A stretch of 64,000 bases of DNA, taken from Candidatus Edwardsbacteria bacterium RifOxyA12_full_54_48 (GTDB taxonomy: Bacteria; Edwardsbacteria; AC1; EtOH8). Position numbers and translations under genes: made by a program. A model generated the notes under the pieces. The model ran no database searches and was not told where the DNA came from. It was given only the letters and a program-made list of their open reading frames with translations. Where the stretch lies: assembly GCA_001777915.1 (NCBI GenBank), contig MFFN01000001.1, forward strand, positions 62,001 through 126,000, written 5' to 3'. Position 1 is the first letter of the stretch. The number at the start of each line of letters is the position of its first letter. Of the stretch, positions 1 to 64,000 are shown piece by piece.

Positions 1-121
1 AACCAAATAAACAGTTATATAATTCTTTTAAAAGTTTGTTAAGATATTAAGCAGAAAGTAATAACCTATGGGCGTGGGGCATAGATTATTACGAGTATAA
101 ATTAACTTACGTAAATTGTAT

Positions 122-985
122 ATGAGCATTACCAAAAAAGGCATGGCCCTGTTCACCCTGGCCGGTGGGCTGGTTATATTCGGGATGAAGCTGGCGGCGT
201 ATTTTCTATCCGGCTCGGTGGCCCTGCTGTCCGACGCCATGGAATCGGTGGTCAACATCATCGCCTCGGGGATAATGCTTTATGCCGTCTGCCTGGCAGA
301 CTCACCGGCCGACAGCTCTCACAATTACGGCCACCAGAAGGTGGAGAACATCTCCAGCCTGATCGAGGGTTTCCTTATTCTGGTGGCGGCGGTGCTGATA
401 ACCGAAAAGGCGGTGTTCCGGTTGCTGCATCCCACAGAATTGTCCAATGTCAACCTGGCACTGGTCGTCTCCCTGATGGCCACCGCTTTGAACGGCCTGC
501 TGTCATGGATGCTTTTGAGAACCTCCCGCAAGTTCGGCTCCATAGCCCTGGAGGGAGATTCCAAGCATCTGCTCTCCGATGTGCTTTCATCAGTAGCCGT
601 GGTGGCGGGGCTGATAGTGGCCAAGTTCACCGGGTGGGCTTTCCTGGATTCGGCTTTGGCCATCGGGGTGGCAATAGTGCTGGCAAAAATGGGAATAGAT
701 CTGATAAAAAAATCATCCACTGGCCTGATGGATCAGTCCTGCCCCGAAGAGGAGGCCAGGATAGTAGAAATTCTGAAAAAACATGACGGCCTGTTCGTGG
801 ATTTTCACGATATCAAGACCCGCCGCAGCGGAAACAAGGTTTTTAGCGAGCTGCATCTGACCGTCAAGGGCGATAAGACGGTGGAGGAGGCCCATAATCT
901 GACCGATCATCTGGAGGAGGATCTCCAGAACGAGATGCCGGAAGTATCAATAACCATACACGTGGAAACCCCGCCCAAGAAATGA
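122..985 (+). CDS. Cation diffusion facilitator (CDF) family metal transporter
   Basis: Inner-membrane divalent metal efflux carrier of the CDF family, expected to exchange Zn2+, Fe2+ or a similar ion for protons. From the ATG at 122 it has 287 aa. Hydrophobic helices start near residue 8. The second helix carries LLSDAMES (residues 35-42), and the fifth carries HLLSD, an HxxxD metal-site pair (H149, D153). The hydrophilic C-terminal part from about residue 205 fits the cytoplasmic dimerisation domain. A TTG two codons upstream (116) is also in frame, but the ATG gives the usual CDF N-terminus. No clear Shine-Dalgarno is visible. The metal cannot be told from sequence. It is followed directly by a promoter-like sequence, so it is probably monocistronic. 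Confidence 0.92.
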   Translation: MSITKKGMALFTLAGGLVIFGMKLAAYFLSGSVALLSDAMESVVNIIASGIMLYAVCLADSPADSSHNYGHQKVENISSLIEGFLILVAAVLITEKAVFRLLHPTELSNVNLALVVSLMATALNGLLSWMLLRTSRKFGSIALEGDSKHLLSDVLSSVAVVAGLIVAKFTGWAFLDSALAIGVAIVLAKMGIDLIKKSSTGLMDQSCPEEEARIVEILKKHDGLFVDFHDIKTRRSGNKVFSELHLTVKGDKTVEEAHNLTDHLEEDLQNEMPEVSITIHVETPPKK

Positions 986-1013
986 ATAATTTTGGCTTTA
1001 TTAAAAATTTATC

Positions 1014-1042
1014 TTGACAAAATATACTATTTGGTATACAAT
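1014..1042 (+). promoter_or_regulatory. Sigma-70-like promoter upstream of possible small RNA
   Basis: TTGACA at 1014-1019 and TACAAT at 1037-1042 are separated by 17 bp, an almost consensus promoter. The expected start is near 1049. No convincing start codon follows for more than 300 bases, while two terminator-like hairpins do, which suggests a non-coding transcript. Confidence 0.6.
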
Positions 1043-1048
1043 CCGGTT

Positions 1049-1239
1049 GTCAACAAAAACCTTTAACCTTTTAAGTGCCGAGAGGGCGATAGCAAGAAAT
1101 GATTCACAATATGCTTAAATATCGCAATTTTGCAGTTCCCGCGACTGATCGTGGGATAGGTGCGCTCATCGGCCATACCGTATGATCTGAATAATTTTAC
1201 GGGCCATGGGTTCACCAAAACCTGTGGCCTTTTCCTTTT
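1049..1239 (+). ncRNA. Candidate structured small RNA, about 190 nt, family unknown
   Basis: The stretch between a near-consensus promoter and a GC-rich hairpin with a T tract has no convincing reading frame but can fold. TCCCGCGA and TCGTGGGA (1137-1144 and 1149-1156) form an 8-bp stem around CTGA with one G-U pair. GCCGAGAG near 1078 can pair with CTCATCGGC near 1165-1173, enclosing the first hairpin in a rod-like fold. Size and shape would be compatible with a 6S-like or other regulatory RNA, but no family signature was recognised. It is not an SRP RNA or tmRNA. It could also be a leader of the downstream small ORF if the terminators are conditional. Confidence 0.4.
1202..1239 (+). terminator. 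Rho-independent terminator of the candidate small RNA
   Basis: GGCCATGGGTT (1202-1212) pairs with AACCTGTGGCC (1219-1229) in an 11-bp stem with two G-U pairs and a 6-nt loop, followed by TTTTCCTTTT. Confidence 0.6.
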
Positions 1240-1262
1240 GCCATTTTACGATGGTAAACCAT

Positions 1263-1304
1263 AAAAGCCGCAGGAAAACAATAAAACCTGTGGCTTTTTT
1301 ATTT
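1263..1304 (+). terminator. Second terminator-like hairpin
   Basis: AAAAGCCGCAGG (1263-1274) pairs with CCTGTGGCTTTT (1287-1298), followed by more T residues. It lies 25 bp after the first terminator hairpin and shares the CCTGTGGC arm with it, so one may be a copy of the other. Confidence 0.55.
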
Positions 1305-1310
1305 GACCTC

Positions 1311-1346
1311 ACCCCTGCCCCTCTCCTAAAGCATTAGGAGAGGGAA
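1311..1346 (+). repeat. Dispersed C-rich/G-rich palindromic repeat, copy 1
   Basis: CCCTCTCCTAA (1319-1329) and TTAGGAGAGGG (1334-1344) form an 11-bp perfect stem around AGCA. Similar CCCTCCCC/GGGGAGGG palindromes occur near 4585, 7532, 11921 and 33386, so this is a genome-dispersed REP-like family. Confidence 0.6.
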
Positions 1347-1390
1347 ATGTAATGGCAAGTTCAGCCACGACAACGAAGGGAGGACAGAAT

Positions 1391-1522
1391 ATGCTGAAGA
1401 TATTGGAACAATGTCTTAAAAGCGACCCCGAATTGAATGAATTGTATGTGATCCAACAGATCATTAATAACAGTTTTTCAAACGATTCACGGGTCATCAG
1501 CGGCAAAACTCTGCTGAATTGA
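1391..1522 (+). CDS. Small ORF of 43 aa, unknown function
   Basis: ATG at 1391 is preceded by GGGAGG (1378-1383) at a 7-nt spacing, a strong ribosome site, and opens a 43-codon frame ending in TGA. The product starts MLKILEQCLKSDPELNELY and is acidic and probably helical in its first half. No domain or membrane segment is recognised. An in-frame ATG at 1352 would add 13 residues but has no better ribosome site. It lies between the candidate small RNA and rsgA, whose start is 78 bp downstream. It may be a real small protein, the remnant of a longer gene, or chance. Confidence 0.35.
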   Translation: MLKILEQCLKSDPELNELYVIQQIINNSFSNDSRVISGKTLLN

Positions 1523-1600
1523 AAATGGATAGTGACCTTTGAAAACATATAGAACAGGCCAATGTCCAAAAACCAAACAGCACAATAAGGAAATCATACA

Positions 1601-2719
1601 ATGGACCTGAAAAATATCGGGTGGGATCCTTTCTTTGAGGACCATCTGAAACAAATAAAAAACAAGACCAAATACGATTATGACTTTTTGGTGGGGCGGG
1701 TTTCGGCCGTCCATACCAACTTATGCCAGGTCCTGACCGGGGGCGGCGAGATCACCGCCCAGGTATCGGGCAAAATGAGGGATAAGATCAACAACGAGAC
1801 CATCTCTCCGAACGGAGAGACACCGGAGTCGGCCTTTCCGGCAGTGGGCGACTGGGTGATGATGATCCATGACCAACAGCATAACTCCGGGATGATCAGG
1901 ATGATCCTGCCCCGGAAAACAAAGTTCTCGAGGAATGCCGCCGGCGCCACCTCGCAGGAACAGGTGATAGCTGCCAACATCGACTACGCTTTTATCGTGG
2001 CCGCTCTCAATGCCGATTTCAATCCCAGCCGGATCGAGCGGTACCTGGTCACAACCTGGAACAGCGGGGCGGTCCCGGTGATACTGCTCAACAAGGCCGA
2101 TCTCTGCCCCGAAGTTGACGCCAAGATCGTGGAAATGGAAAAGACCGCGGTGGGTGTCTCGGTCCATGCCATCAGCGCGGCCCAGGGGGAGGGATTGGAG
2201 CAGTTGTCGCCATATCTTCAAAACGGCAGGACTGCGGTATTCATAGGCTCCTCGGGTGCGGGGAAGTCCACCATCATCAACCGGCTGCTGGGCCGGGATA
2301 TAATCAAGGTGGTGGAGACGTCCGATTACAAGGACAAGGGGCGGCATACCACCACCAGCCGGGAGATGTATCTTCTGGAGGGTGGGGGCATCGTGATAGA
2401 CACCCCGGGCATGAGGGAGCTGCAGCTTTGGGAGGGCGAACAGGGGCTTTCCGAAACCTTCGATGATATCGAACAGTTGTCCGCCCAATGCCGGTTCGGC
2501 GACTGCCGTCACCAGGAGGAACCGGGCTGTGCCGTCAAATCGGCCCTGGAGAGCGGTGAGATAGACCGGATCCGATACAAGAATTACCTGAAACTGCAAC
2601 GCGAGCTTAAGCACCAGGAAATGCGAAACAATGCCAAGGTTCGGATGGAACAGTCAAAGAGATGGAAGAATATTGCCAAGACAAGGAGGCATTTAAATAA
2701 GGATTCAACAATACGCTGA
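1601..2719 (+). CDS. rsgA: Ribosome small subunit-dependent GTPase RsgA (YjeQ)
   Basis: Late 30S ribosome assembly GTPase that checks the decoding centre and releases RbfA. The 372-aa protein has the family order: an N-terminal OB-fold region (about 30-105), a circularly permuted GTPase domain, and a C-terminal zinc motif. Because of the permutation, G4 NKAD (164-167) comes before G1 GSSGAGKS (216-223) and G3 DTPG (267-270). Zinc ligands are Cys297, Cys302, His304 and Cys310. The start is supported by AAGGA about 10 bp upstream. Only 25 bp separate it from the next gene, but the functions are unrelated. Confidence 0.95.
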   Translation: MDLKNIGWDPFFEDHLKQIKNKTKYDYDFLVGRVSAVHTNLCQVLTGGGEITAQVSGKMRDKINNETISPNGETPESAFPAVGDWVMMIHDQQHNSGMIRMILPRKTKFSRNAAGATSQEQVIAANIDYAFIVAALNADFNPSRIERYLVTTWNSGAVPVILLNKADLCPEVDAKIVEMEKTAVGVSVHAISAAQGEGLEQLSPYLQNGRTAVFIGSSGAGKSTIINRLLGRDIIKVVETSDYKDKGRHTTTSREMYLLEGGGIVIDTPGMRELQLWEGEQGLSETFDDIEQLSAQCRFGDCRHQEEPGCAVKSALESGEIDRIRYKNYLKLQRELKHQEMRNNAKVRMEQSKRWKNIAKTRRHLNKDSTIR

Positions 2720-2744
2720 CGCTGCTAAAATCTCAAACTGATTA

Positions 2745-4559
2745 ATGCAAATCAAAAAAAGAGATAAACATATGTGGTTCGACGAAAATTTAGACGATCT
2801 TCCCTTGGGAAAAAAAATATATGACAGGCAACTGTTAAAACGGATGCTGCCCCTGGTGAAGCCTTTTAAACTTAGGATCCTGGGCGGCGGGCTGATACTG
2901 GTGGTGTCATCCGGGCTGGGACTGTTGCCCCCCCTGCTGCTCAAGCGGGCCATCGATGTCAACATCGCCGGTTCGGATTTCAACGGGTTGCTTATAACCG
3001 TAGGGCTGTATGTTTTGCTTCAACTGGCCACCTTCGGGGTCAATTACCTGATGCTGGTGGTGCTGGAGTCTCTGGGGGTCAGGATAGTATCATCTCTAAA
3101 AGAGCAATTGTTCGGCCATATGCTGGGACTGGATATCGCCTATTTCGACCAGCATCCGGTGGGCAGGTTGATCGCCCGGGTGGAGAGCGATACCGAAGCC
3201 ATCCGCCGGCTGTTCACCTCCACCATGTTCACCGTGCTGGGGGCGGTGGTCAGCCTGGCCGGAATGGTGCTCATCATGATGAAGGTCAGCCTGCCGCTTT
3301 TCCTGGCGATCTCCACCCTGGTCCCGGTGATATTCCTGCTGACCATCCTGTTCCAGAAAAAGGTCCGGCCGCTATTCCTGGTGGTCCGCAAAAAATACGC
3401 CGAGATTGTGGCCTATCTTACCGAGATGATCCAGGGCATGAAAGTGATCCAGGCCTTTTCCCGGGAGAGCGCGGTCAAACAAAAGATGGCCCAGCTCAAC
3501 CGATCTTATATAAAGACCCTGCTGCCGGCGGATGTGCTGACCATGGGTTTCTTCAGCCTGGTGGGGGTATTCGAAATAATCGGGCTGGCCATCATCCTGA
3601 CGGTGGGCGGAAATATGGTGGCCCAGGGACTTTTGACCATCGGCGCCATGGTGTTGTTTCTAGGGTATTTAAGGCAATTCTTCATGCCGGTATACGCTTT
3701 CTCCGAGCAGGTGGGCATCATGCAGCGGGCCTTTGCCGCCGCCCAGCGGGTCTTTGAGATCATGGATATCGAACCCAGGGTGATCAATGCCGCTTCGGGC
3801 GGCAACTGGGACAATTTTAAGAATTCGATTGAATTCCAAGACGTTGATTTTTCCTATGTCACCAGGGCCGGAAACGACGAGCCGGACTGGGTGCTGCGAG
3901 ACATCAATTTTACCATTACCAAGGGGGAGAAGATAGCGCTGGTGGGCGCCACCGGCGGGGGAAAAAGCTCCATCATCAATTTGATGCTGAGGTTCTACGA
4001 CCCCCAGGCCGGCAGGATATCCATCGACGGGATCGACATCAAGGAAATACCCATAGACAAACTGCGCCGGCACTTCGGCCTGGTGCTGCAGGATGTGTTC
4101 CTCTTTCCGGGAACGGTGCGGGAGAACCTGACCCTGGGAGAGGAGATGACCGGAGAGCAGCTGGACCGGGCGGTAGAGATACTGGGACTGCAGAGGATAT
4201 TGGACAAGATGCCCAGCGGACTGGAGTCGGAACTGGCCGAAAGGGGGGCCAATCTCTCGCAGGGAGAGCGTCAGCTGGTATCCTTCGCCCGGGCCCTGGC
4301 TTTCGACCCCCAGATCCTGATCCTGGACGAGGCCACCTCCTCGGTGGATCCCATGTCGGAAAGGCTGATCCAGCAGGGTATCAGACGCCTGTTGGAGGGC
4401 AGGACCGCGGTGATCGTGGCCCACCGGCTTTCCACCATCCTGGATGCCGATAAGATAATGGTGATCCACAAGGGACGGATCGTGGAATCCGGCAGACATT
4501 CGGAACTTTTAGAAAAAAATGGTTATTATGCCAAGCTGTACCGGATACAGTTTGCTTAA
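2745..4559 (+). CDS. ABC transporter, fused TMD-NBD, YheH/BmrD-like half
   Basis: ABC exporter half-transporter of 604 aa in the inner membrane. A six-helix transmembrane domain spans about residues 30-330. The nucleotide-binding domain follows: Walker A GATGGGKSS (401-409), Q-loop LVLQD, signature LSQGE (504-508), Walker B with catalytic Glu in ILILDEATSS, and H-loop His560. The signature has Gln for the usual second Gly (LSGGQ), and the partner at 5233 has Asp for the catalytic Glu. Together these match heterodimeric exporters such as BmrCD or TM287/288, where one ATP site is degenerate. The start could also be the ATG at 2772. Substrate unknown: drug or lipid export is typical of the family. 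Confidence 0.9.
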   Translation: MQIKKRDKHMWFDENLDDLPLGKKIYDRQLLKRMLPLVKPFKLRILGGGLILVVSSGLGLLPPLLLKRAIDVNIAGSDFNGLLITVGLYVLLQLATFGVNYLMLVVLESLGVRIVSSLKEQLFGHMLGLDIAYFDQHPVGRLIARVESDTEAIRRLFTSTMFTVLGAVVSLAGMVLIMMKVSLPLFLAISTLVPVIFLLTILFQKKVRPLFLVVRKKYAEIVAYLTEMIQGMKVIQAFSRESAVKQKMAQLNRSYIKTLLPADVLTMGFFSLVGVFEIIGLAIILTVGGNMVAQGLLTIGAMVLFLGYLRQFFMPVYAFSEQVGIMQRAFAAAQRVFEIMDIEPRVINAASGGNWDNFKNSIEFQDVDFSYVTRAGNDEPDWVLRDINFTITKGEKIALVGATGGGKSSIINLMLRFYDPQAGRISIDGIDIKEIPIDKLRRHFGLVLQDVFLFPGTVRENLTLGEEMTGEQLDRAVEILGLQRILDKMPSGLESELAERGANLSQGERQLVSFARALAFDPQILILDEATSSVDPMSERLIQQGIRRLLEGRTAVIVAHRLSTILDADKIMVIHKGRIVESGRHSELLEKNGYYAKLYRIQFA

Positions 4560-4584
4560 TCTGTGGACTAGGCCTCCCCTAAAT

Positions 4585-4606
4585 CCCCTCCTTGATCAAG
4601 GAGGGG
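4585..4606 (+). repeat. Dispersed palindromic repeat, copy 2
   Basis: CCCCTCCTTGA (4585-4595) is followed at once by its exact inverse complement, giving a 22-bp perfect palindrome in the 106-bp gap between the first exporter gene and the acetyltransferase. C-rich and G-rich flanks (4574-4617) resemble the other copies. Confidence 0.6.
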
Positions 4607-4665
4607 AAGGGGGTGGTCTAAATTTCCGACAAATTCAATAAAATCCAAACAGTTTAAAGGTTATT

Positions 4666-5220
4666 ATGAAAAATAATATATGGGTAGGCTCTAAAGTATG
4701 GCTCCGGGCCGTGGAAGCCAAGGATGCCAGCTCGTTCTTCAAATGGGCCAAAGATTACGATACCGAGTCGGACAGATTATGCGACGTTATCCATTTTCCT
4801 GGGTCGTATCAAAAAATGAAAGATCATGTGGAAGCACTATCAAAGGCCGAACCGGAGAATGATAATTTCCGCTGGATAATCGCCGACCTAAAGGGTAAGG
4901 CACTGGGCACCATAAACACTTTTTCCTGCGATAAAAGGAACGGGATATTTAAATACGGTTTAGGCATCGAAAGGAAATATTGGGGGAAGGGGTATGCAAA
5001 GGAGGCTATTAAAATCGTTTTGAATTATTATTTTATGGAATTGGGCTTTCAAAAGGTCAATGTCCATATTTATGACTTCAATGAACGATCTCTTAGGTTG
5101 CACGAAAAGCTTGGCTTTAAAAAGGAAGGCACTTTGCGTAGCATGGTTTATACTAACGGCAAGCACCATGATGAAATAGTTATGGGGCTTACCAGAAAAG
5201 AATTTAACGAATTGAAATAA
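4666..5220 (+). CDS. GNAT family N-acetyltransferase (RimJ/RimL-like)
   Basis: Acetyl-CoA-dependent N-acetyltransferase of 184 aa, substrate unknown. The acetyl-CoA binding motif is seen in RKYWGKGYAKEA (about residues 103-114), fitting the R/Q-x-x-G-x-G/A signature, and the late motif ERSLRLHEKLGFKKEG is typical of the RimJ/RimL group that acetylates protein N-termini or small amines. It is AT-richer than its neighbours and sits between the two exporter halves, 12 bp before the second. That position could mean recent insertion into an older two-gene exporter operon, or a role in modifying the exported compound. Confidence 0.85.
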   Translation: MKNNIWVGSKVWLRAVEAKDASSFFKWAKDYDTESDRLCDVIHFPGSYQKMKDHVEALSKAEPENDNFRWIIADLKGKALGTINTFSCDKRNGIFKYGLGIERKYWGKGYAKEAIKIVLNYYFMELGFQKVNVHIYDFNERSLRLHEKLGFKKEGTLRSMVYTNGKHHDEIVMGLTRKEFNELK

Positions 5221-5232
5221 ACTGATAAATTT

Positions 5233-7032
5233 ATGTCAAACAAAATAGAAAATAAAAAAGACACCGGCAGTTTAAAGCTCATCTTCGGATGGCTGTATCG
5301 CTACTGGAAATCGCACAAACTAAAACTTTTGGTGCTGTTGATCATGACCCTGGTCTATACCGCGCTGGCCATCAGCTACCCCATCTTCTTCAAGATGGTG
5401 GTGGACGGCCTGGTAAACAAGCTTCCGGCTCATCAGTTGAACCGCTACGTGCTGTACCTTTTATTGCTGGGAGCCGGGGCGGCCCTGGTCAACTGGATAC
5501 TGATGTCCACCCGGGGCTGGACCAACATGAATATCGAGGCCGAGTTCAGGAACAACATCTTTGCCAACCTCACCAGGCTGGGGCCGTCAACCCTGTCCTC
5601 CTACCGGACCGGGGACGTGGTCACCAGGCTGACCGACGACCTGGCGGAGAAACTGTCCTGGTTCACCTGCTCCGGCCTGTTCCGGGCGGTGCAGGGCCTG
5701 GTGCTGTTGAGCTTCATCCTGATAGTGATGTTCCGGATGAACCCCACCCTGGCGGCCTTCTCGCTGCTGCCGGTGCCGGTGGTGGCCGGGCTGTTCCTGT
5801 TCAACGAGAGGACCTTCGAACGGCGGTATCTGAAACTGCAGAACGCCATCTCGGCGGTCAACGATTTTCTGGAGGCCTGCTTCTCCGGGATCCGGGTGCT
5901 CAAGGTCTACAACCGCCAGGAGCACCAGAGGCTGGGTTTCTCCCGGGCCATGGACCACCGGATAAAGGCCGAGGTCAAAAGCATCCAATCGGAAGGATTG
6001 TTCAACTCTTCGAACATTTTCATCGATCAGCTGGGGGTTCTGGTGGTGCTGCTGGTGGGCGGGCACCTGGTCATCAAGGGGAGCCTGACCCTGGGCAGTT
6101 TTGTGGCTTTTAATACCTACAGCCTGATGCTGATCGAGCCCCTGTGGAACATCGGGTATTTCTTCGTGACCGCCAAGCGGGCTTCGGTGTCCTATGTTCG
6201 GGCCCATGAATTGGAGACCGCAATGGCCGAGGTCGGCGATCCGTCCAGCCCCAGGGAAGCGTCCTTCGACCGGTCAATTGATTTTGAAAAGGTATCCTTC
6301 GGCTACGGGAAAAGCGGTAAGCTGCAGCTTAAAGACATCAGTTTCAGGGTTGACAAGGGGCAGAAGGTGGCCCTGATGGGAGAGGTGGGCTGCGGCAAGA
6401 CCACCCTGGTGCACCTGCTGCTTCGCCTGCACGATCCGACCTCCGGTTCGGTCAGTATTGATGACACCGATATAAAAGATTTCAGCCTGGCCGGGCTGCG
6501 CAGCATCATCGGCTACGCCCCGCAGGAGGCCCTGCTGTTCTCGGACAGTATCCTCAACAACGTCATCTTCCACCGGGAAGAGGTGGATCAGGAACGGGCG
6601 GTGGAGGCCGGGCGCATCTCCCAGCTGGAGAAGGAGGTCAAAGGCTTTGCCAAGGGATACGACACCCTTATCGGGCAGCGCGGCACCAGCCTGTCCGGGG
6701 GGCAGAAGCAGCGGGCATCGCTGGCCCGGGCCATCGTGGAGAGGCTCGCCCTGGGGCATCCCAAAATATTGATACTGGACGACATCACCTCGGCTTTGGA
6801 CGGCACCACCGAGGCCCTGGTCTGGCAGGAGCTCACTGAAAAACTGCCGAAGGTCACCTGTTTCATCATTTCGCACCGGACCTCCACCATCGAGCGGGCC
6901 GACCAGATACTGGTCCTGAAGGACGGCCGAATCGTGGAGCAGGGCAGCCATCAGGAGCTGATGGCCCAGGATGGTTACTACGTGACCCTGCGGGAGAAGG
7001 AGAAGCTGCAGGAGAATGGGAATGTAAAATAA
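5233..7032 (+). CDS. ABC transporter, fused TMD-NBD, degenerate-site (YheI/BmrC-like) half
   Basis: Second half-exporter, 599 aa. Transmembrane helices lie between about residues 30 and 320. The NBD has Walker A GEVGCGKTT (383-391), Q-loop YAPQE, a canonical LSGGQ signature (487-491) and Walker B ILILDD (512-517). Asp517 replaces the catalytic glutamate. In heterodimeric exporters the half with Asp pairs with a half that has a non-canonical signature, exactly as in the 2745 gene (LSQGE). The H-loop IISHRTST is intact. The short spacing from the acetyltransferase (12 bp) and the terminator just downstream suggest 2745-7032 is one transcription unit. Confidence 0.9.
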   Translation: MSNKIENKKDTGSLKLIFGWLYRYWKSHKLKLLVLLIMTLVYTALAISYPIFFKMVVDGLVNKLPAHQLNRYVLYLLLLGAGAALVNWILMSTRGWTNMNIEAEFRNNIFANLTRLGPSTLSSYRTGDVVTRLTDDLAEKLSWFTCSGLFRAVQGLVLLSFILIVMFRMNPTLAAFSLLPVPVVAGLFLFNERTFERRYLKLQNAISAVNDFLEACFSGIRVLKVYNRQEHQRLGFSRAMDHRIKAEVKSIQSEGLFNSSNIFIDQLGVLVVLLVGGHLVIKGSLTLGSFVAFNTYSLMLIEPLWNIGYFFVTAKRASVSYVRAHELETAMAEVGDPSSPREASFDRSIDFEKVSFGYGKSGKLQLKDISFRVDKGQKVALMGEVGCGKTTLVHLLLRLHDPTSGSVSIDDTDIKDFSLAGLRSIIGYAPQEALLFSDSILNNVIFHREEVDQERAVEAGRISQLEKEVKGFAKGYDTLIGQRGTSLSGGQKQRASLARAIVERLALGHPKILILDDITSALDGTTEALVWQELTEKLPKVTCFIISHRTSTIERADQILVLKDGRIVEQGSHQELMAQDGYYVTLREKEKLQENGNVK

Positions 7033-7054
7033 ATAAATAGAAAATATCTGCCCT

Positions 7055-7087
7055 GGGCCTCCGGTTATTCTGGAGGCCCTTATTTTT
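7055..7087 (+). terminator. Rho-independent terminator after the ABC exporter genes
   Basis: GGGCCTCCGG (7055-7064) and CTGGAGGCCC (7070-7079) form a stem around a short TTATT loop, followed by TTATTTTT. Confidence 0.8.
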
Positions 7088-7129
7088 GCTTGTTTTTTGG
7101 AATGGGGTGTGATATCTTAATAACGATAA

Positions 7130-7585
7130 ATGAGTGATCATCAAATCTATAGTAAAAGGCTGAATAAGCCAGGCATCTCCACTGGCCACTCGATAAACCG
7201 GGAGAAACTGGAGATGGCAAAATGGATGCGACAGCATATGACTTTCGCTGAACGTTGCTTTTGGAACGCTGTGCGTAAAAGAAAATATCCCGGACTGCGT
7301 TTTAGAAGACAGCAGATAATCGATGGTTTTGTTTCTGACTTTTATTGTAATAAATTGAATTTGGTAATTGAAGTCGATGGTGGTATTCATGAAACACAAA
7401 GAGATTATGACGAGCTAAGGGATAGAATAATACGAGAAAAAGGTATTAGGATTATGAGATTTAAAAACGAAGACGTTATAAACAGAATAGATTGGGTTTT
7501 AGAACAAATTATTGGCAGTGACCCCTCCCAACCCTCCCCTAAAGCTTTAGGGGAGGGAGAAAGGGCGGGGTCATGCCTACAGTAA
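7130..7585 (+). CDS. DUF559 domain protein (Vsr/endonuclease-like fold)
   Basis: A 151-aa protein of the DUF559 family, related to very-short-patch-repair type and restriction-like nucleases. Activity is inferred only from the fold family. Motifs seen are AERCFWNAVRKRKYPGLRFR (about residues 38-57), FVSDFYC, the acidic strand LVIEVDGGIH and the closing RIMRFKNEDV. The last 20 or so residues (from about 129) are encoded by the palindromic repeat at 7520-7572, so the native C-terminus was probably replaced when that repeat arrived. The frame overlaps the start of polA by 13 bp. Confidence 0.8.
   Translation: MSDHQIYSKRLNKPGISTGHSINREKLEMAKWMRQHMTFAERCFWNAVRKRKYPGLRFRRQQIIDGFVSDFYCNKLNLVIEVDGGIHETQRDYDELRDRIIREKGIRIMRFKNEDVINRIDWVLEQIIGSDPSQPSPKALGEGERAGSCLQ
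7520..7572 (+). repeat. Dispersed palindromic repeat, copy 3, at the polA start
   Basis: A 26-bp perfect palindrome (7532-7557; half-site CCCTCCCCTAAAG) is flanked by GACCCC (7520-7525) and GGGGTC (7567-7572), which are themselves inverted. It encodes the tail of the DUF559 gene. Its G-rich half lies just upstream of the polA ATG at 7573 and provides the only ribosome-site-like sequence there. Confidence 0.7.
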
Positions 7586-10179
7586 TGCTAGTCGATGGCA
7601 CGGCTTTGGCCTACCGGGCCTACTTTGCCTTCATCCGCAACCCGCTGATAAACTCCAAAGGCGAGAACACCAGCGCCAGCTACGGCTTTGCCACCATCCT
7701 GGTCAATCTGCTTAAAAAACATAAACCGGATTATTTAGGGGTGGCCTTCGACACCAAGGCCCCCACCTTCCGCCACGAAAAATTCGAGGCCTACAAGGCC
7801 CAGCGTCCCGGCATGCCGGACGAGCTGAAAGCGCAGCTGCCGCGCATCAAACAGGTACTGAGGGCCATGGAGATAGCGGTGCTGGAGAACGACGGCTACG
7901 AGGCCGACGACGTCCTGGCCGGGCTGGCCAAGCAGGCCGAGGCCAAGAACTGGCCCAGCTATATAGTCACCGGCGACAAGGACCTGCTGCAGATCGTCAC
8001 TGACAAGATCAAGGTGATCCGCCCCCGGACCGGCAAAAACGAGGAGCAGATCTTCGGGCCGGCCGAGGTCCAGCGGGAATACGGGGTGATCCCCGACAAG
8101 ATCAAGGACATCTTCGCCCTGTCCGGAGATGCGGCGGACAACGTCCCGGGCGTGCCGGGCATCGGACCCAAGACCGCCACCGAGCTGATAATAGAATTCG
8201 GGTCGTTCGATAACCTATATCAGAATCTGGACCAGGTCAAGAAACCCCGCATAAAAAAACTTTTGGAGGATAACAGGGAGCAGGCCGTGATGTCCCGGGA
8301 ACTGGTGACCCTGCACCTGGATGAACTGCCGCTGGTCTCTCTGTCCGACCTGAGGGTCCATGAGCCGGATCGGGAGAGGGTGTCCCAATTGTTCCGCGAA
8401 TTGGAGTTTGGTTCGCTGCTGAGGGAGTTTCAGGCCGGGCAGGTGAAAAGCGTGGAGTTCCAGACCGTCAAGGCGGGGACCGACCTGGAGCTGGTGCTGG
8501 GTAAGATCAAGAAGGCCGGGGAATTATATTTTGAGCCGGAGTTCCGCCAGGACAAACTTTTTAGGGCAGCGGTGATGGTGGACGGCAAGCCGCTGATAGT
8601 GGAGAACAAGAACCTGGCCAAACTCAAGCCGATCTGGGAGAATCATAAGATCATCAAGATCGGCCATGACCTAAAATCTACCATTCGGAAAAGCGGTCAG
8701 GGCATGAACGGTCCGATGTTCGACACCATGCTGGCATCGTATCTGATAGACCCATCCTGGAGGCATCATCAGTCCCTGGAGTCCCTGGCCGGGGAGCATC
8801 TGGGACTGGCCTTCGAGGCGGCCCAGCCATCCGCCAAGAAACAGACCGAGCTGGCCTTCGAGGTCGACGACCAGACCCGCGATCAGCTATTGGGGCGCAG
8901 GCTGGACGCCATCAAATCCCTCAAGGAAAAATTTCAGCAGGAGATGGATGGAAAAAATCTGACCGAGCTGTTCCAAAAGGTGGAAATGCCCCTGCTGGCG
9001 GTGCTGGCGGAGATGGAATCGTTCGGGGTCCTGCTGGACCTGAATATTTTCAAAACCATGTCACGCGATCTGGAAAAGCAGATCGGCAAATTGGAGAAGC
9101 AGATATATAAAGAGGCGGGCGAAGAGTTCAACATCAATTCTCCCAAGCAACTGGGGGTGATCCTTTTCGAGAAATTGAAGGTGGGCAAGGCCAAAAAGAC
9201 CAAGACCGGATACTCCACCGACGTTTCGGTGCTGGAATCATTCGCCAACGTCCATCCCCTGCCGCGGCTGATCCTGGATTACCGCCAGCTGTTCAAGTTA
9301 AAATCCACCTACGTGGATGCCCTGCCGGCCCTGGTCAGCGAAAGGACAGGCAGGCTGCACACCACTTTCAACCAGGCCCTGACCGAGACCGGACGGCTGT
9401 CCTCCTCCGATCCCAACCTCCAGAATATCCCCATGCGGGAGGGGGTGGGCCGGGAGATCCGCAAGGGGTTCATTGCCGAGAAGGACCACCTGTTGTTATC
9501 GGCCGATTATTCCCAGGTGGAACTCCGGCTGGTGGCGCACCTATCCGGTGACCAGCGCCTGCAGCAGGCCTTCAAGTCCCGGCGCGATATTCACACCGAG
9601 ACGGCCTGCGCCGTGTTCGGCATAGAAAGTAACGAAGTTACTCCGGACATGCGGCGCAAGGCCAAGGCCATCAATTTCGGCATCATCTACGGCATGGGAC
9701 CATATGGCCTGGCCCAGCAGCTGGGCATCGGAGTGGGCGAGGCGGCCACATTCATAGAACAATATTTCCAACAGTTTCCCCAGGTTCAGGCCTGGATAGC
9801 CTTGACCACCGCCCAGGCCAAGAAGGACGGCTTTGTCTGCACCATGCTGGGCCGCCGGCGCTACCTGCCGGAGATAAACTCCGACAACGGCCAGCGGCGG
9901 GCCTTTGCCGAGCGCACCGCGGTCAATACCCCCATCCAGGGGACGGCCGCCGACCTGATCAAGCTGGCCATGGTCAACATTGCCCGAAGGTTTGAAGATG
10001 AGAAGATCAGAAGCAAAATGATCCTCCAGGTCCACGACGAACTGCTGTTCGAGGTGGAGAAGAACGAGCTGGCCAGGGTGAAAAAAATAGTCAAGCAGGA
10101 GATGGAGAACGCCATCGAGATCTCGGTGCCGGTGGTGGTGGAGATGGGCGAGGGGGAGAACTGGTTCCAGGCGCACTGA
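7573..10179 (+). CDS. polA: DNA polymerase I
   Basis: Repair and Okazaki-fragment polymerase of 868 aa. The N-terminal 5'-3' exonuclease domain (about 1-290) shows YEADDVLAGLA, VTGDKDLLQ and the helix-hairpin-helix VPGVPGIGPKTA. The polymerase domain has motif A DYSQVELR (about 644), motif B RRKAKAINFGIIYG (about 694) and motif C HDELLFE (about 822). The middle 3'-5' exonuclease domain (about 310-470) seems inactive: no DxE is seen at exo I (the region reads ELYFEPEF), and the exo II segment reads GHDLKSTIR, with no aspartate where E. coli has D424. The start codon lies at the end of a palindromic repeat that may supply the ribosome site. Confidence 0.95.
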   Translation: MPTVMLVDGTALAYRAYFAFIRNPLINSKGENTSASYGFATILVNLLKKHKPDYLGVAFDTKAPTFRHEKFEAYKAQRPGMPDELKAQLPRIKQVLRAMEIAVLENDGYEADDVLAGLAKQAEAKNWPSYIVTGDKDLLQIVTDKIKVIRPRTGKNEEQIFGPAEVQREYGVIPDKIKDIFALSGDAADNVPGVPGIGPKTATELIIEFGSFDNLYQNLDQVKKPRIKKLLEDNREQAVMSRELVTLHLDELPLVSLSDLRVHEPDRERVSQLFRELEFGSLLREFQAGQVKSVEFQTVKAGTDLELVLGKIKKAGELYFEPEFRQDKLFRAAVMVDGKPLIVENKNLAKLKPIWENHKIIKIGHDLKSTIRKSGQGMNGPMFDTMLASYLIDPSWRHHQSLESLAGEHLGLAFEAAQPSAKKQTELAFEVDDQTRDQLLGRRLDAIKSLKEKFQQEMDGKNLTELFQKVEMPLLAVLAEMESFGVLLDLNIFKTMSRDLEKQIGKLEKQIYKEAGEEFNINSPKQLGVILFEKLKVGKAKKTKTGYSTDVSVLESFANVHPLPRLILDYRQLFKLKSTYVDALPALVSERTGRLHTTFNQALTETGRLSSSDPNLQNIPMREGVGREIRKGFIAEKDHLLLSADYSQVELRLVAHLSGDQRLQQAFKSRRDIHTETACAVFGIESNEVTPDMRRKAKAINFGIIYGMGPYGLAQQLGIGVGEAATFIEQYFQQFPQVQAWIALTTAQAKKDGFVCTMLGRRRYLPEINSDNGQRRAFAERTAVNTPIQGTAADLIKLAMVNIARRFEDEKIRSKMILQVHDELLFEVEKNELARVKKIVKQEMENAIEISVPVVVEMGEGENWFQAH

Positions 10180-10217
10180 ACAGGTGAACAGGGTCAAATG
10201 CCACCAGACAAAAGTAA

Positions 10218-10246
10218 GCGGGCGGGCCAACCGCCCATTTTTATTT
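10218..10246 (+). terminator. Rho-independent terminator after polA
   Basis: GGGCGG (10220-10225) and CCGCCC (10231-10236) form a stem around GCCAA, followed by ATTTTTATTT. Confidence 0.75.
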
Positions 10247-10270
10247 ACAGGCCATTGCCACACTATATAT

Positions 10271-10303
10271 CCCCCCCCCCCAGCATAAAAAATATACTTG
10301 ACA
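10271..10303 (+). promoter_or_regulatory. Poly-C tract next to a -35-like box
   Basis: Eleven consecutive C residues (10271-10281) lie 16 bp upstream of TTGACA (10298-10303), in front of the secreted FG-GAP protein gene. The -10 region is poor: the sequence about 17 bp further on is TTACCG, and TAATAAT at 10312-10318 is too close. The promoter call is therefore tentative. Confidence 0.35.
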
Positions 10304-10349
10304 AAAATGCCTAATAATGTTACCGTTAACCAATGTGAAAGGCGTATAT

Positions 10350-12068
10350 ATGAAACGCATATCTATATTTGCAATTCTTAGTTTGGCATTGGCAATTCTG
10401 CCGGCTGCGCCGGCAGGAGGGCAAACCACCCACAACCTGGAGATAATCTGGCAGAAAGCCAAACCCGAGACTTCCGTGTATTGGCAGGGGTGGGGGTTTG
10501 CAATGGCCAGCGGCGACTTGAATGGCGATGGATATTCTGATTTTGTTACTGCATTAGACTCATCCCTTAATGAACCTTGGATAAGATATATGGTTAAAAT
10601 ATATATATTTAATGGTGGTTTAACATTAAGCACAATACCTTCGCAAACAATAATATATGATTCTTTGGGTAATTACCCTTCTTTTTGTATAGCCGATTTT
10701 AACAAGGATGGTTATGGAGATTTAGCCATTGGCGATAGCCGGGGTGTTGGGGTAAATTCTGAAAAAGGCCAGGTAAATATACATTACGGAACCGGGTTTG
10801 ATCTTAACCCAAAACCCGATTTGGTAATAGACGGCTACGGCAGCGCCACGGCCACAAATTTCGGCCAAGCCCTTTCCGCCGGGGATATAAATGGTGACGG
10901 GGTAGATGATTTAATTATTGGAGCGCCAGATTATGGCGAACTAAACGCACGCGGCAGGGTGTATATTTATTTCGGAGATACTTCGGGGGTGGATGATTGG
11001 CCGGATATAATATTGAACGGACATACCGAAGCCGGGTATTACGAAAACTTCGGAAATAGTATGGATGGGACAATGGATTACAATAAAGACGGTTATAACG
11101 ATTTGATAATTGGCGCTTATCTTAATGCTAAAACTGGTAATGCTGCCGGCAAAATATATTATTATATAAGTAAAGGCGAGCAGATAGACACTATAGCTGA
11201 TGGTTGGATTTATGGCGAAGCTTCCTATCAAAGGCTTGCTGCATATAATGTGAGCAGTGTGCCAGCAGATACAAACGGTTTTGCGTCTGTGGGCTGGTTT
11301 GGCACACCGGATTGGCCTTCTACTACTGGCAGTTTTGACCGGGGCAAATGTTATATGGTGCCGGGGGACACTATGGGCGAGATAACGCCATTATGGGCGA
11401 TGACGGGTAATGATTTATCAGATAGTGCCCTTGGCTATTGGTCATGTTCTGCCGGTTATGCCGATAATGATAAATTGGGTGATAAGTTGGCCAGCGCACT
11501 TTTGGCCTTTGGTGATCCAGGCAAAGTATATCTTTGGCTGCGAAGGGCAACTATGAGACAACAACCCGATGCTTATATAATCGGCAGGGCTAGCACGCCC
11601 GGAGGTGATGCTCTGGGCGGAAAGATAGCCACTGCCGCGGATGTTGATGGCGACGTGAAGGGTGAGTTTTTGGTCAGCAACTATTTTGCCGATACTGGCA
11701 ATATGATCTGGCTGTGCAAATATACCGGGCCGGAGGGGGTGGCGGGACGACCAGCGGACAGCGGACAGCGACCAGCGTTTAGACTGGGGCAGAATTATCC
11801 CAATCCGTTTAAAACCCGAACAACTATCAACTATCAACTAACTACTAATAGCTCTGTAAACTTGTCAGTTTACAACATTGCCGGGCAATTGGTCAAAACG
11901 CTTATCAACGACAACTCAGTCCCTCTCCGCATCGGGGAGGGTAGGGCGGGGTCAATAACCTGGGACGGTCGGGACAACAGCAACCGTGCGGTTTCCAACG
12001 GGGTTTATATCTATAAACTTAACATGGGGGGAAAGAGCATGGCGAAAAAGATGACGCTGATACGTTGA
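10350..12068 (+). CDS. Secreted FG-GAP repeat protein with FlgD-like C-terminal sorting domain
   Basis: Exported protein of 572 aa. The start is taken at the ATG at 10350, because it opens a clean signal peptide (KR, then FAILSLALAILPAAPA). An upstream ATG at 10317 would only add 11 odd residues. At least five FG-GAP/dockerin-like calcium loops follow: DLNGDGYSD, DFNKDGYGDLAIG, DINGDGVDDLIIG, DYNKDGYNDLIIG and DVDGDVKGEF, pointing to an integrin-alpha-like beta-propeller. The C-terminus has QNYPNPF, a FlgD-like Ig fold and the ending KKMTLIR, the pattern of type IX-like sorting tags. The linker and tag contain short tandem repeats and a palindromic repeat (11746-11953). Function unknown: likely cell surface or extracellular binding. 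Confidence 0.85.
   Translation: MKRISIFAILSLALAILPAAPAGGQTTHNLEIIWQKAKPETSVYWQGWGFAMASGDLNGDGYSDFVTALDSSLNEPWIRYMVKIYIFNGGLTLSTIPSQTIIYDSLGNYPSFCIADFNKDGYGDLAIGDSRGVGVNSEKGQVNIHYGTGFDLNPKPDLVIDGYGSATATNFGQALSAGDINGDGVDDLIIGAPDYGELNARGRVYIYFGDTSGVDDWPDIILNGHTEAGYYENFGNSMDGTMDYNKDGYNDLIIGAYLNAKTGNAAGKIYYYISKGEQIDTIADGWIYGEASYQRLAAYNVSSVPADTNGFASVGWFGTPDWPSTTGSFDRGKCYMVPGDTMGEITPLWAMTGNDLSDSALGYWSCSAGYADNDKLGDKLASALLAFGDPGKVYLWLRRATMRQQPDAYIIGRASTPGGDALGGKIATAADVDGDVKGEFLVSNYFADTGNMIWLCKYTGPEGVAGRPADSGQRPAFRLGQNYPNPFKTRTTINYQLTTNSSVNLSVYNIAGQLVKTLINDNSVPLRIGEGRAGSITWDGRDNSNRAVSNGVYIYKLNMGGKSMAKKMTLIR
11821..11845 (+). repeat. Short tandem repeat of CAACTAT inside the sorting domain
   Basis: CAACTAT occurs twice in direct succession, followed by imperfect copies (CAACTAACTAC). 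A related tandem of GGACAGC and GACCAGC lies at about 11746-11777 in the linker just upstream. Both are in frame and translated. Confidence 0.55.
11917..11953 (+). repeat. Dispersed palindromic repeat, copy 4, inside a coding region
   Basis: CCCTCTCCG (11921-11929) and CGGGGAGGG (11933-11941) pair, followed by TAGGGCGGGGTC. The same AGGGCGGGGTC right end is seen in the copy at 7520-7572. Here it is read in frame as PLRIGEGRAGS within the FlgD-like domain, so it is an in-frame insertion. Confidence 0.65.
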
Positions 12069-12113
12069 TCTATTGGATAACATAACATTTAAAACCCAAA
12101 GAAAGGAAACCCA

Positions 12114-15100
12114 ATGAAAAGGCGGATAATGATCATTACTACGGCGTTATTGGCGCTGACAGCAACACTGTGCCTGGCCGAGGAAGACCCCAAAGCATGG
12201 CAGGTAAATAAATGGCTACCGGAATATACTGCTTCGTCCGCGATAAAAGACATTCAAATGATTGATGACAAGAATGCATGGGTAGTAGGCAATGAGGGCT
12301 TGGTGTTACGGCAGGTAAATAGCGTTTGGGGGAAAATAACCATAACCGGTATTGCCGAATACAATCTTAACGCCATTGAGATGAAAGGCCAATACGGCTG
12401 GATTGTGGGGGAGAAAAAGGGCGAGCCGAATAATTACGGTGGAAAAATATTTAGGACTACCGATGGTGGCGTTACATGGATAGAGCCAAGTAGTATGCCC
12501 ACCCTTCCTTCCGGCACGGCCTTTAAGGATGTTTCCTTTGCCAACAACGGAACAGGCTATATTGCCTGCGGCAATGGAATAATATTGGTGTCAGGAAATA
12601 GGGGTGTTGACTGGGGAAAAACAACGAGTACTCCCATTACCGAACCCTCTGATGTTTCCGGCTGGTTTAACAGCATTTACACCGACCCGACGAATTCGGC
12701 CTATGTTAGGGTAGCCTGTGATAATTTCGGTTTTGTAAATTATAGTTCAGATGGTGGAAATACATGGTCCAATTCGCCGGTAGTGAAGGAGTTGCCTGAT
12801 AATTATTATAAATGGTCGGATGATACATATTTTGACTACACACTAACGCTTGCGCCGAATAAAATGGGCCATTACGGTTGGGGCACCTGGTCAGGCTCTT
12901 TTAACCACGGCTATATCTTCGACGGCTCCGCTTTCAATCAAATAGTGCCCGATATCTCAAACGGCGCCGATAACGTTCCGTCCAGTATTTGGCTCAGCTC
13001 CCTGGGCGGAAATGAATTCGGCAAAAGCATGTTTGTCGGCAGCGACGGGTTTGTTCACAACAGCGGCTACGGGCAAATATCAAACCGGGTGGATTTGTAT
13101 GCCAGTTCCGGTGGGAGTGGTTATACAACAAAGTATTTGGTTGGCGGTTCAAACGGGATTATATATACACATAGCTATCTTCCGCCTTATCAGGATGGAG
13201 ATCTGTGCCCAGATATATTCAGTGACGCGAGAAGCGTTATAATCAATTGGTCGCCTATGCAGGAGATTGAGGTAGTTCGCTATGATATATTGCGAACCAC
13301 GTCGGAGATCGTCAATTACCCAGTAGAGCTGATTGGGTCTGTGCTTTCGAACTCAGCCGCGTCTATTTGGGAAAATAGTTATTCATTTACTGATAACACT
13401 GCAATAAATAAAATGCGCTATCATTACTGGGTTAAGGTTATTCATTATGACGGTCTTTATAATTGTATATATGTTGGTTACGGGGAACCTACCAATGGCG
13501 ATCCGTTGCCTGCGCCGCCGCCCGTTCCATATAATTTAAAAGCTATGGACATGCCTGATGATAACGGTGAAACAATTTTATTATATTGGGAAATGCCGGA
13601 AGAGCCTTCAGTTTACTATAAATACAATGTTGGTCGAAGATTGGAGGGAGAAACTACTTACAAAGCTATTGGGTATATAAGCGATCCCTGGAAAAAATAT
13701 GACAATAGTGTTCAAAGCGGCCGAAAATACGAATACGTTATTCAAGCAGTAGATCAATATAATCAACCATCGGCGTATTCTTCGCCTACTACCGGTGTTG
13801 CATTTGATAACTTGGCACCAAGTAAACTTGCTGCGCCTACTGGTGATTATTCAGTTGTCGGCAACACAATGACCCTGAATTGGCTACCTGCAACCGACGA
13901 ACCCAACCTCGGCGGCTACTGGGTTTGTCCCGAGCCGATGGGCGTTTTCGCCGAAAAGATCAGCGGCATAGACCCCGGCGAATACGAGCCGGATGCCTAT
14001 CATGTTTCCCATGCCTCGCCCATAGAACGTACCCAGTGGAAATGGCGGGTGCCGGATGAATTGGTGGGCCAGACCCTGATATTCTCGGTTACTGCTATGG
14101 ATCGTTCCGGCAACATAGCCCCTTGGAGCGAGCAGGTATTTTTAAACACCAAAGTTCTTACCAACTCAAATACAATATTAGCCACCGCATATAACAACGG
14201 CAAACATCTGGTTTACGATGATAAGGGTAGATTATTCTTGGTTTACGGTTCCGGGGATTCGGTTCTTTACCAGCAATCATGGGACGACGGTATAACCTGG
14301 ACCCCGTCCTCTGGTTTTGCCTCAGGCGGCATCAAACCTGTACCTGCTATCGGTTATTATGGTGAAGATACCACCATGCTTTGGAAAGCCGAGACCGAAA
14401 ATGTCGGCTGGGTTCTGAAATCCGCCAAACGAGCCGGCAACGGTTGGCTGCCGGAAGAAACCATACTGGCGGCTGCCGGCTCCTGGGAGCAGACCCATTA
14501 CGTCAGCCCGCCATCAATGGCGATAAATAACGCCGGAACTCATCTGGCAATTGAGCGGGTGGATGCCCAATACCAGATCGGCGGCCAGAGCGGAACCTGG
14601 TATTGGAAGCTTTTATATGGCTTTAAAGCAACCGGCCAGACAGCTTATGCCTGGACGGTTTTGGACAGCGCTTCCGGCAGTTGGGGCGGGCAGGATCCCA
14701 ATCTTGCCAGCCCGACCATCTGCTTGGATTCCAAGGGCGGCATTCATGTAGCCTGGGATTACGAGGGAGAGATCTACTGGCGGGGTTATGACCCGTATCT
14801 TGGCGCCTGGAAGGAAAAGATCAATCTGACCAACAGCCCGGAAGTATTTTCCGCCGAGCCGTCGCTGGCCTTTTTCGGAGATGTGCATATAGTCTGGCAG
14901 GAGGGCAACGATATTCAACATCGCAAAGGCAACTGGGGCTACCCCCGGTTGGAAAATACCATCGATGCAATTATCAAAAGCTTCTACTGGCAAAATGCCG
15001 AGAACGTCAGCAACAACCCGGCCACCGCATCGTTAAATCCGGTGTTCGACGGAAACTATGTGGCCTGGAGCGAGCAGAGCGCAGTTGATCCCGATCACTA

Positions 15101-16064
15101 TAACGCTTTTTTTGCCAATTACAGCGATTATGTTTGGACACCGAGCCTGGATTACAGCAAGAATCCCAGCCAGCCGGCGGTATACCCCCAGATAGCCTAC
15201 CGCCAGAATGTCGACGGCAACAAGATGACCACCATCTGGACCGAGGGAACCGGGCCGCTGTATTCGCTGATCGCCCGGGATGAGGCCGGACAGGTAACGG
15301 CGCAGGCCGCGGCCGACGTGGGCGGCGAGGCGGCATCCATATATCTTATCGAGCGGGACGGTTATATTGTTTACGGAGCCAGCGATGCAATCGCTTCCAC
15401 TGGCATTATAACGGTTGATTACGATAGCACCGCGTTGGAGTATTATCTGCCGACCCTGGATCGCGACCAGAAACAGACCATGAAATTCACCTTCTACCAG
15501 GAATACGCCGATAAGGCCGATTATGTCTATCAGGTATGGGTGGATGATGTCTCCTTGGGCTCGGTAAAGGTTCCCAGCGGCCAGTCTGTGGTCTTCGAGA
15601 AGGACCTGCCGAATAGCGTTACCCACGACGGCGAGGGGATTGTCAGGATAGTCAATCTGAAAAAGGACAAGATTGTCACCTGCGATAAATGGGAGCTTTA
15701 TGCCTATGACAAGGCCACCGGCCGGGGCGGCGCCAAAAAATCCGGCGGAGCGCAATTGGCGGAAGAGGGCGGCAAGCCGCTGACCTATGTCTACGCTATG
15801 GCCCAGAACGCGCCCAACCCATTCAACGGCCAGACTAAGATCAGCTACCAATTAGCCAAGCCCGGCAATGTCAGCCTGAAGATCTACAATACGCTGGGGC
15901 AATTGGTGAATACCCTGGTTGACGGCCAGCAGCAGCCCGGGGTTTATTCTGCAAATTGGAATGGCAAAGATAATTCGGGGAGAACTGCCGCCAATGGGGT
16001 CTATATTTACAGGTTGGAATCGGGCGATTTTAAGGCTACCAAGAAGATGGTGGTGATCAAGTAA
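12114..16064 (+). CDS. Large secreted multidomain protein: YCF48/BNR-like propeller, Fn3 domains, C-terminal sorting domain
   Basis: Exported protein of 1316 aa. The signal peptide is IMIITTALLALTATLCLA, preceded by MKRR. Residues about 45-200 contain YCF48/BNR-like blades (NAWVVGNEG, IFRTTDGGVTW, GYIACGNG). Around 460-600 and 605-690 two fibronectin type III-like modules occur (for example YVIQAVDQYNQPS and LNWLPATDEP). A sialidase-like region with repeated trp-rich blades follows to about 1080. The C-terminus carries QNAPNPF, TLGQLVNTLVDG, GVYIYRLESG and the final KKMVVIK, the same sorting-tag type as the previous gene. The start has AAAGGAAA at the right distance. Probably a cell-surface or released protein. 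Ligand unknown. Confidence 0.85.
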   Translation: MKRRIMIITTALLALTATLCLAEEDPKAWQVNKWLPEYTASSAIKDIQMIDDKNAWVVGNEGLVLRQVNSVWGKITITGIAEYNLNAIEMKGQYGWIVGEKKGEPNNYGGKIFRTTDGGVTWIEPSSMPTLPSGTAFKDVSFANNGTGYIACGNGIILVSGNRGVDWGKTTSTPITEPSDVSGWFNSIYTDPTNSAYVRVACDNFGFVNYSSDGGNTWSNSPVVKELPDNYYKWSDDTYFDYTLTLAPNKMGHYGWGTWSGSFNHGYIFDGSAFNQIVPDISNGADNVPSSIWLSSLGGNEFGKSMFVGSDGFVHNSGYGQISNRVDLYASSGGSGYTTKYLVGGSNGIIYTHSYLPPYQDGDLCPDIFSDARSVIINWSPMQEIEVVRYDILRTTSEIVNYPVELIGSVLSNSAASIWENSYSFTDNTAINKMRYHYWVKVIHYDGLYNCIYVGYGEPTNGDPLPAPPPVPYNLKAMDMPDDNGETILLYWEMPEEPSVYYKYNVGRRLEGETTYKAIGYISDPWKKYDNSVQSGRKYEYVIQAVDQYNQPSAYSSPTTGVAFDNLAPSKLAAPTGDYSVVGNTMTLNWLPATDEPNLGGYWVCPEPMGVFAEKISGIDPGEYEPDAYHVSHASPIERTQWKWRVPDELVGQTLIFSVTAMDRSGNIAPWSEQVFLNTKVLTNSNTILATAYNNGKHLVYDDKGRLFLVYGSGDSVLYQQSWDDGITWTPSSGFASGGIKPVPAIGYYGEDTTMLWKAETENVGWVLKSAKRAGNGWLPEETILAAAGSWEQTHYVSPPSMAINNAGTHLAIERVDAQYQIGGQSGTWYWKLLYGFKATGQTAYAWTVLDSASGSWGGQDPNLASPTICLDSKGGIHVAWDYEGEIYWRGYDPYLGAWKEKINLTNSPEVFSAEPSLAFFGDVHIVWQEGNDIQHRKGNWGYPRLENTIDAIIKSFYWQNAENVSNNPATASLNPVFDGNYVAWSEQSAVDPDHYNAFFANYSDYVWTPSLDYSKNPSQPAVYPQIAYRQNVDGNKMTTIWTEGTGPLYSLIARDEAGQVTAQAAADVGGEAASIYLIERDGYIVYGASDAIASTGIITVDYDSTALEYYLPTLDRDQKQTMKFTFYQEYADKADYVYQVWVDDVSLGSVKVPSGQSVVFEKDLPNSVTHDGEGIVRIVNLKKDKIVTCDKWELYAYDKATGRGGAKKSGGAQLAEEGGKPLTYVYAMAQNAPNPFNGQTKISYQLAKPGNVSLKIYNTLGQLVNTLVDGQQQPGVYSANWNGKDNSGRTAANGVYIYRLESGDFKATKKMVVIK

Positions 16065-16083
16065 ACAAACATTTTCTCAGTAA

Positions 16084-16111
16084 GGGGCGGCATTTTTGCC
16101 GCCCCTTTTTT
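16084..16111 (+). terminator. Rho-independent terminator after the secreted protein gene
   Basis: GGGGCGGCA (16084-16092) and TGCCGCCCC (16097-16105) form a 9-bp perfect stem with a T-rich loop, followed by TTTTTTG. Confidence 0.85.
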
Positions 16112-16146
16112 GTTAAAAACTTGGTGCAACGGAAACCACTTTTTTC

Positions 16147-16170
16147 AGCCCTCAATGGGGGCTTTTTTTA
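16147..16170 (+). terminator. Second terminator-like hairpin upstream of the dcw cluster
   Basis: AGCCC (16147-16151) and GGGCT (16159-16163) pair, followed by TTTTTTA. The 300-base gap before mraZ thus holds two terminators, then the dcw promoter and operator. Confidence 0.5.
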
Positions 16171-16229
16171 TTGGTTTTTTGGTCAAGATCAAGTCAGGTA
16201 AAAAAATATAAAATATTTTCATTTTTTAC

Positions 16230-16258
16230 TTGACAATGGGGCAAAATGTATATAAAAT
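16230..16258 (+). promoter_or_regulatory. Main promoter of the dcw cluster
   Basis: TTGACA (16230-16235), a 17-bp spacer and TAAAAT (16253-16258; within TATATAAAAT) form a strong sigma-70-like promoter about 140 bp upstream of mraZ. The expected start near 16265 falls at the first of the four AGTGG boxes. Confidence 0.75.
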
Positions 16259-16265
16259 GGTTCGA

Positions 16266-16300
16266 AGTGGGACAAAGTGGGGCATAGTGGATAAGAGTGG
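16266..16300 (+). promoter_or_regulatory. Putative MraZ operator: four AGTGG boxes at 10-bp steps
   Basis: AGTGG occurs at 16266, 16276, 16286 and 16296, each exactly 10 bp apart, just downstream of the -10 box. MraZ is known to bind TGGGN-type direct repeats separated by 5 nt near its own promoter. Here the boxes read TGGGA, TGGGG, TGGAT and TGGAA. Binding over the initial transcribed region would repress the whole cluster. Confidence 0.8.
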
Positions 16301-16362
16301 AATTTAATCCCAGATATCCATATTTTCAATAACTTACGCATAAAGCCCTGTTACCCATCATA

Positions 16363-16391
16363 AGCCGTTCCAACAAAAACGGCTCGGGAGG
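16363..16391 (+). promoter_or_regulatory. Hairpin directly upstream of the mraZ ribosome binding site
   Basis: AGCCGTT (16363-16369) and AACGGCT (16378-16384) form a 7-bp perfect stem one base before the GGGAGG Shine-Dalgarno (16386-16391). There is no T tract, so it is not a terminator. It could protect the transcript or modulate initiation. Confidence 0.5.
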
Positions 16392-16398
16392 TGCCATT

Positions 16399-16833
16399 AT
16401 GACCATTTTCGGAGGAACCTATCATCATAATCTCGATGCCAAGGGCCGGCTCAATATCCCGGCCCAGCTTCGAAAGATGATCTCCGCCCAGGCCAACAAT
16501 CAGCTGTGGATCACCCGCGGCCTCAAGGACGGCTGCCTGTTCGTCTATCCCAATGACAACTGGCTGAGGAAGATGGAGGAGCTGAACGCCCTGCCCCGCA
16601 CCGAGGAGAACCGCAACGCCATCAGGATCTTCTCGGCCGAGAGTTTTCCGGTGGAGATAGATTCGCAGGGGAGGATCATCGTCCCCGCCCAGTTCCAGAA
16701 GCAGGCCAACCTCAGCAAGGAGGTGGTGATCGCGGGGGTGATGGACAAGATCGAACTATGGAACCCCTCGGCCTACGAAAAATTCCTGGGCGACAACAGC
16801 GACAACTACCAGGAACTGGTCAAACAGCTTTAA
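16399..16833 (+). CDS. mraZ: Transcriptional regulator MraZ
   Basis: DNA-binding regulator that opens the dcw cluster, 144 aa, the usual length. It has two SpoVT/AbrB-like modules, each with a DxxxR core: LDAKGRLNIPAQLR (about residues 14-27) and IDSQGRIIVPAQF (about 83-95). MraZ proteins form ring oligomers that bind tandem repeats and repress their own operon, and a matching four-box array lies at 16266-16300. The start is set by GGGAGG seven bases upstream. The next gene begins 30 bp downstream. Confidence 0.97.
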   Translation: MTIFGGTYHHNLDAKGRLNIPAQLRKMISAQANNQLWITRGLKDGCLFVYPNDNWLRKMEELNALPRTEENRNAIRIFSAESFPVEIDSQGRIIVPAQFQKQANLSKEVVIAGVMDKIELWNPSAYEKFLGDNSDNYQELVKQL

Positions 16834-16863
16834 ACCATTTCATCACATATAGGGAGATTTGAG

Positions 16864-17253
16864 ATGAGGATTCAGGTTTTACCGGCCGGACAGAACGCTA
16901 CTAAGCTTGAGGTCAACGGGATGATCAATCTCCAGGGTTTTTTCCAGATCGAGGAAGCTATTTTGAAGGTGATCAAGAGGAACTGCTTCAGGGTGGAGAT
17001 GGACATGTCGCAGGTAAAACACATGGATTATCGGGGGGTGGAGATCCTTTTAAAGCGGGCCGAACGTCTGCGCAGCTACGGCGGCGACCTGATCCTGAGC
17101 GGCCTGTCCCCCTACCTGGTGAACATTCTGCGGATGGCCGGGGCGGCCGAATCCTTCGAGATCCTGGACAACGATGCTGCCGCCCAGGGCGATCTTTTCA
17201 AACGGCAGGAGAATCCGGACCTGGAGAATCCCCCGTTGTCGGCCGTGGCTTGA
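16864..17253 (+). CDS. STAS domain protein inside the dcw cluster
   Basis: Single STAS domain protein of 129 aa, like anti-sigma factor antagonists (SpoIIAA/RsbV type). The core VEMDMSQVKHMDYRG (about residues 44-58) and LILSGLSPYLVNILRMAG match the fold. In phosphorylation-switched members the loop reads D-S/T-S-G; here it is Asp55-Tyr56-Arg57-Gly58, so neither serine is present. It may be constitutively active or act as a scaffold. The ribosome site is GGGAG about 8 bases before ATG. Location between mraZ and rsmH is unusual and suggests co-regulation with division. The partner is unknown. Confidence 0.82.
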   Translation: MRIQVLPAGQNATKLEVNGMINLQGFFQIEEAILKVIKRNCFRVEMDMSQVKHMDYRGVEILLKRAERLRSYGGDLILSGLSPYLVNILRMAGAAESFEILDNDAAAQGDLFKRQENPDLENPPLSAVA

Positions 17254-17269
17254 ATTGCAAAAGCCGATC

Positions 17270-18193
17270 ATGTCCCAGCCATTTTTACACCTACCGGTTC
17301 TTTTAAACCAGAGCATAGATCATCTTGATGTCCGGCCCGGGAGAAACTATTTGGACGGGACCCTGGGTGGAGGCGGACACAGCAAAAGAATATTGGAGAA
17401 AAGTTCGCCGGATGGAAAACTCATCGGGCTGGACCGCGACCCCGCGGCCCTGACGGCGGCCAGGGAAAATCTGATAATCTACGGCGACCGGGTTTTGTTC
17501 TTTGAGGGAAATTTTTCGGAGCTGGCGGAGATCATGGCCGGCATCTCCTTTGACATCCACGGGGTGCTGCTGGACCTGGGCGTCTCCTCTCCCCAGATCG
17601 ACCGGCAGGAGCGGGGTTTCTCCTTCCAGGGCGACGGTCCGCTGGACATGCGGATGGGAAAATCGCCGCTGACGGCCGAGGAGGTCATAAATGAATACCA
17701 GCCGGCGGAACTAAAAAGGATCTTTTGGGAATACGGCCAGGAAAGGTTTTCCGGCAAGATAGCCCGGGCCATCGTAAAATCCAGAGAGATATCCAGAATA
17801 ACAACCACCGGACAACTGACGGGAATCATCAAGAGCACCCGGCCGGAAATGCCGACCAAAACGCTTTCCCGCATATTTCAGGCCATAAGGATAGAGGTCA
17901 ACGACGAGCTGGGTTCATTGAAAAAAGGCCTGCAGGCGGCGATCGACATCATGGTTCCCGGGGGAAGACTGGTGGTGCTGACCTACCATTCGCTGGAGGA
18001 CGGGATGGTCAAGGATCTTTTCCGCCAGGCGGCCGATCCCTGCACCTGCCCCAAAGGATTGCCTTTCTGCGCCTGCGGCAAGAAGCCAATGATAAAAATA
18101 CTTAACCGAAAGCCGGTACTGCCGGATGACGACGAGATCGTCCAGAATCCCAGGGCCCGAAGCGCCCATCTTAGAACAGCGGAAAAATTATGA
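17270..18193 (+). CDS. rsmH: 16S rRNA (cytosine(1402)-N(4))-methyltransferase RsmH
   Basis: SAM-dependent methyltransferase (MraW) that methylates N4 of C1402 in the ribosomal P site. From ATG 17270 it has 307 aa, typical of the family. Visible motifs are the SAM-binding DGTLGGGGHS (near residue 29), LLDLGVSSPQID, the substrate region RGFSFQGDGPLDMRM, FQAIRIEVNDEL and TYHSLEDGMVK. An in-frame upstream extension to 17174 would overlap the STAS gene and gives sequence foreign to the family, so it was not used. The ribosome site is weak, and coupling from upstream translation is plausible. The end overlaps ftsL as ATGA. Confidence 0.96.
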   Translation: MSQPFLHLPVLLNQSIDHLDVRPGRNYLDGTLGGGGHSKRILEKSSPDGKLIGLDRDPAALTAARENLIIYGDRVLFFEGNFSELAEIMAGISFDIHGVLLDLGVSSPQIDRQERGFSFQGDGPLDMRMGKSPLTAEEVINEYQPAELKRIFWEYGQERFSGKIARAIVKSREISRITTTGQLTGIIKSTRPEMPTKTLSRIFQAIRIEVNDELGSLKKGLQAAIDIMVPGGRLVVLTYHSLEDGMVKDLFRQAADPCTCPKGLPFCACGKKPMIKILNRKPVLPDDDEIVQNPRARSAHLRTAEKL

Positions 18194-18582
18194 GCAAATA
18201 CTTACATAGAGGCGAATACCAGCCGGGCCGGAACAAGACCGGCTGGCTGATCGCGGCCATCTCCCTGGCCTTCTTTGCCGTGTTGTTCTGCTATGTCTGG
18301 CAGAAGATATATCTGGCCCGGCAGGTGGCGGCCATAGAATACTATCAGGAGGCCAACCGCAGAATCTCCGACCGGGTGAAGATGCTGACGGTGGAAAAAC
18401 AGCAGTTATCATTCCGGGGCAGGATAGAGCAGGTGGCGATGGGCGGTCTGGGGCTGGCCTATCCCGAGAAGGAACAGATCGTGGCCATCATCCAGCCGCC
18501 CAGGGGACGGGACGAAGCCGGTTGGTCCTCCAACCTGGCCGGGATCTTCAATCCGGCATCAACCGCGTGGGGGCAGCAATGA
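18190..18582 (+). CDS. ftsL: FtsL-like divisome protein
   Basis: Small bitopic inner-membrane protein of 130 aa in the position normally held by ftsL. It has a short basic cytoplasmic tail (KYLHRGEYQPGRNKTG), one transmembrane helix (about residues 19-38, ending FFAVLFCYVW), then a helical, coiled-coil-like stretch (about 40-75) and a segment LGLAYPEKEQIVAI, typical of FtsL/DivIC proteins, which bridge FtsQ and FtsW/FtsI. Sequence conservation in this family is low, so identity rests on position and topology. Start and stop overlap both neighbours as ATGA. Confidence 0.8.
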   Translation: MSKYLHRGEYQPGRNKTGWLIAAISLAFFAVLFCYVWQKIYLARQVAAIEYYQEANRRISDRVKMLTVEKQQLSFRGRIEQVAMGGLGLAYPEKEQIVAIIQPPRGRDEAGWSSNLAGIFNPASTAWGQQ

Positions 18583-20084
18583 GCCGGGGCCGGCTTACCA
18601 TATTGGCGTTAGCCGGCCTGGTGATATGGTCCGTTATGTTTGGCCGTTTGGTCTGGCTGCAGGCAGTCAGGGGCGGCCATTATAAATATCTGGCCCAAAA
18701 ACAGCACCAGCAGAGGATAGGGATCCTGCCGGAACGGGGGAGGATATATGATCGCTGCGGCCGGCCATTGGCACTGTCCTTTGATGGCCGGCGCTCCTAT
18801 CCCTACGGTTCGATGGGGGCCCAGCTGCTGGGGTTCATCGGAGACGACGGCCGGGGCCTGGAGGGAATGGAGCTGCTGTACGACGATCTGCTGAGGGGGC
18901 AGAGCGGCTGGGCCATCAGGCAGCGAGACGCCACCGGCCGGACCCACGCCACCTTGGAATATGCCTCGTCCCCGGCCAAAGCCGGCCACAGCGTTTTTCT
19001 GACCATCGATGCCGAATATCAGGCCATAGCCGACCAGGAGCTGGACCGGGGGGCCAAATCAGCCCGGGCCGCCTCTGGCGCAGTGGTGATCTCCGACCCC
19101 GGCACCGGCGAGATACTGGCCATTGCCAGTTACCCCCCGTTCGACCCCAACCGCTTCAACAGCTATGGCCGGGAAACATATATCAACCGGGCGGTGCTGG
19201 AGCAGTTCGAGCCCGGCTCCACTTTCAAGATCATCACCATGGCGGCCGCAGTCGAGGAAGGGGTGACCGGACCGGAGGATATCATCGACGGTGAAAAGGG
19301 CCTCTTCAGCATCGGCGGATACAAGATCGGCGAGGCCGAGAAGCACAAATACGGCCCGATAACCGCCTCGGAGGCCATCGCCCATTCCAGCAATATCTGC
19401 CTGGTCAAGGTCGGCCAGGAATTGGGCAACGAGAAGCTCTACCAGTACGCCCGTTCCTTCGGCTTCGGATGCAAGACCGGAATTGAGTTCCCCGGAGAGA
19501 CCGAGGGGGTGATGGAGAGGCCGGATAAATGGTCGGTGATCCAGGGCGCCAACATCAGCTTCGGCCAGGGGCTGTCGGTCAATGCCATTCAGCTGACGGC
19601 AGCCTATGCCGCCATCGCCAACGGGGGATTCCTGGTGAAACCGCGGCTGCTTAAGGGGTACGGGGAAAGCAGTGAGGCGGTGCCGGGATCCCAGCCGGCC
19701 GATACCCTCCGCCGGGTGATATCCCGGGAGACCTCCAGAAAACTGGTGGCCATGCTGGAACAGTGCGTGGATAATGGCACCGGGCAGCCGGCGGCCATCA
19801 ACGGCTGGAAGATCGCCGGCAAGACCGGCACCGCCCAGAAGAAGGCCCAGGGTCGCAAGGGTTATGACCGGGACAAATATATCGCCTCTTTCATCGGCTT
19901 TATTCCGGCGGAGTCACCCCGGCTGGTGGTGACGGTGATAATCAACGAGCCGCACGGCAGGGTATATGGCGGCCAGGTGGCGGCGCCCGTCTGCCGCAGC
20001 ATAATGAAGCGGATCATCAGCCTGCCCGGAGGTTTCGCCCAGGACCTGATGGCCAACAATGCGGGGATAAATACGAAATTGTGA
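18579..20084 (+). CDS. ftsI: Class B penicillin-binding protein, division transpeptidase FtsI/PBP3
   Basis: D,D-transpeptidase that crosslinks septal peptidoglycan with FtsW. From ATG 18579 (overlapping the ftsL stop) it has 501 aa. An N-terminal transmembrane anchor (about residues 6-25) is followed by the pedestal domain and the transpeptidase domain with all three active-site motifs: SxxK in PGSTFKI, SxN in HSSNICL, and KTG in GKTGTAQK. No PASTA repeats are present after the catalytic domain. An upstream in-frame start at 18522 would sit inside ftsL and lacks the usual MxRGR N-terminus. The next gene starts at its stop codon. Confidence 0.95.
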   Translation: MSRGRLTILALAGLVIWSVMFGRLVWLQAVRGGHYKYLAQKQHQQRIGILPERGRIYDRCGRPLALSFDGRRSYPYGSMGAQLLGFIGDDGRGLEGMELLYDDLLRGQSGWAIRQRDATGRTHATLEYASSPAKAGHSVFLTIDAEYQAIADQELDRGAKSARAASGAVVISDPGTGEILAIASYPPFDPNRFNSYGRETYINRAVLEQFEPGSTFKIITMAAAVEEGVTGPEDIIDGEKGLFSIGGYKIGEAEKHKYGPITASEAIAHSSNICLVKVGQELGNEKLYQYARSFGFGCKTGIEFPGETEGVMERPDKWSVIQGANISFGQGLSVNAIQLTAAYAAIANGGFLVKPRLLKGYGESSEAVPGSQPADTLRRVISRETSRKLVAMLEQCVDNGTGQPAAINGWKIAGKTGTAQKKAQGRKGYDRDKYIASFIGFIPAESPRLVVTVIINEPHGRVYGGQVAAPVCRSIMKRIISLPGGFAQDLMANNAGINTKL

Positions 20085-21547
20085 TGAAGACAGCCGAGCT
20101 AATAAAATCCTGCCCCGATCAGATCATCTCCCGGTCAACCCTGCCGGAGGATATGGAGATCAGCGGGATGCATTATGATTCCCGGAAGATAGCCAAGGGA
20201 AATCTGTTCTTCGCCATCTCCGGCTATCAATCCGACGGCAACCAGTTCGTGGGGCAGGCCCTGGCCAACGGGGCCGGCCTGGTCGTCAGCGAGAACAATA
20301 AAATAGCGGACGATATTCCCTGGATCAAAGTGGCCAATTGCCGCCGGGCCATGGCCCTGATGTCGGCCGCTTATCTGGGCCGGCCGGCGGACCGGCTGGA
20401 CATGATCGCGGTGACCGGCACCGCCGGGAAGACCACCACCACCTATCTGTTGCGCTCCATCATGAAAGAGGCCGGCCGGAAGACCGGCCTTCTGGGCACC
20501 ATCAACTACTGGATACTGGACCAAAAATTCTCGGCCCCCAACACCACCCCGGAATCGCTGGACCTCCAGGATCTGCTGTCCCGGATGGTCAGCGCCGGGG
20601 CCGATACCGCCATCATGGAGGCCTCGTCGCACGGCATCGAACTGGACCGGGTGGCCGGCATAAATTTCTCCACCGCGGTGTTCACCAATTTCTCCCAGGA
20701 CCACCTGGATTTTCACCGGGACATGGAAAGCTACCTGAGATCCAAACTAAAGCTTTTCCAGAACCTGTGGGAAGGGGCCACGGCGGTGATCAACCGGGAC
20801 GATCCGGCGGCCGGCCGGGTGCGGGAAGCGGTCAGAACCAAAACCCTGACCTTCGGAATAGACAGCCAGTCTGATGTCATGGCTGATAAAATTACCAACA
20901 CTCCCCAGGGCTCAAAGTTTAGATTAAAAGCCGGCGATCGGTCGGTAGAAGTAAACCTGGCTATAGCCGGCCGGCATAATATCTACAACGCCCTGGCGGC
21001 TTCGGCCGCCGCCCTGAGCCGGGGCCTAGCCCTGGGGGACATCCAAGCCGGACTGGAAAAGGTCGATAGCGTGGCCGGGAGATTCGAGCCGGTGAACCTG
21101 GGCCAGGATTTTTCAGTGATAGTGGATTATGCCCATACTCCCCAGGAATTGGAACACCTCCTGAATGCAGCCCGGGAGCTTAATCCCCGAAGGATCATAA
21201 CCGTTTTCGGCTGCGGAGGCGACCGCGATCGCAGCAAGCGCCTCCTGATGGGCAGGGCGGTGGCCAGGAATTCCGACATCGTGGTGCTTACCTCGGACAA
21301 CCCGCGAACCGAGGACCCGGGCCAGATCATCAACGATATCCTGCCCGGCCTGTCCGGCCGGGAATATATCCTGTTCCCCGACCGCAAGGAGGCCATATGC
21401 AAATCCATCGAACTGGCCCGAAAAGGCGACATGGTGATCATCGCCGGCAAGGGCCACGAGGATTACCAGATACTGGGCACCGCCAAGATCCATTTTGACG
21501 ACCGGGAGATAGCCGGGGAAGCCCTGAAACAAAGGCTGGGTGTCTAA
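20084..21547 (+). CDS. murE: UDP-MurNAc-tripeptide synthetase MurE, meso-DAP type
   Basis: Cytoplasmic ATP-dependent ligase that adds the third peptide residue to UDP-MurNAc-L-Ala-D-Glu. The DNPR motif (VVLTSDNPRTEDP) is the known marker for meso-diaminopimelate specificity, fitting a Gram-negative wall. The P-loop reads GTAGKTTTT, with Ala where most Mur ligases have Asn; the other three ligases here keep GTNGK or GTHGK. ATG 20084 overlaps the ftsI stop as TGATG. A GTG one codon earlier (20081) is also possible. Length about 487 aa is normal. Confidence 0.96.
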   Translation: MKTAELIKSCPDQIISRSTLPEDMEISGMHYDSRKIAKGNLFFAISGYQSDGNQFVGQALANGAGLVVSENNKIADDIPWIKVANCRRAMALMSAAYLGRPADRLDMIAVTGTAGKTTTTYLLRSIMKEAGRKTGLLGTINYWILDQKFSAPNTTPESLDLQDLLSRMVSAGADTAIMEASSHGIELDRVAGINFSTAVFTNFSQDHLDFHRDMESYLRSKLKLFQNLWEGATAVINRDDPAAGRVREAVRTKTLTFGIDSQSDVMADKITNTPQGSKFRLKAGDRSVEVNLAIAGRHNIYNALAASAAALSRGLALGDIQAGLEKVDSVAGRFEPVNLGQDFSVIVDYAHTPQELEHLLNAARELNPRRIITVFGCGGDRDRSKRLLMGRAVARNSDIVVLTSDNPRTEDPGQIINDILPGLSGREYILFPDRKEAICKSIELARKGDMVIIAGKGHEDYQILGTAKIHFDDREIAGEALKQRLGV

Positions 21548-22899
21548 TGGAGGGCATGCACCTGTCGGAGATAGCCCGAGCGGTGGGCGGGAACCTTTCC
21601 GGCCCGGATGGCCTGGCCCAGGGGGTCAGCATCGACTCCCGCACCATTAAACCGGGGGAGCTGTTCGTAGCCATAAAAGGACCCAATTTCGACGGACAGG
21701 GATTTGCCGCCCAGGCGGTCAGAAGCGGGGCCTCCGGGGTCATGGCCTCCGGGAACATAGACTGGAAAGGCGAAAAAGAGTCCGGGCTGATAAAGGTGTC
21801 CGACACCCTTCGGGCGCTGAAGGAGTTGGCGTATTTTTATCGGAAAAAATATCATCCCAAAATGATAGGCATCACCGGCACCAATGGCAAGACCTCGGTC
21901 AAGGAGATGACGGCGGCCATACTTTCCGCCAGATACCAGGTCCTCAAGAATCAGGGGAACCTGAACAACCAGTATGGCATCCCGCTGTCGCTGTTCAAGC
22001 TCACCGGAGAACACCAGATCGGGGTGATGGAGCTGGGGATGAGCGCCCTGGGCGAGATAGCCGACCTGTGCCGCCTGGTGGAGCCGGAGGTCGGGATAAT
22101 AACCAACGTGGGCGAGGGCCATACCCTGTACCTGAAAGACCTGCCAACGGTGGGCCGGGCCAAGGGCGAATTATTGGAGGCCCTTCCCAAAGGAGGGCTG
22201 GCGGTGGTCAACGGCGATGATGCCAACCTGATGTCCCAGACCGCCAGAACCCGGGCCAAAATAATAAAATTCGGGCTGGGAGATGATTGCCATTACAGGG
22301 CCGAACAGATAACCTGCCGCCCGGAGGGGACCTGCTTCATAGTGAACGGACAACAGGTCATCATCAGGCAGCCGGGACTGCACAATGTTTATAATTGCCT
22401 GGCGGCCCTGGCTGCCGGGGAGGCCCTGGGGGTGGATGTCAAAAGCGCCGCCGAAAGGCTGGCCGGGCAGGAACCAACCCCCATGCGATTGGAGATAATA
22501 CCGGCCGGCAGATTCACCATTATCAACGATGCCTATAATGCCAATCCGCCTTCGATGAGGGCGGCTCTCAAGGTGCTGGGTTCAATGGATGCCTCCCGCC
22601 GGAAGGTGGCCATCCTGGGTGAGATGCTGGAGTTGGGTGAGATCGAAAAACCCAGGCACCACGATATCGGGGTTTTGGCGGCAGAGAATTCCGACCTGGT
22701 GGTGGCGGTGGGGCCGCTGGGGGAACACATTCATCTGGGGGCCTCCGGCCTGAAGAATAACAGCCGCCATTATCAGGATAACGCCGCTTTGATAGCCGAG
22801 CTGGGAACCATCTTGAAAAAGGGCGATGTGATCCTGGTAAAGGCCTCCCGTAGCCGTCATTTCGAGGAGATCGTCAACGCCATAAAAGGATTATCGTAG
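21547..22899 (+). CDS. murF: UDP-MurNAc-tripeptide:D-Ala-D-Ala ligase MurF
   Basis: Adds D-Ala-D-Ala to the UDP-MurNAc-tripeptide in the cytoplasm. 450 aa with the N-terminal MurE/F-type domain (IDSRTIKPGELFVAIKG), the ATP-binding P-loop ITGTNGKTSVKEM (about residue 111), the central motif MELGMSALGEIADLC and the C-terminal NDAYNANPPSMRAAL, a hallmark of MurF. The first A of ATG is the last base of the murE stop. No ddl gene, which would supply D-Ala-D-Ala, is present in the window. Confidence 0.96.
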   Translation: MEGMHLSEIARAVGGNLSGPDGLAQGVSIDSRTIKPGELFVAIKGPNFDGQGFAAQAVRSGASGVMASGNIDWKGEKESGLIKVSDTLRALKELAYFYRKKYHPKMIGITGTNGKTSVKEMTAAILSARYQVLKNQGNLNNQYGIPLSLFKLTGEHQIGVMELGMSALGEIADLCRLVEPEVGIITNVGEGHTLYLKDLPTVGRAKGELLEALPKGGLAVVNGDDANLMSQTARTRAKIIKFGLGDDCHYRAEQITCRPEGTCFIVNGQQVIIRQPGLHNVYNCLAALAAGEALGVDVKSAAERLAGQEPTPMRLEIIPAGRFTIINDAYNANPPSMRAALKVLGSMDASRRKVAILGEMLELGEIEKPRHHDIGVLAAENSDLVVAVGPLGEHIHLGASGLKNNSRHYQDNAALIAELGTILKKGDVILVKASRSRHFEEIVNAIKGLS

Positions 22900-23988
22900 A
22901 TGCTGTATCTGCTGTTATACCCATTGGCCGATAAGATCCACTTCTTCAATTTGTTCCGCTACATCACTTTTCGCTCGGCCTATGCCTTGGTGACGGCACT
23001 GCTGATATCCTTTCTGATCGGACCCTACATGATCCGATGGCTAAAAAAACTCGGCATCGGCGACACCGGCCGGGAGGATGCCCCGGACCATCATAGAAAA
23101 AAGGCCGGCACCCCCACCATGGGCGGGCTGATAATCCTGGCGGCCATAATGATCCCGGTGCTGCTGTGGGCCGACCTGAGCAACCGTTATATCCAGATAG
23201 CCTCGCTGGCCACCCTGTGCCTGGGGGCCATCGGTTTCAGCGACGATTATCTGAAGGTTATCAAGAAACAGCCCAAGGGCCTGGTGGGCAGGAAAAAGCT
23301 GGCGGGACAGATCATCCTGTCGCTGGTGATAGGGGCCATCCTGGTCATCTATCCTCTGAACCCGGAGTTCGCCACCAAGACCAATTTTCTGTTCTTTAAA
23401 AACATCTTCGTCGATCTGGCCTGGTGGTTGTTCATTCCCTTTGTGGTGGTGGTCATCGTGGGGACCTCCAATGCCGTCAACCTGACCGACGGGCTGGACG
23501 GCCTGGCCATCGGAGTGGTGCTGTTCGCCGCTGCGGCCTATGCCGTGATGTGTTATTTTGCCGGGAATTACAAGCTGGCCAGTTACCTCAACATCATCTT
23601 CATGAAGGGATCGGGAGAGCTGACCGTATTCTGCGCCTCCATGGTCGGGGCGGCGCTGGGCTTTTTGTGGTACAATGCCCACCCGGCCGAGATCATGATG
23701 GGCGATACCGGCTCACTGGCCCTGGGCGGGGCCATAGGTACCACCGCCGTGCTGATAAAACAGGAGATACTGCTGTTGATCGTGGGCGGGGTATTCGTGA
23801 TGGAGGCCCTGTCGGTGATCCTGCAGGTAGCTTCCTTTAAGCTGACCGGCAAGCGGATCTTCAAAATGGCCCCCATTCATCATCATTTTACCCTGCAGGG
23901 CTGGAGCGAGGAAAAGATAGTCACCCGATTCTGGATAATAGCCCTGATCTGCGCCCTGGTGGCCCTGAGCACCCTGAAGATAAGATAG
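22900..23988 (+). CDS. mraY: Phospho-MurNAc-pentapeptide transferase MraY
   Basis: Integral membrane enzyme that transfers phospho-MurNAc-pentapeptide to undecaprenyl phosphate, making lipid I. 362 aa with about ten hydrophobic helices. Family motifs: DHHRKKAGTPTMGGL (about residues 62-76), FSDDYLKV with the catalytic aspartate pair, NAVNLTDGLDGLAIG and the HHHFTLQGW loop near the end. ATG follows the murF stop with no gap, so translation is almost certainly coupled. Confidence 0.97.
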   Translation: MLYLLLYPLADKIHFFNLFRYITFRSAYALVTALLISFLIGPYMIRWLKKLGIGDTGREDAPDHHRKKAGTPTMGGLIILAAIMIPVLLWADLSNRYIQIASLATLCLGAIGFSDDYLKVIKKQPKGLVGRKKLAGQIILSLVIGAILVIYPLNPEFATKTNFLFFKNIFVDLAWWLFIPFVVVVIVGTSNAVNLTDGLDGLAIGVVLFAAAAYAVMCYFAGNYKLASYLNIIFMKGSGELTVFCASMVGAALGFLWYNAHPAEIMMGDTGSLALGGAIGTTAVLIKQEILLLIVGGVFVMEALSVILQVASFKLTGKRIFKMAPIHHHFTLQGWSEEKIVTRFWIIALICALVALSTLKIR

Positions 23989-23989
23989 A

Positions 23990-25354
23990 ATGAAGCTCGA
24001 TCTGGCAAATAAAAAAGTTTCGGTGGTCGGCCTGGCCCGCAGCGGGATGGCGGCGGTAGGGCTTTTGAAAAAATCCGGGGCGGATGTCTTTGCCTCCGAT
24101 TTCAAAAGCATTGCCCCCGAAGAGCTGAAAGAGCTGGACGGTATGGGCGTGGCCCATGAAACAGGAGGGCACACCGAAAAACTGCTCGACAGTCAGATGA
24201 TAGTGATCAGCCCCGGGGTCCGGGCCGATATTCCAATTTTACAGAGGGCCGCCAGGATGGGCATCGAAGTGATAGGTGAAATCGAGCTGGCTTATCGGGC
24301 CATCGAATCCCGGATCATCGCAGTCACCGGCACCAATGGCAAATCCACCACCGTCTCCATGATCGGCAGTATCCTGAAAAATGCTGGAAAGGATGTGCAT
24401 ATCGGCGGAAACCTGGCCCCGGGAAGGCCCCTGTGCCAGCTGGCCGGCGAAACCAGGCCCGACAGCATCATAGTAGCAGAGGTCAGTACTTTTCAGATAG
24501 AGACCATAAAGACCTTCAAGCCTTACATCGGGGTGGTGACCAATATCTCCCCGGACCACCTGGACCGGCACCCCGATTTCGAAAGCTATGCCCGGCTCAA
24601 AGGGGAGCTGTTGAAAAACCAGGATGAAACCGATCATTCTGTTCTAAATCTGGATGATCTCAATGTTCAGAAATATTGCAGCGGGTACCGGGGAAGCAGG
24701 CTGGGCTTTAGCCTGATAGACCCCGTGGAGAAAGGCTCCTGGTGGGACGGCCGAAGCCTCTATTTGGCACAGGATAAAAAAAGCCGCAAAATTTTGGATA
24801 CAGCGGAACTTAAAATCCCGGGAAAACATAACATCTCCAATGCCCTGGCGGCGATAGCCGCGGCCTCGGTCCTGGACGTTCCTTCGTCCAGCCTGGCGTC
24901 AGGGTTGGCCTCCTTCCGGGGAGTGCCGCATCGCCTGGAGGAAGTGGCTACGGTAAAAGGTATTCGTTATATAAACAACTCCATGTGCACCAATAATGAT
25001 GCCGGGATAAGCTCTTTGCGGGCCTTTGATGTTCCCTTGGTGGTGATAGCCGGCGGCAAGGAGAAAGGGACCGACCTTTCCGGGTTTGTGGCCGAGATCT
25101 CTCAGCGGGCCCGGGCGGCGGTGCTGATAGGCGAGGCCCGGGAGAGGCTGAAAGCCGAGCTGGATTCTTTGGGCTTTAGCCGGGTTGTTTTGGCCGGCAA
25201 CATGTCCGATGCCGTCAAGCTGGCATCCCAACAGGCTAACGCCGGCGATGCGGTGATACTGGCGCCGGGCTGCGCCAGCTTCGATATGTTCCGGGATTTT
25301 GAGGACCGGGGGGAGCAGTTCAAACAGGCGGTTCATAATTTAGGGGGCGGATGA
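23990..25354 (+). CDS. murD: UDP-MurNAc-L-Ala:D-Glu ligase MurD
   Basis: Adds D-glutamate to UDP-MurNAc-L-alanine in the cytoplasm. 454 aa. N-terminal Rossmann-like domain begins with KVSVVGLARSGMAA; ATP-binding P-loop is VTGTNGKSTTVSM (about residue 110); ISPDHLDRH and the C-terminal NNSMCTNNDAGISSLR fit MurD. ATG is one base after the mraY stop, and the stop overlaps ftsW as ATGA. Confidence 0.96.
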   Translation: MKLDLANKKVSVVGLARSGMAAVGLLKKSGADVFASDFKSIAPEELKELDGMGVAHETGGHTEKLLDSQMIVISPGVRADIPILQRAARMGIEVIGEIELAYRAIESRIIAVTGTNGKSTTVSMIGSILKNAGKDVHIGGNLAPGRPLCQLAGETRPDSIIVAEVSTFQIETIKTFKPYIGVVTNISPDHLDRHPDFESYARLKGELLKNQDETDHSVLNLDDLNVQKYCSGYRGSRLGFSLIDPVEKGSWWDGRSLYLAQDKKSRKILDTAELKIPGKHNISNALAAIAAASVLDVPSSSLASGLASFRGVPHRLEEVATVKGIRYINNSMCTNNDAGISSLRAFDVPLVVIAGGKEKGTDLSGFVAEISQRARAAVLIGEARERLKAELDSLGFSRVVLAGNMSDAVKLASQQANAGDAVILAPGCASFDMFRDFEDRGEQFKQAVHNLGGG

Positions 25355-26586
25355 ACAGCAGGGGCGGAGAAATAGATCACTACCTATTGGTGGCGGTGCT
25401 GGTGCTGACCGGGTTCGGGCTGATCATGAGCTTCAGCGCCGGGGGCTTCATGTCCGGCAGTTCGGCCAAATTCTCCAATGACAGCCTGTTCTTTTTCAAG
25501 CGGGAGCTGATAAGGGTGGCTTTGGCTCTGGTGTTTTTCCTGGTGGCTCTCAATATCAATTACCGGAAATTAAGAAGCCTGATAGTGCCATTCTTCGGGG
25601 CGATGCTGGGGGTGATGCTTCTGACCCTGGTTCTGGCCCAGGCGGTCAGGGGATCCCGCAGCTGGATAATGGGGATACAGCCGGTGGAGATTGCCAGGAT
25701 CGCCCTGGTGTTGTTTCTGGCTGATTTCATAGACAAAAAGGGCGATGATTTTAAAAAAATAAAGATCGGATATCTCCCGGGAGTGGCGGCGGTGGTAATG
25801 CTGGCGGTCGTCATCGCCCTGCAACCCGATTTCGGGAGCGCCATGGCGCTGTCGCTCCTGGGCTATACCATGCTGTTCCTGGGGGGGGCCAACCTGCTGG
25901 CCTGGGTGGGCGGGCTGGGCCTGGCCTCGGTGGGATTTGTGGCCGCGGCCCTGACCAAACAGCATGTGCTGGGCCGGCTGACCGGATTCTGGTGGGGGCT
26001 GACCAGGCCCGAGGAATTATCGACTTTGATCCAGTCCTCCTCGGGGCATGTCAAAAACACCTTGGTGCAGACCCATCAGTCCCTCCTGGGGATCGGTTCC
26101 GGCGGGTTTTTTGGGGTGGGGCTGGGGCAGAGCCGGCAGAAGTTCCTGTTCGTCAGCGAGGCCCATACCGATTTCATCTTCTCCATCATCGGGGAGGAGG
26201 GCGGGCTTCTGTTTGCCGGGATAATCCTGCTGGTCTTTCTGGTCATCCTGTGGCGGGGGATCAAGCTCTCTCTGCAGTTAAGCGACCGGTTCGAGTCCCT
26301 GACGGTGCTGGGGTTAAGCTGCGGAATATTCATCTATGCTGTCATCAACATCAGCGTGGCGCTGGGGATCTTTCCCATCACCGGCCTGCCCCTGCCTTTT
26401 TTAAGCTACGGGGGATCGGCCCTGCTGGCCAATGCGGTGTCGGTGGGCCTGATATTGAACATCTCAAAGCACCGGGGGGAAAAATCCGGACAAACTTTTA
26501 TCAGGAAGAACAATGGAGTTAGTGATAGCCGGTGGAGGGACGGGAGGTCATCTCTATCCTGGTCTGGCCGTAGCCGCCGCCGTTAG
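25351..26586 (+). CDS. ftsW: Septal peptidoglycan polymerase FtsW (SEDS family)
   Basis: Membrane glycosyltransferase of the SEDS family that polymerises lipid II with FtsI. 411 aa with about ten helices and typical motifs GLIMSFSAGG, SWIMGIQPVEIARI, LQPDFGSAM, THQSLLGIGSGGFFGVGLG and LPLPFLSYGGSALLANA. The last 25 codons run out of frame through the start of murG, giving a 74-bp overlap. That tail (for example SRWRDGRSSLSW) is basic and unlike normal FtsW ends, so the original stop was probably lost. Confidence 0.95.
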   Translation: MNSRGGEIDHYLLVAVLVLTGFGLIMSFSAGGFMSGSSAKFSNDSLFFFKRELIRVALALVFFLVALNINYRKLRSLIVPFFGAMLGVMLLTLVLAQAVRGSRSWIMGIQPVEIARIALVLFLADFIDKKGDDFKKIKIGYLPGVAAVVMLAVVIALQPDFGSAMALSLLGYTMLFLGGANLLAWVGGLGLASVGFVAAALTKQHVLGRLTGFWWGLTRPEELSTLIQSSSGHVKNTLVQTHQSLLGIGSGGFFGVGLGQSRQKFLFVSEAHTDFIFSIIGEEGGLLFAGIILLVFLVILWRGIKLSLQLSDRFESLTVLGLSCGIFIYAVINISVALGIFPITGLPLPFLSYGGSALLANAVSVGLILNISKHRGEKSGQTFIRKNNGVSDSRWRDGRSSLSWSGRSRRR

Positions 26587-27612
26587 AAAGGTCGATCCCG
26601 AGGCCAAGGTCACATTCTACGGCACCAGGCGGGGGATAGAGTCGCGGGTGGTGCCGGGAACCGGCTATCAGATCAAATATATTTCAGCCAAAGGTTTTTT
26701 AAGAAAAAGCAAAACAGAGAAAATATTCTCCCCTCTCTGGATGGCAGCTGGCGTCCTTCAATCGCTCTTTTATATGACCAGGAACCGCCCGGATGTGGTT
26801 CTGGGCACAGGAGGATATGTCTCGGCTCCTCCGGTGATGGCAGCCTGGATATTAAGAATACCAATTTCCCTGCTGGCTTTGGATGTGTTGCCCAGCCAGG
26901 CGGTAAGGTTTCTGGCCCGGTTCGCCGAAGAGATATACGGCGGATTCCCGGACTGCTCAAGTCACCTTGATAAAAGTTCCCGGGTGATATTCACCGGAAA
27001 CCCCATCCGACCGGAGATCGGCAACATCCCTCGGGAAAAGGGGATCGAGCGATTCGACTTGGACGGGAATAAAAAGACCATCCTGATCTTCGGTGGAAGC
27101 CAGGGAGCCCACAGCATCAATGTTTCGATGCTGGAAGCATTGAAGAGGCTCGATCAAAACGGAAAGCTGAAAGACCTCCAAGTGATATTCCAGACCGGGG
27201 AAAATGACCAGGGGCAGGTCTCAGAGAAGGTCAGACAATATCCGGCAGGGATAAAGGTCCTGGCTTATATCGACCAAATGCCCTACGCCCTGGCGACCGC
27301 CGACCTGGTGATCAGCCGCTCCGGGGCCGGGGTCTCGGAGACGCTGGCCTGCGGTCTGCCCTCGATACTGGTGCCTCTTCCCTACGCCGCCAGCAATCAC
27401 CAGGAATACAATGCCCGAAGCCTGGAACAGGCCGGGGCGGCGATGATGATACTGGACAAGGATGTGAACGGGAAAATACTGGCGGACAGCATCACCGGGA
27501 TCTTGTTCAACCGGGAAAGATATAACATGATGACCATCGCTTCCAGGTCCCTGGCCCGGCCGGGGGCGGCTGACAAAATCGCAGATAATATAATAAGAAT
27601 GGCGGGAAAGTA

Positions 27613-27613
<1 letters not shown>
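26513..27613 (+). CDS. murG: Lipid II synthase MurG (UDP-GlcNAc transferase)
   Basis: Peripheral membrane glycosyltransferase (GT28) that adds GlcNAc to lipid I. 366 aa. The glycine-rich N-terminal loop GGGTGGHLYPGLAVA (about residues 7-21), GTGGYVSAPPVMAA, GGSQGAHSIN and the UDP-GlcNAc-binding region SRSGAGVSETLACGLPSILV are all present. The start is fixed by the family's usual MxLVIAGGGTGGH opening, even though it lies inside the ftsW frame. The TAA stop shares its last A with the murC ATG. Confidence 0.96.
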
Positions 27614-28970
<1,357 letters not shown>

Positions 28971-28974
<4 letters not shown>

Positions 28975-29882
28975 AGATCTCATCGGATATATTAAAACAG
29001 CTGGCCGCCAGGACCAAAGGGCAGTGCCGTTTCAGAGAGCCGATGTCCCGCCACACCTCTTTCAGGATAGGCGGCCCGGCTGATCTTCTGGTGGTCCCGG
29101 CCGATGAGGCCGACCTGCAGAATCTGCTGGCCGGGATATATAGGTCAGGGGTGCCATGCCTGGTCCTGGGAAACGGCACCAATCTGCTGGTGCTGGACGG
29201 CGGCATCCGGGGGGTGGTGATAAAGATGACCGCCGGTTTCCGGCAGGCGGAAAGAAAGGAAAACACCCTTAAGGTCGGCGCCGGATACGCCCTTCCCCGG
29301 CTGGTGGAAGGATCGGCCGAAATGAGCCTGGCCGGGCTGGAGTGGGGAGTGGGCATCCCCGGTTCGGTGGGCGGGGCGCTGGTGATGAATGCCGGGGCCT
29401 ACGGCGGCCAGATGTCGGATATAGTCAAAAAGGTCTGGGGATACACCCGATCCGGCGACCGATTGACCCTGCGGGCCGGCCAGATAAATTTCGGCTACCG
29501 CCATTCCGAATACCCAGAGGGCTACGTGATCACCGGGACCGAGCTGGAAATGCTGGAGGGGCGAAAAAACAGGATAAAATCCGCCATGGAACAGTGGATG
29601 AAGAAAAGACAGCGGAACCAGCCATTGAGTTTGCCCTCGGCCGGCTGCATCTTCAAAAACCCAGTGAATGATTCAGCCCGCCGGCTGATTGGAGTGGCCG
29701 GCCTAAGGGGGAAAAAGATCGGCGGGGCCAAGGTCTCCAGCAAGCATGCCAACTTTATCGTTAACCATGGCGGGGCCAGAGCGGCCGATGTATTGAAGCT
29801 GATCGAGATAATAAAGGAAAGAACCTATAAAACTATCGGCATAGAACTGACTCCCGAAGTAAAGACCGTCGGGGAACCATGA
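28971..29882 (+). CDS. murB: UDP-N-acetylenolpyruvoylglucosamine reductase MurB
   Basis: FAD- and NADPH-dependent enzyme that makes UDP-MurNAc. 303 aa, the shorter form lacking the large C-terminal insertion of E. coli. FAD-binding motifs are HTSFRIGGPADLL (about 24-36), GNGTNLLVLDGG and GVGIPGSVGGALVMNAGAYGG. The loop that holds the catalytic Ser in E. coli reads PSAGCIFKNP, with Cys226 at that place; a thiol can act as the proton donor and similar variants occur in other phyla as far as I recall. ATGA overlaps on both sides. Confidence 0.95.
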
Positions 29883-30670
29883 CCGCATATTTCGACCGGA
29901 AGAGCGCCGGGCGGCTGCGTAAAAAACACCGGCAAAAAGGGAAGCTGAAGGCCATATTGGGTTTGATCATTTTATCGGCAACGCTGGCGGCCGGAATCTA
30001 TGGTTATAGGCAGGGGCTTGAAAAAGGGATCTTTAACATCAAACAGGTCAATATCAGCGGGAACCGGATGGCCGATACCGCCGGGATCAGGGAAATAGCC
30101 GGAGAGCTGAGAGGCCGGGTCCTCTGGAGAGCAGAATACCGGAAGACCGCGGCCCGGATCTGCCAAAAATATCCGGCGGTAAAAAGGTCCAAATTCACGG
30201 TGTGGCCCTGGGGGATAGCGGACCTTCACATCACCGAGCGGAAGCCCCTGGCCGAACTGCAGCACGATGGCCAGCTGATGGTGGACAGCGAAGGCACGGT
30301 CTTCAGAACGTCCCAGGTCTTCGCCGACAGCTGCAAAGCAAAGCTTCCCCGACTGAGGACCAATGGTGCCAGCGCCGATGGCGTCTGGCGGGCCCTGAGG
30401 CTGATGGAGTCGGCCCCCTGGGTGGAGAACCAGTGGCTGTTCGACCCGACCGATGAGAACGATATAAAACTGTGGCTACCGGGCGGGGTAGCGGTGCACT
30501 TCGGCAACGGCCACTTCAAAAAGGAATGGCAGAAGCTGGGAGAGGTGCTGGAAAACCTGAAGAAGGAAAATCTCACCGCCACCGAGATAGACCTGCGTTT
30601 CAACGGACAGGCCATCATCAAAGGACAGGCGCTGGTCCAGGGAACGGGGGACAAAGCCGGAAGCAATTAA
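29879..30670 (+). CDS. ftsQ: Divisome protein FtsQ
   Basis: Bitopic inner-membrane protein of 263 aa that links early and late divisome parts. A basic cytoplasmic tail (KSAGRLRKKHRQKGKLK) precedes one transmembrane helix (about residues 25-44). The periplasmic POTRA domain starts at FNIKQVNISGNRMAD and is followed by the FtsQ/DivIB-type domain ending in a beta-rich region (TATEIDLRFNGQAIIKG). Identification combines this topology with its place between murB and ftsA. Confidence 0.9.
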   Translation: MTAYFDRKSAGRLRKKHRQKGKLKAILGLIILSATLAAGIYGYRQGLEKGIFNIKQVNISGNRMADTAGIREIAGELRGRVLWRAEYRKTAARICQKYPAVKRSKFTVWPWGIADLHITERKPLAELQHDGQLMVDSEGTVFRTSQVFADSCKAKLPRLRTNGASADGVWRALRLMESAPWVENQWLFDPTDENDIKLWLPGGVAVHFGNGHFKKEWQKLGEVLENLKKENLTATEIDLRFNGQAIIKGQALVQGTGDKAGSN

Positions 30671-30716
30671 GTATTTTTATAATAAATCGTCAAGATCATC
30701 ATAAAGGAGGCCGGAA

Positions 30717-31946
30717 ATGGCTAATACGATCGTGGGCTTGGATCTGGGCACCACCAAGATCGCCTGCATAATCGCCGAGGTCGACCGGGATCAGCTTAAA
30801 ATAGTGGGGGTCGGCACCTGCTCTTCGGAGGAGGGTCTGCGAAGGGGGGTGGTGGTCAACCTGGAGAAGACCGCTCGGTCCATAGAGAAGGCGGTCTCCG
30901 AGGCCGAGCTGATGGCCGGGGTCAAGATAAACTCGGTCTATGCCGGCATCGCCGGGGATCATATCCGCTCCATCAATTCGCGGGGGGTGATCGCCGTCTC
31001 CCGGGGGGGCAACGAGATCTCCCAGGCCGACGTGGACCGGGTGATAGACGCCGCCCAGGCGGTGGCCATTCCCATGGACCGGGAGATCCTCCATGTGATC
31101 CCCCAGGGCTTCATCGTCGACGATCAGAAGGGCATCAAGGACCCCATCGGGATGGCCGGGGTGCGGCTGGAGGTGGAGGTCCATATAGTCACCGGGGCGG
31201 TGGCCTCGGCCGAGAACATCTACAAGAGCATCAAGCGGGCGGGGCTCAAGGTGGACGACCTGGTGCTGCAGCCTCTGGCCTCCAGCTATGCGGTGCTGAC
31301 CCCGGACGAGAAATCTTTGGGGGTGGCGCTGCTGGACATCGGGGGCGGGACCACCGACATCGCCATGTTCTTCGAGGATTCCATCCGCCACACGGCGGTG
31401 ATAGGACTGGGCGGCAACAACCTGACCAGCGACATCGCCATCGGCCTCCGGACCCCCACCGAACAGGCCGAGAGCATCAAGAAGAAATACGGCTGCGCCA
31501 CCCTGTCCCAGGTAAAGGAGGACGAGATGATCGGGGTGTTCGGGGTGGCCGGGCGCGAGGAGCGGGAGGTGTCCCGCCAGGTGCTGGCCCAGATAATCGA
31601 GCCCCGGATGGAGGAGATCTTCAGCCTGGCCAGCCGGGAGATCAAGCGCTCCGACTACGGCGAGATGCTGGGGGCCGGGGTGGTCCTCACCGGAGGGGCC
31701 GCCAAGCTGCCCGGAGCGGCCTCCCTGGCGGAGCAGGTGTTCAACCAGCCGGCCCGGGTGGGCGAGCCGCGCGGCATCAGCGGAGTGGTGGACCTGATCA
31801 AGGACCCGATGTACGCCACCGGGGTGGGGCTGGTGCTGTACGGCTACGAGCGGAGGTTCAAGGGCGACTCCATAGACGAGAGCAACCCCTTTGAATCGAT
31901 CCTGGGCAAGATGAAGGGCTGGTTCGGCGATCTTTTCAACGGGTAA
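30717..31946 (+). CDS. ftsA: Cell division protein FtsA
   Basis: Actin-like membrane tether for FtsZ, 409 aa. ATP-binding motifs GLDLGTTKIACIIAEV (about residues 7-22) and LLDIGGGTTDIAMF are clear. The extreme C-terminus FESILGKMKGWFGDLFNG forms the amphipathic helix that anchors FtsA to the membrane. The start has a near-perfect AAAGGAGG eight or so bases upstream. A 46-bp gap separates it from ftsQ, the first real gap in the cluster since rsmH, so a local promoter is possible though none stands out. Confidence 0.96.
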   Translation: MANTIVGLDLGTTKIACIIAEVDRDQLKIVGVGTCSSEEGLRRGVVVNLEKTARSIEKAVSEAELMAGVKINSVYAGIAGDHIRSINSRGVIAVSRGGNEISQADVDRVIDAAQAVAIPMDREILHVIPQGFIVDDQKGIKDPIGMAGVRLEVEVHIVTGAVASAENIYKSIKRAGLKVDDLVLQPLASSYAVLTPDEKSLGVALLDIGGGTTDIAMFFEDSIRHTAVIGLGGNNLTSDIAIGLRTPTEQAESIKKKYGCATLSQVKEDEMIGVFGVAGREEREVSRQVLAQIIEPRMEEIFSLASREIKRSDYGEMLGAGVVLTGGAAKLPGAASLAEQVFNQPARVGEPRGISGVVDLIKDPMYATGVGLVLYGYERRFKGDSIDESNPFESILGKMKGWFGDLFNG

Positions 31947-32002
31947 TAATAATATCACATACAATCCGTCATCAGGGAAAACGAAAATCAGGAGGTCCGA
32001 TC

Positions 32003-33277
32003 ATGGCCGAACAGATAAAACTTTTGGAACAGCAGATCGCCGAAGCGATCGCCGAGCCGTTGTACGGCATCATTCAGAACGAACCCAAGAAAATAAATAA
32101 AGGAGAAGAGAGTATGCTGGAATTCGAAGAGGATGTTATCAGCGAACGCTGCAACATCAAGGTGGTGGGAGTGGGCGGCGGCGGCGGCAACGCCGTCAAC
32201 CGGATGGTGGAGGCCGGCCTGAACGGGGTGGAGTTCATCGCCGTCAATACCGACCTGCAGGTGCTTAGAAAATCCCTGGCCAACCAGAAGCTTCAGATCG
32301 GGCACAAGCTGACCAGGGGCCTGGGCTCGGGGGGCAATCCCGAGATCGGGCGCCGGGCCTTCGAGGAGGACAAGGCCCGGGTGGCCGAGATGATCTCGGG
32401 CAGCGACATGCTGTTCATCACCGCCGGAATGGGCGGCGGCACCGGGACCGGGGCCGCCCCGATGGTGGCCGACCTGGCCCGGGAGATGAACATCCTGACC
32501 GTGGCGGTGGTCACCAAGCCCTTCGAGTGGGAGGGCCGCAAGAGGATCCTGCAGTCCGAGGAGGGCATCCGGGACCTGAAAGAGCGGGTGGACACCCTGA
32601 TCGTCATTCCCAACCAGCGGGTGCTTTCGGTGGTGGGCAAGCAGACCAAGCTGACCGAGTCTTTCCGGATCATAGACGACGTGCTGCTCAAGGCCACCCG
32701 GGGCATCTCCGACCTGATCACCGTTCCCGGCCTGGTCAACGTGGACTTCGCCGACGTCCGCTCGGTGATGCTGGAGCGGGGCGATGCCCTGATGGGCGTG
32801 GGCATCGGCATCGGCGAGAACCGCTCCATCACCGCGGCCGAGGAGGCCATCGCCAATACCCTGTTGGAGGGAATTTCCATCAAGGGGGCCAAGGCCATCC
32901 TGCTGAACATCTCGGCCTCCGATGAGCTGACCCTGACCGAGGTCAACGAGGTGGCGTCGGTGATACGCAGTGCGGCCGGCGAGGAGGCCAACCTGATATT
33001 CGGAACGGTGATAGATCCCGAGGCCGGTGACAATATGAGTGTGACCGTGATCGCCACCGGCCTGGGCGGCGGCGCACCCAAGGTGGAGAAGGATATCCCC
33101 GACAACAACCGGATAGACTTTCCCCAGTCATTCCGCAAGGAGAATCTGGCTCAGGGGACCTTTCAGCGCAAGGACCAGCGCTCCAACATCCAGACCATTG
33201 TCACCAAAGGCCAGGTCAGCGCGGTGAAACAGGACGACCTGGAGATTCCCACCTACATGCGCCGGTTGATGGATTAA
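32003..33277 (+). CDS. ftsZ: Cell division GTPase FtsZ, with two in-frame start sites
   Basis: Tubulin-like GTPase that forms the Z ring. From 32003 it has 424 aa. The GTPase signature is GGGTGTGAAP and the core begins VVGVGGGGGNAVNRM. The C-terminus LEIPTYMRRLMD matches the conserved peptide that binds FtsA. Two starts are well supported: ATG 32003 with GGAGGT six bases upstream, and ATG 32114 with AAAGGAG eight bases upstream. The second gives the usual FtsZ N-terminus (MLEFEED). The first adds 37 residues with a helical stretch (EQIKLLEQQIAEAIAEPL). Either or both may be used. Confidence 0.96.
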   Translation: MAEQIKLLEQQIAEAIAEPLYGIIQNEPKKINKGEESMLEFEEDVISERCNIKVVGVGGGGGNAVNRMVEAGLNGVEFIAVNTDLQVLRKSLANQKLQIGHKLTRGLGSGGNPEIGRRAFEEDKARVAEMISGSDMLFITAGMGGGTGTGAAPMVADLAREMNILTVAVVTKPFEWEGRKRILQSEEGIRDLKERVDTLIVIPNQRVLSVVGKQTKLTESFRIIDDVLLKATRGISDLITVPGLVNVDFADVRSVMLERGDALMGVGIGIGENRSITAAEEAIANTLLEGISIKGAKAILLNISASDELTLTEVNEVASVIRSAAGEEANLIFGTVIDPEAGDNMSVTVIATGLGGGAPKVEKDIPDNNRIDFPQSFRKENLAQGTFQRKDQRSNIQTIVTKGQVSAVKQDDLEIPTYMRRLMD

Positions 33278-33385
33278 GATAGACATCCGTTATTGGTTAA
33301 CAGGTAATTGGAAAAGCGAAGATCGTCCGCCCTCTCTTCGGCGGATGGTCACGGACGCTTTGATCTCTCCTTTATTTGACCTCAT

Positions 33386-33417
33386 CCCCTTCCCAAATCG
33401 GGAAGGGGATTTTTATT
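33386..33417 (+). repeat. Dispersed palindromic repeat, copy 5, also terminator-like
   Basis: CCCCTTCCC (33386-33394) and GGGAAGGGG (33400-33408) form a 9-bp stem, followed by ATTTTTATT. It belongs to the same C-rich/G-rich family and could terminate the dcw transcript. A second, poorer copy (CCCCTCCCCG and GGAAAGGG) follows at about 33426-33450. The 460-base gap between ftsZ and the transposase holds only repeats and promoter-like sequence. Confidence 0.6.
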
Positions 33418-33457
33418 GAACGACCCCACCCCTCCCCGAAACGGAAAGGGATTTGTC

Positions 33458-33477
33458 ATTCCTGTGCAGACAGGAAT
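33458..33477 (+). repeat. ATTCC-type inverted repeat
   Basis: ATTCCTGT (33458-33465) and ACAGGAAT (33470-33477) pair around GCAG, with GTC before and CCAGG after. The GTCATTCC...GGAATCCA frame is a repeat type seen dispersed in many bacteria. Confidence 0.5.
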
Positions 33478-33614
33478 CCAGGCTTTTATCATTGCCCGAT
33501 TTATTGGGGCGAACGGACAATCACCCGAACTCGCAGGTATGTCCAGAAACGCTCCTGGCGGGGCGACCACCCTCCTCCCTTTAAAAATATTTCAAAAAAT
33601 AGTCACCTGGGTCA

Positions 33615-33647
33615 TTGACAAATTTTAACAAATTGTATTAGTATAAT
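33615..33647 (+). promoter_or_regulatory. Weak promoter-like sequence before the transposase
   Basis: TTGACA (33615-33620) and a perfect TATAAT (33642-33647) occur, but the 21-bp spacing is too long for a normal promoter. TATAAT may act with another -35 element. Confidence 0.3.
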
Positions 33648-33681
33648 CCAAAGGCAATGTCTATATCATAAAACTGAATTT

Positions 33682-33709
33682 GCAGGGCCATGATGCATCG
33701 GGTCCCTGC
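33682..33709 (+). repeat. REP-like imperfect palindrome upstream of the transposase
   Basis: GCAGGG and CCCTGC arms surround a GATGCATC centre (33682-33709) with mismatches between. It shares the centre and general layout with the perfect palindrome at 34019-34046 inside the transposase gene. Confidence 0.5.
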
Positions 33710-33739
33710 GGGCACAAAAGCATAGAAACCAAGATTGTT

Positions 33740-34299
33740 ATGTCCGTAAACAATCCCAAACACAAACGCCGATCCATCCGTCTGCCGGGATACAATTATT
33801 CCGGGAAGGGGCGTACTACATAACCATTTGCGCCCAAGACCGGAAATGTATATTCGGCGAAATCACCGATGGGCTGATGGTATTAAACCCATTCGGAGAA
33901 ATTGCCCGCAACGAATGGATTAAAACCGGCAAATTACGGCCCTATGTGATTCCGGATGTATTTGTGATTATGCCGAATCATATTCATGGGATATTGATAA
34001 TAAACGATGATGACCATTGTAGGGGCACGATGCATCGTGCCCCTACGGGTACAACCGAACATTTTGGTAAACCCGTCGCCGGATCATTGCCGACCATCAT
34101 CCGTTGTTACACCGCGGCGGTGATCCGTCATATAAATAAATTGCGTAATACCCCGGGCCATAAAATATGGCAACGAAATTATTACGAACACGTCATCCGA
34201 AACGATAAATCATACGATAAAATCAGACAATATATAATTGAGAACCCTTTATATTGGGCGCAGGACGACGAAAATCCCAGCCGGGCGATCACAAAATAA
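33740..34299 (+). pseudogene. REP-associated tyrosine transposase (RAYT, IS200-like), frameshifted
   Basis: Single-strand DNA transposase of the Y1/HUH family. The catalytic H-x-H is in VIMPNHIHGILII and a candidate nucleophilic Tyr in IRQYIIENP. ATG 33740 opens KHKRRSIRLPGYNYSGKG, the normal RAYT start, then hits TAA after 27 codons. In the next frame the protein continues as YYITICAQDRKCIFGEI to 34299. Adding one base to the GGGG run at 33807-33820 would restore a single frame of about 187 codons. Either a real inactivating deletion or a sequence error in the homopolymer. The gene also holds a perfect palindrome read as RGTMHRAPTG. Confidence 0.8.
34019..34046 (+). repeat. Perfect 28-bp REP-like palindrome inside the transposase gene
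   Basis: The half-site GTAGGGGCACGATG (34019-34032) is followed immediately by its exact inverse complement. It is in frame and translated within the transposase, between the HUH and Tyr motifs, where family members have a variable loop. Confidence 0.75.
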
Positions 34300-34318
34300 G
34301 CGCCTTTCCTAACAGATC

Positions 34319-35599
34319 ATGAAAACCATAATAGTCATAACACTAATAATTCTTTTTTCCCCCATCCTAGCCGTTGCCTCCTTTGAAGAAATACAGACCG
34401 ATGCCCGGCTCTACGGCCTGGCCGGGGCCGGGGTGGCGCTATCCGACAGGACCGGCAGCGACCTGCATAATCCGGCACTCCCGGCCCTGGCCCTGGACCT
34501 TTCGGCCTCCAGCGGCAGTTCGATCCCGTTCGGGCTGGCGGACCTGGCGGCCTTCTCCGGCGCCTACGCCAGGCGAAAGGATAAAATGGGGATGGGCGCA
34601 GTGCTGGCGACTATGGGCGGCCGTCTTTACCGGGAAAATATTTTAAAAGGGGCCATCTCATACCGCCTGACAGAAAAGGCGGCGGTGGGGGCTTCCCTTA
34701 ATTGCTATCAGTTGAACATCGAAAGGTACGGTTCGGCGGCCGGAATGGGGCTGGACCTGGGACTGCTGGGTAAGCCAGCGGAATGGCTGGCGCTGGGAAT
34801 GGTGGCTGCCAATGTGAACCGGCCGACCATCGGCCAAAAACGGGAGGAGCTTTCGCAAAGCCTATCGCTGGGCGCGGCGTTGGAGCCCCTAGATGAAATT
34901 ACGCTTTTGGTTGCGCTTGATGGCCAGCGGGGCTGGCCCTGCCAGATCCGCATCGGGCAGGAATATCGCTATGGCAACCTTTTGGCCCTCAGGGCCGGGT
35001 TTTGCGATCGGCCCAATGCGGCCAGCCTGGGCTGCGGGGTGAGCCATAAAAATTTAAGGCTGGATTATGCCGTCAGGACCCACACCGATCTGGGGCTGTC
35101 CCACTGCCTCAGCCTGAACTATATCACCCAGAGGATGTTTGCCGAGCCTGAGGAGGTCAGGGTAAAGAAGGCCTCAACCGTAAATATCGTCGAAAAGATA
35201 GACCCCAACAGCGCATCATTTGATGAGCTCTGTCTTTTGCCCGGCATCGGGCCCCAATCAGCTGCGGACATCATGGCTTTTCGCGACAGCATCGGGCCGT
35301 TCAAATACCTCGATGATCTGGCCGAGGTCAAGGGGATCGGCCGGTCATTGCTGGAGAGGATGGCCCCGTATATGACCCTGGAATACAAACCCGATATTCC
35401 GCCAGTTATCAATATCAATCAGGCCTCGGCCCAGGAATTGGCAACCCTGCCGACCATCGGGCCCAAGACCGCCGGGGACATTGCCGCCTACCGCCAGGAG
35501 AACGGGCCCTTCCGGAGCCCGGAGGATATAATGAACGTCAAGGGCATCGGGCGGAGGACCTACGAGGAGATAAAGAATCTTATCACTATCGGGCCATGA
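34319..35599 (+). CDS. PorV-like outer-membrane barrel fused to two ComEA-like HhH domains
   Basis: Exported protein of 426 aa. A signal peptide (IIVITLIILFSPILAVA) is followed by a PorV/PorQ-like barrel region (about 22-275), starting ARLYGLAGAGVALSDRTG and DLHNPALPAL. Residues about 285-350 and 358-424 form two helix-hairpin-helix units of ComEA type: SFDELCLLPGIGPQSAADI with EVKGIGRSLLERM, and SAQELATLPTIGPKTAGDI with NVKGIGRRTYEEI. ComEA-like HhH pairs bind DNA in the periplasm during natural transformation. Fusion of such domains to a barrel suggests DNA handling at the outer membrane, an inference. It overlaps the next gene by 4 bp. Confidence 0.8.
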   Translation: MKTIIVITLIILFSPILAVASFEEIQTDARLYGLAGAGVALSDRTGSDLHNPALPALALDLSASSGSSIPFGLADLAAFSGAYARRKDKMGMGAVLATMGGRLYRENILKGAISYRLTEKAAVGASLNCYQLNIERYGSAAGMGLDLGLLGKPAEWLALGMVAANVNRPTIGQKREELSQSLSLGAALEPLDEITLLVALDGQRGWPCQIRIGQEYRYGNLLALRAGFCDRPNAASLGCGVSHKNLRLDYAVRTHTDLGLSHCLSLNYITQRMFAEPEEVRVKKASTVNIVEKIDPNSASFDELCLLPGIGPQSAADIMAFRDSIGPFKYLDDLAEVKGIGRSLLERMAPYMTLEYKPDIPPVININQASAQELATLPTIGPKTAGDIAAYRQENGPFRSPEDIMNVKGIGRRTYEEIKNLITIGP

Positions 35600-37470
35600 A
35601 CAAACTTCTGAAGGGCCTGCTGCTGCTGGCAATCCCCCTAAATGGCGGGGCCCAGGAGATGCCCGACATCGAGGACGAGCAGGCCTCGCAGGACCTTGCC
35701 GAGCAGATGATCTATCTGCAGGAGCACCCGGTAAATCTCAACCATGCCGACCTTGACCAGCTGATGACCCTTCCGGCGATCACTCCCTACCAGGCCCTCC
35801 GGCTGAACCGATATTTAATAAGCCATCCCAAATTGAGCGACCCCTTCCTTCTAGTCAGGGATTCCATTTTGGACCTGCCAGCCGTGGAATCTTTGCTGCC
35901 TTATATCTGCCTTGATTCCTATCTCCCCGCCCAAAGCGTCAAATTAAAGCTTTCCACCAGACTGCAGAGAAAGTGGCCGGATGCGGAGGGAATTGCCGAC
36001 GGCAGTTTTAATGGTTCGCCGCTGGAGAGCCGCACCCGGATGTGGTTCCGTCCGGATGAAAATTGGGAGGTATTCGGGCAATGCCAGCATGACGTGGGCG
36101 AGCCGGCCTGGAACGACTATTATTCCGGCAATCTATGGTGGTCGGATCACGAAGGAACCAAGCAGGTGATAATCGGGGATTATCAAATGAAGATCGGGGA
36201 GGGGCTGGTGTTCGGCGGCAGCTCGCCCCGCATATTCTCCAGCTACTGGTCCGGCTCGGCCCGGCTTGACGCGGCAGCGGTTCGCCAGTATTTTTCCTCC
36301 CACGAAAACAGGGGTTTAAGGGGACTATGCTTAAAATACCTATTAGTTGACAACTTTAACTTTATCTGTTTTGCCTCCCGGCGTCAGATGGATGCCAAAA
36401 TAGATTCGTTGGGCCGCATAACCAGCATCTATGATGACGGCTATCATCGCAGCGATGCGGAGCTGGAGAGGAAAAACAACTCTACCGAGACCATCTTTGG
36501 CGGACGGGTGGGCTTTAGCGCCGGCCGCTCTTGCGATATTGGGATAATCGGATATAACCGGTCCTTCGATAAAACGACGGCCGAAGGATTATATAATGCC
36601 TTTTTGATCAGCCTGGATGCCAGAACAGTATTGGATAAAAATTGGGCCTCGCTTGAACTGGTCAAGGGCCGGGGGCCGCTCGGCGGGTACAGCGGGGAGA
36701 TAGGTTTTATGGTGCGGGACTATGCCGGCCGAATCAATTTTTACGGATATTCCCCGAAATTCAAGCCTCCCCGCTTTAATTCGGACAACTATTACGGCGG
36801 CGATGATGAAAAAGGGGTCACCATCGCCGGGTCGTACCGGGCTCCATTGGGCTATGATATTTCGGCCATATATAACCAATTCCATCCCTGGCAGCCGTTT
36901 TCCATTTCATCCCAGAGTTACAGGGGTTTTCGTTATGAAGCCAGGCTGGGCAAAAAAATATTCCAAGGGCTTCTGGCCGATCTTCGGATCAGATCTCTGC
37001 AAAAAGAATATTTTGACGATGGACAATCCGGGGCCCCAATATATCATACCTCGAACCTTACCTTCAAGACCGGCCTGCAGTGGCAATTGGGAAAGAAGTT
37101 CAGCGCCACCGGCAGGCATCAAGCATCCTTTTTCGGGGATTCCCGGGATGATGACAGAAAGCGCGGGGAACTACTGTCCCTGGCCTTAAAAGCCCAACTG
37201 CCAAGAGACATCACCATCCAAGGCCAGACGGTATTTTACTACGCACCCAGTTACGATGCCAGGCTTTACCTGGCGGAGCCGGAGCTAAGGTCCGGGGGGA
37301 GCTTTCACGGCTACTGGGGCCTGGGGCGGCGGGATGCATTATTTTTGAGATATGCTTTGGGCCGCTCCGGGGCCGGTTATCTGAAAATAGCCAGGCAAGT
37401 AAGGGATTACCAGGGCCAGATCGCAAAAAACACCGAGCTGGGAATCGAGCTGGAATTTTTGTTAAAATAG
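35596..37470 (+). CDS. HhH domain plus outer-membrane beta-barrel protein
   Basis: Exported protein of 624 aa translated with the previous gene (ATGA overlap). A short signal peptide (KGLLLLAIPLNGGAQ) is followed by an N-terminal helix-hairpin-helix region (about 48-115) with HPVNLNHADLDQLMTLPAIT and YQALRLNRYL, again ComEA-like. The rest is rich in alternating aromatic and polar residues (for example MKIGEGLVFGGSSPRIFSSY), fitting a large beta-barrel of 20 or so strands. Similar HhH-barrel proteins exist in Bacteroidetes as uncharacterised proteins. The pairing with a second HhH-barrel gene suggests one outer-membrane complex. Confidence 0.75.
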   Translation: MNKLLKGLLLLAIPLNGGAQEMPDIEDEQASQDLAEQMIYLQEHPVNLNHADLDQLMTLPAITPYQALRLNRYLISHPKLSDPFLLVRDSILDLPAVESLLPYICLDSYLPAQSVKLKLSTRLQRKWPDAEGIADGSFNGSPLESRTRMWFRPDENWEVFGQCQHDVGEPAWNDYYSGNLWWSDHEGTKQVIIGDYQMKIGEGLVFGGSSPRIFSSYWSGSARLDAAAVRQYFSSHENRGLRGLCLKYLLVDNFNFICFASRRQMDAKIDSLGRITSIYDDGYHRSDAELERKNNSTETIFGGRVGFSAGRSCDIGIIGYNRSFDKTTAEGLYNAFLISLDARTVLDKNWASLELVKGRGPLGGYSGEIGFMVRDYAGRINFYGYSPKFKPPRFNSDNYYGGDDEKGVTIAGSYRAPLGYDISAIYNQFHPWQPFSISSQSYRGFRYEARLGKKIFQGLLADLRIRSLQKEYFDDGQSGAPIYHTSNLTFKTGLQWQLGKKFSATGRHQASFFGDSRDDDRKRGELLSLALKAQLPRDITIQGQTVFYYAPSYDARLYLAEPELRSGGSFHGYWGLGRRDALFLRYALGRSGAGYLKIARQVRDYQGQIAKNTELGIELEFLLK

Positions 37471-37481
37471 ATCCGATTTTA

Positions 37482-37490
37482 TGTTATAAT
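37482..37490 (+). promoter_or_regulatory. Extended -10 promoter for the TPR gene
   Basis: TGTTATAAT (37482-37490) is a perfect extended -10 element (TGnTATAAT) 36 bp before the TPR gene start. The -35 region is poor, as is usual for this type. Confidence 0.5.
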
Positions 37491-37525
37491 AGCGCACTTA
37501 GATAAAGACCGAAAGGGACTGGTTT

Positions 37526-38722
37526 ATGTCGGAGGACAGGGAACAAATAAAAAGCAAAGAGCATGAGCTGAGGGAGGCGGAGGCAAGGCTGGGCCCGGAC
37601 AATCCTGAATTGCTTCCCCGGCTAAAAGAACTGGCTGAGATCTATATCCACTGGGGAAGATTTTCTTTGGCCGAAAGCCTGTACCGCAAAGCCGTGAAAA
37701 TAACCATCAGGGAATCAGGCCCGGAGAGCCTGGAGGTCGCTTCTTACTTTAACCGCCTGGCCGTTTTGTACAGCATTCAGGGGCGTTATTACGAGGCCCT
37801 GCCGTTTTATGAGAAATCCCTCAATCTGAATAAAAAACTGGCACCGTGCGAAGTCTTGGTGCAGGCCAGACTGATGGCCAATATCGGGACGGTATATAAG
37901 CTCCTGGGGCGGAACGCCCCGGCCGAGGAAATCTTGCTGAAGGCCCGGGAAATATTCCAAAAGGGATCCGGCGGCAATGATCCAATGCTGGCCGGAATAC
38001 TGATAAACCTGGCCGGGCTGTATCGCGATCTGAACCGCCTGCCGGAGGCCGAGTCCCTGTGCAGTACGGCCATCGAAATGTCATTGAATGCCTACGGACC
38101 CGAGCATCCACAAATAGCCTTATGTTACAATAACCTGGCCGAGGTTTATGCCGCCCAGGGAAGGAAGAGCGAGGCCGAAGAGCTTTACCTCCGGGCTATA
38201 GAAATGAAGGAAAAGGTACAGGGCCCCGGGCATCCGGAGATCGCAATGTATCTCAACAATCTGGGCGACCTCTACCGATCGCAGCAGAAATTCGTGGAGG
38301 CCGAAACCATCTACCACCGGGCTTTGGAGATAGACGAGGGCCATTTGCCCCAGGAAAGCCCGAACCTGGCCACCACCTATAAAAACCTGGCCACCCTTTC
38401 TTCGGTCCAGGGATATTATGATAAAGCCGAGGCTTATTATCTCCGGGCCGTCTCCATTTATGAGCGCACCCTGGGGCCGGATCATCCCGAGGTGGCGGAG
38501 CCCCTGGTCCGGCTGGCGGAGCTGCAGCACGGGCAGGGCCGAAACAGAGAGGCCGAGGCCCTCTGCCACCGCTCGATGGCCATCTGGCAGAAAGGATACG
38601 GACCCAAACACTTCAAGGTGGGGGAGATGCTGAAGATGCTGTCCAGATTGTGCTTTGCCCAGGAAAAGATGTCCGAGGGAGAGACCTTTTTAAAGCAGGC
38701 CTTTGAGATAAAAACAAACTAA
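37526..38722 (+). CDS. Tetratricopeptide repeat protein (kinesin light chain-like TPRs)
   Basis: 398-aa protein made almost wholly of TPR units of the TPR_12/kinesin light chain type, with a 42-residue period. Repeats of the form HPEIAMYLNNLGDLYRSQ, SEAEELYLRAIEMKE and HPEVAEPLVRLAELQHGQG run from about residue 30 to the end, eight or so copies. No signal peptide or membrane segment, so it is probably a cytoplasmic protein-binding scaffold. The start has AAAGGGA about 7-8 bases upstream and an extended -10 promoter before it. Partner unknown. Confidence 0.85.
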   Translation: MSEDREQIKSKEHELREAEARLGPDNPELLPRLKELAEIYIHWGRFSLAESLYRKAVKITIRESGPESLEVASYFNRLAVLYSIQGRYYEALPFYEKSLNLNKKLAPCEVLVQARLMANIGTVYKLLGRNAPAEEILLKAREIFQKGSGGNDPMLAGILINLAGLYRDLNRLPEAESLCSTAIEMSLNAYGPEHPQIALCYNNLAEVYAAQGRKSEAEELYLRAIEMKEKVQGPGHPEIAMYLNNLGDLYRSQQKFVEAETIYHRALEIDEGHLPQESPNLATTYKNLATLSSVQGYYDKAEAYYLRAVSIYERTLGPDHPEVAEPLVRLAELQHGQGRNREAEALCHRSMAIWQKGYGPKHFKVGEMLKMLSRLCFAQEKMSEGETFLKQAFEIKTN

Positions 38723-38743
38723 AGCCATTATATGGAGGTTCCC

Positions 38744-39490
38744 ATGCACCGAGTCTTACTGCCGGCATTGGTCTCTCTGATTATTGTTTTGTCTCCACAC
38801 AGTAAAGCATATTCACAAACTGCAGCGCCCGATAGCGGTTCTATCCCGCAAACAGAAACAGAGGTTTTACGTCCCGAACCTCCGGCACCCGTTGCTATAA
38901 TAGCCGACAGCATTGCCGTTATTAAACCTTGCGAACCCTCCCTGCGGTTGGAGGGTTTCAGTATGTATAATTTTGCCGCCGCCTATTTCTACAGCCGCCA
39001 GAAAATGACCGGACTTATTTGGTGGGACGAGACCAGTTATGAGTACACCTATACTACAACAATTTTTGCAGCCGGGGCGAGCTGGAATTACCTGATAAAT
39101 AATGGGCTTACTTTGGGCGGCAATGTGGGATTCATTACTATCGGAACATCCAGATCCCGCGGGCCAGACTCATACTACTATTATTCCGATTATTCCAACA
39201 GCTCCACCATGACCCTGATCGGGCCGCGAATTGCCCAGTATTTTGGAAACAAGAACAGCAAAATTATGCCTTTTGTGGCCGGCGAGATGGATATTATTAC
39301 CAGCTCATCCGAACTCTTTAGTCGTAGCGAGACAATCTTCAGGATTGGCGGCGGTGCGGTCATCAAACTTGTTCCCAACGTGGGAATTTCCCTAGGCCTG
39401 GATTATCTTAAGGTTGAAGATCAAGAGAATACGGTGAATATCATGGGCACCATGGGGCTGGTTTGCATGCCCTTCGATCTAAAAAAATAA
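38744..39490 (+). CDS. Secreted outer-membrane barrel-like protein, unknown function
   Basis: Exported protein of 248 aa. ATG 38744 is chosen because GGAGGT lies just upstream; an earlier in-frame ATG at 38732 overlaps that ribosome site. The signal peptide is VLLPALVSLIIVLSPHSKAYS, followed by a short proline-rich stretch (PETEV-type, ending PEPPAPV) and a domain of about 190 aa with alternating polar and aromatic strands (YNFAAAYFYSRQ, GLTLGGNVGFITIG, VGISLGLDYLKVE), consistent with an 8-stranded barrel like OmpW/OmpX-type porins. No specific family was recognised. Confidence 0.65.
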   Translation: MHRVLLPALVSLIIVLSPHSKAYSQTAAPDSGSIPQTETEVLRPEPPAPVAIIADSIAVIKPCEPSLRLEGFSMYNFAAAYFYSRQKMTGLIWWDETSYEYTYTTTIFAAGASWNYLINNGLTLGGNVGFITIGTSRSRGPDSYYYYSDYSNSSTMTLIGPRIAQYFGNKNSKIMPFVAGEMDIITSSSELFSRSETIFRIGGGAVIKLVPNVGISLGLDYLKVEDQENTVNIMGTMGLVCMPFDLKK

Positions 39491-39505
39491 TAATCGGGAG
39501 TCATA

Positions 39506-40855
39506 ATGGTGACAACAGTTCTGGCTACGTTGTTCGTTCTGGGGATCATGGTCTTTGTCCATGAGCTGGGCCATTTTTACGTGGCCAAGAAGGTGGGCAT
39601 CAGGGTCTTGAAATTCTCTTTGGGTTTCGGCCCCAAATTGTTCGGATTTAAAAAAGGCGATACCCAGTATCTGATCTCGGCCCTCCCCCTGGGGGGGTAT
39701 GTGAAATTGGACGGGGAGGACGCCTTTGAGGAGGGCTATGTCCCCAAGCCGGGCGATTATATGGCCGCCCCCTGGTGGGGCCGGGTGCTGATGGCCCTGG
39801 CCGGCCCGATGGCCAACCTGGTTACGGCATTTCTGATCTTCATCATGCTGGGTCTGGTAGGTTTTAACGCCCCGGATTATTCCACCTCGGTCGGCAAGGT
39901 GGGATCGGGAAGCATAGCCCAGCAGCTGGGGGTAACTGAGGGCGACCGGATGGTTTCGATCGACGGGAAGGAAGTTAAAACCTGGCACGGCCTGTGGCAG
40001 GAACTGCAGGCCGAGAGAACAGCCGACTCGCTATCTCTCACTCTGGACCGGGCCGGAAAGAGAATAATTCTTAATATCCCCTCATCCCAACGGATGAAAT
40101 TCCTGGAGAATATCGAGCCGGCGGTGCCGGCTCAGCTGGGCGAGGTCTATCCCAGCCTGCCGGCCTACCAGGCCGGACTCAACGCCGGAGACATCATCCT
40201 ATCCATTGACGATAAGCCGGTAAAGACCTGGGACGGCATGAGGGAGATCATCAACCAAAATGCCGGGAGGGAGACCAGGCTTCTGGTCGAACGGGGTTCC
40301 GATACCCTTAGCGTCCGGATCACCCCGGTGGAGCAGGATTACCCGGGCCAGGGTCCGGTCGGGGTCATTGGGGTCACTGCCCCGGTGTTCGGGAGTTATA
40401 AACTTCGTCTGGGCCTTTGGGCCTCGGTCGTCAATGCCACGGTCAGCACCGGAAGCTTGGTGGCCCGCACTTACGGCGTGTTGTACAAGATCGTGGTAAA
40501 ACCCTCCTCGGCCAAGCAGCTGGGCGGCATCCTGATGATAGGAGAGATGGCCGGCAGCACCGCCAAAAAAGGCTTCAGCGACCTGATGCTTTTGGTGGCG
40601 CTTCTTTCCATCAGTTTGATGGTTCTCAATCTACTGCCCCTGCCGGTGCTGGACGGAGGGGTGATATTCTTCAGCCTGCTGGAGGGGGTAAGGAAAAAGA
40701 CCCTGCCGGTGAAAGTGCAGGTGGTCATCCAGCAGATCGGGATCGCCATCCTGATCATGCTGATGCTGTTCACCATTCTCAACGACGGCATGAAGATATT
40801 CAGCCGGCACTCGGCGGCCAAGAAGAACAGCCAACAGATAGAACAGGCCAAATAG
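39506..40855 (+). CDS. rseP: Site-2 zinc metalloprotease RseP (M50B)
   Basis: Inner-membrane protease for regulated intramembrane proteolysis, such as cleavage of anti-sigma factors. 449 aa. The HExxH zinc motif is in MVFVHELGHFYVA (about residues 12-24), followed by LGFGPKLFG and PLGGYVKLDGED. Two PDZ domains lie at about 120-200 and 205-285 (GLNAGDIILSIDDKPVKTW). The third zinc ligand motif NLLPLPVLDGG is near residue 378. The start is supported by GGGAG seven bases upstream. The usual companion dxr is not here. Confidence 0.94.
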   Translation: MVTTVLATLFVLGIMVFVHELGHFYVAKKVGIRVLKFSLGFGPKLFGFKKGDTQYLISALPLGGYVKLDGEDAFEEGYVPKPGDYMAAPWWGRVLMALAGPMANLVTAFLIFIMLGLVGFNAPDYSTSVGKVGSGSIAQQLGVTEGDRMVSIDGKEVKTWHGLWQELQAERTADSLSLTLDRAGKRIILNIPSSQRMKFLENIEPAVPAQLGEVYPSLPAYQAGLNAGDIILSIDDKPVKTWDGMREIINQNAGRETRLLVERGSDTLSVRITPVEQDYPGQGPVGVIGVTAPVFGSYKLRLGLWASVVNATVSTGSLVARTYGVLYKIVVKPSSAKQLGGILMIGEMAGSTAKKGFSDLMLLVALLSISLMVLNLLPLPVLDGGVIFFSLLEGVRKKTLPVKVQVVIQQIGIAILIMLMLFTILNDGMKIFSRHSAAKKNSQQIEQAK

Positions 40856-40885
40856 CTTTCAAATCTCAACCATCGGAGGGCAACC

Positions 40886-41440
40886 ATGGAGGTCAAGGGC
40901 ACCTCGGTGCTGGCCACCAAGAATTTCGTCAATCACAAGTTCGGCCTGGAGGCACAAAAAGCATGGCTGGAAAGCCTGCCTGGGGAATCGAGGAAGATAT
41001 TTGACCAGGCCATACTGGCCAACAACTGGTATCCCTTTCGGACCGGTTTTGTCGAGCCCACCAGGATGATCTGCAATAGCTTCTACGGCGGCAGCGAACT
41101 GGGGGCCAGGGAGATCGGCCGTTATAGCGCCGAACAATCACTCAGGGGTATCTACAAGGCCTTTGCCAGGGTGGCCTCGGTCAATTTTATAATGGAGCGG
41201 ACGGCCAACATCTTCAAGACCTATTACACCCCGGGGAGGATGGAGGTGGCATCCCAGGACCAACAACATCTGGTCTTCCATATTCTGGACATTGACGATT
41301 CGGACCTGCTGTTCGAGCACCGGATCTGCGGCTGGATAAACGGAGCTTTGCTGATCTGCAACAACCGGGACCACGAGGTGAAGATAGCCCGGTCGGTGGC
41401 CCGGGGCGATACTTTGATTGAGATCCTGGTTGCCCTGTAA
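40886..41440 (+). CDS. Uncharacterised 184-aa protein (possibly DUF2378/TIGR02265-like)
   Basis: Cytoplasmic-looking protein of 184 aa with no signal peptide or membrane helix. Its opening (KGTSVLATKNFVNHKFG), the segment LPGESRKIFDQAILANNWYP and the cysteine and histidine containing end (EHRICGWINGALLICNN) recall the DUF2378/TIGR02265 family best known from Myxococcus paralogues and, more distantly, V4R/heme-NO-binding folds. This match is from memory and is weak. GGAGG lies about 7 bases before the ATG. It sits 30 bp after rseP and could be in its operon. Confidence 0.45.
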   Translation: MEVKGTSVLATKNFVNHKFGLEAQKAWLESLPGESRKIFDQAILANNWYPFRTGFVEPTRMICNSFYGGSELGAREIGRYSAEQSLRGIYKAFARVASVNFIMERTANIFKTYYTPGRMEVASQDQQHLVFHILDIDDSDLLFEHRICGWINGALLICNNRDHEVKIARSVARGDTLIEILVAL

Positions 41441-41462
41441 AGGGCTGTCCCCAAATAATTTA

Positions 41463-41492
41463 TTGACTTTTAGGCGCCAAGATTGTTATAAT
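41463..41492 (+). promoter_or_regulatory. Promoter of the EF-G-like gene
   Basis: TTGACT (41463-41468), an 18-bp spacer and TATAAT (41487-41492), preceded by TGT to make an extended -10 (TGTTATAAT). The same extended -10 sequence occurs at 37482. Confidence 0.7.
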
Positions 41493-41547
41493 TCAAATCC
41501 TGTTTACTTTATAAAACAACAAAATTACATATATCGGGAGGGACGTT

Positions 41548-43632
41548 TTGAAGAATTATACTGCGGACAAGATCCACAACATTGTATTGGCCGGCCACGG
41601 CGGTTGCGGAAAGACCACCCTGGCCGAGGCCATGGTCCATGCCGGCAATCCCACCGGGCGCTTGGGGCGGGTGGACGACGGCAACTCCATCTTCGATTTC
41701 GACATCGATGAGACCACCCGCAAGATATCCATCTTCTCATCCCTGGCGGCCTGCGAACACCAGGACCACAAGCTTAATGTGATAGACACCCCGGGCTACG
41801 CCGATTTTGCCGGCGAGGTCAAGGCCGGAATGCGGGTGGCCGACTGCGTGATCATAGTGGCCCAGGGGGTGTCCGGGATAGAGGTGGGCACCGACAAGTG
41901 CTGGAAGTATTCAGACGAGCTGAAGCTTCCCCGGGCCATCTTTCTGACCCGTTTGCTGAAGGAGCATTCCGATTTTTATAAATCGCTGGACCAGGCCCGC
42001 GACAAGTTCGGCCACCAGGCGGTGCCCCTGACCCTGCCCATCGGCGACCAGCTGAACCTGAAGGGAGTGGTCGATCTCACGGTGATGAAGGCCTTTCTCG
42101 AGAGCGAGGGAAAATCCACCATCGGCGAGATCCCGGCCGAGATGGCCGGCAAAGCCAAGGAATACCGGGACAAACTGGTGGAGGCGGTGGCCGAATCCGA
42201 CGACAGCCTGATGGAGAAATTTTTGAACGGCGATAGCCTGACCGATCAGGAAATATCCGATGGTTTGAAAACAGCCATCAGAAAAGGAAGCCTGGTACCG
42301 GTGTTCGCCGGAGACGGTTATTTCCAGGTGGGGGTCAACGCCATGTTGAATTCCATCGTAGCCTTCTTCCCGACCGCGGCCGATACCCAGGAAGTGGTTG
42401 CCCAAAAAGCCGGCAGCGACGAGGAGATAATCGTCAAGTGCGATCCCAGCGGGCCGCCGGTGCTGTTCATGTTCAAAACCTTCATCGAACCCCATGCCGG
42501 AAATCTGAACTATTTCCGGATGTATTCCGGCTCGCTGGAGCCGGGGATAGAGCTTTATAATGCCTCCCTCAGCAAGGCGGAAAAATTCGGGCAGTTCTAT
42601 TTTCCCAATGGCAAGGACCGCATCGATGCCGCCAAAATCAGCTGCGGCGATATCGGCATCGCGGTAAAGCTGAAGGAATCCGGCACCGGGGACACCATCA
42701 GCACCAAGAATCATCAGATCATCCTTCCCAAGACCATCCTGCCCAAGCCGTCGATATCGGTGGCGGTGGAGGCCAAATCCAAGGATGACGAAGGCAAGAT
42801 ATCGGTCGGGCTGTCCCGACTTAACGAAGAGGACCCCACCTTCACCTACGGCTTCGTGCCCGAGATCCGGCAGACCCTGATCAACGGCCTGGGCGAGCTG
42901 CATCTGGACATCATGGTGGGGCGGCTGAAGCGGAAATTCGGGGTGGAGGTCACCATCATCAAGCCCCGGATACCCTACCGCGAGACCATCTCCAAGAAGG
43001 TGGAGATCCAGGGCAAGCACAAGAAACAATCGGGGGGACACGGACAGTACGGCGACGTCTGGCTGCGCCTGGAGCCGCTGCCCCGGGGCGGGGGCTTCGA
43101 GTTCGTGGATGAGGTGGTGGGCGGGGTGGTGCCCGGCAACTTCATCCCCTCGGTGGAGAAGGGGGTCAAGGCGGCCATGCTGGAAGGGGCGGTGGCGGGC
43201 TACCACATCGTAGATCTTAGGGCGGTTATATATTTCGGCTCCTATCACCCGGTGGACTCCTCCGGCACCAGCTTCGAGATCGCCGGTTCCATGGCCCTCA
43301 AGAAGGGCGTGCTGGAAGCCTCGCCGGTCCTGCTGGAGCCCATCATGAAACTGGAGGTGGCCATTCCCGAGGAATTCGCCGGCCAGGTGATGGGCGACCT
43401 CAACTCCCGCCGGGGCCGCATCAGCGGCATGGACTCGGCCAAGGGCCTGCAGGTGATCAAGGCCACCGTGCCCCAGGGCGAGATGTACAAGTATTCCACC
43501 TCCCTGCGCTCCATGACCCAGGGCCGGGGCAGCTTCGAGATGGAGTTCTCTCATTACGATCCGGTGCCCTTCGAGGCCACCCAGAAGATCATCGAAGAGG
43601 CCAAGAAGGAAAAGGAAGAGAAGCAGAAATAA
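41548..43632 (+). CDS. Elongation factor G-like GTPase (EF-G2/FusA2 type), TTG start
   Basis: Translation-factor-like GTPase of 694 aa with the five-domain EF-G layout. G1 is GHGGCGKTT and G3 DTPGYADF (His of canonical DTPGH is Tyr, as in other EF-G2 proteins as I recall). The G4 site that reads NKMD in EF-G reads TRLL (residues 134-137), losing the guanine-specifying Asp. Domain IV contains SGGHGQYGDVWLRLEP and the end ASPVLLEPIMKLEV is normal. The gene starts with TTG, supported by GGGAGGG (41536-41542) five bases upstream. A strong promoter and terminator make it monocistronic. Function of EF-G2 proteins is uncertain. Confidence 0.9.
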   Translation: MKNYTADKIHNIVLAGHGGCGKTTLAEAMVHAGNPTGRLGRVDDGNSIFDFDIDETTRKISIFSSLAACEHQDHKLNVIDTPGYADFAGEVKAGMRVADCVIIVAQGVSGIEVGTDKCWKYSDELKLPRAIFLTRLLKEHSDFYKSLDQARDKFGHQAVPLTLPIGDQLNLKGVVDLTVMKAFLESEGKSTIGEIPAEMAGKAKEYRDKLVEAVAESDDSLMEKFLNGDSLTDQEISDGLKTAIRKGSLVPVFAGDGYFQVGVNAMLNSIVAFFPTAADTQEVVAQKAGSDEEIIVKCDPSGPPVLFMFKTFIEPHAGNLNYFRMYSGSLEPGIELYNASLSKAEKFGQFYFPNGKDRIDAAKISCGDIGIAVKLKESGTGDTISTKNHQIILPKTILPKPSISVAVEAKSKDDEGKISVGLSRLNEEDPTFTYGFVPEIRQTLINGLGELHLDIMVGRLKRKFGVEVTIIKPRIPYRETISKKVEIQGKHKKQSGGHGQYGDVWLRLEPLPRGGGFEFVDEVVGGVVPGNFIPSVEKGVKAAMLEGAVAGYHIVDLRAVIYFGSYHPVDSSGTSFEIAGSMALKKGVLEASPVLLEPIMKLEVAIPEEFAGQVMGDLNSRRGRISGMDSAKGLQVIKATVPQGEMYKYSTSLRSMTQGRGSFEMEFSHYDPVPFEATQKIIEEAKKEKEEKQK

Positions 43633-43647
43633 TTCCATACAACCAAA

Positions 43648-43678
43648 AAACGGGGCGATAAGATCGCCTCGTTTTTTC
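43648..43678 (+). terminator. Rho-independent terminator after the EF-G-like gene
   Basis: ACGGGGCGAT and ATCGCCTCGT arms (43650-43671) form a stem around AAG, followed by TTTTTTCTT and preceded by an A run. Confidence 0.85.
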
Positions 43679-43762
43679 TTGAAAGACCGGCTTTTTTGCA
43701 GTAATATTCAGTAGACTAGATAATAGAGTTAAAACACTTCTGGCAGTTTTAATGAGGTGTTA

Positions 43763-44284
43763 ATGAAAAGTAAAATCGCCATAGTTGCTTCAGAAATGAT
43801 AGAACGCTCTATTTTTGCAATAAGAGGGCATAAAGTGATGTTGGATGCCGACCTGGCCAAACTTTACAACGTGTCAACAAAGGCATTGAACCAGGCGGTT
43901 AAGCGCAATATACGGCGGTTCCCGTCTGATTTCATGTTCCAATTGGACTTAGAAGAAAAGGTGGAACTGGTCACAATTTGTGACCACCTAAAGCATTTAA
44001 AATATTCGTCGAAATTGCCGCATGCCTTTACCGAGCAGGGCGTAGCCATGCTTTCCGGCGTACTTAATAGCGAGAGAGCTATAAACGTAAATATCGAGAT
44101 CATGAGAGCTTTTGTAAAAATGCGAAAAATGTTGATTTCTCACGAAGAGCTTGCCAGGAAAGTTATTAATATGGAAAAGCTGTATGATGGAAATTTCAAA
44201 ATTATATTTAATGCCATTAAACAGTTGATAGAGTCACCGACCATAAAAAGAAACCCCATCGGATTCAGACCAGACAAAAAATAA
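43763..44284 (+). CDS. ORF6N domain protein
   Basis: 173-aa protein with an N-terminal ORF6N DNA-binding domain (about residues 9-95): IERSIFAIRGHKVMLDADLA, LYNVSTKALNQAVKRN, RRFPSDFMFQL and the closing LPHAFTEQGVAML. Such proteins occur in phages and as stray chromosomal genes of uncertain role, often with relaxed phage-type C-termini. Here the C-terminal half is a helical region (IMRAFVKMRKMLISHEELA). The gene is AT-richer than its neighbours, suggesting transfer. ATG 43763 has GAGGTG just upstream; a GTG at 43757 is also in frame. Confidence 0.85.
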   Translation: MKSKIAIVASEMIERSIFAIRGHKVMLDADLAKLYNVSTKALNQAVKRNIRRFPSDFMFQLDLEEKVELVTICDHLKHLKYSSKLPHAFTEQGVAMLSGVLNSERAINVNIEIMRAFVKMRKMLISHEELARKVINMEKLYDGNFKIIFNAIKQLIESPTIKRNPIGFRPDKK

Positions 44285-44290
44285 TCAAAC

Positions 44291-45304
44291 ATGGACAGGC
44301 AAATGACCAAACCAAAAATAGCCATCATCTTCACCGGCGGGACCATCTCCATGAAGTCCAGCAAAAAGAGCGGGGGCGCGGTTCCGGCCTTCAAGGGGCG
44401 GGACATCCTCAAGCTCCTGCCGGTGATCAACAAGAATTTCAAGATAGAGGTGCATGATTTCGGGCAATACCCGGGGCCGCATATCACGCCGGAGATGATG
44501 CTGGAGATCTCCCTGATCGCCAGAAAATACCTGGCCCGGTCCGACATCATGGGCCTGATCGTCACCCACGGCACCGACACCCTGGAGGAGACCGCCTACT
44601 TTCTTGATCTGACCATACACTCGCCCAAGCCGGTGGTGGTGGTGGGGGCCATGAAGGACTGCACCGAGCTGGGCTGGGACGGCCCGGCCAACCTGATGGG
44701 CGCCGCCCGGACGGCGGTCTCGCCGGATGCCCGAAACAAGGGGGTCCTGGTCTTTCTGAACAACACCATCAATTCGGCCGGGGAGGTGACCAAGACCAGC
44801 ACCGATTCCTTCGAGACCTTCCGCAGTCCCGACCTGGGCCCGCTGGGCTGGGTGGACCAGGACCGGGTGCTGTTCTACCGCCAGCCTATGTACCGCGAGC
44901 ATTACCCGGTCAGGGGAATAGAGCCCCGGGTGGACCTTTTTAAAATGGCGGTGGGGATGGATTCCCGTCTCATTGAATATGCCGTAGATTCCGGGGCCAA
45001 GGGACTAGTGGTGGAGGGCATGGGGCGGGGAAATATTCCGCCGGATGTAGTGCCCGGGATAGAGTACGCCATTGCCAAGAAGATCCCGGTCGTCCTCTGT
45101 TCCCGCTGCATCGGGGGCAGGGTGCTGGGGACCTATGCCTATCCCGGCGGCGGGGCTCAGCTGATCAAAAAAGGGATCATCCTGGGCGGACACCTGCCGG
45201 GACAGAAGGCCCGGATCAAGCTGATGATACTGCTGGGTCGGAGAATGGACCCCATGCAGATCAAGGAGTTTTTCGAACGGTTTGAATATCCCTGTGAAAG
45301 ATAG
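44291..45304 (+). CDS. ansA: L-asparaginase, type I (cytoplasmic) family
   Basis: Hydrolyses L-asparagine to aspartate and ammonia. 337 aa with both catalytic threonine motifs: IIFTGGTISM (about residues 12-21) and VTHGTDTLEETAYFL (about 94-108), the latter carrying the Thr-Asp pair. The absence of a signal peptide fits the low-affinity cytoplasmic form, but small amidase relatives, including the archaeal Glu-tRNA(Gln) amidotransferase subunit GatD, share these motifs. An ATG at 44303 would also start the protein cleanly. It is 6 bp from the ORF6N gene and overlaps the next gene by about 20 bp. Confidence 0.88.
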   Translation: MDRQMTKPKIAIIFTGGTISMKSSKKSGGAVPAFKGRDILKLLPVINKNFKIEVHDFGQYPGPHITPEMMLEISLIARKYLARSDIMGLIVTHGTDTLEETAYFLDLTIHSPKPVVVVGAMKDCTELGWDGPANLMGAARTAVSPDARNKGVLVFLNNTINSAGEVTKTSTDSFETFRSPDLGPLGWVDQDRVLFYRQPMYREHYPVRGIEPRVDLFKMAVGMDSRLIEYAVDSGAKGLVVEGMGRGNIPPDVVPGIEYAIAKKIPVVLCSRCIGGRVLGTYAYPGGGAQLIKKGIILGGHLPGQKARIKLMILLGRRMDPMQIKEFFERFEYPCER

Positions 45305-46388
45305 ATCAAAAAAAAAGAACGCCTCAGATATCCTTTCGATATTATTCCAATTATATTATAACCGGGGCGAGGTGTTGGACAAGACCATCGGTTTCCAGCA
45401 GTCTTTGGACAATTACCGGACCATGAAAAGGCTGGCAAAGGCCTTGGGGGATCGCAACCAACTTCTGCGTGCCTGGGTAGAGGTGGGGTATCGGCTGACA
45501 ATGCTGGGAAAACTGATGGAGGCTCTGGCCGAACACAGTGCCGTGTCCCAGGACCTATCAGAAGATGATCCTTTTGAAGTCAGCTGCCGCAACGACCATT
45601 GCCAGGCAATAGTTCTCCGCCAGCTGGGCCGCTATGAGGAAGCTTTGGCGGTCCAGGAACGGTTAAGCAAAATCCCAGACATTAGCGAAGAATCACGTTT
45701 CAACTGGCTGAACAGCCTGGGTCATACGTTTTGGCGGATGGGCCGCTATCAGGATGCGGTGGGCTGTTTTCAACAGGTTTTGGAGTGGACATCGAACGGT
45801 TCAAATCCCGTGCTTCAGGCCACAGCTCACAACAACCTGGGACTGGTTTATTCCGATATGGAAAGGCTGGACGAAGCAAGGGACCATCACCAAAGGTCCC
45901 TGCACCTCCGGAGGGAGCTCCATGATCCGGGCGCCATATGCACCTCCTACCTGAATCTGGGAAATGTAATGGTCCAGTCGGATGATATTGATTCCGGACT
46001 GGGGCTTTGGGAGAAGGCCCTGGGGATCAGCAAGCGATTGGGCGACAAAGCCACCGAGGCTATGATCGAGAACAACATGGGTGAAGTAAGCTACAAAACA
46101 GGGGACTACCCCAAAGCAGCGGATCATTTTCATAAGAGCCTTCTGATGAAGCAATCGCTTAACCTCCGATCCTACCTGGACACAAGTTTGGAAGGCCTGG
46201 CAAAGACTTATTACGAGATGAGAAACCAACCGGGATACGCCGAGCAATGCCGCCATTTTGGCCAGCTTCTGCTGGCCCTGGATACGGCCCGGCCCCAAAA
46301 ACGGGAGAACGTGACCAGCATCCTGGCCGCCTTAGATGCGGCGGGTGACAATAGCCGGGGGGGTAGCAACGGGGCGGCCGGAAATTGA
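45282..46388 (+). CDS. TPR repeat protein
   Basis: 368-aa protein with six or so TPR units, some of the Rapsyn/LGN style, for example YDKAL-like pairs RYEEALAVQERLSKIPDI, RYQDAVGCFQQVLEWTSN, ERLDEARDHHQRSLHLRREL and DYPKAADHFHKSLLMKQSL. No signal peptide. The start is uncertain: the open frame begins with a TTG at 45282 inside the asparaginase gene, and a GTG at 45294 is the next candidate; neither has a good ribosome site at proper spacing. Translational coupling with asparaginase is likely. Partner unknown. Confidence 0.75.
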   Translation: MNIPVKDRSKKKNASDILSILFQLYYNRGEVLDKTIGFQQSLDNYRTMKRLAKALGDRNQLLRAWVEVGYRLTMLGKLMEALAEHSAVSQDLSEDDPFEVSCRNDHCQAIVLRQLGRYEEALAVQERLSKIPDISEESRFNWLNSLGHTFWRMGRYQDAVGCFQQVLEWTSNGSNPVLQATAHNNLGLVYSDMERLDEARDHHQRSLHLRRELHDPGAICTSYLNLGNVMVQSDDIDSGLGLWEKALGISKRLGDKATEAMIENNMGEVSYKTGDYPKAADHFHKSLLMKQSLNLRSYLDTSLEGLAKTYYEMRNQPGYAEQCRHFGQLLLALDTARPQKRENVTSILAALDAAGDNSRGGSNGAAGN

Positions 46389-46461
46389 ATCTTTGGCGGC
46401 TGTTGTGCAGTATGCCCCGGCGGCGGATCAACTGAAAATACTCGCAGTAAAAGATAGAAAA

Positions 46462-47865
46462 ATGAGCCAATATAATAAGATAAGCCCGGACATCCAGCAA
46501 CGGCTGAAAGAGATCGTCGGAGAAAAGTATCTGATAACCCTGGACGACGACATGGAACCCTATTCCCACGATGAGACCCTGCATCACAAATTCATGCCCG
46601 CGGTGGTGGTCAAGCCGGCTGATACCCCCCAGGTCTCGGCTATAATGAAACTGGCCGGTTCCGAAAAGATCCCGCTTACCCCCCGGGGGGCCGGCACCGG
46701 GCTGTCCGGGGGCGCCCTGCCGGTGTGCGGTGGTATTCTGCTGTCACTGGAGAGATTTAACAAGATCCTGGAGATTGATGAAGAAAACCTGATGGTGGTC
46801 ACCCAGCCGGCGGTGATCACCGGTCAGCTGCAGAAGGCGGTCGAGGAGAAGGGGCTGTTCTACCCGCCGGATCCGGCCAGTTTGGATTCCTGTTCCATCG
46901 GCGGCAACATTGCCGAGAACGCCGGCGGGGCCAGGGCCTTCAAATACGGGGTCACCCGGCACTATCTTTGCGGATTGGAGGTCGTCTGGCCCAACGGCGA
47001 TATCTCCCGGTTGGGCGGCAGGATCATCAAGGATGTTTCGGGTTACGACCTGATGCATTTGATATGCGGATCCGAGGGCACCCTGGCCGTGATCACCGAG
47101 ATCACCCTCCGGCTGCTGCCCAAGCCCAAATTCCAGGCCGACCTTCTGATCCCGTTCTCCTCCATCGAGGATGCGGTGAAGGCCACCAATGCCGTGATCC
47201 GGGAGAGGATAATCCCGGCCACCATGGAATTCATGGAGAAGAAGGCCGTCCTGGCGGCCGAGGCCTTTTTGGAAAAGAAGGCGCCCTACCGGGAGGCCGA
47301 GGCCCATCTGCTGGTCCAGCTGGACGGAGAAGAGCGCGAAGACCTGCAGAAGCTGTACGAAAGGATCGGCCAGATAGTCTCCGACCATGGCGCGCTGGAC
47401 GTGCTGGTGGCCGAGGACCGGCCTTCGCAGGATCGGCTGTGGGAGATCCGCCGCTCCCTTTCCGAAGCGCTGACCGCCAAAAGCCCGGTCCGGGAGCGGG
47501 AGGACGTGGTGGTACCCAAGTCAAAAATACCACAGCTTTTTAAAGAACTGGAAATTTTGCAGAAGAAATATTCCATGGAGATAGTTTCATTCGGCCATAT
47601 CGGGGACGGGAACATCCATGTCAACATCCTCAAAGGGGAATTCCAGACCGAAAGATGGCAGGAGGTTCTGCCCGTCCTGCTCGGCGAGCTGTTCGCCAAG
47701 GTGGTGGAGCTGGGCGGGACCATCTCCGGGGAGCACGGCATAGGCTATGTAAAGAAAAAATATCTGCCGTTGGCGGTGGACGCCCCGGCCCTGGCAATGA
47801 TGAAGGCCGTTAAACGGGCCATTGACCCGCAGAATATATTGAATCCCGAAAAAATATTCCTTTAG
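46462..47865 (+). CDS. FAD-binding oxidoreductase, GlcD/D-lactate dehydrogenase family
   Basis: Flavoenzyme of 467 aa that oxidises a 2-hydroxy acid such as glycolate or D-lactate; substrate not determined. The PCMH-type FAD domain (about 40-215) shows PRGAGTGLSGGALP, TQPAVITGQL, FYPPDPASLDSCSIGGNIAENAGG and DVSGYDLMHLICGSEGTLAV. The C-terminal FAD-oxidase domain ends in GHIGDGNIHVN and the GEHGIGYVKKKYL motif. ATG 46462 is chosen since it gives the family N-terminus; an upstream in-frame extension to 46336 would overlap the TPR gene. No GlcE or iron-sulfur GlcF partner lies next to it. Confidence 0.9.
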   Translation: MSQYNKISPDIQQRLKEIVGEKYLITLDDDMEPYSHDETLHHKFMPAVVVKPADTPQVSAIMKLAGSEKIPLTPRGAGTGLSGGALPVCGGILLSLERFNKILEIDEENLMVVTQPAVITGQLQKAVEEKGLFYPPDPASLDSCSIGGNIAENAGGARAFKYGVTRHYLCGLEVVWPNGDISRLGGRIIKDVSGYDLMHLICGSEGTLAVITEITLRLLPKPKFQADLLIPFSSIEDAVKATNAVIRERIIPATMEFMEKKAVLAAEAFLEKKAPYREAEAHLLVQLDGEEREDLQKLYERIGQIVSDHGALDVLVAEDRPSQDRLWEIRRSLSEALTAKSPVREREDVVVPKSKIPQLFKELEILQKKYSMEIVSFGHIGDGNIHVNILKGEFQTERWQEVLPVLLGELFAKVVELGGTISGEHGIGYVKKKYLPLAVDAPALAMMKAVKRAIDPQNILNPEKIFL

Positions 47866-47870
47866 ACTCT

Positions 47871-47904
47871 TTCCCACGAAATACGCGAAAGGACGCGAAA
47901 TTTT
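47871..47904 (+). repeat. Dispersed GACGCGAAA-type repeat
   Basis: TACGCGAAA and GACGCGAAA occur in succession (47882-47900), preceded by CCCACGAAA. Similar tandem relics lie after other genes in the window (49298, 61775). Confidence 0.4.
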
Positions 47905-47951
47905 ATAGACGGTAAAAACGGAAAAATATAATATTCAAGGAGATCAATAAT

Positions 47952-49259
47952 ATGAATCCGCTGACTTTAGTACTGGTCTTGGCACTGGTTCAATTTGGCG
48001 CTGTTAAGGGGAAGGTGACGCAAGTAGATGGAACCACACCTGTTAAAAATCTTCGGGTTGATGCTTACGAAGCATTGACAAAAACATTAATCAATTCCAA
48101 TAAAACAGACACTTTGGGAATTTATGTCATAGGTAATTTACCAACGGGTAATTACAAGATCCGCACCTGGAACTTGTCGGGGCCATATTGGTCGGAGCCG
48201 TATGTGAATATGTACTATAATAACACGTTGTATTGGGATTCCTCTTCTACTGTGGCGGTTAATGACCCTGATACAGTACCAAATATAAATATCTCAGTTC
48301 CGGCCGGCGGAAATATCCAGGGACGGGTGTTTCAATCCGACAGCATAACGTCCTATAAGGGGTTCTGTTTGATAGCTGCTTTTTATAAAAGTGTAGGTGA
48401 GATCAGTATGGCAGGCTTTGCTGATACTGGGAACGGTATATACCGCATTGGCGGTTTACCGCCAGGATGGTATAAAATAGAATACATGCCTTATGGGGAA
48501 TCCATGGCAGACGATTTGATAGACACTATTTATGCGTTTGAGTACTACCATAATGCAAATGATTGGGCTATAGCAGAGAGCATATATGTAGCCCCTATGG
48601 ATTCGGTGTTGGGGATCAATGCCGTAATGGATACCGGCGGAACTATTTCCGGCCATGTATATCAACAGGATGGCGCGACACCGATGAGCGGTGTTAAAGT
48701 TACCTGTTGGCAATACGGGAACCAGTACTACGGATGGAGTAGCATTGTTTCGGATACAACCGATGTTAGCGGACAATATAAATTGGCAGCTTTGCGCACT
48801 GGAAACCATCGGGTGAGCGCAACGAAATCAGGATATGATACTTTATGGTACGACAATGAGGTAGATAGTTCTATTGCGAATTTAGTACCTGTTACCATGC
48901 CCAACAATACGCCCAATATTGATTTTAACATGCAAATAACAGGGGTAGCAGAAGAATATATCGCGGAAGGTATACAACCGCACCAAAAGATAAAGTTGAC
49001 TATTTCCCCGAATCCGGTTTCTTCTAAGGCAGCAATAAAATATGTGATTACTGCAAATAGTTCTGTAATGCTTGATATTTATAATATCAGCGGCCAGCGG
49101 GTAAAAAGGCTGGCGCCTGGTGAAATAAATCCAGGTACTTATATGGCATCTTGGAGCGGTCAAGATGAGAATAATCAAAGAATGCCCAATGGTGTATATA
49201 TCTGCCGTTTGGTTTGGGGTGGTAATTCGACCGCAATTAAAATGTTATTGTTGAGATAA
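47952..49259 (+). CDS. Secreted carboxypeptidase regulatory-like repeat protein with sorting domain
   Basis: Exported protein of 435 aa. The signal peptide is LTLVLVLALVQFGAVKG. Three or so carboxypeptidase D regulatory-like (transthyretin-like) beta-sandwich units follow: VDGTTPVKNLRVDAYEA, GGNIQGRVFQSDS and GGTISGHVYQQDGATPMSG. The C-terminus has the FlgD-like tag: ISPNPVSSKAAIKY, DIYNISGQRVKRLAPG, NGVYICRLVWGG and the final IKMLLLR. The gene is AT-richer than its neighbours. Ribosome site AAGGAG lies about 9 bases before ATG. Surface or extracellular structural role likely; ligand unknown. Confidence 0.82.
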   Translation: MNPLTLVLVLALVQFGAVKGKVTQVDGTTPVKNLRVDAYEALTKTLINSNKTDTLGIYVIGNLPTGNYKIRTWNLSGPYWSEPYVNMYYNNTLYWDSSSTVAVNDPDTVPNINISVPAGGNIQGRVFQSDSITSYKGFCLIAAFYKSVGEISMAGFADTGNGIYRIGGLPPGWYKIEYMPYGESMADDLIDTIYAFEYYHNANDWAIAESIYVAPMDSVLGINAVMDTGGTISGHVYQQDGATPMSGVKVTCWQYGNQYYGWSSIVSDTTDVSGQYKLAALRTGNHRVSATKSGYDTLWYDNEVDSSIANLVPVTMPNNTPNIDFNMQITGVAEEYIAEGIQPHQKIKLTISPNPVSSKAAIKYVITANSSVMLDIYNISGQRVKRLAPGEINPGTYMASWSGQDENNQRMPNGVYICRLVWGGNSTAIKMLLLR

Positions 49260-49297
49260 TTAAATAAAAAACAGCGGTTTTGTTAAGCTATTTGGAA

Positions 49298-49317
49298 ATT
49301 CCGTGATTCCGTGGTAA
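49298..49317 (+). repeat. Dispersed TTCCGTGATTCCGTGG-type repeat
   Basis: ATTCCGTG is repeated in direct succession (49298-49314) in the gap between the secreted protein and rex, a relic-like repeat of the same kind as those at 47871 and 61775. Confidence 0.35.
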
Positions 49318-49343
49318 AGATATTATTGCAGTAATCTATTCTT

Positions 49344-49976
49344 ATGAAAGACAAAATAAAGATCCCGGAATCGGCCATCCGCCGCCTGTCCCTGTATTTT
49401 CATCACCTGGCCTCCCTGAAGGAACTGGGCGTGGAGACCATCTCCTCGCGGGAGATCGCCACGGTCTACGGCCTGGCCCCTTTTCAGGTGCGCAAGGACC
49501 TCTCCTATTTCGGCGCTTTCGGGCGTCGGGGCCGGGGGTACAATGTCGCCAAACTGATGGACAAACTGGGCGCCATTTTGGGGCTGGACCGCAGCTGGAA
49601 CATCTGCCTGGTGGGGGCCGGCAATATCGGCCTGGCCATGTACCGCTATCAGGACTTCAAACAGCGGGGATTCAACATCGTGGCGGTGTTCGACTCCGAT
49701 CCCAAAAAGGCGGGCCAGACGCTCAAACCGGGGATGGCCATTCAATCGATGGACCAGATCGAACAGACAGTCAACCAAAAAATGATCCAGATCGGGATCA
49801 TAGCCGTGCCGCCCCAGGCCGCCCAGGCGGCGGTCGACAAGCTGGCGGCGGCCGGGGTCAAGGCCATCCTGTTCTTTCCCTCCAGCCAGATATTGATCCC
49901 CAAAGGGATCGCCCTGCGAAGGGTCAACCTGGGCCTAGATCTGGAATTCCTGAGTTACGCTCTTACCAATAATTAA
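49344..49976 (+). CDS. rex: Redox-sensing transcriptional repressor Rex
   Basis: NADH/NAD+ sensing repressor of 210 aa that controls fermentation and respiration genes in many bacteria. The N-terminal winged helix (about 1-75) has the family signature IPESAIRRLSLYF, SSREIATVYGLAPFQVRKDL and SYFGAFGRRGRGYNV. The Rossmann domain starts at ICLVGAGNIGLAMYRY, and FDSDPKKAG follows. No Rex operator (TTGTGAAATATTTCACAA-like) was found in the window by eye, so its targets probably lie elsewhere. It is 22 bp from lpdA, suggesting co-transcription. Confidence 0.95.
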   Translation: MKDKIKIPESAIRRLSLYFHHLASLKELGVETISSREIATVYGLAPFQVRKDLSYFGAFGRRGRGYNVAKLMDKLGAILGLDRSWNICLVGAGNIGLAMYRYQDFKQRGFNIVAVFDSDPKKAGQTLKPGMAIQSMDQIEQTVNQKMIQIGIIAVPPQAAQAAVDKLAAAGVKAILFFPSSQILIPKGIALRRVNLGLDLEFLSYALTNN

Positions 49977-49997
49977 TTCTAAGGATATTGCACAAAT

Positions 49998-51383
49998 ATG
50001 GATCAGCATATCGTCATCATAGGCGGAGGACCGGCGGGATACGTGGGGGCCATCAGGGCGGCCCAGCTGGGGGCCAGGGTCACTTTGATCGAAAAAGATA
50101 CATTGGGCGGCACCTGCCTTAACGTGGGCTGCATTCCCACCAAAGCCCTGCTGGCATCGGCCTCCGTCATGCAGCATACCAAAGCCGCCGGGCAGTTCGG
50201 GATCAAAACAGACAATGTCGGTTTCAACTGGGCCGATGTCCAAAAACGGAAGGATCGGGTGGTCAAAAAAGCCACTGCCGGGGTGGGCATGCTCCTGAGA
50301 TCCCGGCAGGTGGAGGTCATCAAAGGGCAGGCCCGTGTATCGGGAAAAGGATCAATTATTGTGGAGATCGACGGCTCTCAGCCCAGGGAGATCAAATACG
50401 ATAAACTGCTGATAGCCACCGGCTCCCAGCCGGTGATCCCGCCCATATCCGGCATCGACCTGCCCGGGGTGCTGGACAGCACCGGGGCCCTGGCCCTGGA
50501 TGCGGTCCCGGAAAGCCTGTTGATCATCGGGGGCGGGGTGATCGGCTGCGAGATGGCCGAGGTCTACTCCACCTTCGGTTCGAAGGTGACCATCGTCGAG
50601 CTGATGCCTCAGCTGATTCCCGGGGAGGATCCGGAAGCGGTGGAGGTGCTGTATAAAACCTTGGTCAAAAAAGGGGTGGATATAAAACTTGATTCCCGGG
50701 TGAACCGCCTTATAAAAAACGGGGATCTGCTCGATGTTGAAGTGACCGGAAAGGATGGAATAAAAATCAGGGTCGAGGCCGCCAGGGTATTGGTGTCGGT
50801 GGGCCGCAGGGCTTCGATCCAGGGCCTGGGGCTGGAGGAGTCTGGAATAGCCCTTGAAAAGGGCTACATCAAGGTCGACGGCAGGATGGAAACCAATGTC
50901 CCCGGCGTATATGCGGCCGGGGACTGCATCGGCGGATGGCTGCTGGCCCATGTGGCCTCCCGGGAGGCCGAGATCGCCGTGGAGAATATGCTGGGGCACC
51001 AGGCTGTCATGGAATATCACGCCGTGCCCCGCTGCGTCTATACCCACCCGGAGATCGCCTCGGCGGGCCTAGCCGCATTCCAGCCTTCGGATAAAAACAT
51101 ACTTACCGGCAAATTTCCATTCTCGGCCAGCGGCAAGGCCAGCTGCATAGGAGAACTGGAGGGTTTTGTCAAGGTCCTGGCCGACAGGGAAACCCATCAA
51201 CTCCTGGGGTGCGTGATCGCCGGGCCCAATGCCACCGAACTCATCTCCGAGGCGTCGCTGGCCATATCCAGCAGGCTCAAACTAGAGGACATCATCCAGG
51301 CCATGCATTCCCACCCCACCCTCCACGAGTCGCTCCAGGAGGCGGCCCTCAATGCGCTGGGCCGGGCCATTCACCTGCCCTGA
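49998..51383 (+). CDS. lpdA: Dihydrolipoyl dehydrogenase
   Basis: FAD-dependent E3 component of 2-oxo acid dehydrogenase or glycine cleavage complexes. 461 aa. The redox disulfide is in GGTCLNVGCIPTKALL (Cys about 40 and 45). FAD-binding IIGGGPAGYVGAIRAAQLGA opens the protein, NAD-binding is at IIGGGVIGCEMAEVYSTFG (about 178), and the interface His motif is MHSHPTLHESLQEAAL near the C-terminus. No E1 or E2 gene is adjacent. Co-location with the NADH sensor Rex suggests redox-linked control. Confidence 0.95.
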   Translation: MDQHIVIIGGGPAGYVGAIRAAQLGARVTLIEKDTLGGTCLNVGCIPTKALLASASVMQHTKAAGQFGIKTDNVGFNWADVQKRKDRVVKKATAGVGMLLRSRQVEVIKGQARVSGKGSIIVEIDGSQPREIKYDKLLIATGSQPVIPPISGIDLPGVLDSTGALALDAVPESLLIIGGGVIGCEMAEVYSTFGSKVTIVELMPQLIPGEDPEAVEVLYKTLVKKGVDIKLDSRVNRLIKNGDLLDVEVTGKDGIKIRVEAARVLVSVGRRASIQGLGLEESGIALEKGYIKVDGRMETNVPGVYAAGDCIGGWLLAHVASREAEIAVENMLGHQAVMEYHAVPRCVYTHPEIASAGLAAFQPSDKNILTGKFPFSASGKASCIGELEGFVKVLADRETHQLLGCVIAGPNATELISEASLAISSRLKLEDIIQAMHSHPTLHESLQEAALNALGRAIHLP

Positions 51384-51398
51384 ATATAAAGGAGCCCC

Positions 51399-52874
51399 AT
51401 GAAAAAGATCCTTCTGGTCTTTTCCCTGCTGGCCTCTCTTTCCTGCAGCTATCCGCAGCAGACCCTGCGGATAGCTGCCAGCGAAGGGCTGATCAGCTTC
51501 GACCCCCATACCCAGGACGAGGCGGTCACCATGGAGATACTGGGCAACGTCTACGAAAGCTTGGTGGCTTTTGATGCCGACATGCAGCTTGTTCCGATGC
51601 TGTGCACCGGATACAGCAATGTCGACGATCGCACCTGGCGTTTTTACCTCCGACCGGGGGTCAAATTCCATGACGGGAAACCACTGACGGCGGAGGATGC
51701 CATCTTCAGTCTGGAGAGGGCCGGCAACCATCAGGCGTCGGTCTTTAAAAGCATGCTGGCAGTGATAGAGAAGATAGAAAAAGTTGACAGCCTGACCATC
51801 GAGATATCCACCGTCAAGCCCCGGCCCAACCTGATAAATATACTGACCATGATAAGCATCATCCCCGCCCGATCCGACCCGGCCGGACAGCCGGTAGGCA
51901 CCGGGCCCTATTCTCTGGCTGGATTCAACGGCCGGGACATCCTGTATCTGAACAAGTTCAAGGGCTATTGGGGGGAGGAGCCGTTCTTCAATAAGACGGA
52001 GTTCCATATCATCAAGGATGATTCCCAGCGGATGGAAAAACTGCTGAGCGGCAAGATGGATATCGATGCCAATGTCATGGAAAACTACCGCACCAGGCTG
52101 TCCGGCGACAGCAGGGTGAATCTGGTGGCCAAACCCAGCGCCACCATTACCGTTCTGGGGTTGAATACCTCCGGCAAGTTCAAGGATAACCCCCTTTCCG
52201 ATGTGCGTCTGCGCCAGGCGATCTCCCTGGCCATAAACCGCCGGGAGATGGTCGCCAGGGCCTGCCACGGGTACGCCGTTCCCGCCAACCAGATAGCGAC
52301 CCAGGCCATATTCGGCTACGACCCGGAACTCCCCGAAATTGAACAGAATATCGAAAAAGCCCGCCAGATTATCGGTCCCTTGAAGACATCCGATCCGATC
52401 GAACTGACCATAAAGGTATCGTCCGCAGCCTGGTTCGAGGGGCAGCTCCTGGCGGAATTCCTGGCGCCGATAGGCATCAAGCTGACGGTAGACTCCCTGT
52501 CCTGGACGGAATTATATAGTTCCATCGAGAGCGGCCAGGCCCAATTCTACCTGATGGGGTTTGCCTACAGCTTTGGAGATGCCAGCGAGCTGTTGAACGA
52601 TATGGTCCATTCCAAGGGCGGCGCCCGGGATTTTGGCATCCGCAATCTTTCGGGATATTCAAACGAAAACCTGGATAAAATCCTGGAGAAAGCGGACCGT
52701 GAATTCGATCCCCTTTTGCGCAAACAGCTGCTGCAGCAAGCCATCCTGCTGACCACCAAGGACCTTCCCTTCATCCCTCTGTATATCCGGGACAGCAGCT
52801 ACGGACTGCGCCGGGACCTGACCTGGCATCAGAAGACGGCGGCGGCGATGCTGGTCAAAGAGATCCGCCTTTAA
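51399..52874 (+). CDS. Oligopeptide/nickel-type solute-binding lipoprotein (family 5), copy A
   Basis: Periplasmic solute-binding protein of 491 aa, SBP_bac_5 family (DppA/OppA/NikA-like). The N-terminus KKILLVFSLLASLSC is a lipoprotein signal with Cys16 as lipidation site. Family features include TLRIAASEGLISFDPHTQDE, NVYESLVAFDADMQLVPMLC, FYLRPGVKFHDGKPLTAEDA and VGTGPYSLAGF. Ligand unknown, usually peptides, sugars or metal chelates. It is 15 bp after lpdA. No permease or ATPase gene is near, so it serves a transporter elsewhere or acts as a sensor. Confidence 0.92.
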   Translation: MKKILLVFSLLASLSCSYPQQTLRIAASEGLISFDPHTQDEAVTMEILGNVYESLVAFDADMQLVPMLCTGYSNVDDRTWRFYLRPGVKFHDGKPLTAEDAIFSLERAGNHQASVFKSMLAVIEKIEKVDSLTIEISTVKPRPNLINILTMISIIPARSDPAGQPVGTGPYSLAGFNGRDILYLNKFKGYWGEEPFFNKTEFHIIKDDSQRMEKLLSGKMDIDANVMENYRTRLSGDSRVNLVAKPSATITVLGLNTSGKFKDNPLSDVRLRQAISLAINRREMVARACHGYAVPANQIATQAIFGYDPELPEIEQNIEKARQIIGPLKTSDPIELTIKVSSAAWFEGQLLAEFLAPIGIKLTVDSLSWTELYSSIESGQAQFYLMGFAYSFGDASELLNDMVHSKGGARDFGIRNLSGYSNENLDKILEKADREFDPLLRKQLLQQAILLTTKDLPFIPLYIRDSSYGLRRDLTWHQKTAAAMLVKEIRL

Positions 52875-52899
52875 AACAATCTATAATGGAGTTAGTCCG

Positions 52900-54375
52900 A
52901 TGTTGAAAAGAATCACCGCAGCATTATTAATAGGCCTGCTTTGCTCCTGTGCCGACAAAAGCCCCGACGGCCGGCTGCTGACCCTGGCCATGGAAGACGA
53001 GCTGATAACCCTGGATCCATACTTGCATGACGACAGCATCGCTCATTCGATACTCAGCAATATCTATGATGCTTTGGTCAGCTTCGACCGGGACATGAAA
53101 GTGGAGCCGGCCCTGGCCATCAGCTGGGAAAACCCCGACGATCTCACCTGGAGGTTCACCCTTAGGCCCAATGTGTTCTTCCATGACGGCCGCCAGCTGG
53201 CCTCGAAAGATGTCAAATATAGCCTGGAAAGGGCCCGACTGGGCAAGGTATGTCATTACCTGGCAACCCTTCAAAGCATAACCGTGATCGATGATCTGAC
53301 GCTGGAAATAAAGACCAGCAAGCCATCGCCGGTCCTGCTGAACAAACTTACCTTCATCGCCATCATGCCGGAGGGCACCGCGGACCCGGTCACCACGCCG
53401 GTCGGGACCGGGCCATACCATTTTGTAAGATACCAGGCCGGAAGCCAGATAGAGCTGAAAGCCAATGAAAAATACTGGAAGGGCCGCCCGACGATCAAAA
53501 GGGTCATATTTAAGATCATTCCCGGGGAACAGGACCGCCTGCAGGCCCTGCTTGACGGCAGGGTGCAATTGATCCGCGATGTCGACAAGAACAAGGCCGA
53601 CCAAAACAGCACCAACCCCAAAGTAAATTTTGTCAACAGCCCCGGCCTGGGGGTCAGCATGCTGGGCATCAATTTCACCGGGAAGGGGCCGTTGACGGCC
53701 CGTAAAGTGCGGGAGGCGATCTATTGGGCGATAGATCCCGATGAGGCAATAATGGCTTCAGGCTGGGATGCCCTGCCGATAGATCAGCTGGTCTCCCCAT
53801 ACATCGTGGGATATAATCCCGCCATGACCATGAAAAGGCCGGATCTGGACCGGGCCAGAAAATTGCTGGCCGAGGCCGGTTATGCCGGCGGTTTCAAGGT
53901 GTCTCTGGAGATGTCCAAGACGGCGGCGTCCACCACCGGGGATATCCTGGCCAAGCAGCTGGCCAAGATCGGCATCAAGGTGGCCCTGACCGGGAGCGAC
54001 TGGCCGGATTTTTCCAGCCGGCTTGATCGGCGCCAGATCCCGTTTTTCCTGGTGGGATGGTCCTGCAGTTCGGGCGATGCTTCGGATCTTTTTGATGCCT
54101 GCCTGCACACCAGCGATGGCAAGAATTATGGCAGCGCCAACTGGGGGGTATACAGCAACCGGAGGCTGGATTCGGTGATCGAGAAAAGCAACCAGGTGCT
54201 GGACAACAAAGAGAGGATAGAGTTCTTAAAGCAGGCCATGGAACTGGCCATGTCGGACTACCCCTTTATTCCCATCTTTGCCAGGAACCGGATATATGGC
54301 CGGGACAGAAACATAATTTTCCTGCCCCGCCAGGATGGAAGGATCAAAGTGTTCGAAATATATTACAAGCTATAG
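52900..54375 (+). CDS. Oligopeptide/nickel-type solute-binding lipoprotein (family 5), copy B
   Basis: Second SBP_bac_5 lipoprotein, also 491 aa, with signal ITAALLIGLLCSC (Cys17 lipidated). It aligns with copy A throughout: TLDPYLHDDSIAHSILSNIY, ALVSFDRDMKVEPALA, FTLRPNVFFHDGRQLASKDV and VGTGPYHFVRY. The two appear to come from tandem duplication followed by divergence, judging by their same length and order. No transport machinery is adjacent, and a histidine kinase gene follows 32 bp downstream, so a ligand-sensing role is possible. Confidence 0.92.
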   Translation: MLKRITAALLIGLLCSCADKSPDGRLLTLAMEDELITLDPYLHDDSIAHSILSNIYDALVSFDRDMKVEPALAISWENPDDLTWRFTLRPNVFFHDGRQLASKDVKYSLERARLGKVCHYLATLQSITVIDDLTLEIKTSKPSPVLLNKLTFIAIMPEGTADPVTTPVGTGPYHFVRYQAGSQIELKANEKYWKGRPTIKRVIFKIIPGEQDRLQALLDGRVQLIRDVDKNKADQNSTNPKVNFVNSPGLGVSMLGINFTGKGPLTARKVREAIYWAIDPDEAIMASGWDALPIDQLVSPYIVGYNPAMTMKRPDLDRARKLLAEAGYAGGFKVSLEMSKTAASTTGDILAKQLAKIGIKVALTGSDWPDFSSRLDRRQIPFFLVGWSCSSGDASDLFDACLHTSDGKNYGSANWGVYSNRRLDSVIEKSNQVLDNKERIEFLKQAMELAMSDYPFIPIFARNRIYGRDRNIIFLPRQDGRIKVFEIYYKL

Positions 54376-54407
54376 GGTGGCAGCCTATCGGCACCGGGGA
54401 ATATTAA

Positions 54408-55907
54408 ATGTTTAAAAGCCTTAAAATAAAACTGGCCATCGCCGCCAGCCTGTTAGTGATAATAATCATTACGGTGTATTCGTTGGTTTCGGTACTTACC
54501 AGACGGGAACAGCTGAAAAACGAGATACAGGACGGGGTCATTGCCTTTGCCCAGATGACCGTGGCTCCCATCTGTCAGAGCTATTATTTGTATTATACTT
54601 CGGGTTATTTCAAATTCAGGGGCAGTCTGTCAAATTTCCTAAGGATGAACGGCAACATCACCGAAATCCAGATAATCGATGTCAACGGCGAAGTGAAATT
54701 CGATTCCCGGCAAATGGATATTGAACATTCCGCTATTCCCAAGAAGCCGGAACTGTACGAGCCCGGCCTTATGGAAAGGGTGAAGAGGCTGGATCTGAGC
54801 TATAAGATAATCAGCAGCGCCGATAATCAGGAAGCCATTTCGGTGGTCATGCCCTATATCGAAGAATGGGGCCGGCACAGATTATCGGTAAGGTTCGTCG
54901 GCTCCTTCGCTGCCCTGGGATATTTGATCCGAAGCAGCCTGAGCCAAGTTTTGATAACCGGGCTATTGTTCGTCCTGTTGGGGAGCGTCCTGGCCTATTT
55001 CATGGCCAAGAGTATCACTGACCCCATCCACCAACTTACGGTCGCGGCACGGGATATCGGCGCCGGAAAGCTGGATCAAGAGGTGAACGTCAAAACCGAC
55101 GATGAGATCGGCTCCCTGGCCGATAATTTCAACATCATGACCAGGCAGCTGAAAGCCAATCTGGAGGCCCTGTCCGAGTCCTACGACCGTTTGTCCCAGG
55201 CCAACGCCGAACTGATGGAGCTGGACCGGCTGAAAAGCAACTTCATCGCCAATGTTTCCCATGAGCTCAAGACACCCCTGACCACCATCTCGGGTTATGC
55301 CGATTATCTGGCCATGGAAAAACTGGGCCCCCTGACCGAGACCCAGCGCAAGGGGATCGAGGTGATGCGGAGGAACATCAAGCGGCTGACCAGACAGATA
55401 AAGGACCTGCTGGATTTTATCACCATAGAGTCCGGGCATTTTATTGTGGAGCAGCATCCCTTTGATATCCGGGCGCTTTTGGACGAGACGGCCGCCAACT
55501 ATCAGGCGGAGCTGGACAAGAAGAAGCTGGAGATCGTCATCGATGCTCCCGAAAAGCTGACTGTCATCGGCGACCGGGACCGGATCCTGCAGGTGGTCGA
55601 TAACCTGGTAATGAATGCCCTGAAATTCACCTCCCGGGGCTACATCAAACTTAAGGCCCAACCTGACGGGGAGGGGGCGGCCAGGATCGAGGTGTCTGAC
55701 AGCGGCGTCGGGATTCCCCAGGAAGCAGTGCCCCGGATATTTGAGAGGTTTCACCAGCTGGATGGGTCCTCCACCAGGAAATATGGCGGAGTGGGTTTGG
55801 GTTTGGCCATCGTCAAATCTATTCTGGACGCCCATCAAAGCGCCATCGAAGTTACCAGCCAGACCGGGAAGGGCAGCTGTTTTAGTTTTAAATTGCCCTT
55901 GGAATAA
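54408..55907 (+). CDS. Membrane sensor histidine kinase
   Basis: Two-component kinase of 499 aa. A first helix (about residues 6-27) and a second (about 175-198, ending GSVLAYFMA) enclose a periplasmic sensor region of roughly 145 aa. Then come HAMP (SITDPIHQLTVAARDIGAG, about 200-250), HisKA with phospho-acceptor NVSHELKTPLTTISGY (His near residue 286), and HATPase_c with N-box VVDNLVMNALKF, G1 DSGVGIPQE and G2 GVGLGLAIVKS. A receiver-only gene lies 16 bp downstream and tandem solute-binding lipoproteins upstream, suggesting that they sense and signal together. Confidence 0.95.
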   Translation: MFKSLKIKLAIAASLLVIIIITVYSLVSVLTRREQLKNEIQDGVIAFAQMTVAPICQSYYLYYTSGYFKFRGSLSNFLRMNGNITEIQIIDVNGEVKFDSRQMDIEHSAIPKKPELYEPGLMERVKRLDLSYKIISSADNQEAISVVMPYIEEWGRHRLSVRFVGSFAALGYLIRSSLSQVLITGLLFVLLGSVLAYFMAKSITDPIHQLTVAARDIGAGKLDQEVNVKTDDEIGSLADNFNIMTRQLKANLEALSESYDRLSQANAELMELDRLKSNFIANVSHELKTPLTTISGYADYLAMEKLGPLTETQRKGIEVMRRNIKRLTRQIKDLLDFITIESGHFIVEQHPFDIRALLDETAANYQAELDKKKLEIVIDAPEKLTVIGDRDRILQVVDNLVMNALKFTSRGYIKLKAQPDGEGAARIEVSDSGVGIPQEAVPRIFERFHQLDGSSTRKYGGVGLGLAIVKSILDAHQSAIEVTSQTGKGSCFSFKLPLE

Positions 55908-55923
55908 ATAATGGGAGAGCGCT

Positions 55924-56322
55924 ATGGCACCAGATGCTTCGGGCAAAATTATCATCCTGGCGGTGGATGATGAGGAGGATATTTTAGGGCTGGTTAAAAT
56001 GGTCTTGGAGGAGGCCGGTTATTCTGTGATAACGGCCCTTTCGGGCCACCAGGCACTGCAGATGCTCTACCATGCCAAGCCGGACCTGATTCTGCTGGAT
56101 ATCATGATGCCGGAGCTGGACGGCATGGAACTGATCAAGATCCTGAAGATCATGGATTTCTCCTCCACCATCCCCATTGCCATGCTGACCGCCAAAACAG
56201 ATTTCGGCGACCGGATGGCGGCCATCAAGGAGAACGCTGTCGATTACATTTGCAAACCTTTCTCCCCGCCAGAATTGGTAAAAAGGGTAAAAGATATCCT
56301 AAGTGACCGGAGCAATAAGTAG
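55924..56322 (+). CDS. Receiver-only response regulator
   Basis: Single receiver domain of 132 aa (CheY-like) with acidic pocket VDDEEDI, phospho-acceptor Asp in LILLDIMMPELDG (about residue 59), conserved TAKTD and the KPFSPPELV Lys. There is no output domain, so it relays phosphate to or binds another protein. The kinase 16 bp upstream is the likely partner. Ribosome site GGGAGAG lies just upstream. Confidence 0.93.
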   Translation: MAPDASGKIIILAVDDEEDILGLVKMVLEEAGYSVITALSGHQALQMLYHAKPDLILLDIMMPELDGMELIKILKIMDFSSTIPIAMLTAKTDFGDRMAAIKENAVDYICKPFSPPELVKRVKDILSDRSNK

Positions 56323-56538
56323 CGGTCTTGGTATTAAACATGCATATATTATCGGTTTAGTGGTTATATATTTAAAATTTACAAATATTATATAACAAGA
56401 TAACTGATTGTTTCATTATATTTTACGAGCTTATAATTATTAATATGAATTAATATTTATATCAGTATGATGTATAAAACAATAACTGGGTTATAGATAG
56501 TTATATCTAAAAATCACAAAATTTTAAGGCAAACAGCT
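56323..56538 (+). other. AT-rich intergenic stretch, no gene seen
   Basis: About 215 bases are strongly AT-rich, mostly A and T with short runs, unlike the surrounding DNA. No reading frame, hairpin terminator or clear repeat stands out. It may hold the promoter and curved DNA for the large regulator downstream. Confidence 0.6.
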
Positions 56539-59208
56539 ATGTCCAAAGCTCAGATACTGGTGGTGGAGGATGAGCGAATTGTAGCTTCCGACATCGAGAA
56601 GCGATTGAAAATGCTGGGCTACAATGTGCTGGAATTAGCCACATCCGGCGAAGAGGCAGTGGAAAGAGCCAAAACTATCCTGCCGGATCTGGTGTTGATG
56701 GATATAGTTTTAAAGGGGGGTATGGATGGAATCTCAGCGGCAGATACAATCCATACCCTTCTTAATATTCCGGTGGTATTTTTGACGGCTTATGCCGATC
56801 CCGATACATTGTCCAGGGCTAAAAAATCCGAGCCCTACGGATATCTGATAAAACCGTTTGAAGAGCGGGAGCTGATAGCGGCAATAGAGATAGCACTGGA
56901 GAAGCATAAAAAATTTTCCCGACTGAAGGATAAAGAAAAGCACTTTAGGTTCTTGATCGAGAATGGATCGGATATCATTCTGGTTATCGACAGCAATGGG
57001 ATCTTTGAATACGGCTCCCCTTCAATCGAAAATATTCTGGGCTATAAGCCTGACGAATACCTGGGCAAGGGGGGGCGGGACTTCATCCATCCCGACGATG
57101 CCGATGGCATCAGAAGCATCCTGGAGCAAAGGAAAAAGACCCCCGGCGTTTCCCCGGCCTTCGAAGTGAGGGCCAGGCACAAGAACGGGAGCTGGCGATC
57201 TTTCGAGGTCATTGCCAACAATATGCTGAACGATCCCGAGGTCTCCGGGATCGTGATAAACGCCAGGGATATTACCGACAGAAAAACAGCCGAGGATGGC
57301 CTCAACAAGGCCCATCAGGAGCTTAAGGCCATATTTGAAGCCCTGCCAGACATGTTCTTCCTGCTGGATAATGAGGGCACCATCCTGGACTACAACACCA
57401 GCCGGCTTTCGGACCTGCTGGTGCCGCCCGAGAGATTTCTGGGCAAGAAGATCCGGGAGATCCTGCCGGAACCTGCCGCCGGGATCGTCGGGCAGGCCCT
57501 GCGCGAGGTAAGGGAGAAAGGCCTGCTGACGGTCACGGAGTATTCACTGACCAAGGATGGGGAGCAGGACTTCTACGAGGCCCGGCTGCTGCCCCTGCCG
57601 GTTTCACAGATCATCGCCATAGTGAGGAAGGTCACCGACCGGAAGAGGGCGGAGGAAAAACAGCGCAAATACTCCGGCGACTTGGATTTTCTGTCCAAAA
57701 CGGCCATGGATTTTGTCAGGATGCCGGTCGAGCAGGATCTCTTCAAGTATATTGCCGAGAAGGTGAAATCGATAGCCGGAAGCTCCATGGTGATAGTAAG
57801 CTCCTATAACGAATCGTCGGACATGCTTCGGGTAAAATATATCCTGGGGTTAGAGGAGCACTATCACGATATTTTGAAACTTATCAAAGCAGACCCGGTA
57901 GGCATGGACTTCAAGCTCAGCCGGGAAGCAAAGGAGGCTTATCTCTCCGGCGAGGTGGTCGATGCACCGATAGATCTCTATAATCTTACCTTTAAGAAAA
58001 TATCCAAAAAGGTGTGCAGCAAGATCGAAACCTTGCTGTCCATAAAAAACATTTTCACCATAGGATTGTGCCACAGCGAGGAGCTGTTCGGCAATATCGC
58101 CATATTATCGCCCAGCCACGCCCCGCCTTTTAATGTCAGCCTGATGGAAACTTTCTCCAACCAGGCCTCGGTCGCCCTGCAGCGGCGCAAGGCCGAGGAC
58201 CAGCTCAAATATATCAGCCTGCACGATCCCCTGACCGGGCTCTATAACCGGGCTTTCTTCGAGGAGGAGATGCGCCGCTTGGATATGGAACGGATCGAGT
58301 CGGTGGGCATGATCATGTGCGACGTGGACGGCCTGAAGCTGGTCAACGATATTATGGGCCACAAGACCGGGGACGGACTGCTGATGGCGGTTTCGGGCAT
58401 CATCCGGGATGCCTGCCGGAGGGGAGATCTGGTAGCCAGGCTGGGCGGGGATGAATTTGCGGTGCTGCTGCCCAATATCAACCAGACCGACCTGGACGGC
58501 ATCTGCCACCGGATAAAGCATACCATCCGCACCTATAATGCCGAGAACCCCGAACTTCCATTAAGCCTATCGATAGGCCATACTTTACGCAGCCATGCTA
58601 ATGTGGGCATTACCGACCTTTTCAAGGAAGCCGACAACATCATGTACCGCCAGAAGCAGGATAATCATGATCTGTTGATACAGAATTTCATTAAAGCCTT
58701 AAAGACCCGTGGCGTGATCTCCGGGGGAAGGATAATCCGCCTGGAAAATCTGATCACCCATTTTGCCATGGCCATGGGACTGTCGGAGATCGATATAAAA
58801 GAAATGAAGCTGTTGGCCAATTTTTGCGATATCGGCAAGATCGGGATATCGGATAAGATACTATTGAAATCCCAATCGCTGGATCCTCGGGAGCTGGCCG
58901 AAATGAAAAGGCATTGCGAGATAGGCTATCATGTGGCCCGGTTCTCTTCGGATCTGATCCCGGTGGCCGATCTGGTTCTGAAACACCATGAATGGTGGAA
59001 TGGGCAGGGATATCCCCTGGGTTTGTCCGGCGGGGACATTCCGCTGGAATGCAGGATGCTGGCCATAGCCGAAGCCTACGAGGCCATGACCAGCGATAGG
59101 CCGCATAGCAAGGCCATGAGCCATGGAGAGTCTGTTGCCGAACTTAAAAAATATGCCGGGACCCAGTTCGATCCCGTTCTGGTCGAAAAATTCATCACTA
59201 TGTTCTGA
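56539..59208 (+). CDS. REC-PAS-PAS-GAF-GGDEF-HD-GYP signalling protein
   Basis: Large cytoplasmic regulator of 889 aa. A receiver (about 3-120, VLMDIVLKGGMDG), two PAS domains (about 135-250 and 265-370), a GAF-like region (about 395-555), a GGDEF diguanylate cyclase and an HD-GYP-type phosphodiesterase in order. The GGDEF motif is canonical (RLGGDEF, residues 634-640) with an intact inhibitory RxxD site (Arg627-Asp630). In the HD part, GYP is present near 824, but the HD pair reads Cys763-Asp764 (FCDIGKIGIS), replacing a metal-binding His. It may make c-di-GMP while its degrading half is altered. Confidence 0.9.
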   Translation: MSKAQILVVEDERIVASDIEKRLKMLGYNVLELATSGEEAVERAKTILPDLVLMDIVLKGGMDGISAADTIHTLLNIPVVFLTAYADPDTLSRAKKSEPYGYLIKPFEERELIAAIEIALEKHKKFSRLKDKEKHFRFLIENGSDIILVIDSNGIFEYGSPSIENILGYKPDEYLGKGGRDFIHPDDADGIRSILEQRKKTPGVSPAFEVRARHKNGSWRSFEVIANNMLNDPEVSGIVINARDITDRKTAEDGLNKAHQELKAIFEALPDMFFLLDNEGTILDYNTSRLSDLLVPPERFLGKKIREILPEPAAGIVGQALREVREKGLLTVTEYSLTKDGEQDFYEARLLPLPVSQIIAIVRKVTDRKRAEEKQRKYSGDLDFLSKTAMDFVRMPVEQDLFKYIAEKVKSIAGSSMVIVSSYNESSDMLRVKYILGLEEHYHDILKLIKADPVGMDFKLSREAKEAYLSGEVVDAPIDLYNLTFKKISKKVCSKIETLLSIKNIFTIGLCHSEELFGNIAILSPSHAPPFNVSLMETFSNQASVALQRRKAEDQLKYISLHDPLTGLYNRAFFEEEMRRLDMERIESVGMIMCDVDGLKLVNDIMGHKTGDGLLMAVSGIIRDACRRGDLVARLGGDEFAVLLPNINQTDLDGICHRIKHTIRTYNAENPELPLSLSIGHTLRSHANVGITDLFKEADNIMYRQKQDNHDLLIQNFIKALKTRGVISGGRIIRLENLITHFAMAMGLSEIDIKEMKLLANFCDIGKIGISDKILLKSQSLDPRELAEMKRHCEIGYHVARFSSDLIPVADLVLKHHEWWNGQGYPLGLSGGDIPLECRMLAIAEAYEAMTSDRPHSKAMSHGESVAELKKYAGTQFDPVLVEKFITMF

Positions 59209-59225
59209 CCCGGCTGGTTTATTCA

Positions 59226-59256
59226 ATGCGGCCCCATCATTCCGGGGCCGCATTTT
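59226..59256 (+). terminator. Terminator after the GGDEF/HD-GYP gene
   Basis: ATGCGGCCCC (59226-59235) and GGGGCCGCAT (59244-59253) form a 10-bp perfect stem, followed by a short T run (TTTC). Confidence 0.65.
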
Positions 59257-59276
59257 CATGGATCTGGTTTTATGGA

Positions 59277-59306
59277 TTGAATAAATACCGGAGTTTATTG
59301 TATAAT
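59277..59306 (+). promoter_or_regulatory. Promoter of the polyamine gene pair
   Basis: TTGAAT (59277-59282), an 18-bp spacer and TATAAT (59301-59306) lie 48 bp before the aminopropyltransferase start. Confidence 0.65.
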
Positions 59307-59353
59307 GGTCAAGGTAAACATTCCCCAAACAGACTGCAAAACGGAGGTGGAAA

Positions 59354-60265
59354 ATGACGGTCAGCAATTATTATCTTGAACACTGGATAGACGAGATGCA
59401 TCTGCACGGTGTTAAAAAAACGGTGGTCAGCACCCAGACCAAATACCAGAAGATAGACATCGTGGATACCTATAATTACGGGCGCTGTCTGTTCCTGGAC
59501 GAAAGGATGCAGAGTTCGGAGCGCGATTCCTTCATCTACCATGAGGCGCTGGTGCACCCGCCACTGCTGCTGCACCCCGATCCCCGGAAGGTGATGATCG
59601 TGGGCGGCGGCGAGGGCGAGACCCTGCGCGACATCCTGAAGCACAAATCGGTAAAGCAGGTGGTGATGGTGGACATCGACAAGCAGCTGGTGGAGTTCTG
59701 CCGGAAGGAGCTGCCGCAGTGGGCCGGGGGGGCTTTCCAGGACCGCCGCTCCAAGGTGCATTATATGGATGCCCGGGCCTACCTGCAGAAGACCCGGGAA
59801 ACCTTCGATGTGATAATCATCGACCTGACCGAGCCCATAGAGGGCGGGCCTTCGTTCAAGCTTTACACCCGGGAGTTCTACCAACTGCTGAACCGGCGGC
59901 TTTCGCCCCAGGGCTTGATCACCCTGCAGGCCGGCACCACCCGCAGCGGCGACACCCAGATGCTGACCGCCGTCGCCCGAACCATCTCCAGCGCCTTCCC
60001 GGTCACCAGGATATACCAGGTGACAATCCCCTCATTCGGCCTGCCCTGGGGTTTCATCCTGGGCTCCAAAGGCGCCGACCCATTGGTCTATTCCCCGGAC
60101 CAGATCGATGCCCTGATTAAAAAACGGGGGCTCAAAAAACTGGATTACTATGACGGCATCACCCATTTAAGCATGTTCGCCCTGCCGAAGTTCCTGCGTA
60201 AAGATTTCGATAAACAGCAGAGGGTGATAACCGATAAGAACCTGCTGACCGCCAAGTTCGCCTAA
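59354..60265 (+). CDS. speE: Aminopropyltransferase (spermidine synthase family SpeE)
   Basis: Transfers the aminopropyl group of decarboxylated SAM to a polyamine acceptor. 303 aa. The dcSAM site is MIVGGGEGETLRDILKHK and the active-site loop is VIIIDLTEPIEGGP followed by FKLYTREFYQLL. The pattern DLxxPxEGGPxxxLYTxxFY is more like plant ACL5-type thermospermine synthases than the DSTDP of classic spermidine synthases, so the product could be spermidine, aminopropylagmatine or thermospermine. The start is fixed by GGAGGT (seven bases upstream). It is paired with a decarboxylase 22 bp downstream. No SAM decarboxylase gene is seen. Confidence 0.9.
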   Translation: MTVSNYYLEHWIDEMHLHGVKKTVVSTQTKYQKIDIVDTYNYGRCLFLDERMQSSERDSFIYHEALVHPPLLLHPDPRKVMIVGGGEGETLRDILKHKSVKQVVMVDIDKQLVEFCRKELPQWAGGAFQDRRSKVHYMDARAYLQKTRETFDVIIIDLTEPIEGGPSFKLYTREFYQLLNRRLSPQGLITLQAGTTRSGDTQMLTAVARTISSAFPVTRIYQVTIPSFGLPWGFILGSKGADPLVYSPDQIDALIKKRGLKKLDYYDGITHLSMFALPKFLRKDFDKQQRVITDKNLLTAKFA

Positions 60266-60287
60266 CCGTTAAACCACTAAGACACTG

Positions 60288-61763
60288 ATGAAGCACCGTC
60301 CATCGCCCCATAATTCGCCCCAAAGCCGGGCACCGCTGTTCGAAGCCCTGGCCGCATACATCAAGCAGCCCAAGGTGCCGTTCCACACTCCCGGCCACAA
60401 ACAAGGCCGGGGGATCGATAAGGCCTGGCGCCGGCTGGTGGGCGATGCGATCTTCAGAATGGACCTGACCGTCCTGCCCGAGACCGACTGCCTGTTCCAT
60501 CCCACCGGGGTCATCAAGCAGGCCCAGGCTTTGGCGGCCGGGGCCTATCAGGCCGATAAAAGCTATTTCCTGATCAACGGTTCCACCGGCGGCAATTTGA
60601 GCATGCTGATGGGGGTGCTGTTTCCCGGCGACAAGATCATTGTTCCCCGCCATACCCACAAATCGGTGATATCAGGGCTGATCATGTCCGGGGCCCTGCC
60701 CATCTACATCCATCCCGAGGTCAACCGGGAATGGGGCCTTATTATGAACGTCTCGCCCCAGGCGGTGGAAAAGGCCCTGATCAAAAATCCCGGCGCCAGG
60801 GCGGTATTCGTCTCCTCGCCCACCTATCACGGCATCTGCTGCGACCTGGGGAAGATCGTCAAGCTTTCCCATCTCAACGATCGGATAGTGATGGTGGACC
60901 AGGCCCACGGGCCGCACCTGTTATTTCATCCCGCTCTGCCCGTTTCGGCCATGGAGGCCGGGGCCGATATCTGCGTGGAGAGTTCGCACAAAATAATCTC
61001 GGGGCTGACCCAGGCCTCCATGCTGCACGTAAAGGGGCCCAACATCGATATCCGGGACCTGGAGGAGGTCTTGTTGCTTACCCAGAGCACCAGCCCATCA
61101 TATCTGCTGATGACCTCGCTGGACCTGGCCCGGCGCCAGATGGCCATGGATGGGCGGGAGCTTTTGGAAAAATCCATCGCCCTCTCGGTCAAACTACGCA
61201 GCTCCATCAATAAGATAAAAGGGCTGTATTGCCTGAATCCCCAAGACGTCAAGCCGTTCAAGCTTGACCCCACCAAGCTGATCGTGTTCGTGGACAAGCT
61301 GGGGCTTACCGGCTACCAGGCCAGCAGGATACTGAACGAGAAATACAACATCCAGGCCGAGATGGCCGACTGGGACCATGTGGCGTTCATATTCTCCATA
61401 GCCGACGGCCAGTCCGAGGCCGACCGGCTGCTGCGGGCCCTGAAGGCCATGGCCTCGTCGCAGTATGGCCGCGGCCCGCTGCAAAAACTGGATATCCAAT
61501 TCCCCTCCAATTACCCGGCTATGTCGCTGACCCCGCGCGAAGCTTTCTTCTCGACCTATAAGATGGTCAAGCTGAAAGAGGCGGTGGGCGAGATATCCAC
61601 CGAGTTCTTCACCGTTTACCCGCCGGGGATCCCGGTGATCGTTCCCGGTGAGCGCATCACCCACCAGGCGGTGGAATACCTGGAAACAATGAAACGTTTG
61701 GGGGCCATCCTGGTGGGCCCGCAATATGGCCAGCCGGGAAGGATCAGGGTGGTAGCTAAATAA
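60288..61763 (+). CDS. Ornithine/lysine/arginine decarboxylase family, fold type I PLP enzyme
   Basis: Decarboxylase of 491 aa, close to Bacillus SpeA-like arginine decarboxylases. The opening PFHTPGHKQGRG, INGSTGGNLSMLMGV, PRHTHKSVISGL and the PLP lysine in SSHKIISGLTQASMLH (about residue 234) mark the family, and the C-terminal part YPPGIPVIVPGE is typical. Substrate cannot be assigned: arginine would give agmatine for the aminopropyltransferase, ornithine or lysine would give putrescine or cadaverine. It starts 22 bp after speE with a weak ribosome site and was probably co-transcribed with it. Confidence 0.92.
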   Translation: MKHRPSPHNSPQSRAPLFEALAAYIKQPKVPFHTPGHKQGRGIDKAWRRLVGDAIFRMDLTVLPETDCLFHPTGVIKQAQALAAGAYQADKSYFLINGSTGGNLSMLMGVLFPGDKIIVPRHTHKSVISGLIMSGALPIYIHPEVNREWGLIMNVSPQAVEKALIKNPGARAVFVSSPTYHGICCDLGKIVKLSHLNDRIVMVDQAHGPHLLFHPALPVSAMEAGADICVESSHKIISGLTQASMLHVKGPNIDIRDLEEVLLLTQSTSPSYLLMTSLDLARRQMAMDGRELLEKSIALSVKLRSSINKIKGLYCLNPQDVKPFKLDPTKLIVFVDKLGLTGYQASRILNEKYNIQAEMADWDHVAFIFSIADGQSEADRLLRALKAMASSQYGRGPLQKLDIQFPSNYPAMSLTPREAFFSTYKMVKLKEAVGEISTEFFTVYPPGIPVIVPGERITHQAVEYLETMKRLGAILVGPQYGQPGRIRVVAK

Positions 61764-61774
61764 CGGGGTTTTAT

Positions 61775-61805
61775 GGGACGCTGATTGACGCAGATATACG
61801 CGGGT
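61775..61805 (+). repeat. Dispersed ACGC-spaced repeat after the decarboxylase
   Basis: ACGCTGATTGACGCAGATAT is followed by ACGCGGGT, with ACGC recurring at about 10-bp steps. Relic-like dispersed repeat found in gaps of many bacterial genomes. Confidence 0.4.
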
Positions 61806-61862
61806 TTAATTTTTAGGGTTTAATGCAAGTTTTATTCAAAATAACTTAAAAAGGTTAGATGA

Positions 61863-64000
61863 ATGAAAACGAATCTTATCAAGATAGGAAAACGTCTGGC
61901 CTTGCTTGGCATGCAAGCAATAGCGTTGGCGTTTTTGGCGCAGGGCATGGCCTATGCCACCGGCGGGACGCCGAGCGGTAGCGGGACTGAAGGGGATCCT
62001 TTCTTGATAGCCGACTATGAGGATCTGAAAGTCGTCGGTACCGATACATCAACCTATTCTCTTAATAGTGTATATCGGTTGACAAGCAATATTGATGCTT
62101 CAGCATCGGCTCTGGAAGATAGTGGTAAGGGTTTTGTGTCTATTGGTACAAACACTGCTCCATTTACCGGCGTTTTTCATGGGAGTGGTTGCATAATAAA
62201 TGATTTGATGATTAATCGATCTGCTACTAATTATATTGGTTTGTTTGGTAATATAATTAGCGGTACTATTGATAGTCTTGGTATGGCGGGAGGCTCTGTA
62301 ACTGGTGGTAATTATGTTGGTTTTCTTTCCGGTAGAGATTCAAACAGCACTGTGAATGGGTGTTACTCCACTGGTTCGGTAATGGGCGGAAGAAATGTCG
62401 GAGGTCTTGTTGGATTAAATTACAATGGAGGCACAATTGACAGATGCTATGCCACCGGCGCCGTAACAGGCAGTGATGTTCAGGTGGGCGGCCTTGTTGG
62501 GCTGAATTACAATGGCACTGTGAATGGTTGTTACGCTACCGGTTTTATTTTGGGTCGTGGAAAATGTGTTGGCGGCCTGGTTGGTTACAATTACAATGGA
62601 ATAGTTAGCGATTGTTATGCAGAAGGTTCGGTAACGGGCGACAGTAGTTTTGTAGGCGGATTAGTCGGGGTCAATCAGGGCAGCAGCACCGTTAATGGAT
62701 GTTATTCGACCGGTTCCGTAACCGGTTATAGCGGTTTTGTTGGTGGTCTGGTCGGCTTTAATGACGGCGGTTCTGTAAGTGTTGGTCATTCAACCAGTTC
62801 AGTGGAAGGTAATAATAATTTTGTCGGTGGCTTTTGCGGTGCAAATTATAATAGCGGACTAATTATTAAATGTTACTCCAAAGGGGCTGTCACCGGAAAT
62901 AATAATTTTTATGTTGGTGGTTTGGTTGGAGGGAATGATTACAATAGCACTGTTAGCGAATGCCACGCTGTCGGAACAGTCACAAGCAACAGCGGTTATG
63001 TCGGCGGTTTGGTAGGTATAAATAATAACAGCAAAGTGGATTTAAGTTATGCCTCGGGCTCAGTATTGGGTTTGGGATCTACCGTAGGCGGCCTAATTGG
63101 AATGAACGATACTTACAGTACGATAGACAGAAGTATGGCTACAGGCTCAGTAACAGCCGGCACTCACTCTGCTGGTGGGCTTGTGGGATACAATGATTAC
63201 AATAGCACAATATCAAAAAGTTATGCTACCGGTACAGTTGCTAGTTTGTGGGCCGGAAGTGTCGGAGGTCTAGTCGGATACAACTACTGGAGCATTATCA
63301 GCGAATGTTATTCCACAGGTCCGGCAACAGGGACTGACTATATTGGAGGCTTGGCTGGCGGCAATGCGTATGGTACGATTAATAACTGTTACTCCACAGG
63401 TGAAGTGAACAGCTATTACAATAAATATATAGGGGGCCTTACCGGGTACAGCGCAAGCAGCACGGTTAGCGGAAGTTACTGGAACAAAGAAACAACAATG
63501 GCAGCTGTTGGCGTAGGTTATATATCAGGTGGGAGTGCGGCTTGTTATGGTTTGACAACAGCGCAGATGAAGCAGGATACAAGCTTCAATAGTTGGGATT
63601 TTAGCGCTACGTGGAGAATCCGTTCAGACAGTACTTATCCTAGTCTGCAATCATTGGATAATGCTCCATTTGCTTTTTTCGATAGGTTCTACACTCAAAG
63701 CAAAACATTTTTGCTTTCAAATTTTATTCTCAATGATTGCGATATGGAAACGACGCGGGCTAACCTAGTACTCCATGTGAATAGTGTAAGCGTGGGAACA
63801 ACCGATAGTGTAACCACCTTAACGTTTCCTGATAGCATTGCCAAGGGCACCGTTGATACCGTGAAATACCGGGTAGGTGAAATTCGATCCACCGATACGT
63901 TATGGGGTAACATTGCCACGGCTTATGTTATATTTGATGCAACACTTGAAGGTAATGGAACCGAAGAAACCCCGTATTTGATTCCTGATTATGCAAGCCT
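61863..64000 (+). CDS. GLUG-repeat secreted surface protein, partial (runs off right edge)
   Basis: Open reading frame of at least 712 codons with no stop before the window end. ATG 61863 has AAGG about 9 bases upstream and opens a long signal peptide (LALLGMQAIALAFLAQGMAYA). The N-terminal module GSGTEGDPFLIADYEDL is followed by about 14 GLUG repeats of the form VGGLVGxN with CYATGSVTG-like spacers (residues about 125-555). After an SYWNKETT closing segment and an Ig-like region, GNGTEETPYLIPDYASL at the right edge starts a second copy of the opening module. GLUG proteins are large adhesin-like surface proteins. 3' end is missing. Confidence 0.88.
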   Translation, partial: MKTNLIKIGKRLALLGMQAIALAFLAQGMAYATGGTPSGSGTEGDPFLIADYEDLKVVGTDTSTYSLNSVYRLTSNIDASASALEDSGKGFVSIGTNTAPFTGVFHGSGCIINDLMINRSATNYIGLFGNIISGTIDSLGMAGGSVTGGNYVGFLSGRDSNSTVNGCYSTGSVMGGRNVGGLVGLNYNGGTIDRCYATGAVTGSDVQVGGLVGLNYNGTVNGCYATGFILGRGKCVGGLVGYNYNGIVSDCYAEGSVTGDSSFVGGLVGVNQGSSTVNGCYSTGSVTGYSGFVGGLVGFNDGGSVSVGHSTSSVEGNNNFVGGFCGANYNSGLIIKCYSKGAVTGNNNFYVGGLVGGNDYNSTVSECHAVGTVTSNSGYVGGLVGINNNSKVDLSYASGSVLGLGSTVGGLIGMNDTYSTIDRSMATGSVTAGTHSAGGLVGYNDYNSTISKSYATGTVASLWAGSVGGLVGYNYWSIISECYSTGPATGTDYIGGLAGGNAYGTINNCYSTGEVNSYYNKYIGGLTGYSASSTVSGSYWNKETTMAAVGVGYISGGSAACYGLTTAQMKQDTSFNSWDFSATWRIRSDSTYPSLQSLDNAPFAFFDRFYTQSKTFLLSNFILNDCDMETTRANLVLHVNSVSVGTTDSVTTLTFPDSIAKGTVDTVKYRVGEIRSTDTLWGNIATAYVIFDATLEGNGTEETPYLIPDYAS

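Follow-up and report, generated by a model that had tools for sequence, protein, structure and literature searches.

An overlapping gene pair joining outer-membrane barrels to ComEA-type helix-hairpin-helix domains, a candidate outer-membrane part of a DNA-uptake system

Domain structure of P1 and P2

Downstream of ftsZ, the window (the whole stretch of 64,000 nucleotides that was analysed) carries two genes on the plus strand, P1 (34319–35599, 426 aa) and P2 (35596–37470, 624 aa), which share an ATGA overlap. An earlier note on this DNA had described an overlapping and translationally coupled pair, and both open reading frames were found as described. As read from the sequence, both proteins open with a hydrophobic, signal-like stretch at the N-terminus. 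A short ORF with an IMPNHIHGI motif, presumably related to REP-associated tyrosine transposases, which it resembles, lies between ftsZ and P1 (33877–34299), and an ORF of 144 aa occupies the same place at locus L026.

The AF2 model of P1 (pLDDT 87) comprises a barrel of 14 strands (aa 61–269; 34499–35125), a disordered linker (aa 272–290) and two helix-hairpin-helix (HhH) domains at about aa 300–420, the limits of which were set to aa 292–356 (35192–35386) and aa 364–426 (35408–35596). The best PDB match in Foldseek was PorV of the type IX secretion system (8gl6_F / 6h3i_F), and the strand number together with this match identifies a 14-strand FadL-type fold. Profile searches detected two HHH_3 domains (134 bits, cut-off 27) and the ComEA-type HhH repeat TIGR00426 (103.8 bits, cut-off 53.1), while the full-length ComEA family TIGR01259 scored 124.5 bits and thus below its cut-off of 152.35. 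The N-terminal part is PorV/PorQ-like with 49.9 bits, below the curated family cut-off of 90. PorV/FadL-like folds are known for carriers and transporters, and the barrel of P1 is at most a putative pore.

P2 was modelled (pLDDT 82, pTM 0.80) as a helical region at aa 26–103 (35671–35904), corresponding to a degenerate HhH domain, followed by a large barrel of approximately 24 long strands (aa 117–623; 35944–37464). The search for related folds yielded no close match among solved structures (best TMq 0.44). P2 itself gave only half an HhH match below the threshold (15.9 bits); the domain is clear in its homologues, e.g., that of locus L033 (1.8e-24). The arrangement read earlier from the sequence, a PorV-like barrel followed by two ComEA-like domains in the first gene and the reverse order with a big barrel in the second, is therefore confirmed by the models of both proteins, with the qualification that the HhH domain of P2 is degenerate.

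DNA-binding hairpins and membrane orientation

The hairpins of P1 read GIG and GIG in the first HhH domain and TIG and GIG in the second, the second glycine being kept throughout, whereas in P2 the GxG hairpin is lost (LPAITP). The same difference was observed among homologues: GxG is kept in the first hairpin of 18 of the 22 HhH domains fused to PorV-like proteins, compared to none of the 153 HhH domains that belong to large barrels. The net charge is −5 and 0 for the two domains of P1 and −8 for aa 26–106 of P2, compared to +4 for the genome's own ComEA. Based on these hairpin counts and charges, the HhH domain of P2 more likely binds protein than DNA, which disagrees with its earlier assignment as a DNA receptor; only the domains of P1 look competent for DNA binding, which in their case could be weak or require assembly. 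The earlier note had regarded HhH regions without a positive hairpin surface as an argument against its proposal, and this applies to P2, whereas P1 is not basic but retains its GIG-type hairpins.

Outer-membrane barrels with an even number of strands have both termini on the periplasmic side. As both barrels are even-stranded in the models, the HhH domains of P1 and P2 should face the periplasm and act behind the membrane, rather than at the cell surface.

Conservation and distribution of the gene pair

The pair is present in eight other genomes of the window's family; in a ninth relative (G007), no match to P2 was obtained. Comparison with three sisters from the genus gave dN/dS values of about 0.22–0.25 for the pair, indicating purifying selection on both genes, and because of this conservation within the family a chance overlap of open reading frames can be ruled out. 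The P2 profile also identified HhH-barrels in many unrelated genomes, where their genes are usually preceded immediately by one for a PorV-like protein. Among named genomes, a scan with a profile built from a 5-sequence alignment yielded 61 relatives in Bacteroidota, Ignavibacteria, Calditrichota, KSB1, TA06, Gemmatimonadota, Eisenbacteria and others. These and 40 sampled Bacteroidota loci form a set of 101 loci in addition to those found first. A PorV-like gene lies close upstream of the HhH-barrel gene in 55 of them, with gaps of mostly −11 to +40 nt, and the two are directly adjacent in this order at dozens of loci, including ones from Bacteroidota, Ignavibacteria, KSB1, TA06 and Eisenbacteria. 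Matches at E ≤ 1e-8 were obtained in 139 of 148 Bacteroidota genomes, some of them to HhH domains only. Family f191 lacks full HhH-barrels, as do several genomes of f182, f186, f192 and others; outside a few such families, the protein is near-universal and single-copy in the sampled Bacteroidota. P1 and P2 are a local form of an outer-membrane module of wide distribution, the two genes of which encode a PorV-family barrel and a large HhH-barrel. Our literature search in open-licence papers returned none describing this pair, and papers on the BAM complexes of Bacteroidota contained no HhH-barrel in these complexes.

In the PorV tree, fusions of PorV-like barrels with HhH domains occupy at least two clearly separate positions, perhaps four, some nodes having weak support. 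At one locus (L101 in G103), a PorV-like protein, a PorV-HhH fusion and an HhH-barrel are clustered with two other HhH proteins, of which one has five HhH repeats and one is small.

The window's genome harbors a second, unfused pair (281 and 848 aa) at locus L009 (4446–14025), located inside a recurrent cluster that is found in several phyla and is referred to as Q-type. It encodes a large secreted protein, the PorV-like protein, an HhH-barrel with two HhH domains, another barrel and a 5'-nucleotidase; a solute-binding protein and transporter genes are situated nearby. The secreted protein has OB-fold, DUF5689-like and FlgD-type domains and one stretch with similarity to the DNases ExeM/NucH. 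In Riemerella anatipestifer, an HhH protein (RA0C_RS02645), a barrel (RS04915) and a DUF5689 protein (RS04920) are all required for transformation (PMC8459023). By analogy, the Q-type cluster may be likened to this set, in which the same three kinds of protein occur; the comparison is one of protein kind only, and HhH domain and barrel reside on separate polypeptides in Riemerella.

Association with comEC and a possible role in DNA uptake

ComEC is the inner-membrane DNA importer. In G071, a genome placed in the Bacteroidota via its nearest named relatives, comEC and the gene for the HhH-barrel share 10 nt. Within the family of this genome, the two genes lie at most 2.5 kb apart in 47 of the 49 genomes that possess both, and five genomes lack both (Fisher p = 4e-4, a value that ignores kinship and the joint loss of neighbours). 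Together with an upstream gene for the PorV-like protein they form an operon, in which neighbouring genes are −19 to +62 nt apart and comEC comes last. Across 22 loci, one per genus with few exceptions, comEC directly follows in 21 and the PorV-like gene precedes in 19, while the genes further out vary. The DNA-uptake proposal of the earlier note gains a genetic link from this family, and the window's genome itself carries comEC and dprA. The linkage to comEC is the best evidence for a role of the HhH-barrel in DNA uptake. However, in the window's genome and the other sampled families comEC is distant from the HhH-barrel gene, and two genomes with an HhH-barrel, G199 (98% complete) and G115 (96%), had no ComEC match. 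Phylogenetic profiling, also proposed earlier, was uninformative: ComEC was found in 148 of 148 Bacteroidota and in 196 of 212 genomes across phyla and, being near universal, cannot discriminate.

In addition to ComEC and DprA, the window's genome encodes ComEA and pilus motor genes, as does the competence machinery built on type IV pili and a secretin (PilQ, ComEA, ComEC). The outer-membrane component proposed here is a barrel and not a secretin, and no secretin domain (PF00263) was detected in the window's genome at E ≤ 10. Its genus sisters have one or two secretins each, so this possibly reflects an assembly gap. A general role of the pair as a replacement for a missing secretin is unsupported, as most genomes sampled across phyla carry one.

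The best-supported explanation is that the pair constitutes the outer-membrane component of a competence system for DNA uptake, which we consider to have an about even chance of being correct. It would account for the conserved operon with comEC, the frequent position of the PorV-like gene upstream of the HhH-barrel and the repeated fusion of canonical HhH domains to PorV-like barrels, and also the nuclease-like stretch and the 5'-nucleotidase of the Q-type cluster, the transformation proteins of Riemerella and the competence genes of the window's genome would fit. Against it stand the loss of the DNA-binding hairpin in the barrel HhH domains, the non-basic HhH domains of P1, the restriction of the comEC adjacency to a single sampled Bacteroidota family, the two genomes without ComEC match, the prevalence of secretins, the non-discriminating profile of ComEC and the frequent neighbourhood of the type IX protein PorD (see below). 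In such a system, both proteins would presumably act in one complex and transport would be directed inward. The HhH-barrel would form the channel through the outer membrane or a scaffold for it, and its degenerate periplasmic HhH domain would serve docking or oligomerization. The PorV-like partner would be an accessory barrel and possibly anchor a surface receptor; in the lineage of the window, it has gained two periplasmic HhH domains, which could hold incoming DNA in the way ComEA does and pass it on to ComEA and ComEC.

P1 shares with the periplasmic competence receptor ComEA two HhH domains with intact GIG-type hairpins but differs in the fusion to an outer-membrane barrel, in a whole-protein score below the ComEA cut-off and in being less basic than the genome's ComEA. 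For the passage of DNA across the outer membrane in transformable bacteria without a pilus secretin, such as the Bacteroidota, the one genetic screen found in the literature, that in Riemerella, could only propose a candidate barrel (PMC8459023), and a near-universal Bacteroidota barrel family in an operon with comEC now provides a named candidate gene for this step. If true, a role in DNA uptake would explain why HhH domains and outer-membrane barrels were joined recurrently across phyla. As a more far-reaching and tentative proposal, somewhat more likely to fail than to hold, the HhH-barrel and the PorV-family protein may represent an undescribed class of outer-membrane DNA importer in Bacteroidota and allied phyla, a secretin-free beta-barrel complex which feeds ComEC and in some lineages has the periplasmic DNA receptor fused to the barrel.

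Relation to the type IX secretion system

Alternatively, the pair may serve export or surface anchoring in the manner of the type IX system: a secreted surface protein would be carried or anchored by the PorV-like member, and the HhH domains would mediate protein interactions. We consider this unlikely, though several observations point to it, among them the PorV match of the P1 barrel and the FlgD-type C-termini of the upstream secreted proteins in Q-type clusters. PorD-like genes are divergent neighbours at 34 loci, and PorD belongs to the extended type IX translocon (PMC10994853). Moreover, the PorV-like partner is present at 25 of 35 SprA-positive Bacteroidota loci compared to none of 6 SprA-negative ones (Fisher p = 0.002, tallied by hand and with kinship ignored). 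By contrast, the sampled f188 genomes and G071 have retained the HhH-barrel and lack SprA, and f191 genomes possess SprA and no full HhH-barrel, which rules out the HhH-barrel as a core type IX component; an operon with comEC would also not be expected. The PorV-like gene may therefore go with the type IX system, and by this pattern of co-occurrence the HhH-barrel does not. P1 shares the 14-strand barrel with the PorV/PorQ family (FadL superfamily) and has PorV as its best fold match, but it scores below the family cut-off and is distinguished by a barrel of about 210 residues, the C-terminal HhH domains and the pairing with an HhH-barrel that is independent of SprA. Since the HhH-barrel is independent of SprA while its partner tracks SprA, both functions might be combined, the HhH-barrel serving DNA uptake and the PorV-like protein anchoring a surface protein delivered by the type IX system.

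At several loci (L010, located at G000:C3:16000-30000 on the minus strand, L248–L253 and L255), a gene of the SprA translocon family is directly followed by a small ComEA gene. In the window's family, which shows this arrangement, three PilB-type ATPases, PilT and PilC come next in several genomes. The adjacency of SprA and ComEA, which would be in line with a type IX-like module, also occurs in G145 and G067 (Gemmatimonadota). At two other loci (L254 and L257, in G039 and G143), the small ComEA gene is located beside PilB/PilT/PilC and SprA does not adjoin.

Functions other than DNA import

If the HhH domains were structural, as in PsbU or GspK, and unrelated to DNA, the protein would be a general transporter of the outer membrane or serve in envelope assembly. 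This would agree with the loss of GxG in all barrel HhH domains, weak matches to PsbU and GspK profiles and the near-universal single-copy occurrence in most sampled Bacteroidota families. The operon with comEC and the fusions with canonical HhH domains argue against such a function, which we regard as improbable. Still less probable is a nutritional use of scavenged extracellular DNA or nucleotides instead of genetic transformation: the 5'-nucleotidase, the OB-fold protein with its ExeM/NucH-like stretch and the solute-binding protein and transporter genes near the Q-type pair would suit it, but the pair downstream of ftsZ is without such neighbours and the comEC operon points to strand import across the inner membrane.

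Two further loci concern comEC itself. In G407 (L268), an intact comEC lies downstream of an HhH-barrel gene with an interrupted frame (477 and 189 aa), and in G103 (L266; G103:C2:10000-26000) several ComEA-like ORFs are interleaved with ORFs that match ComEC.
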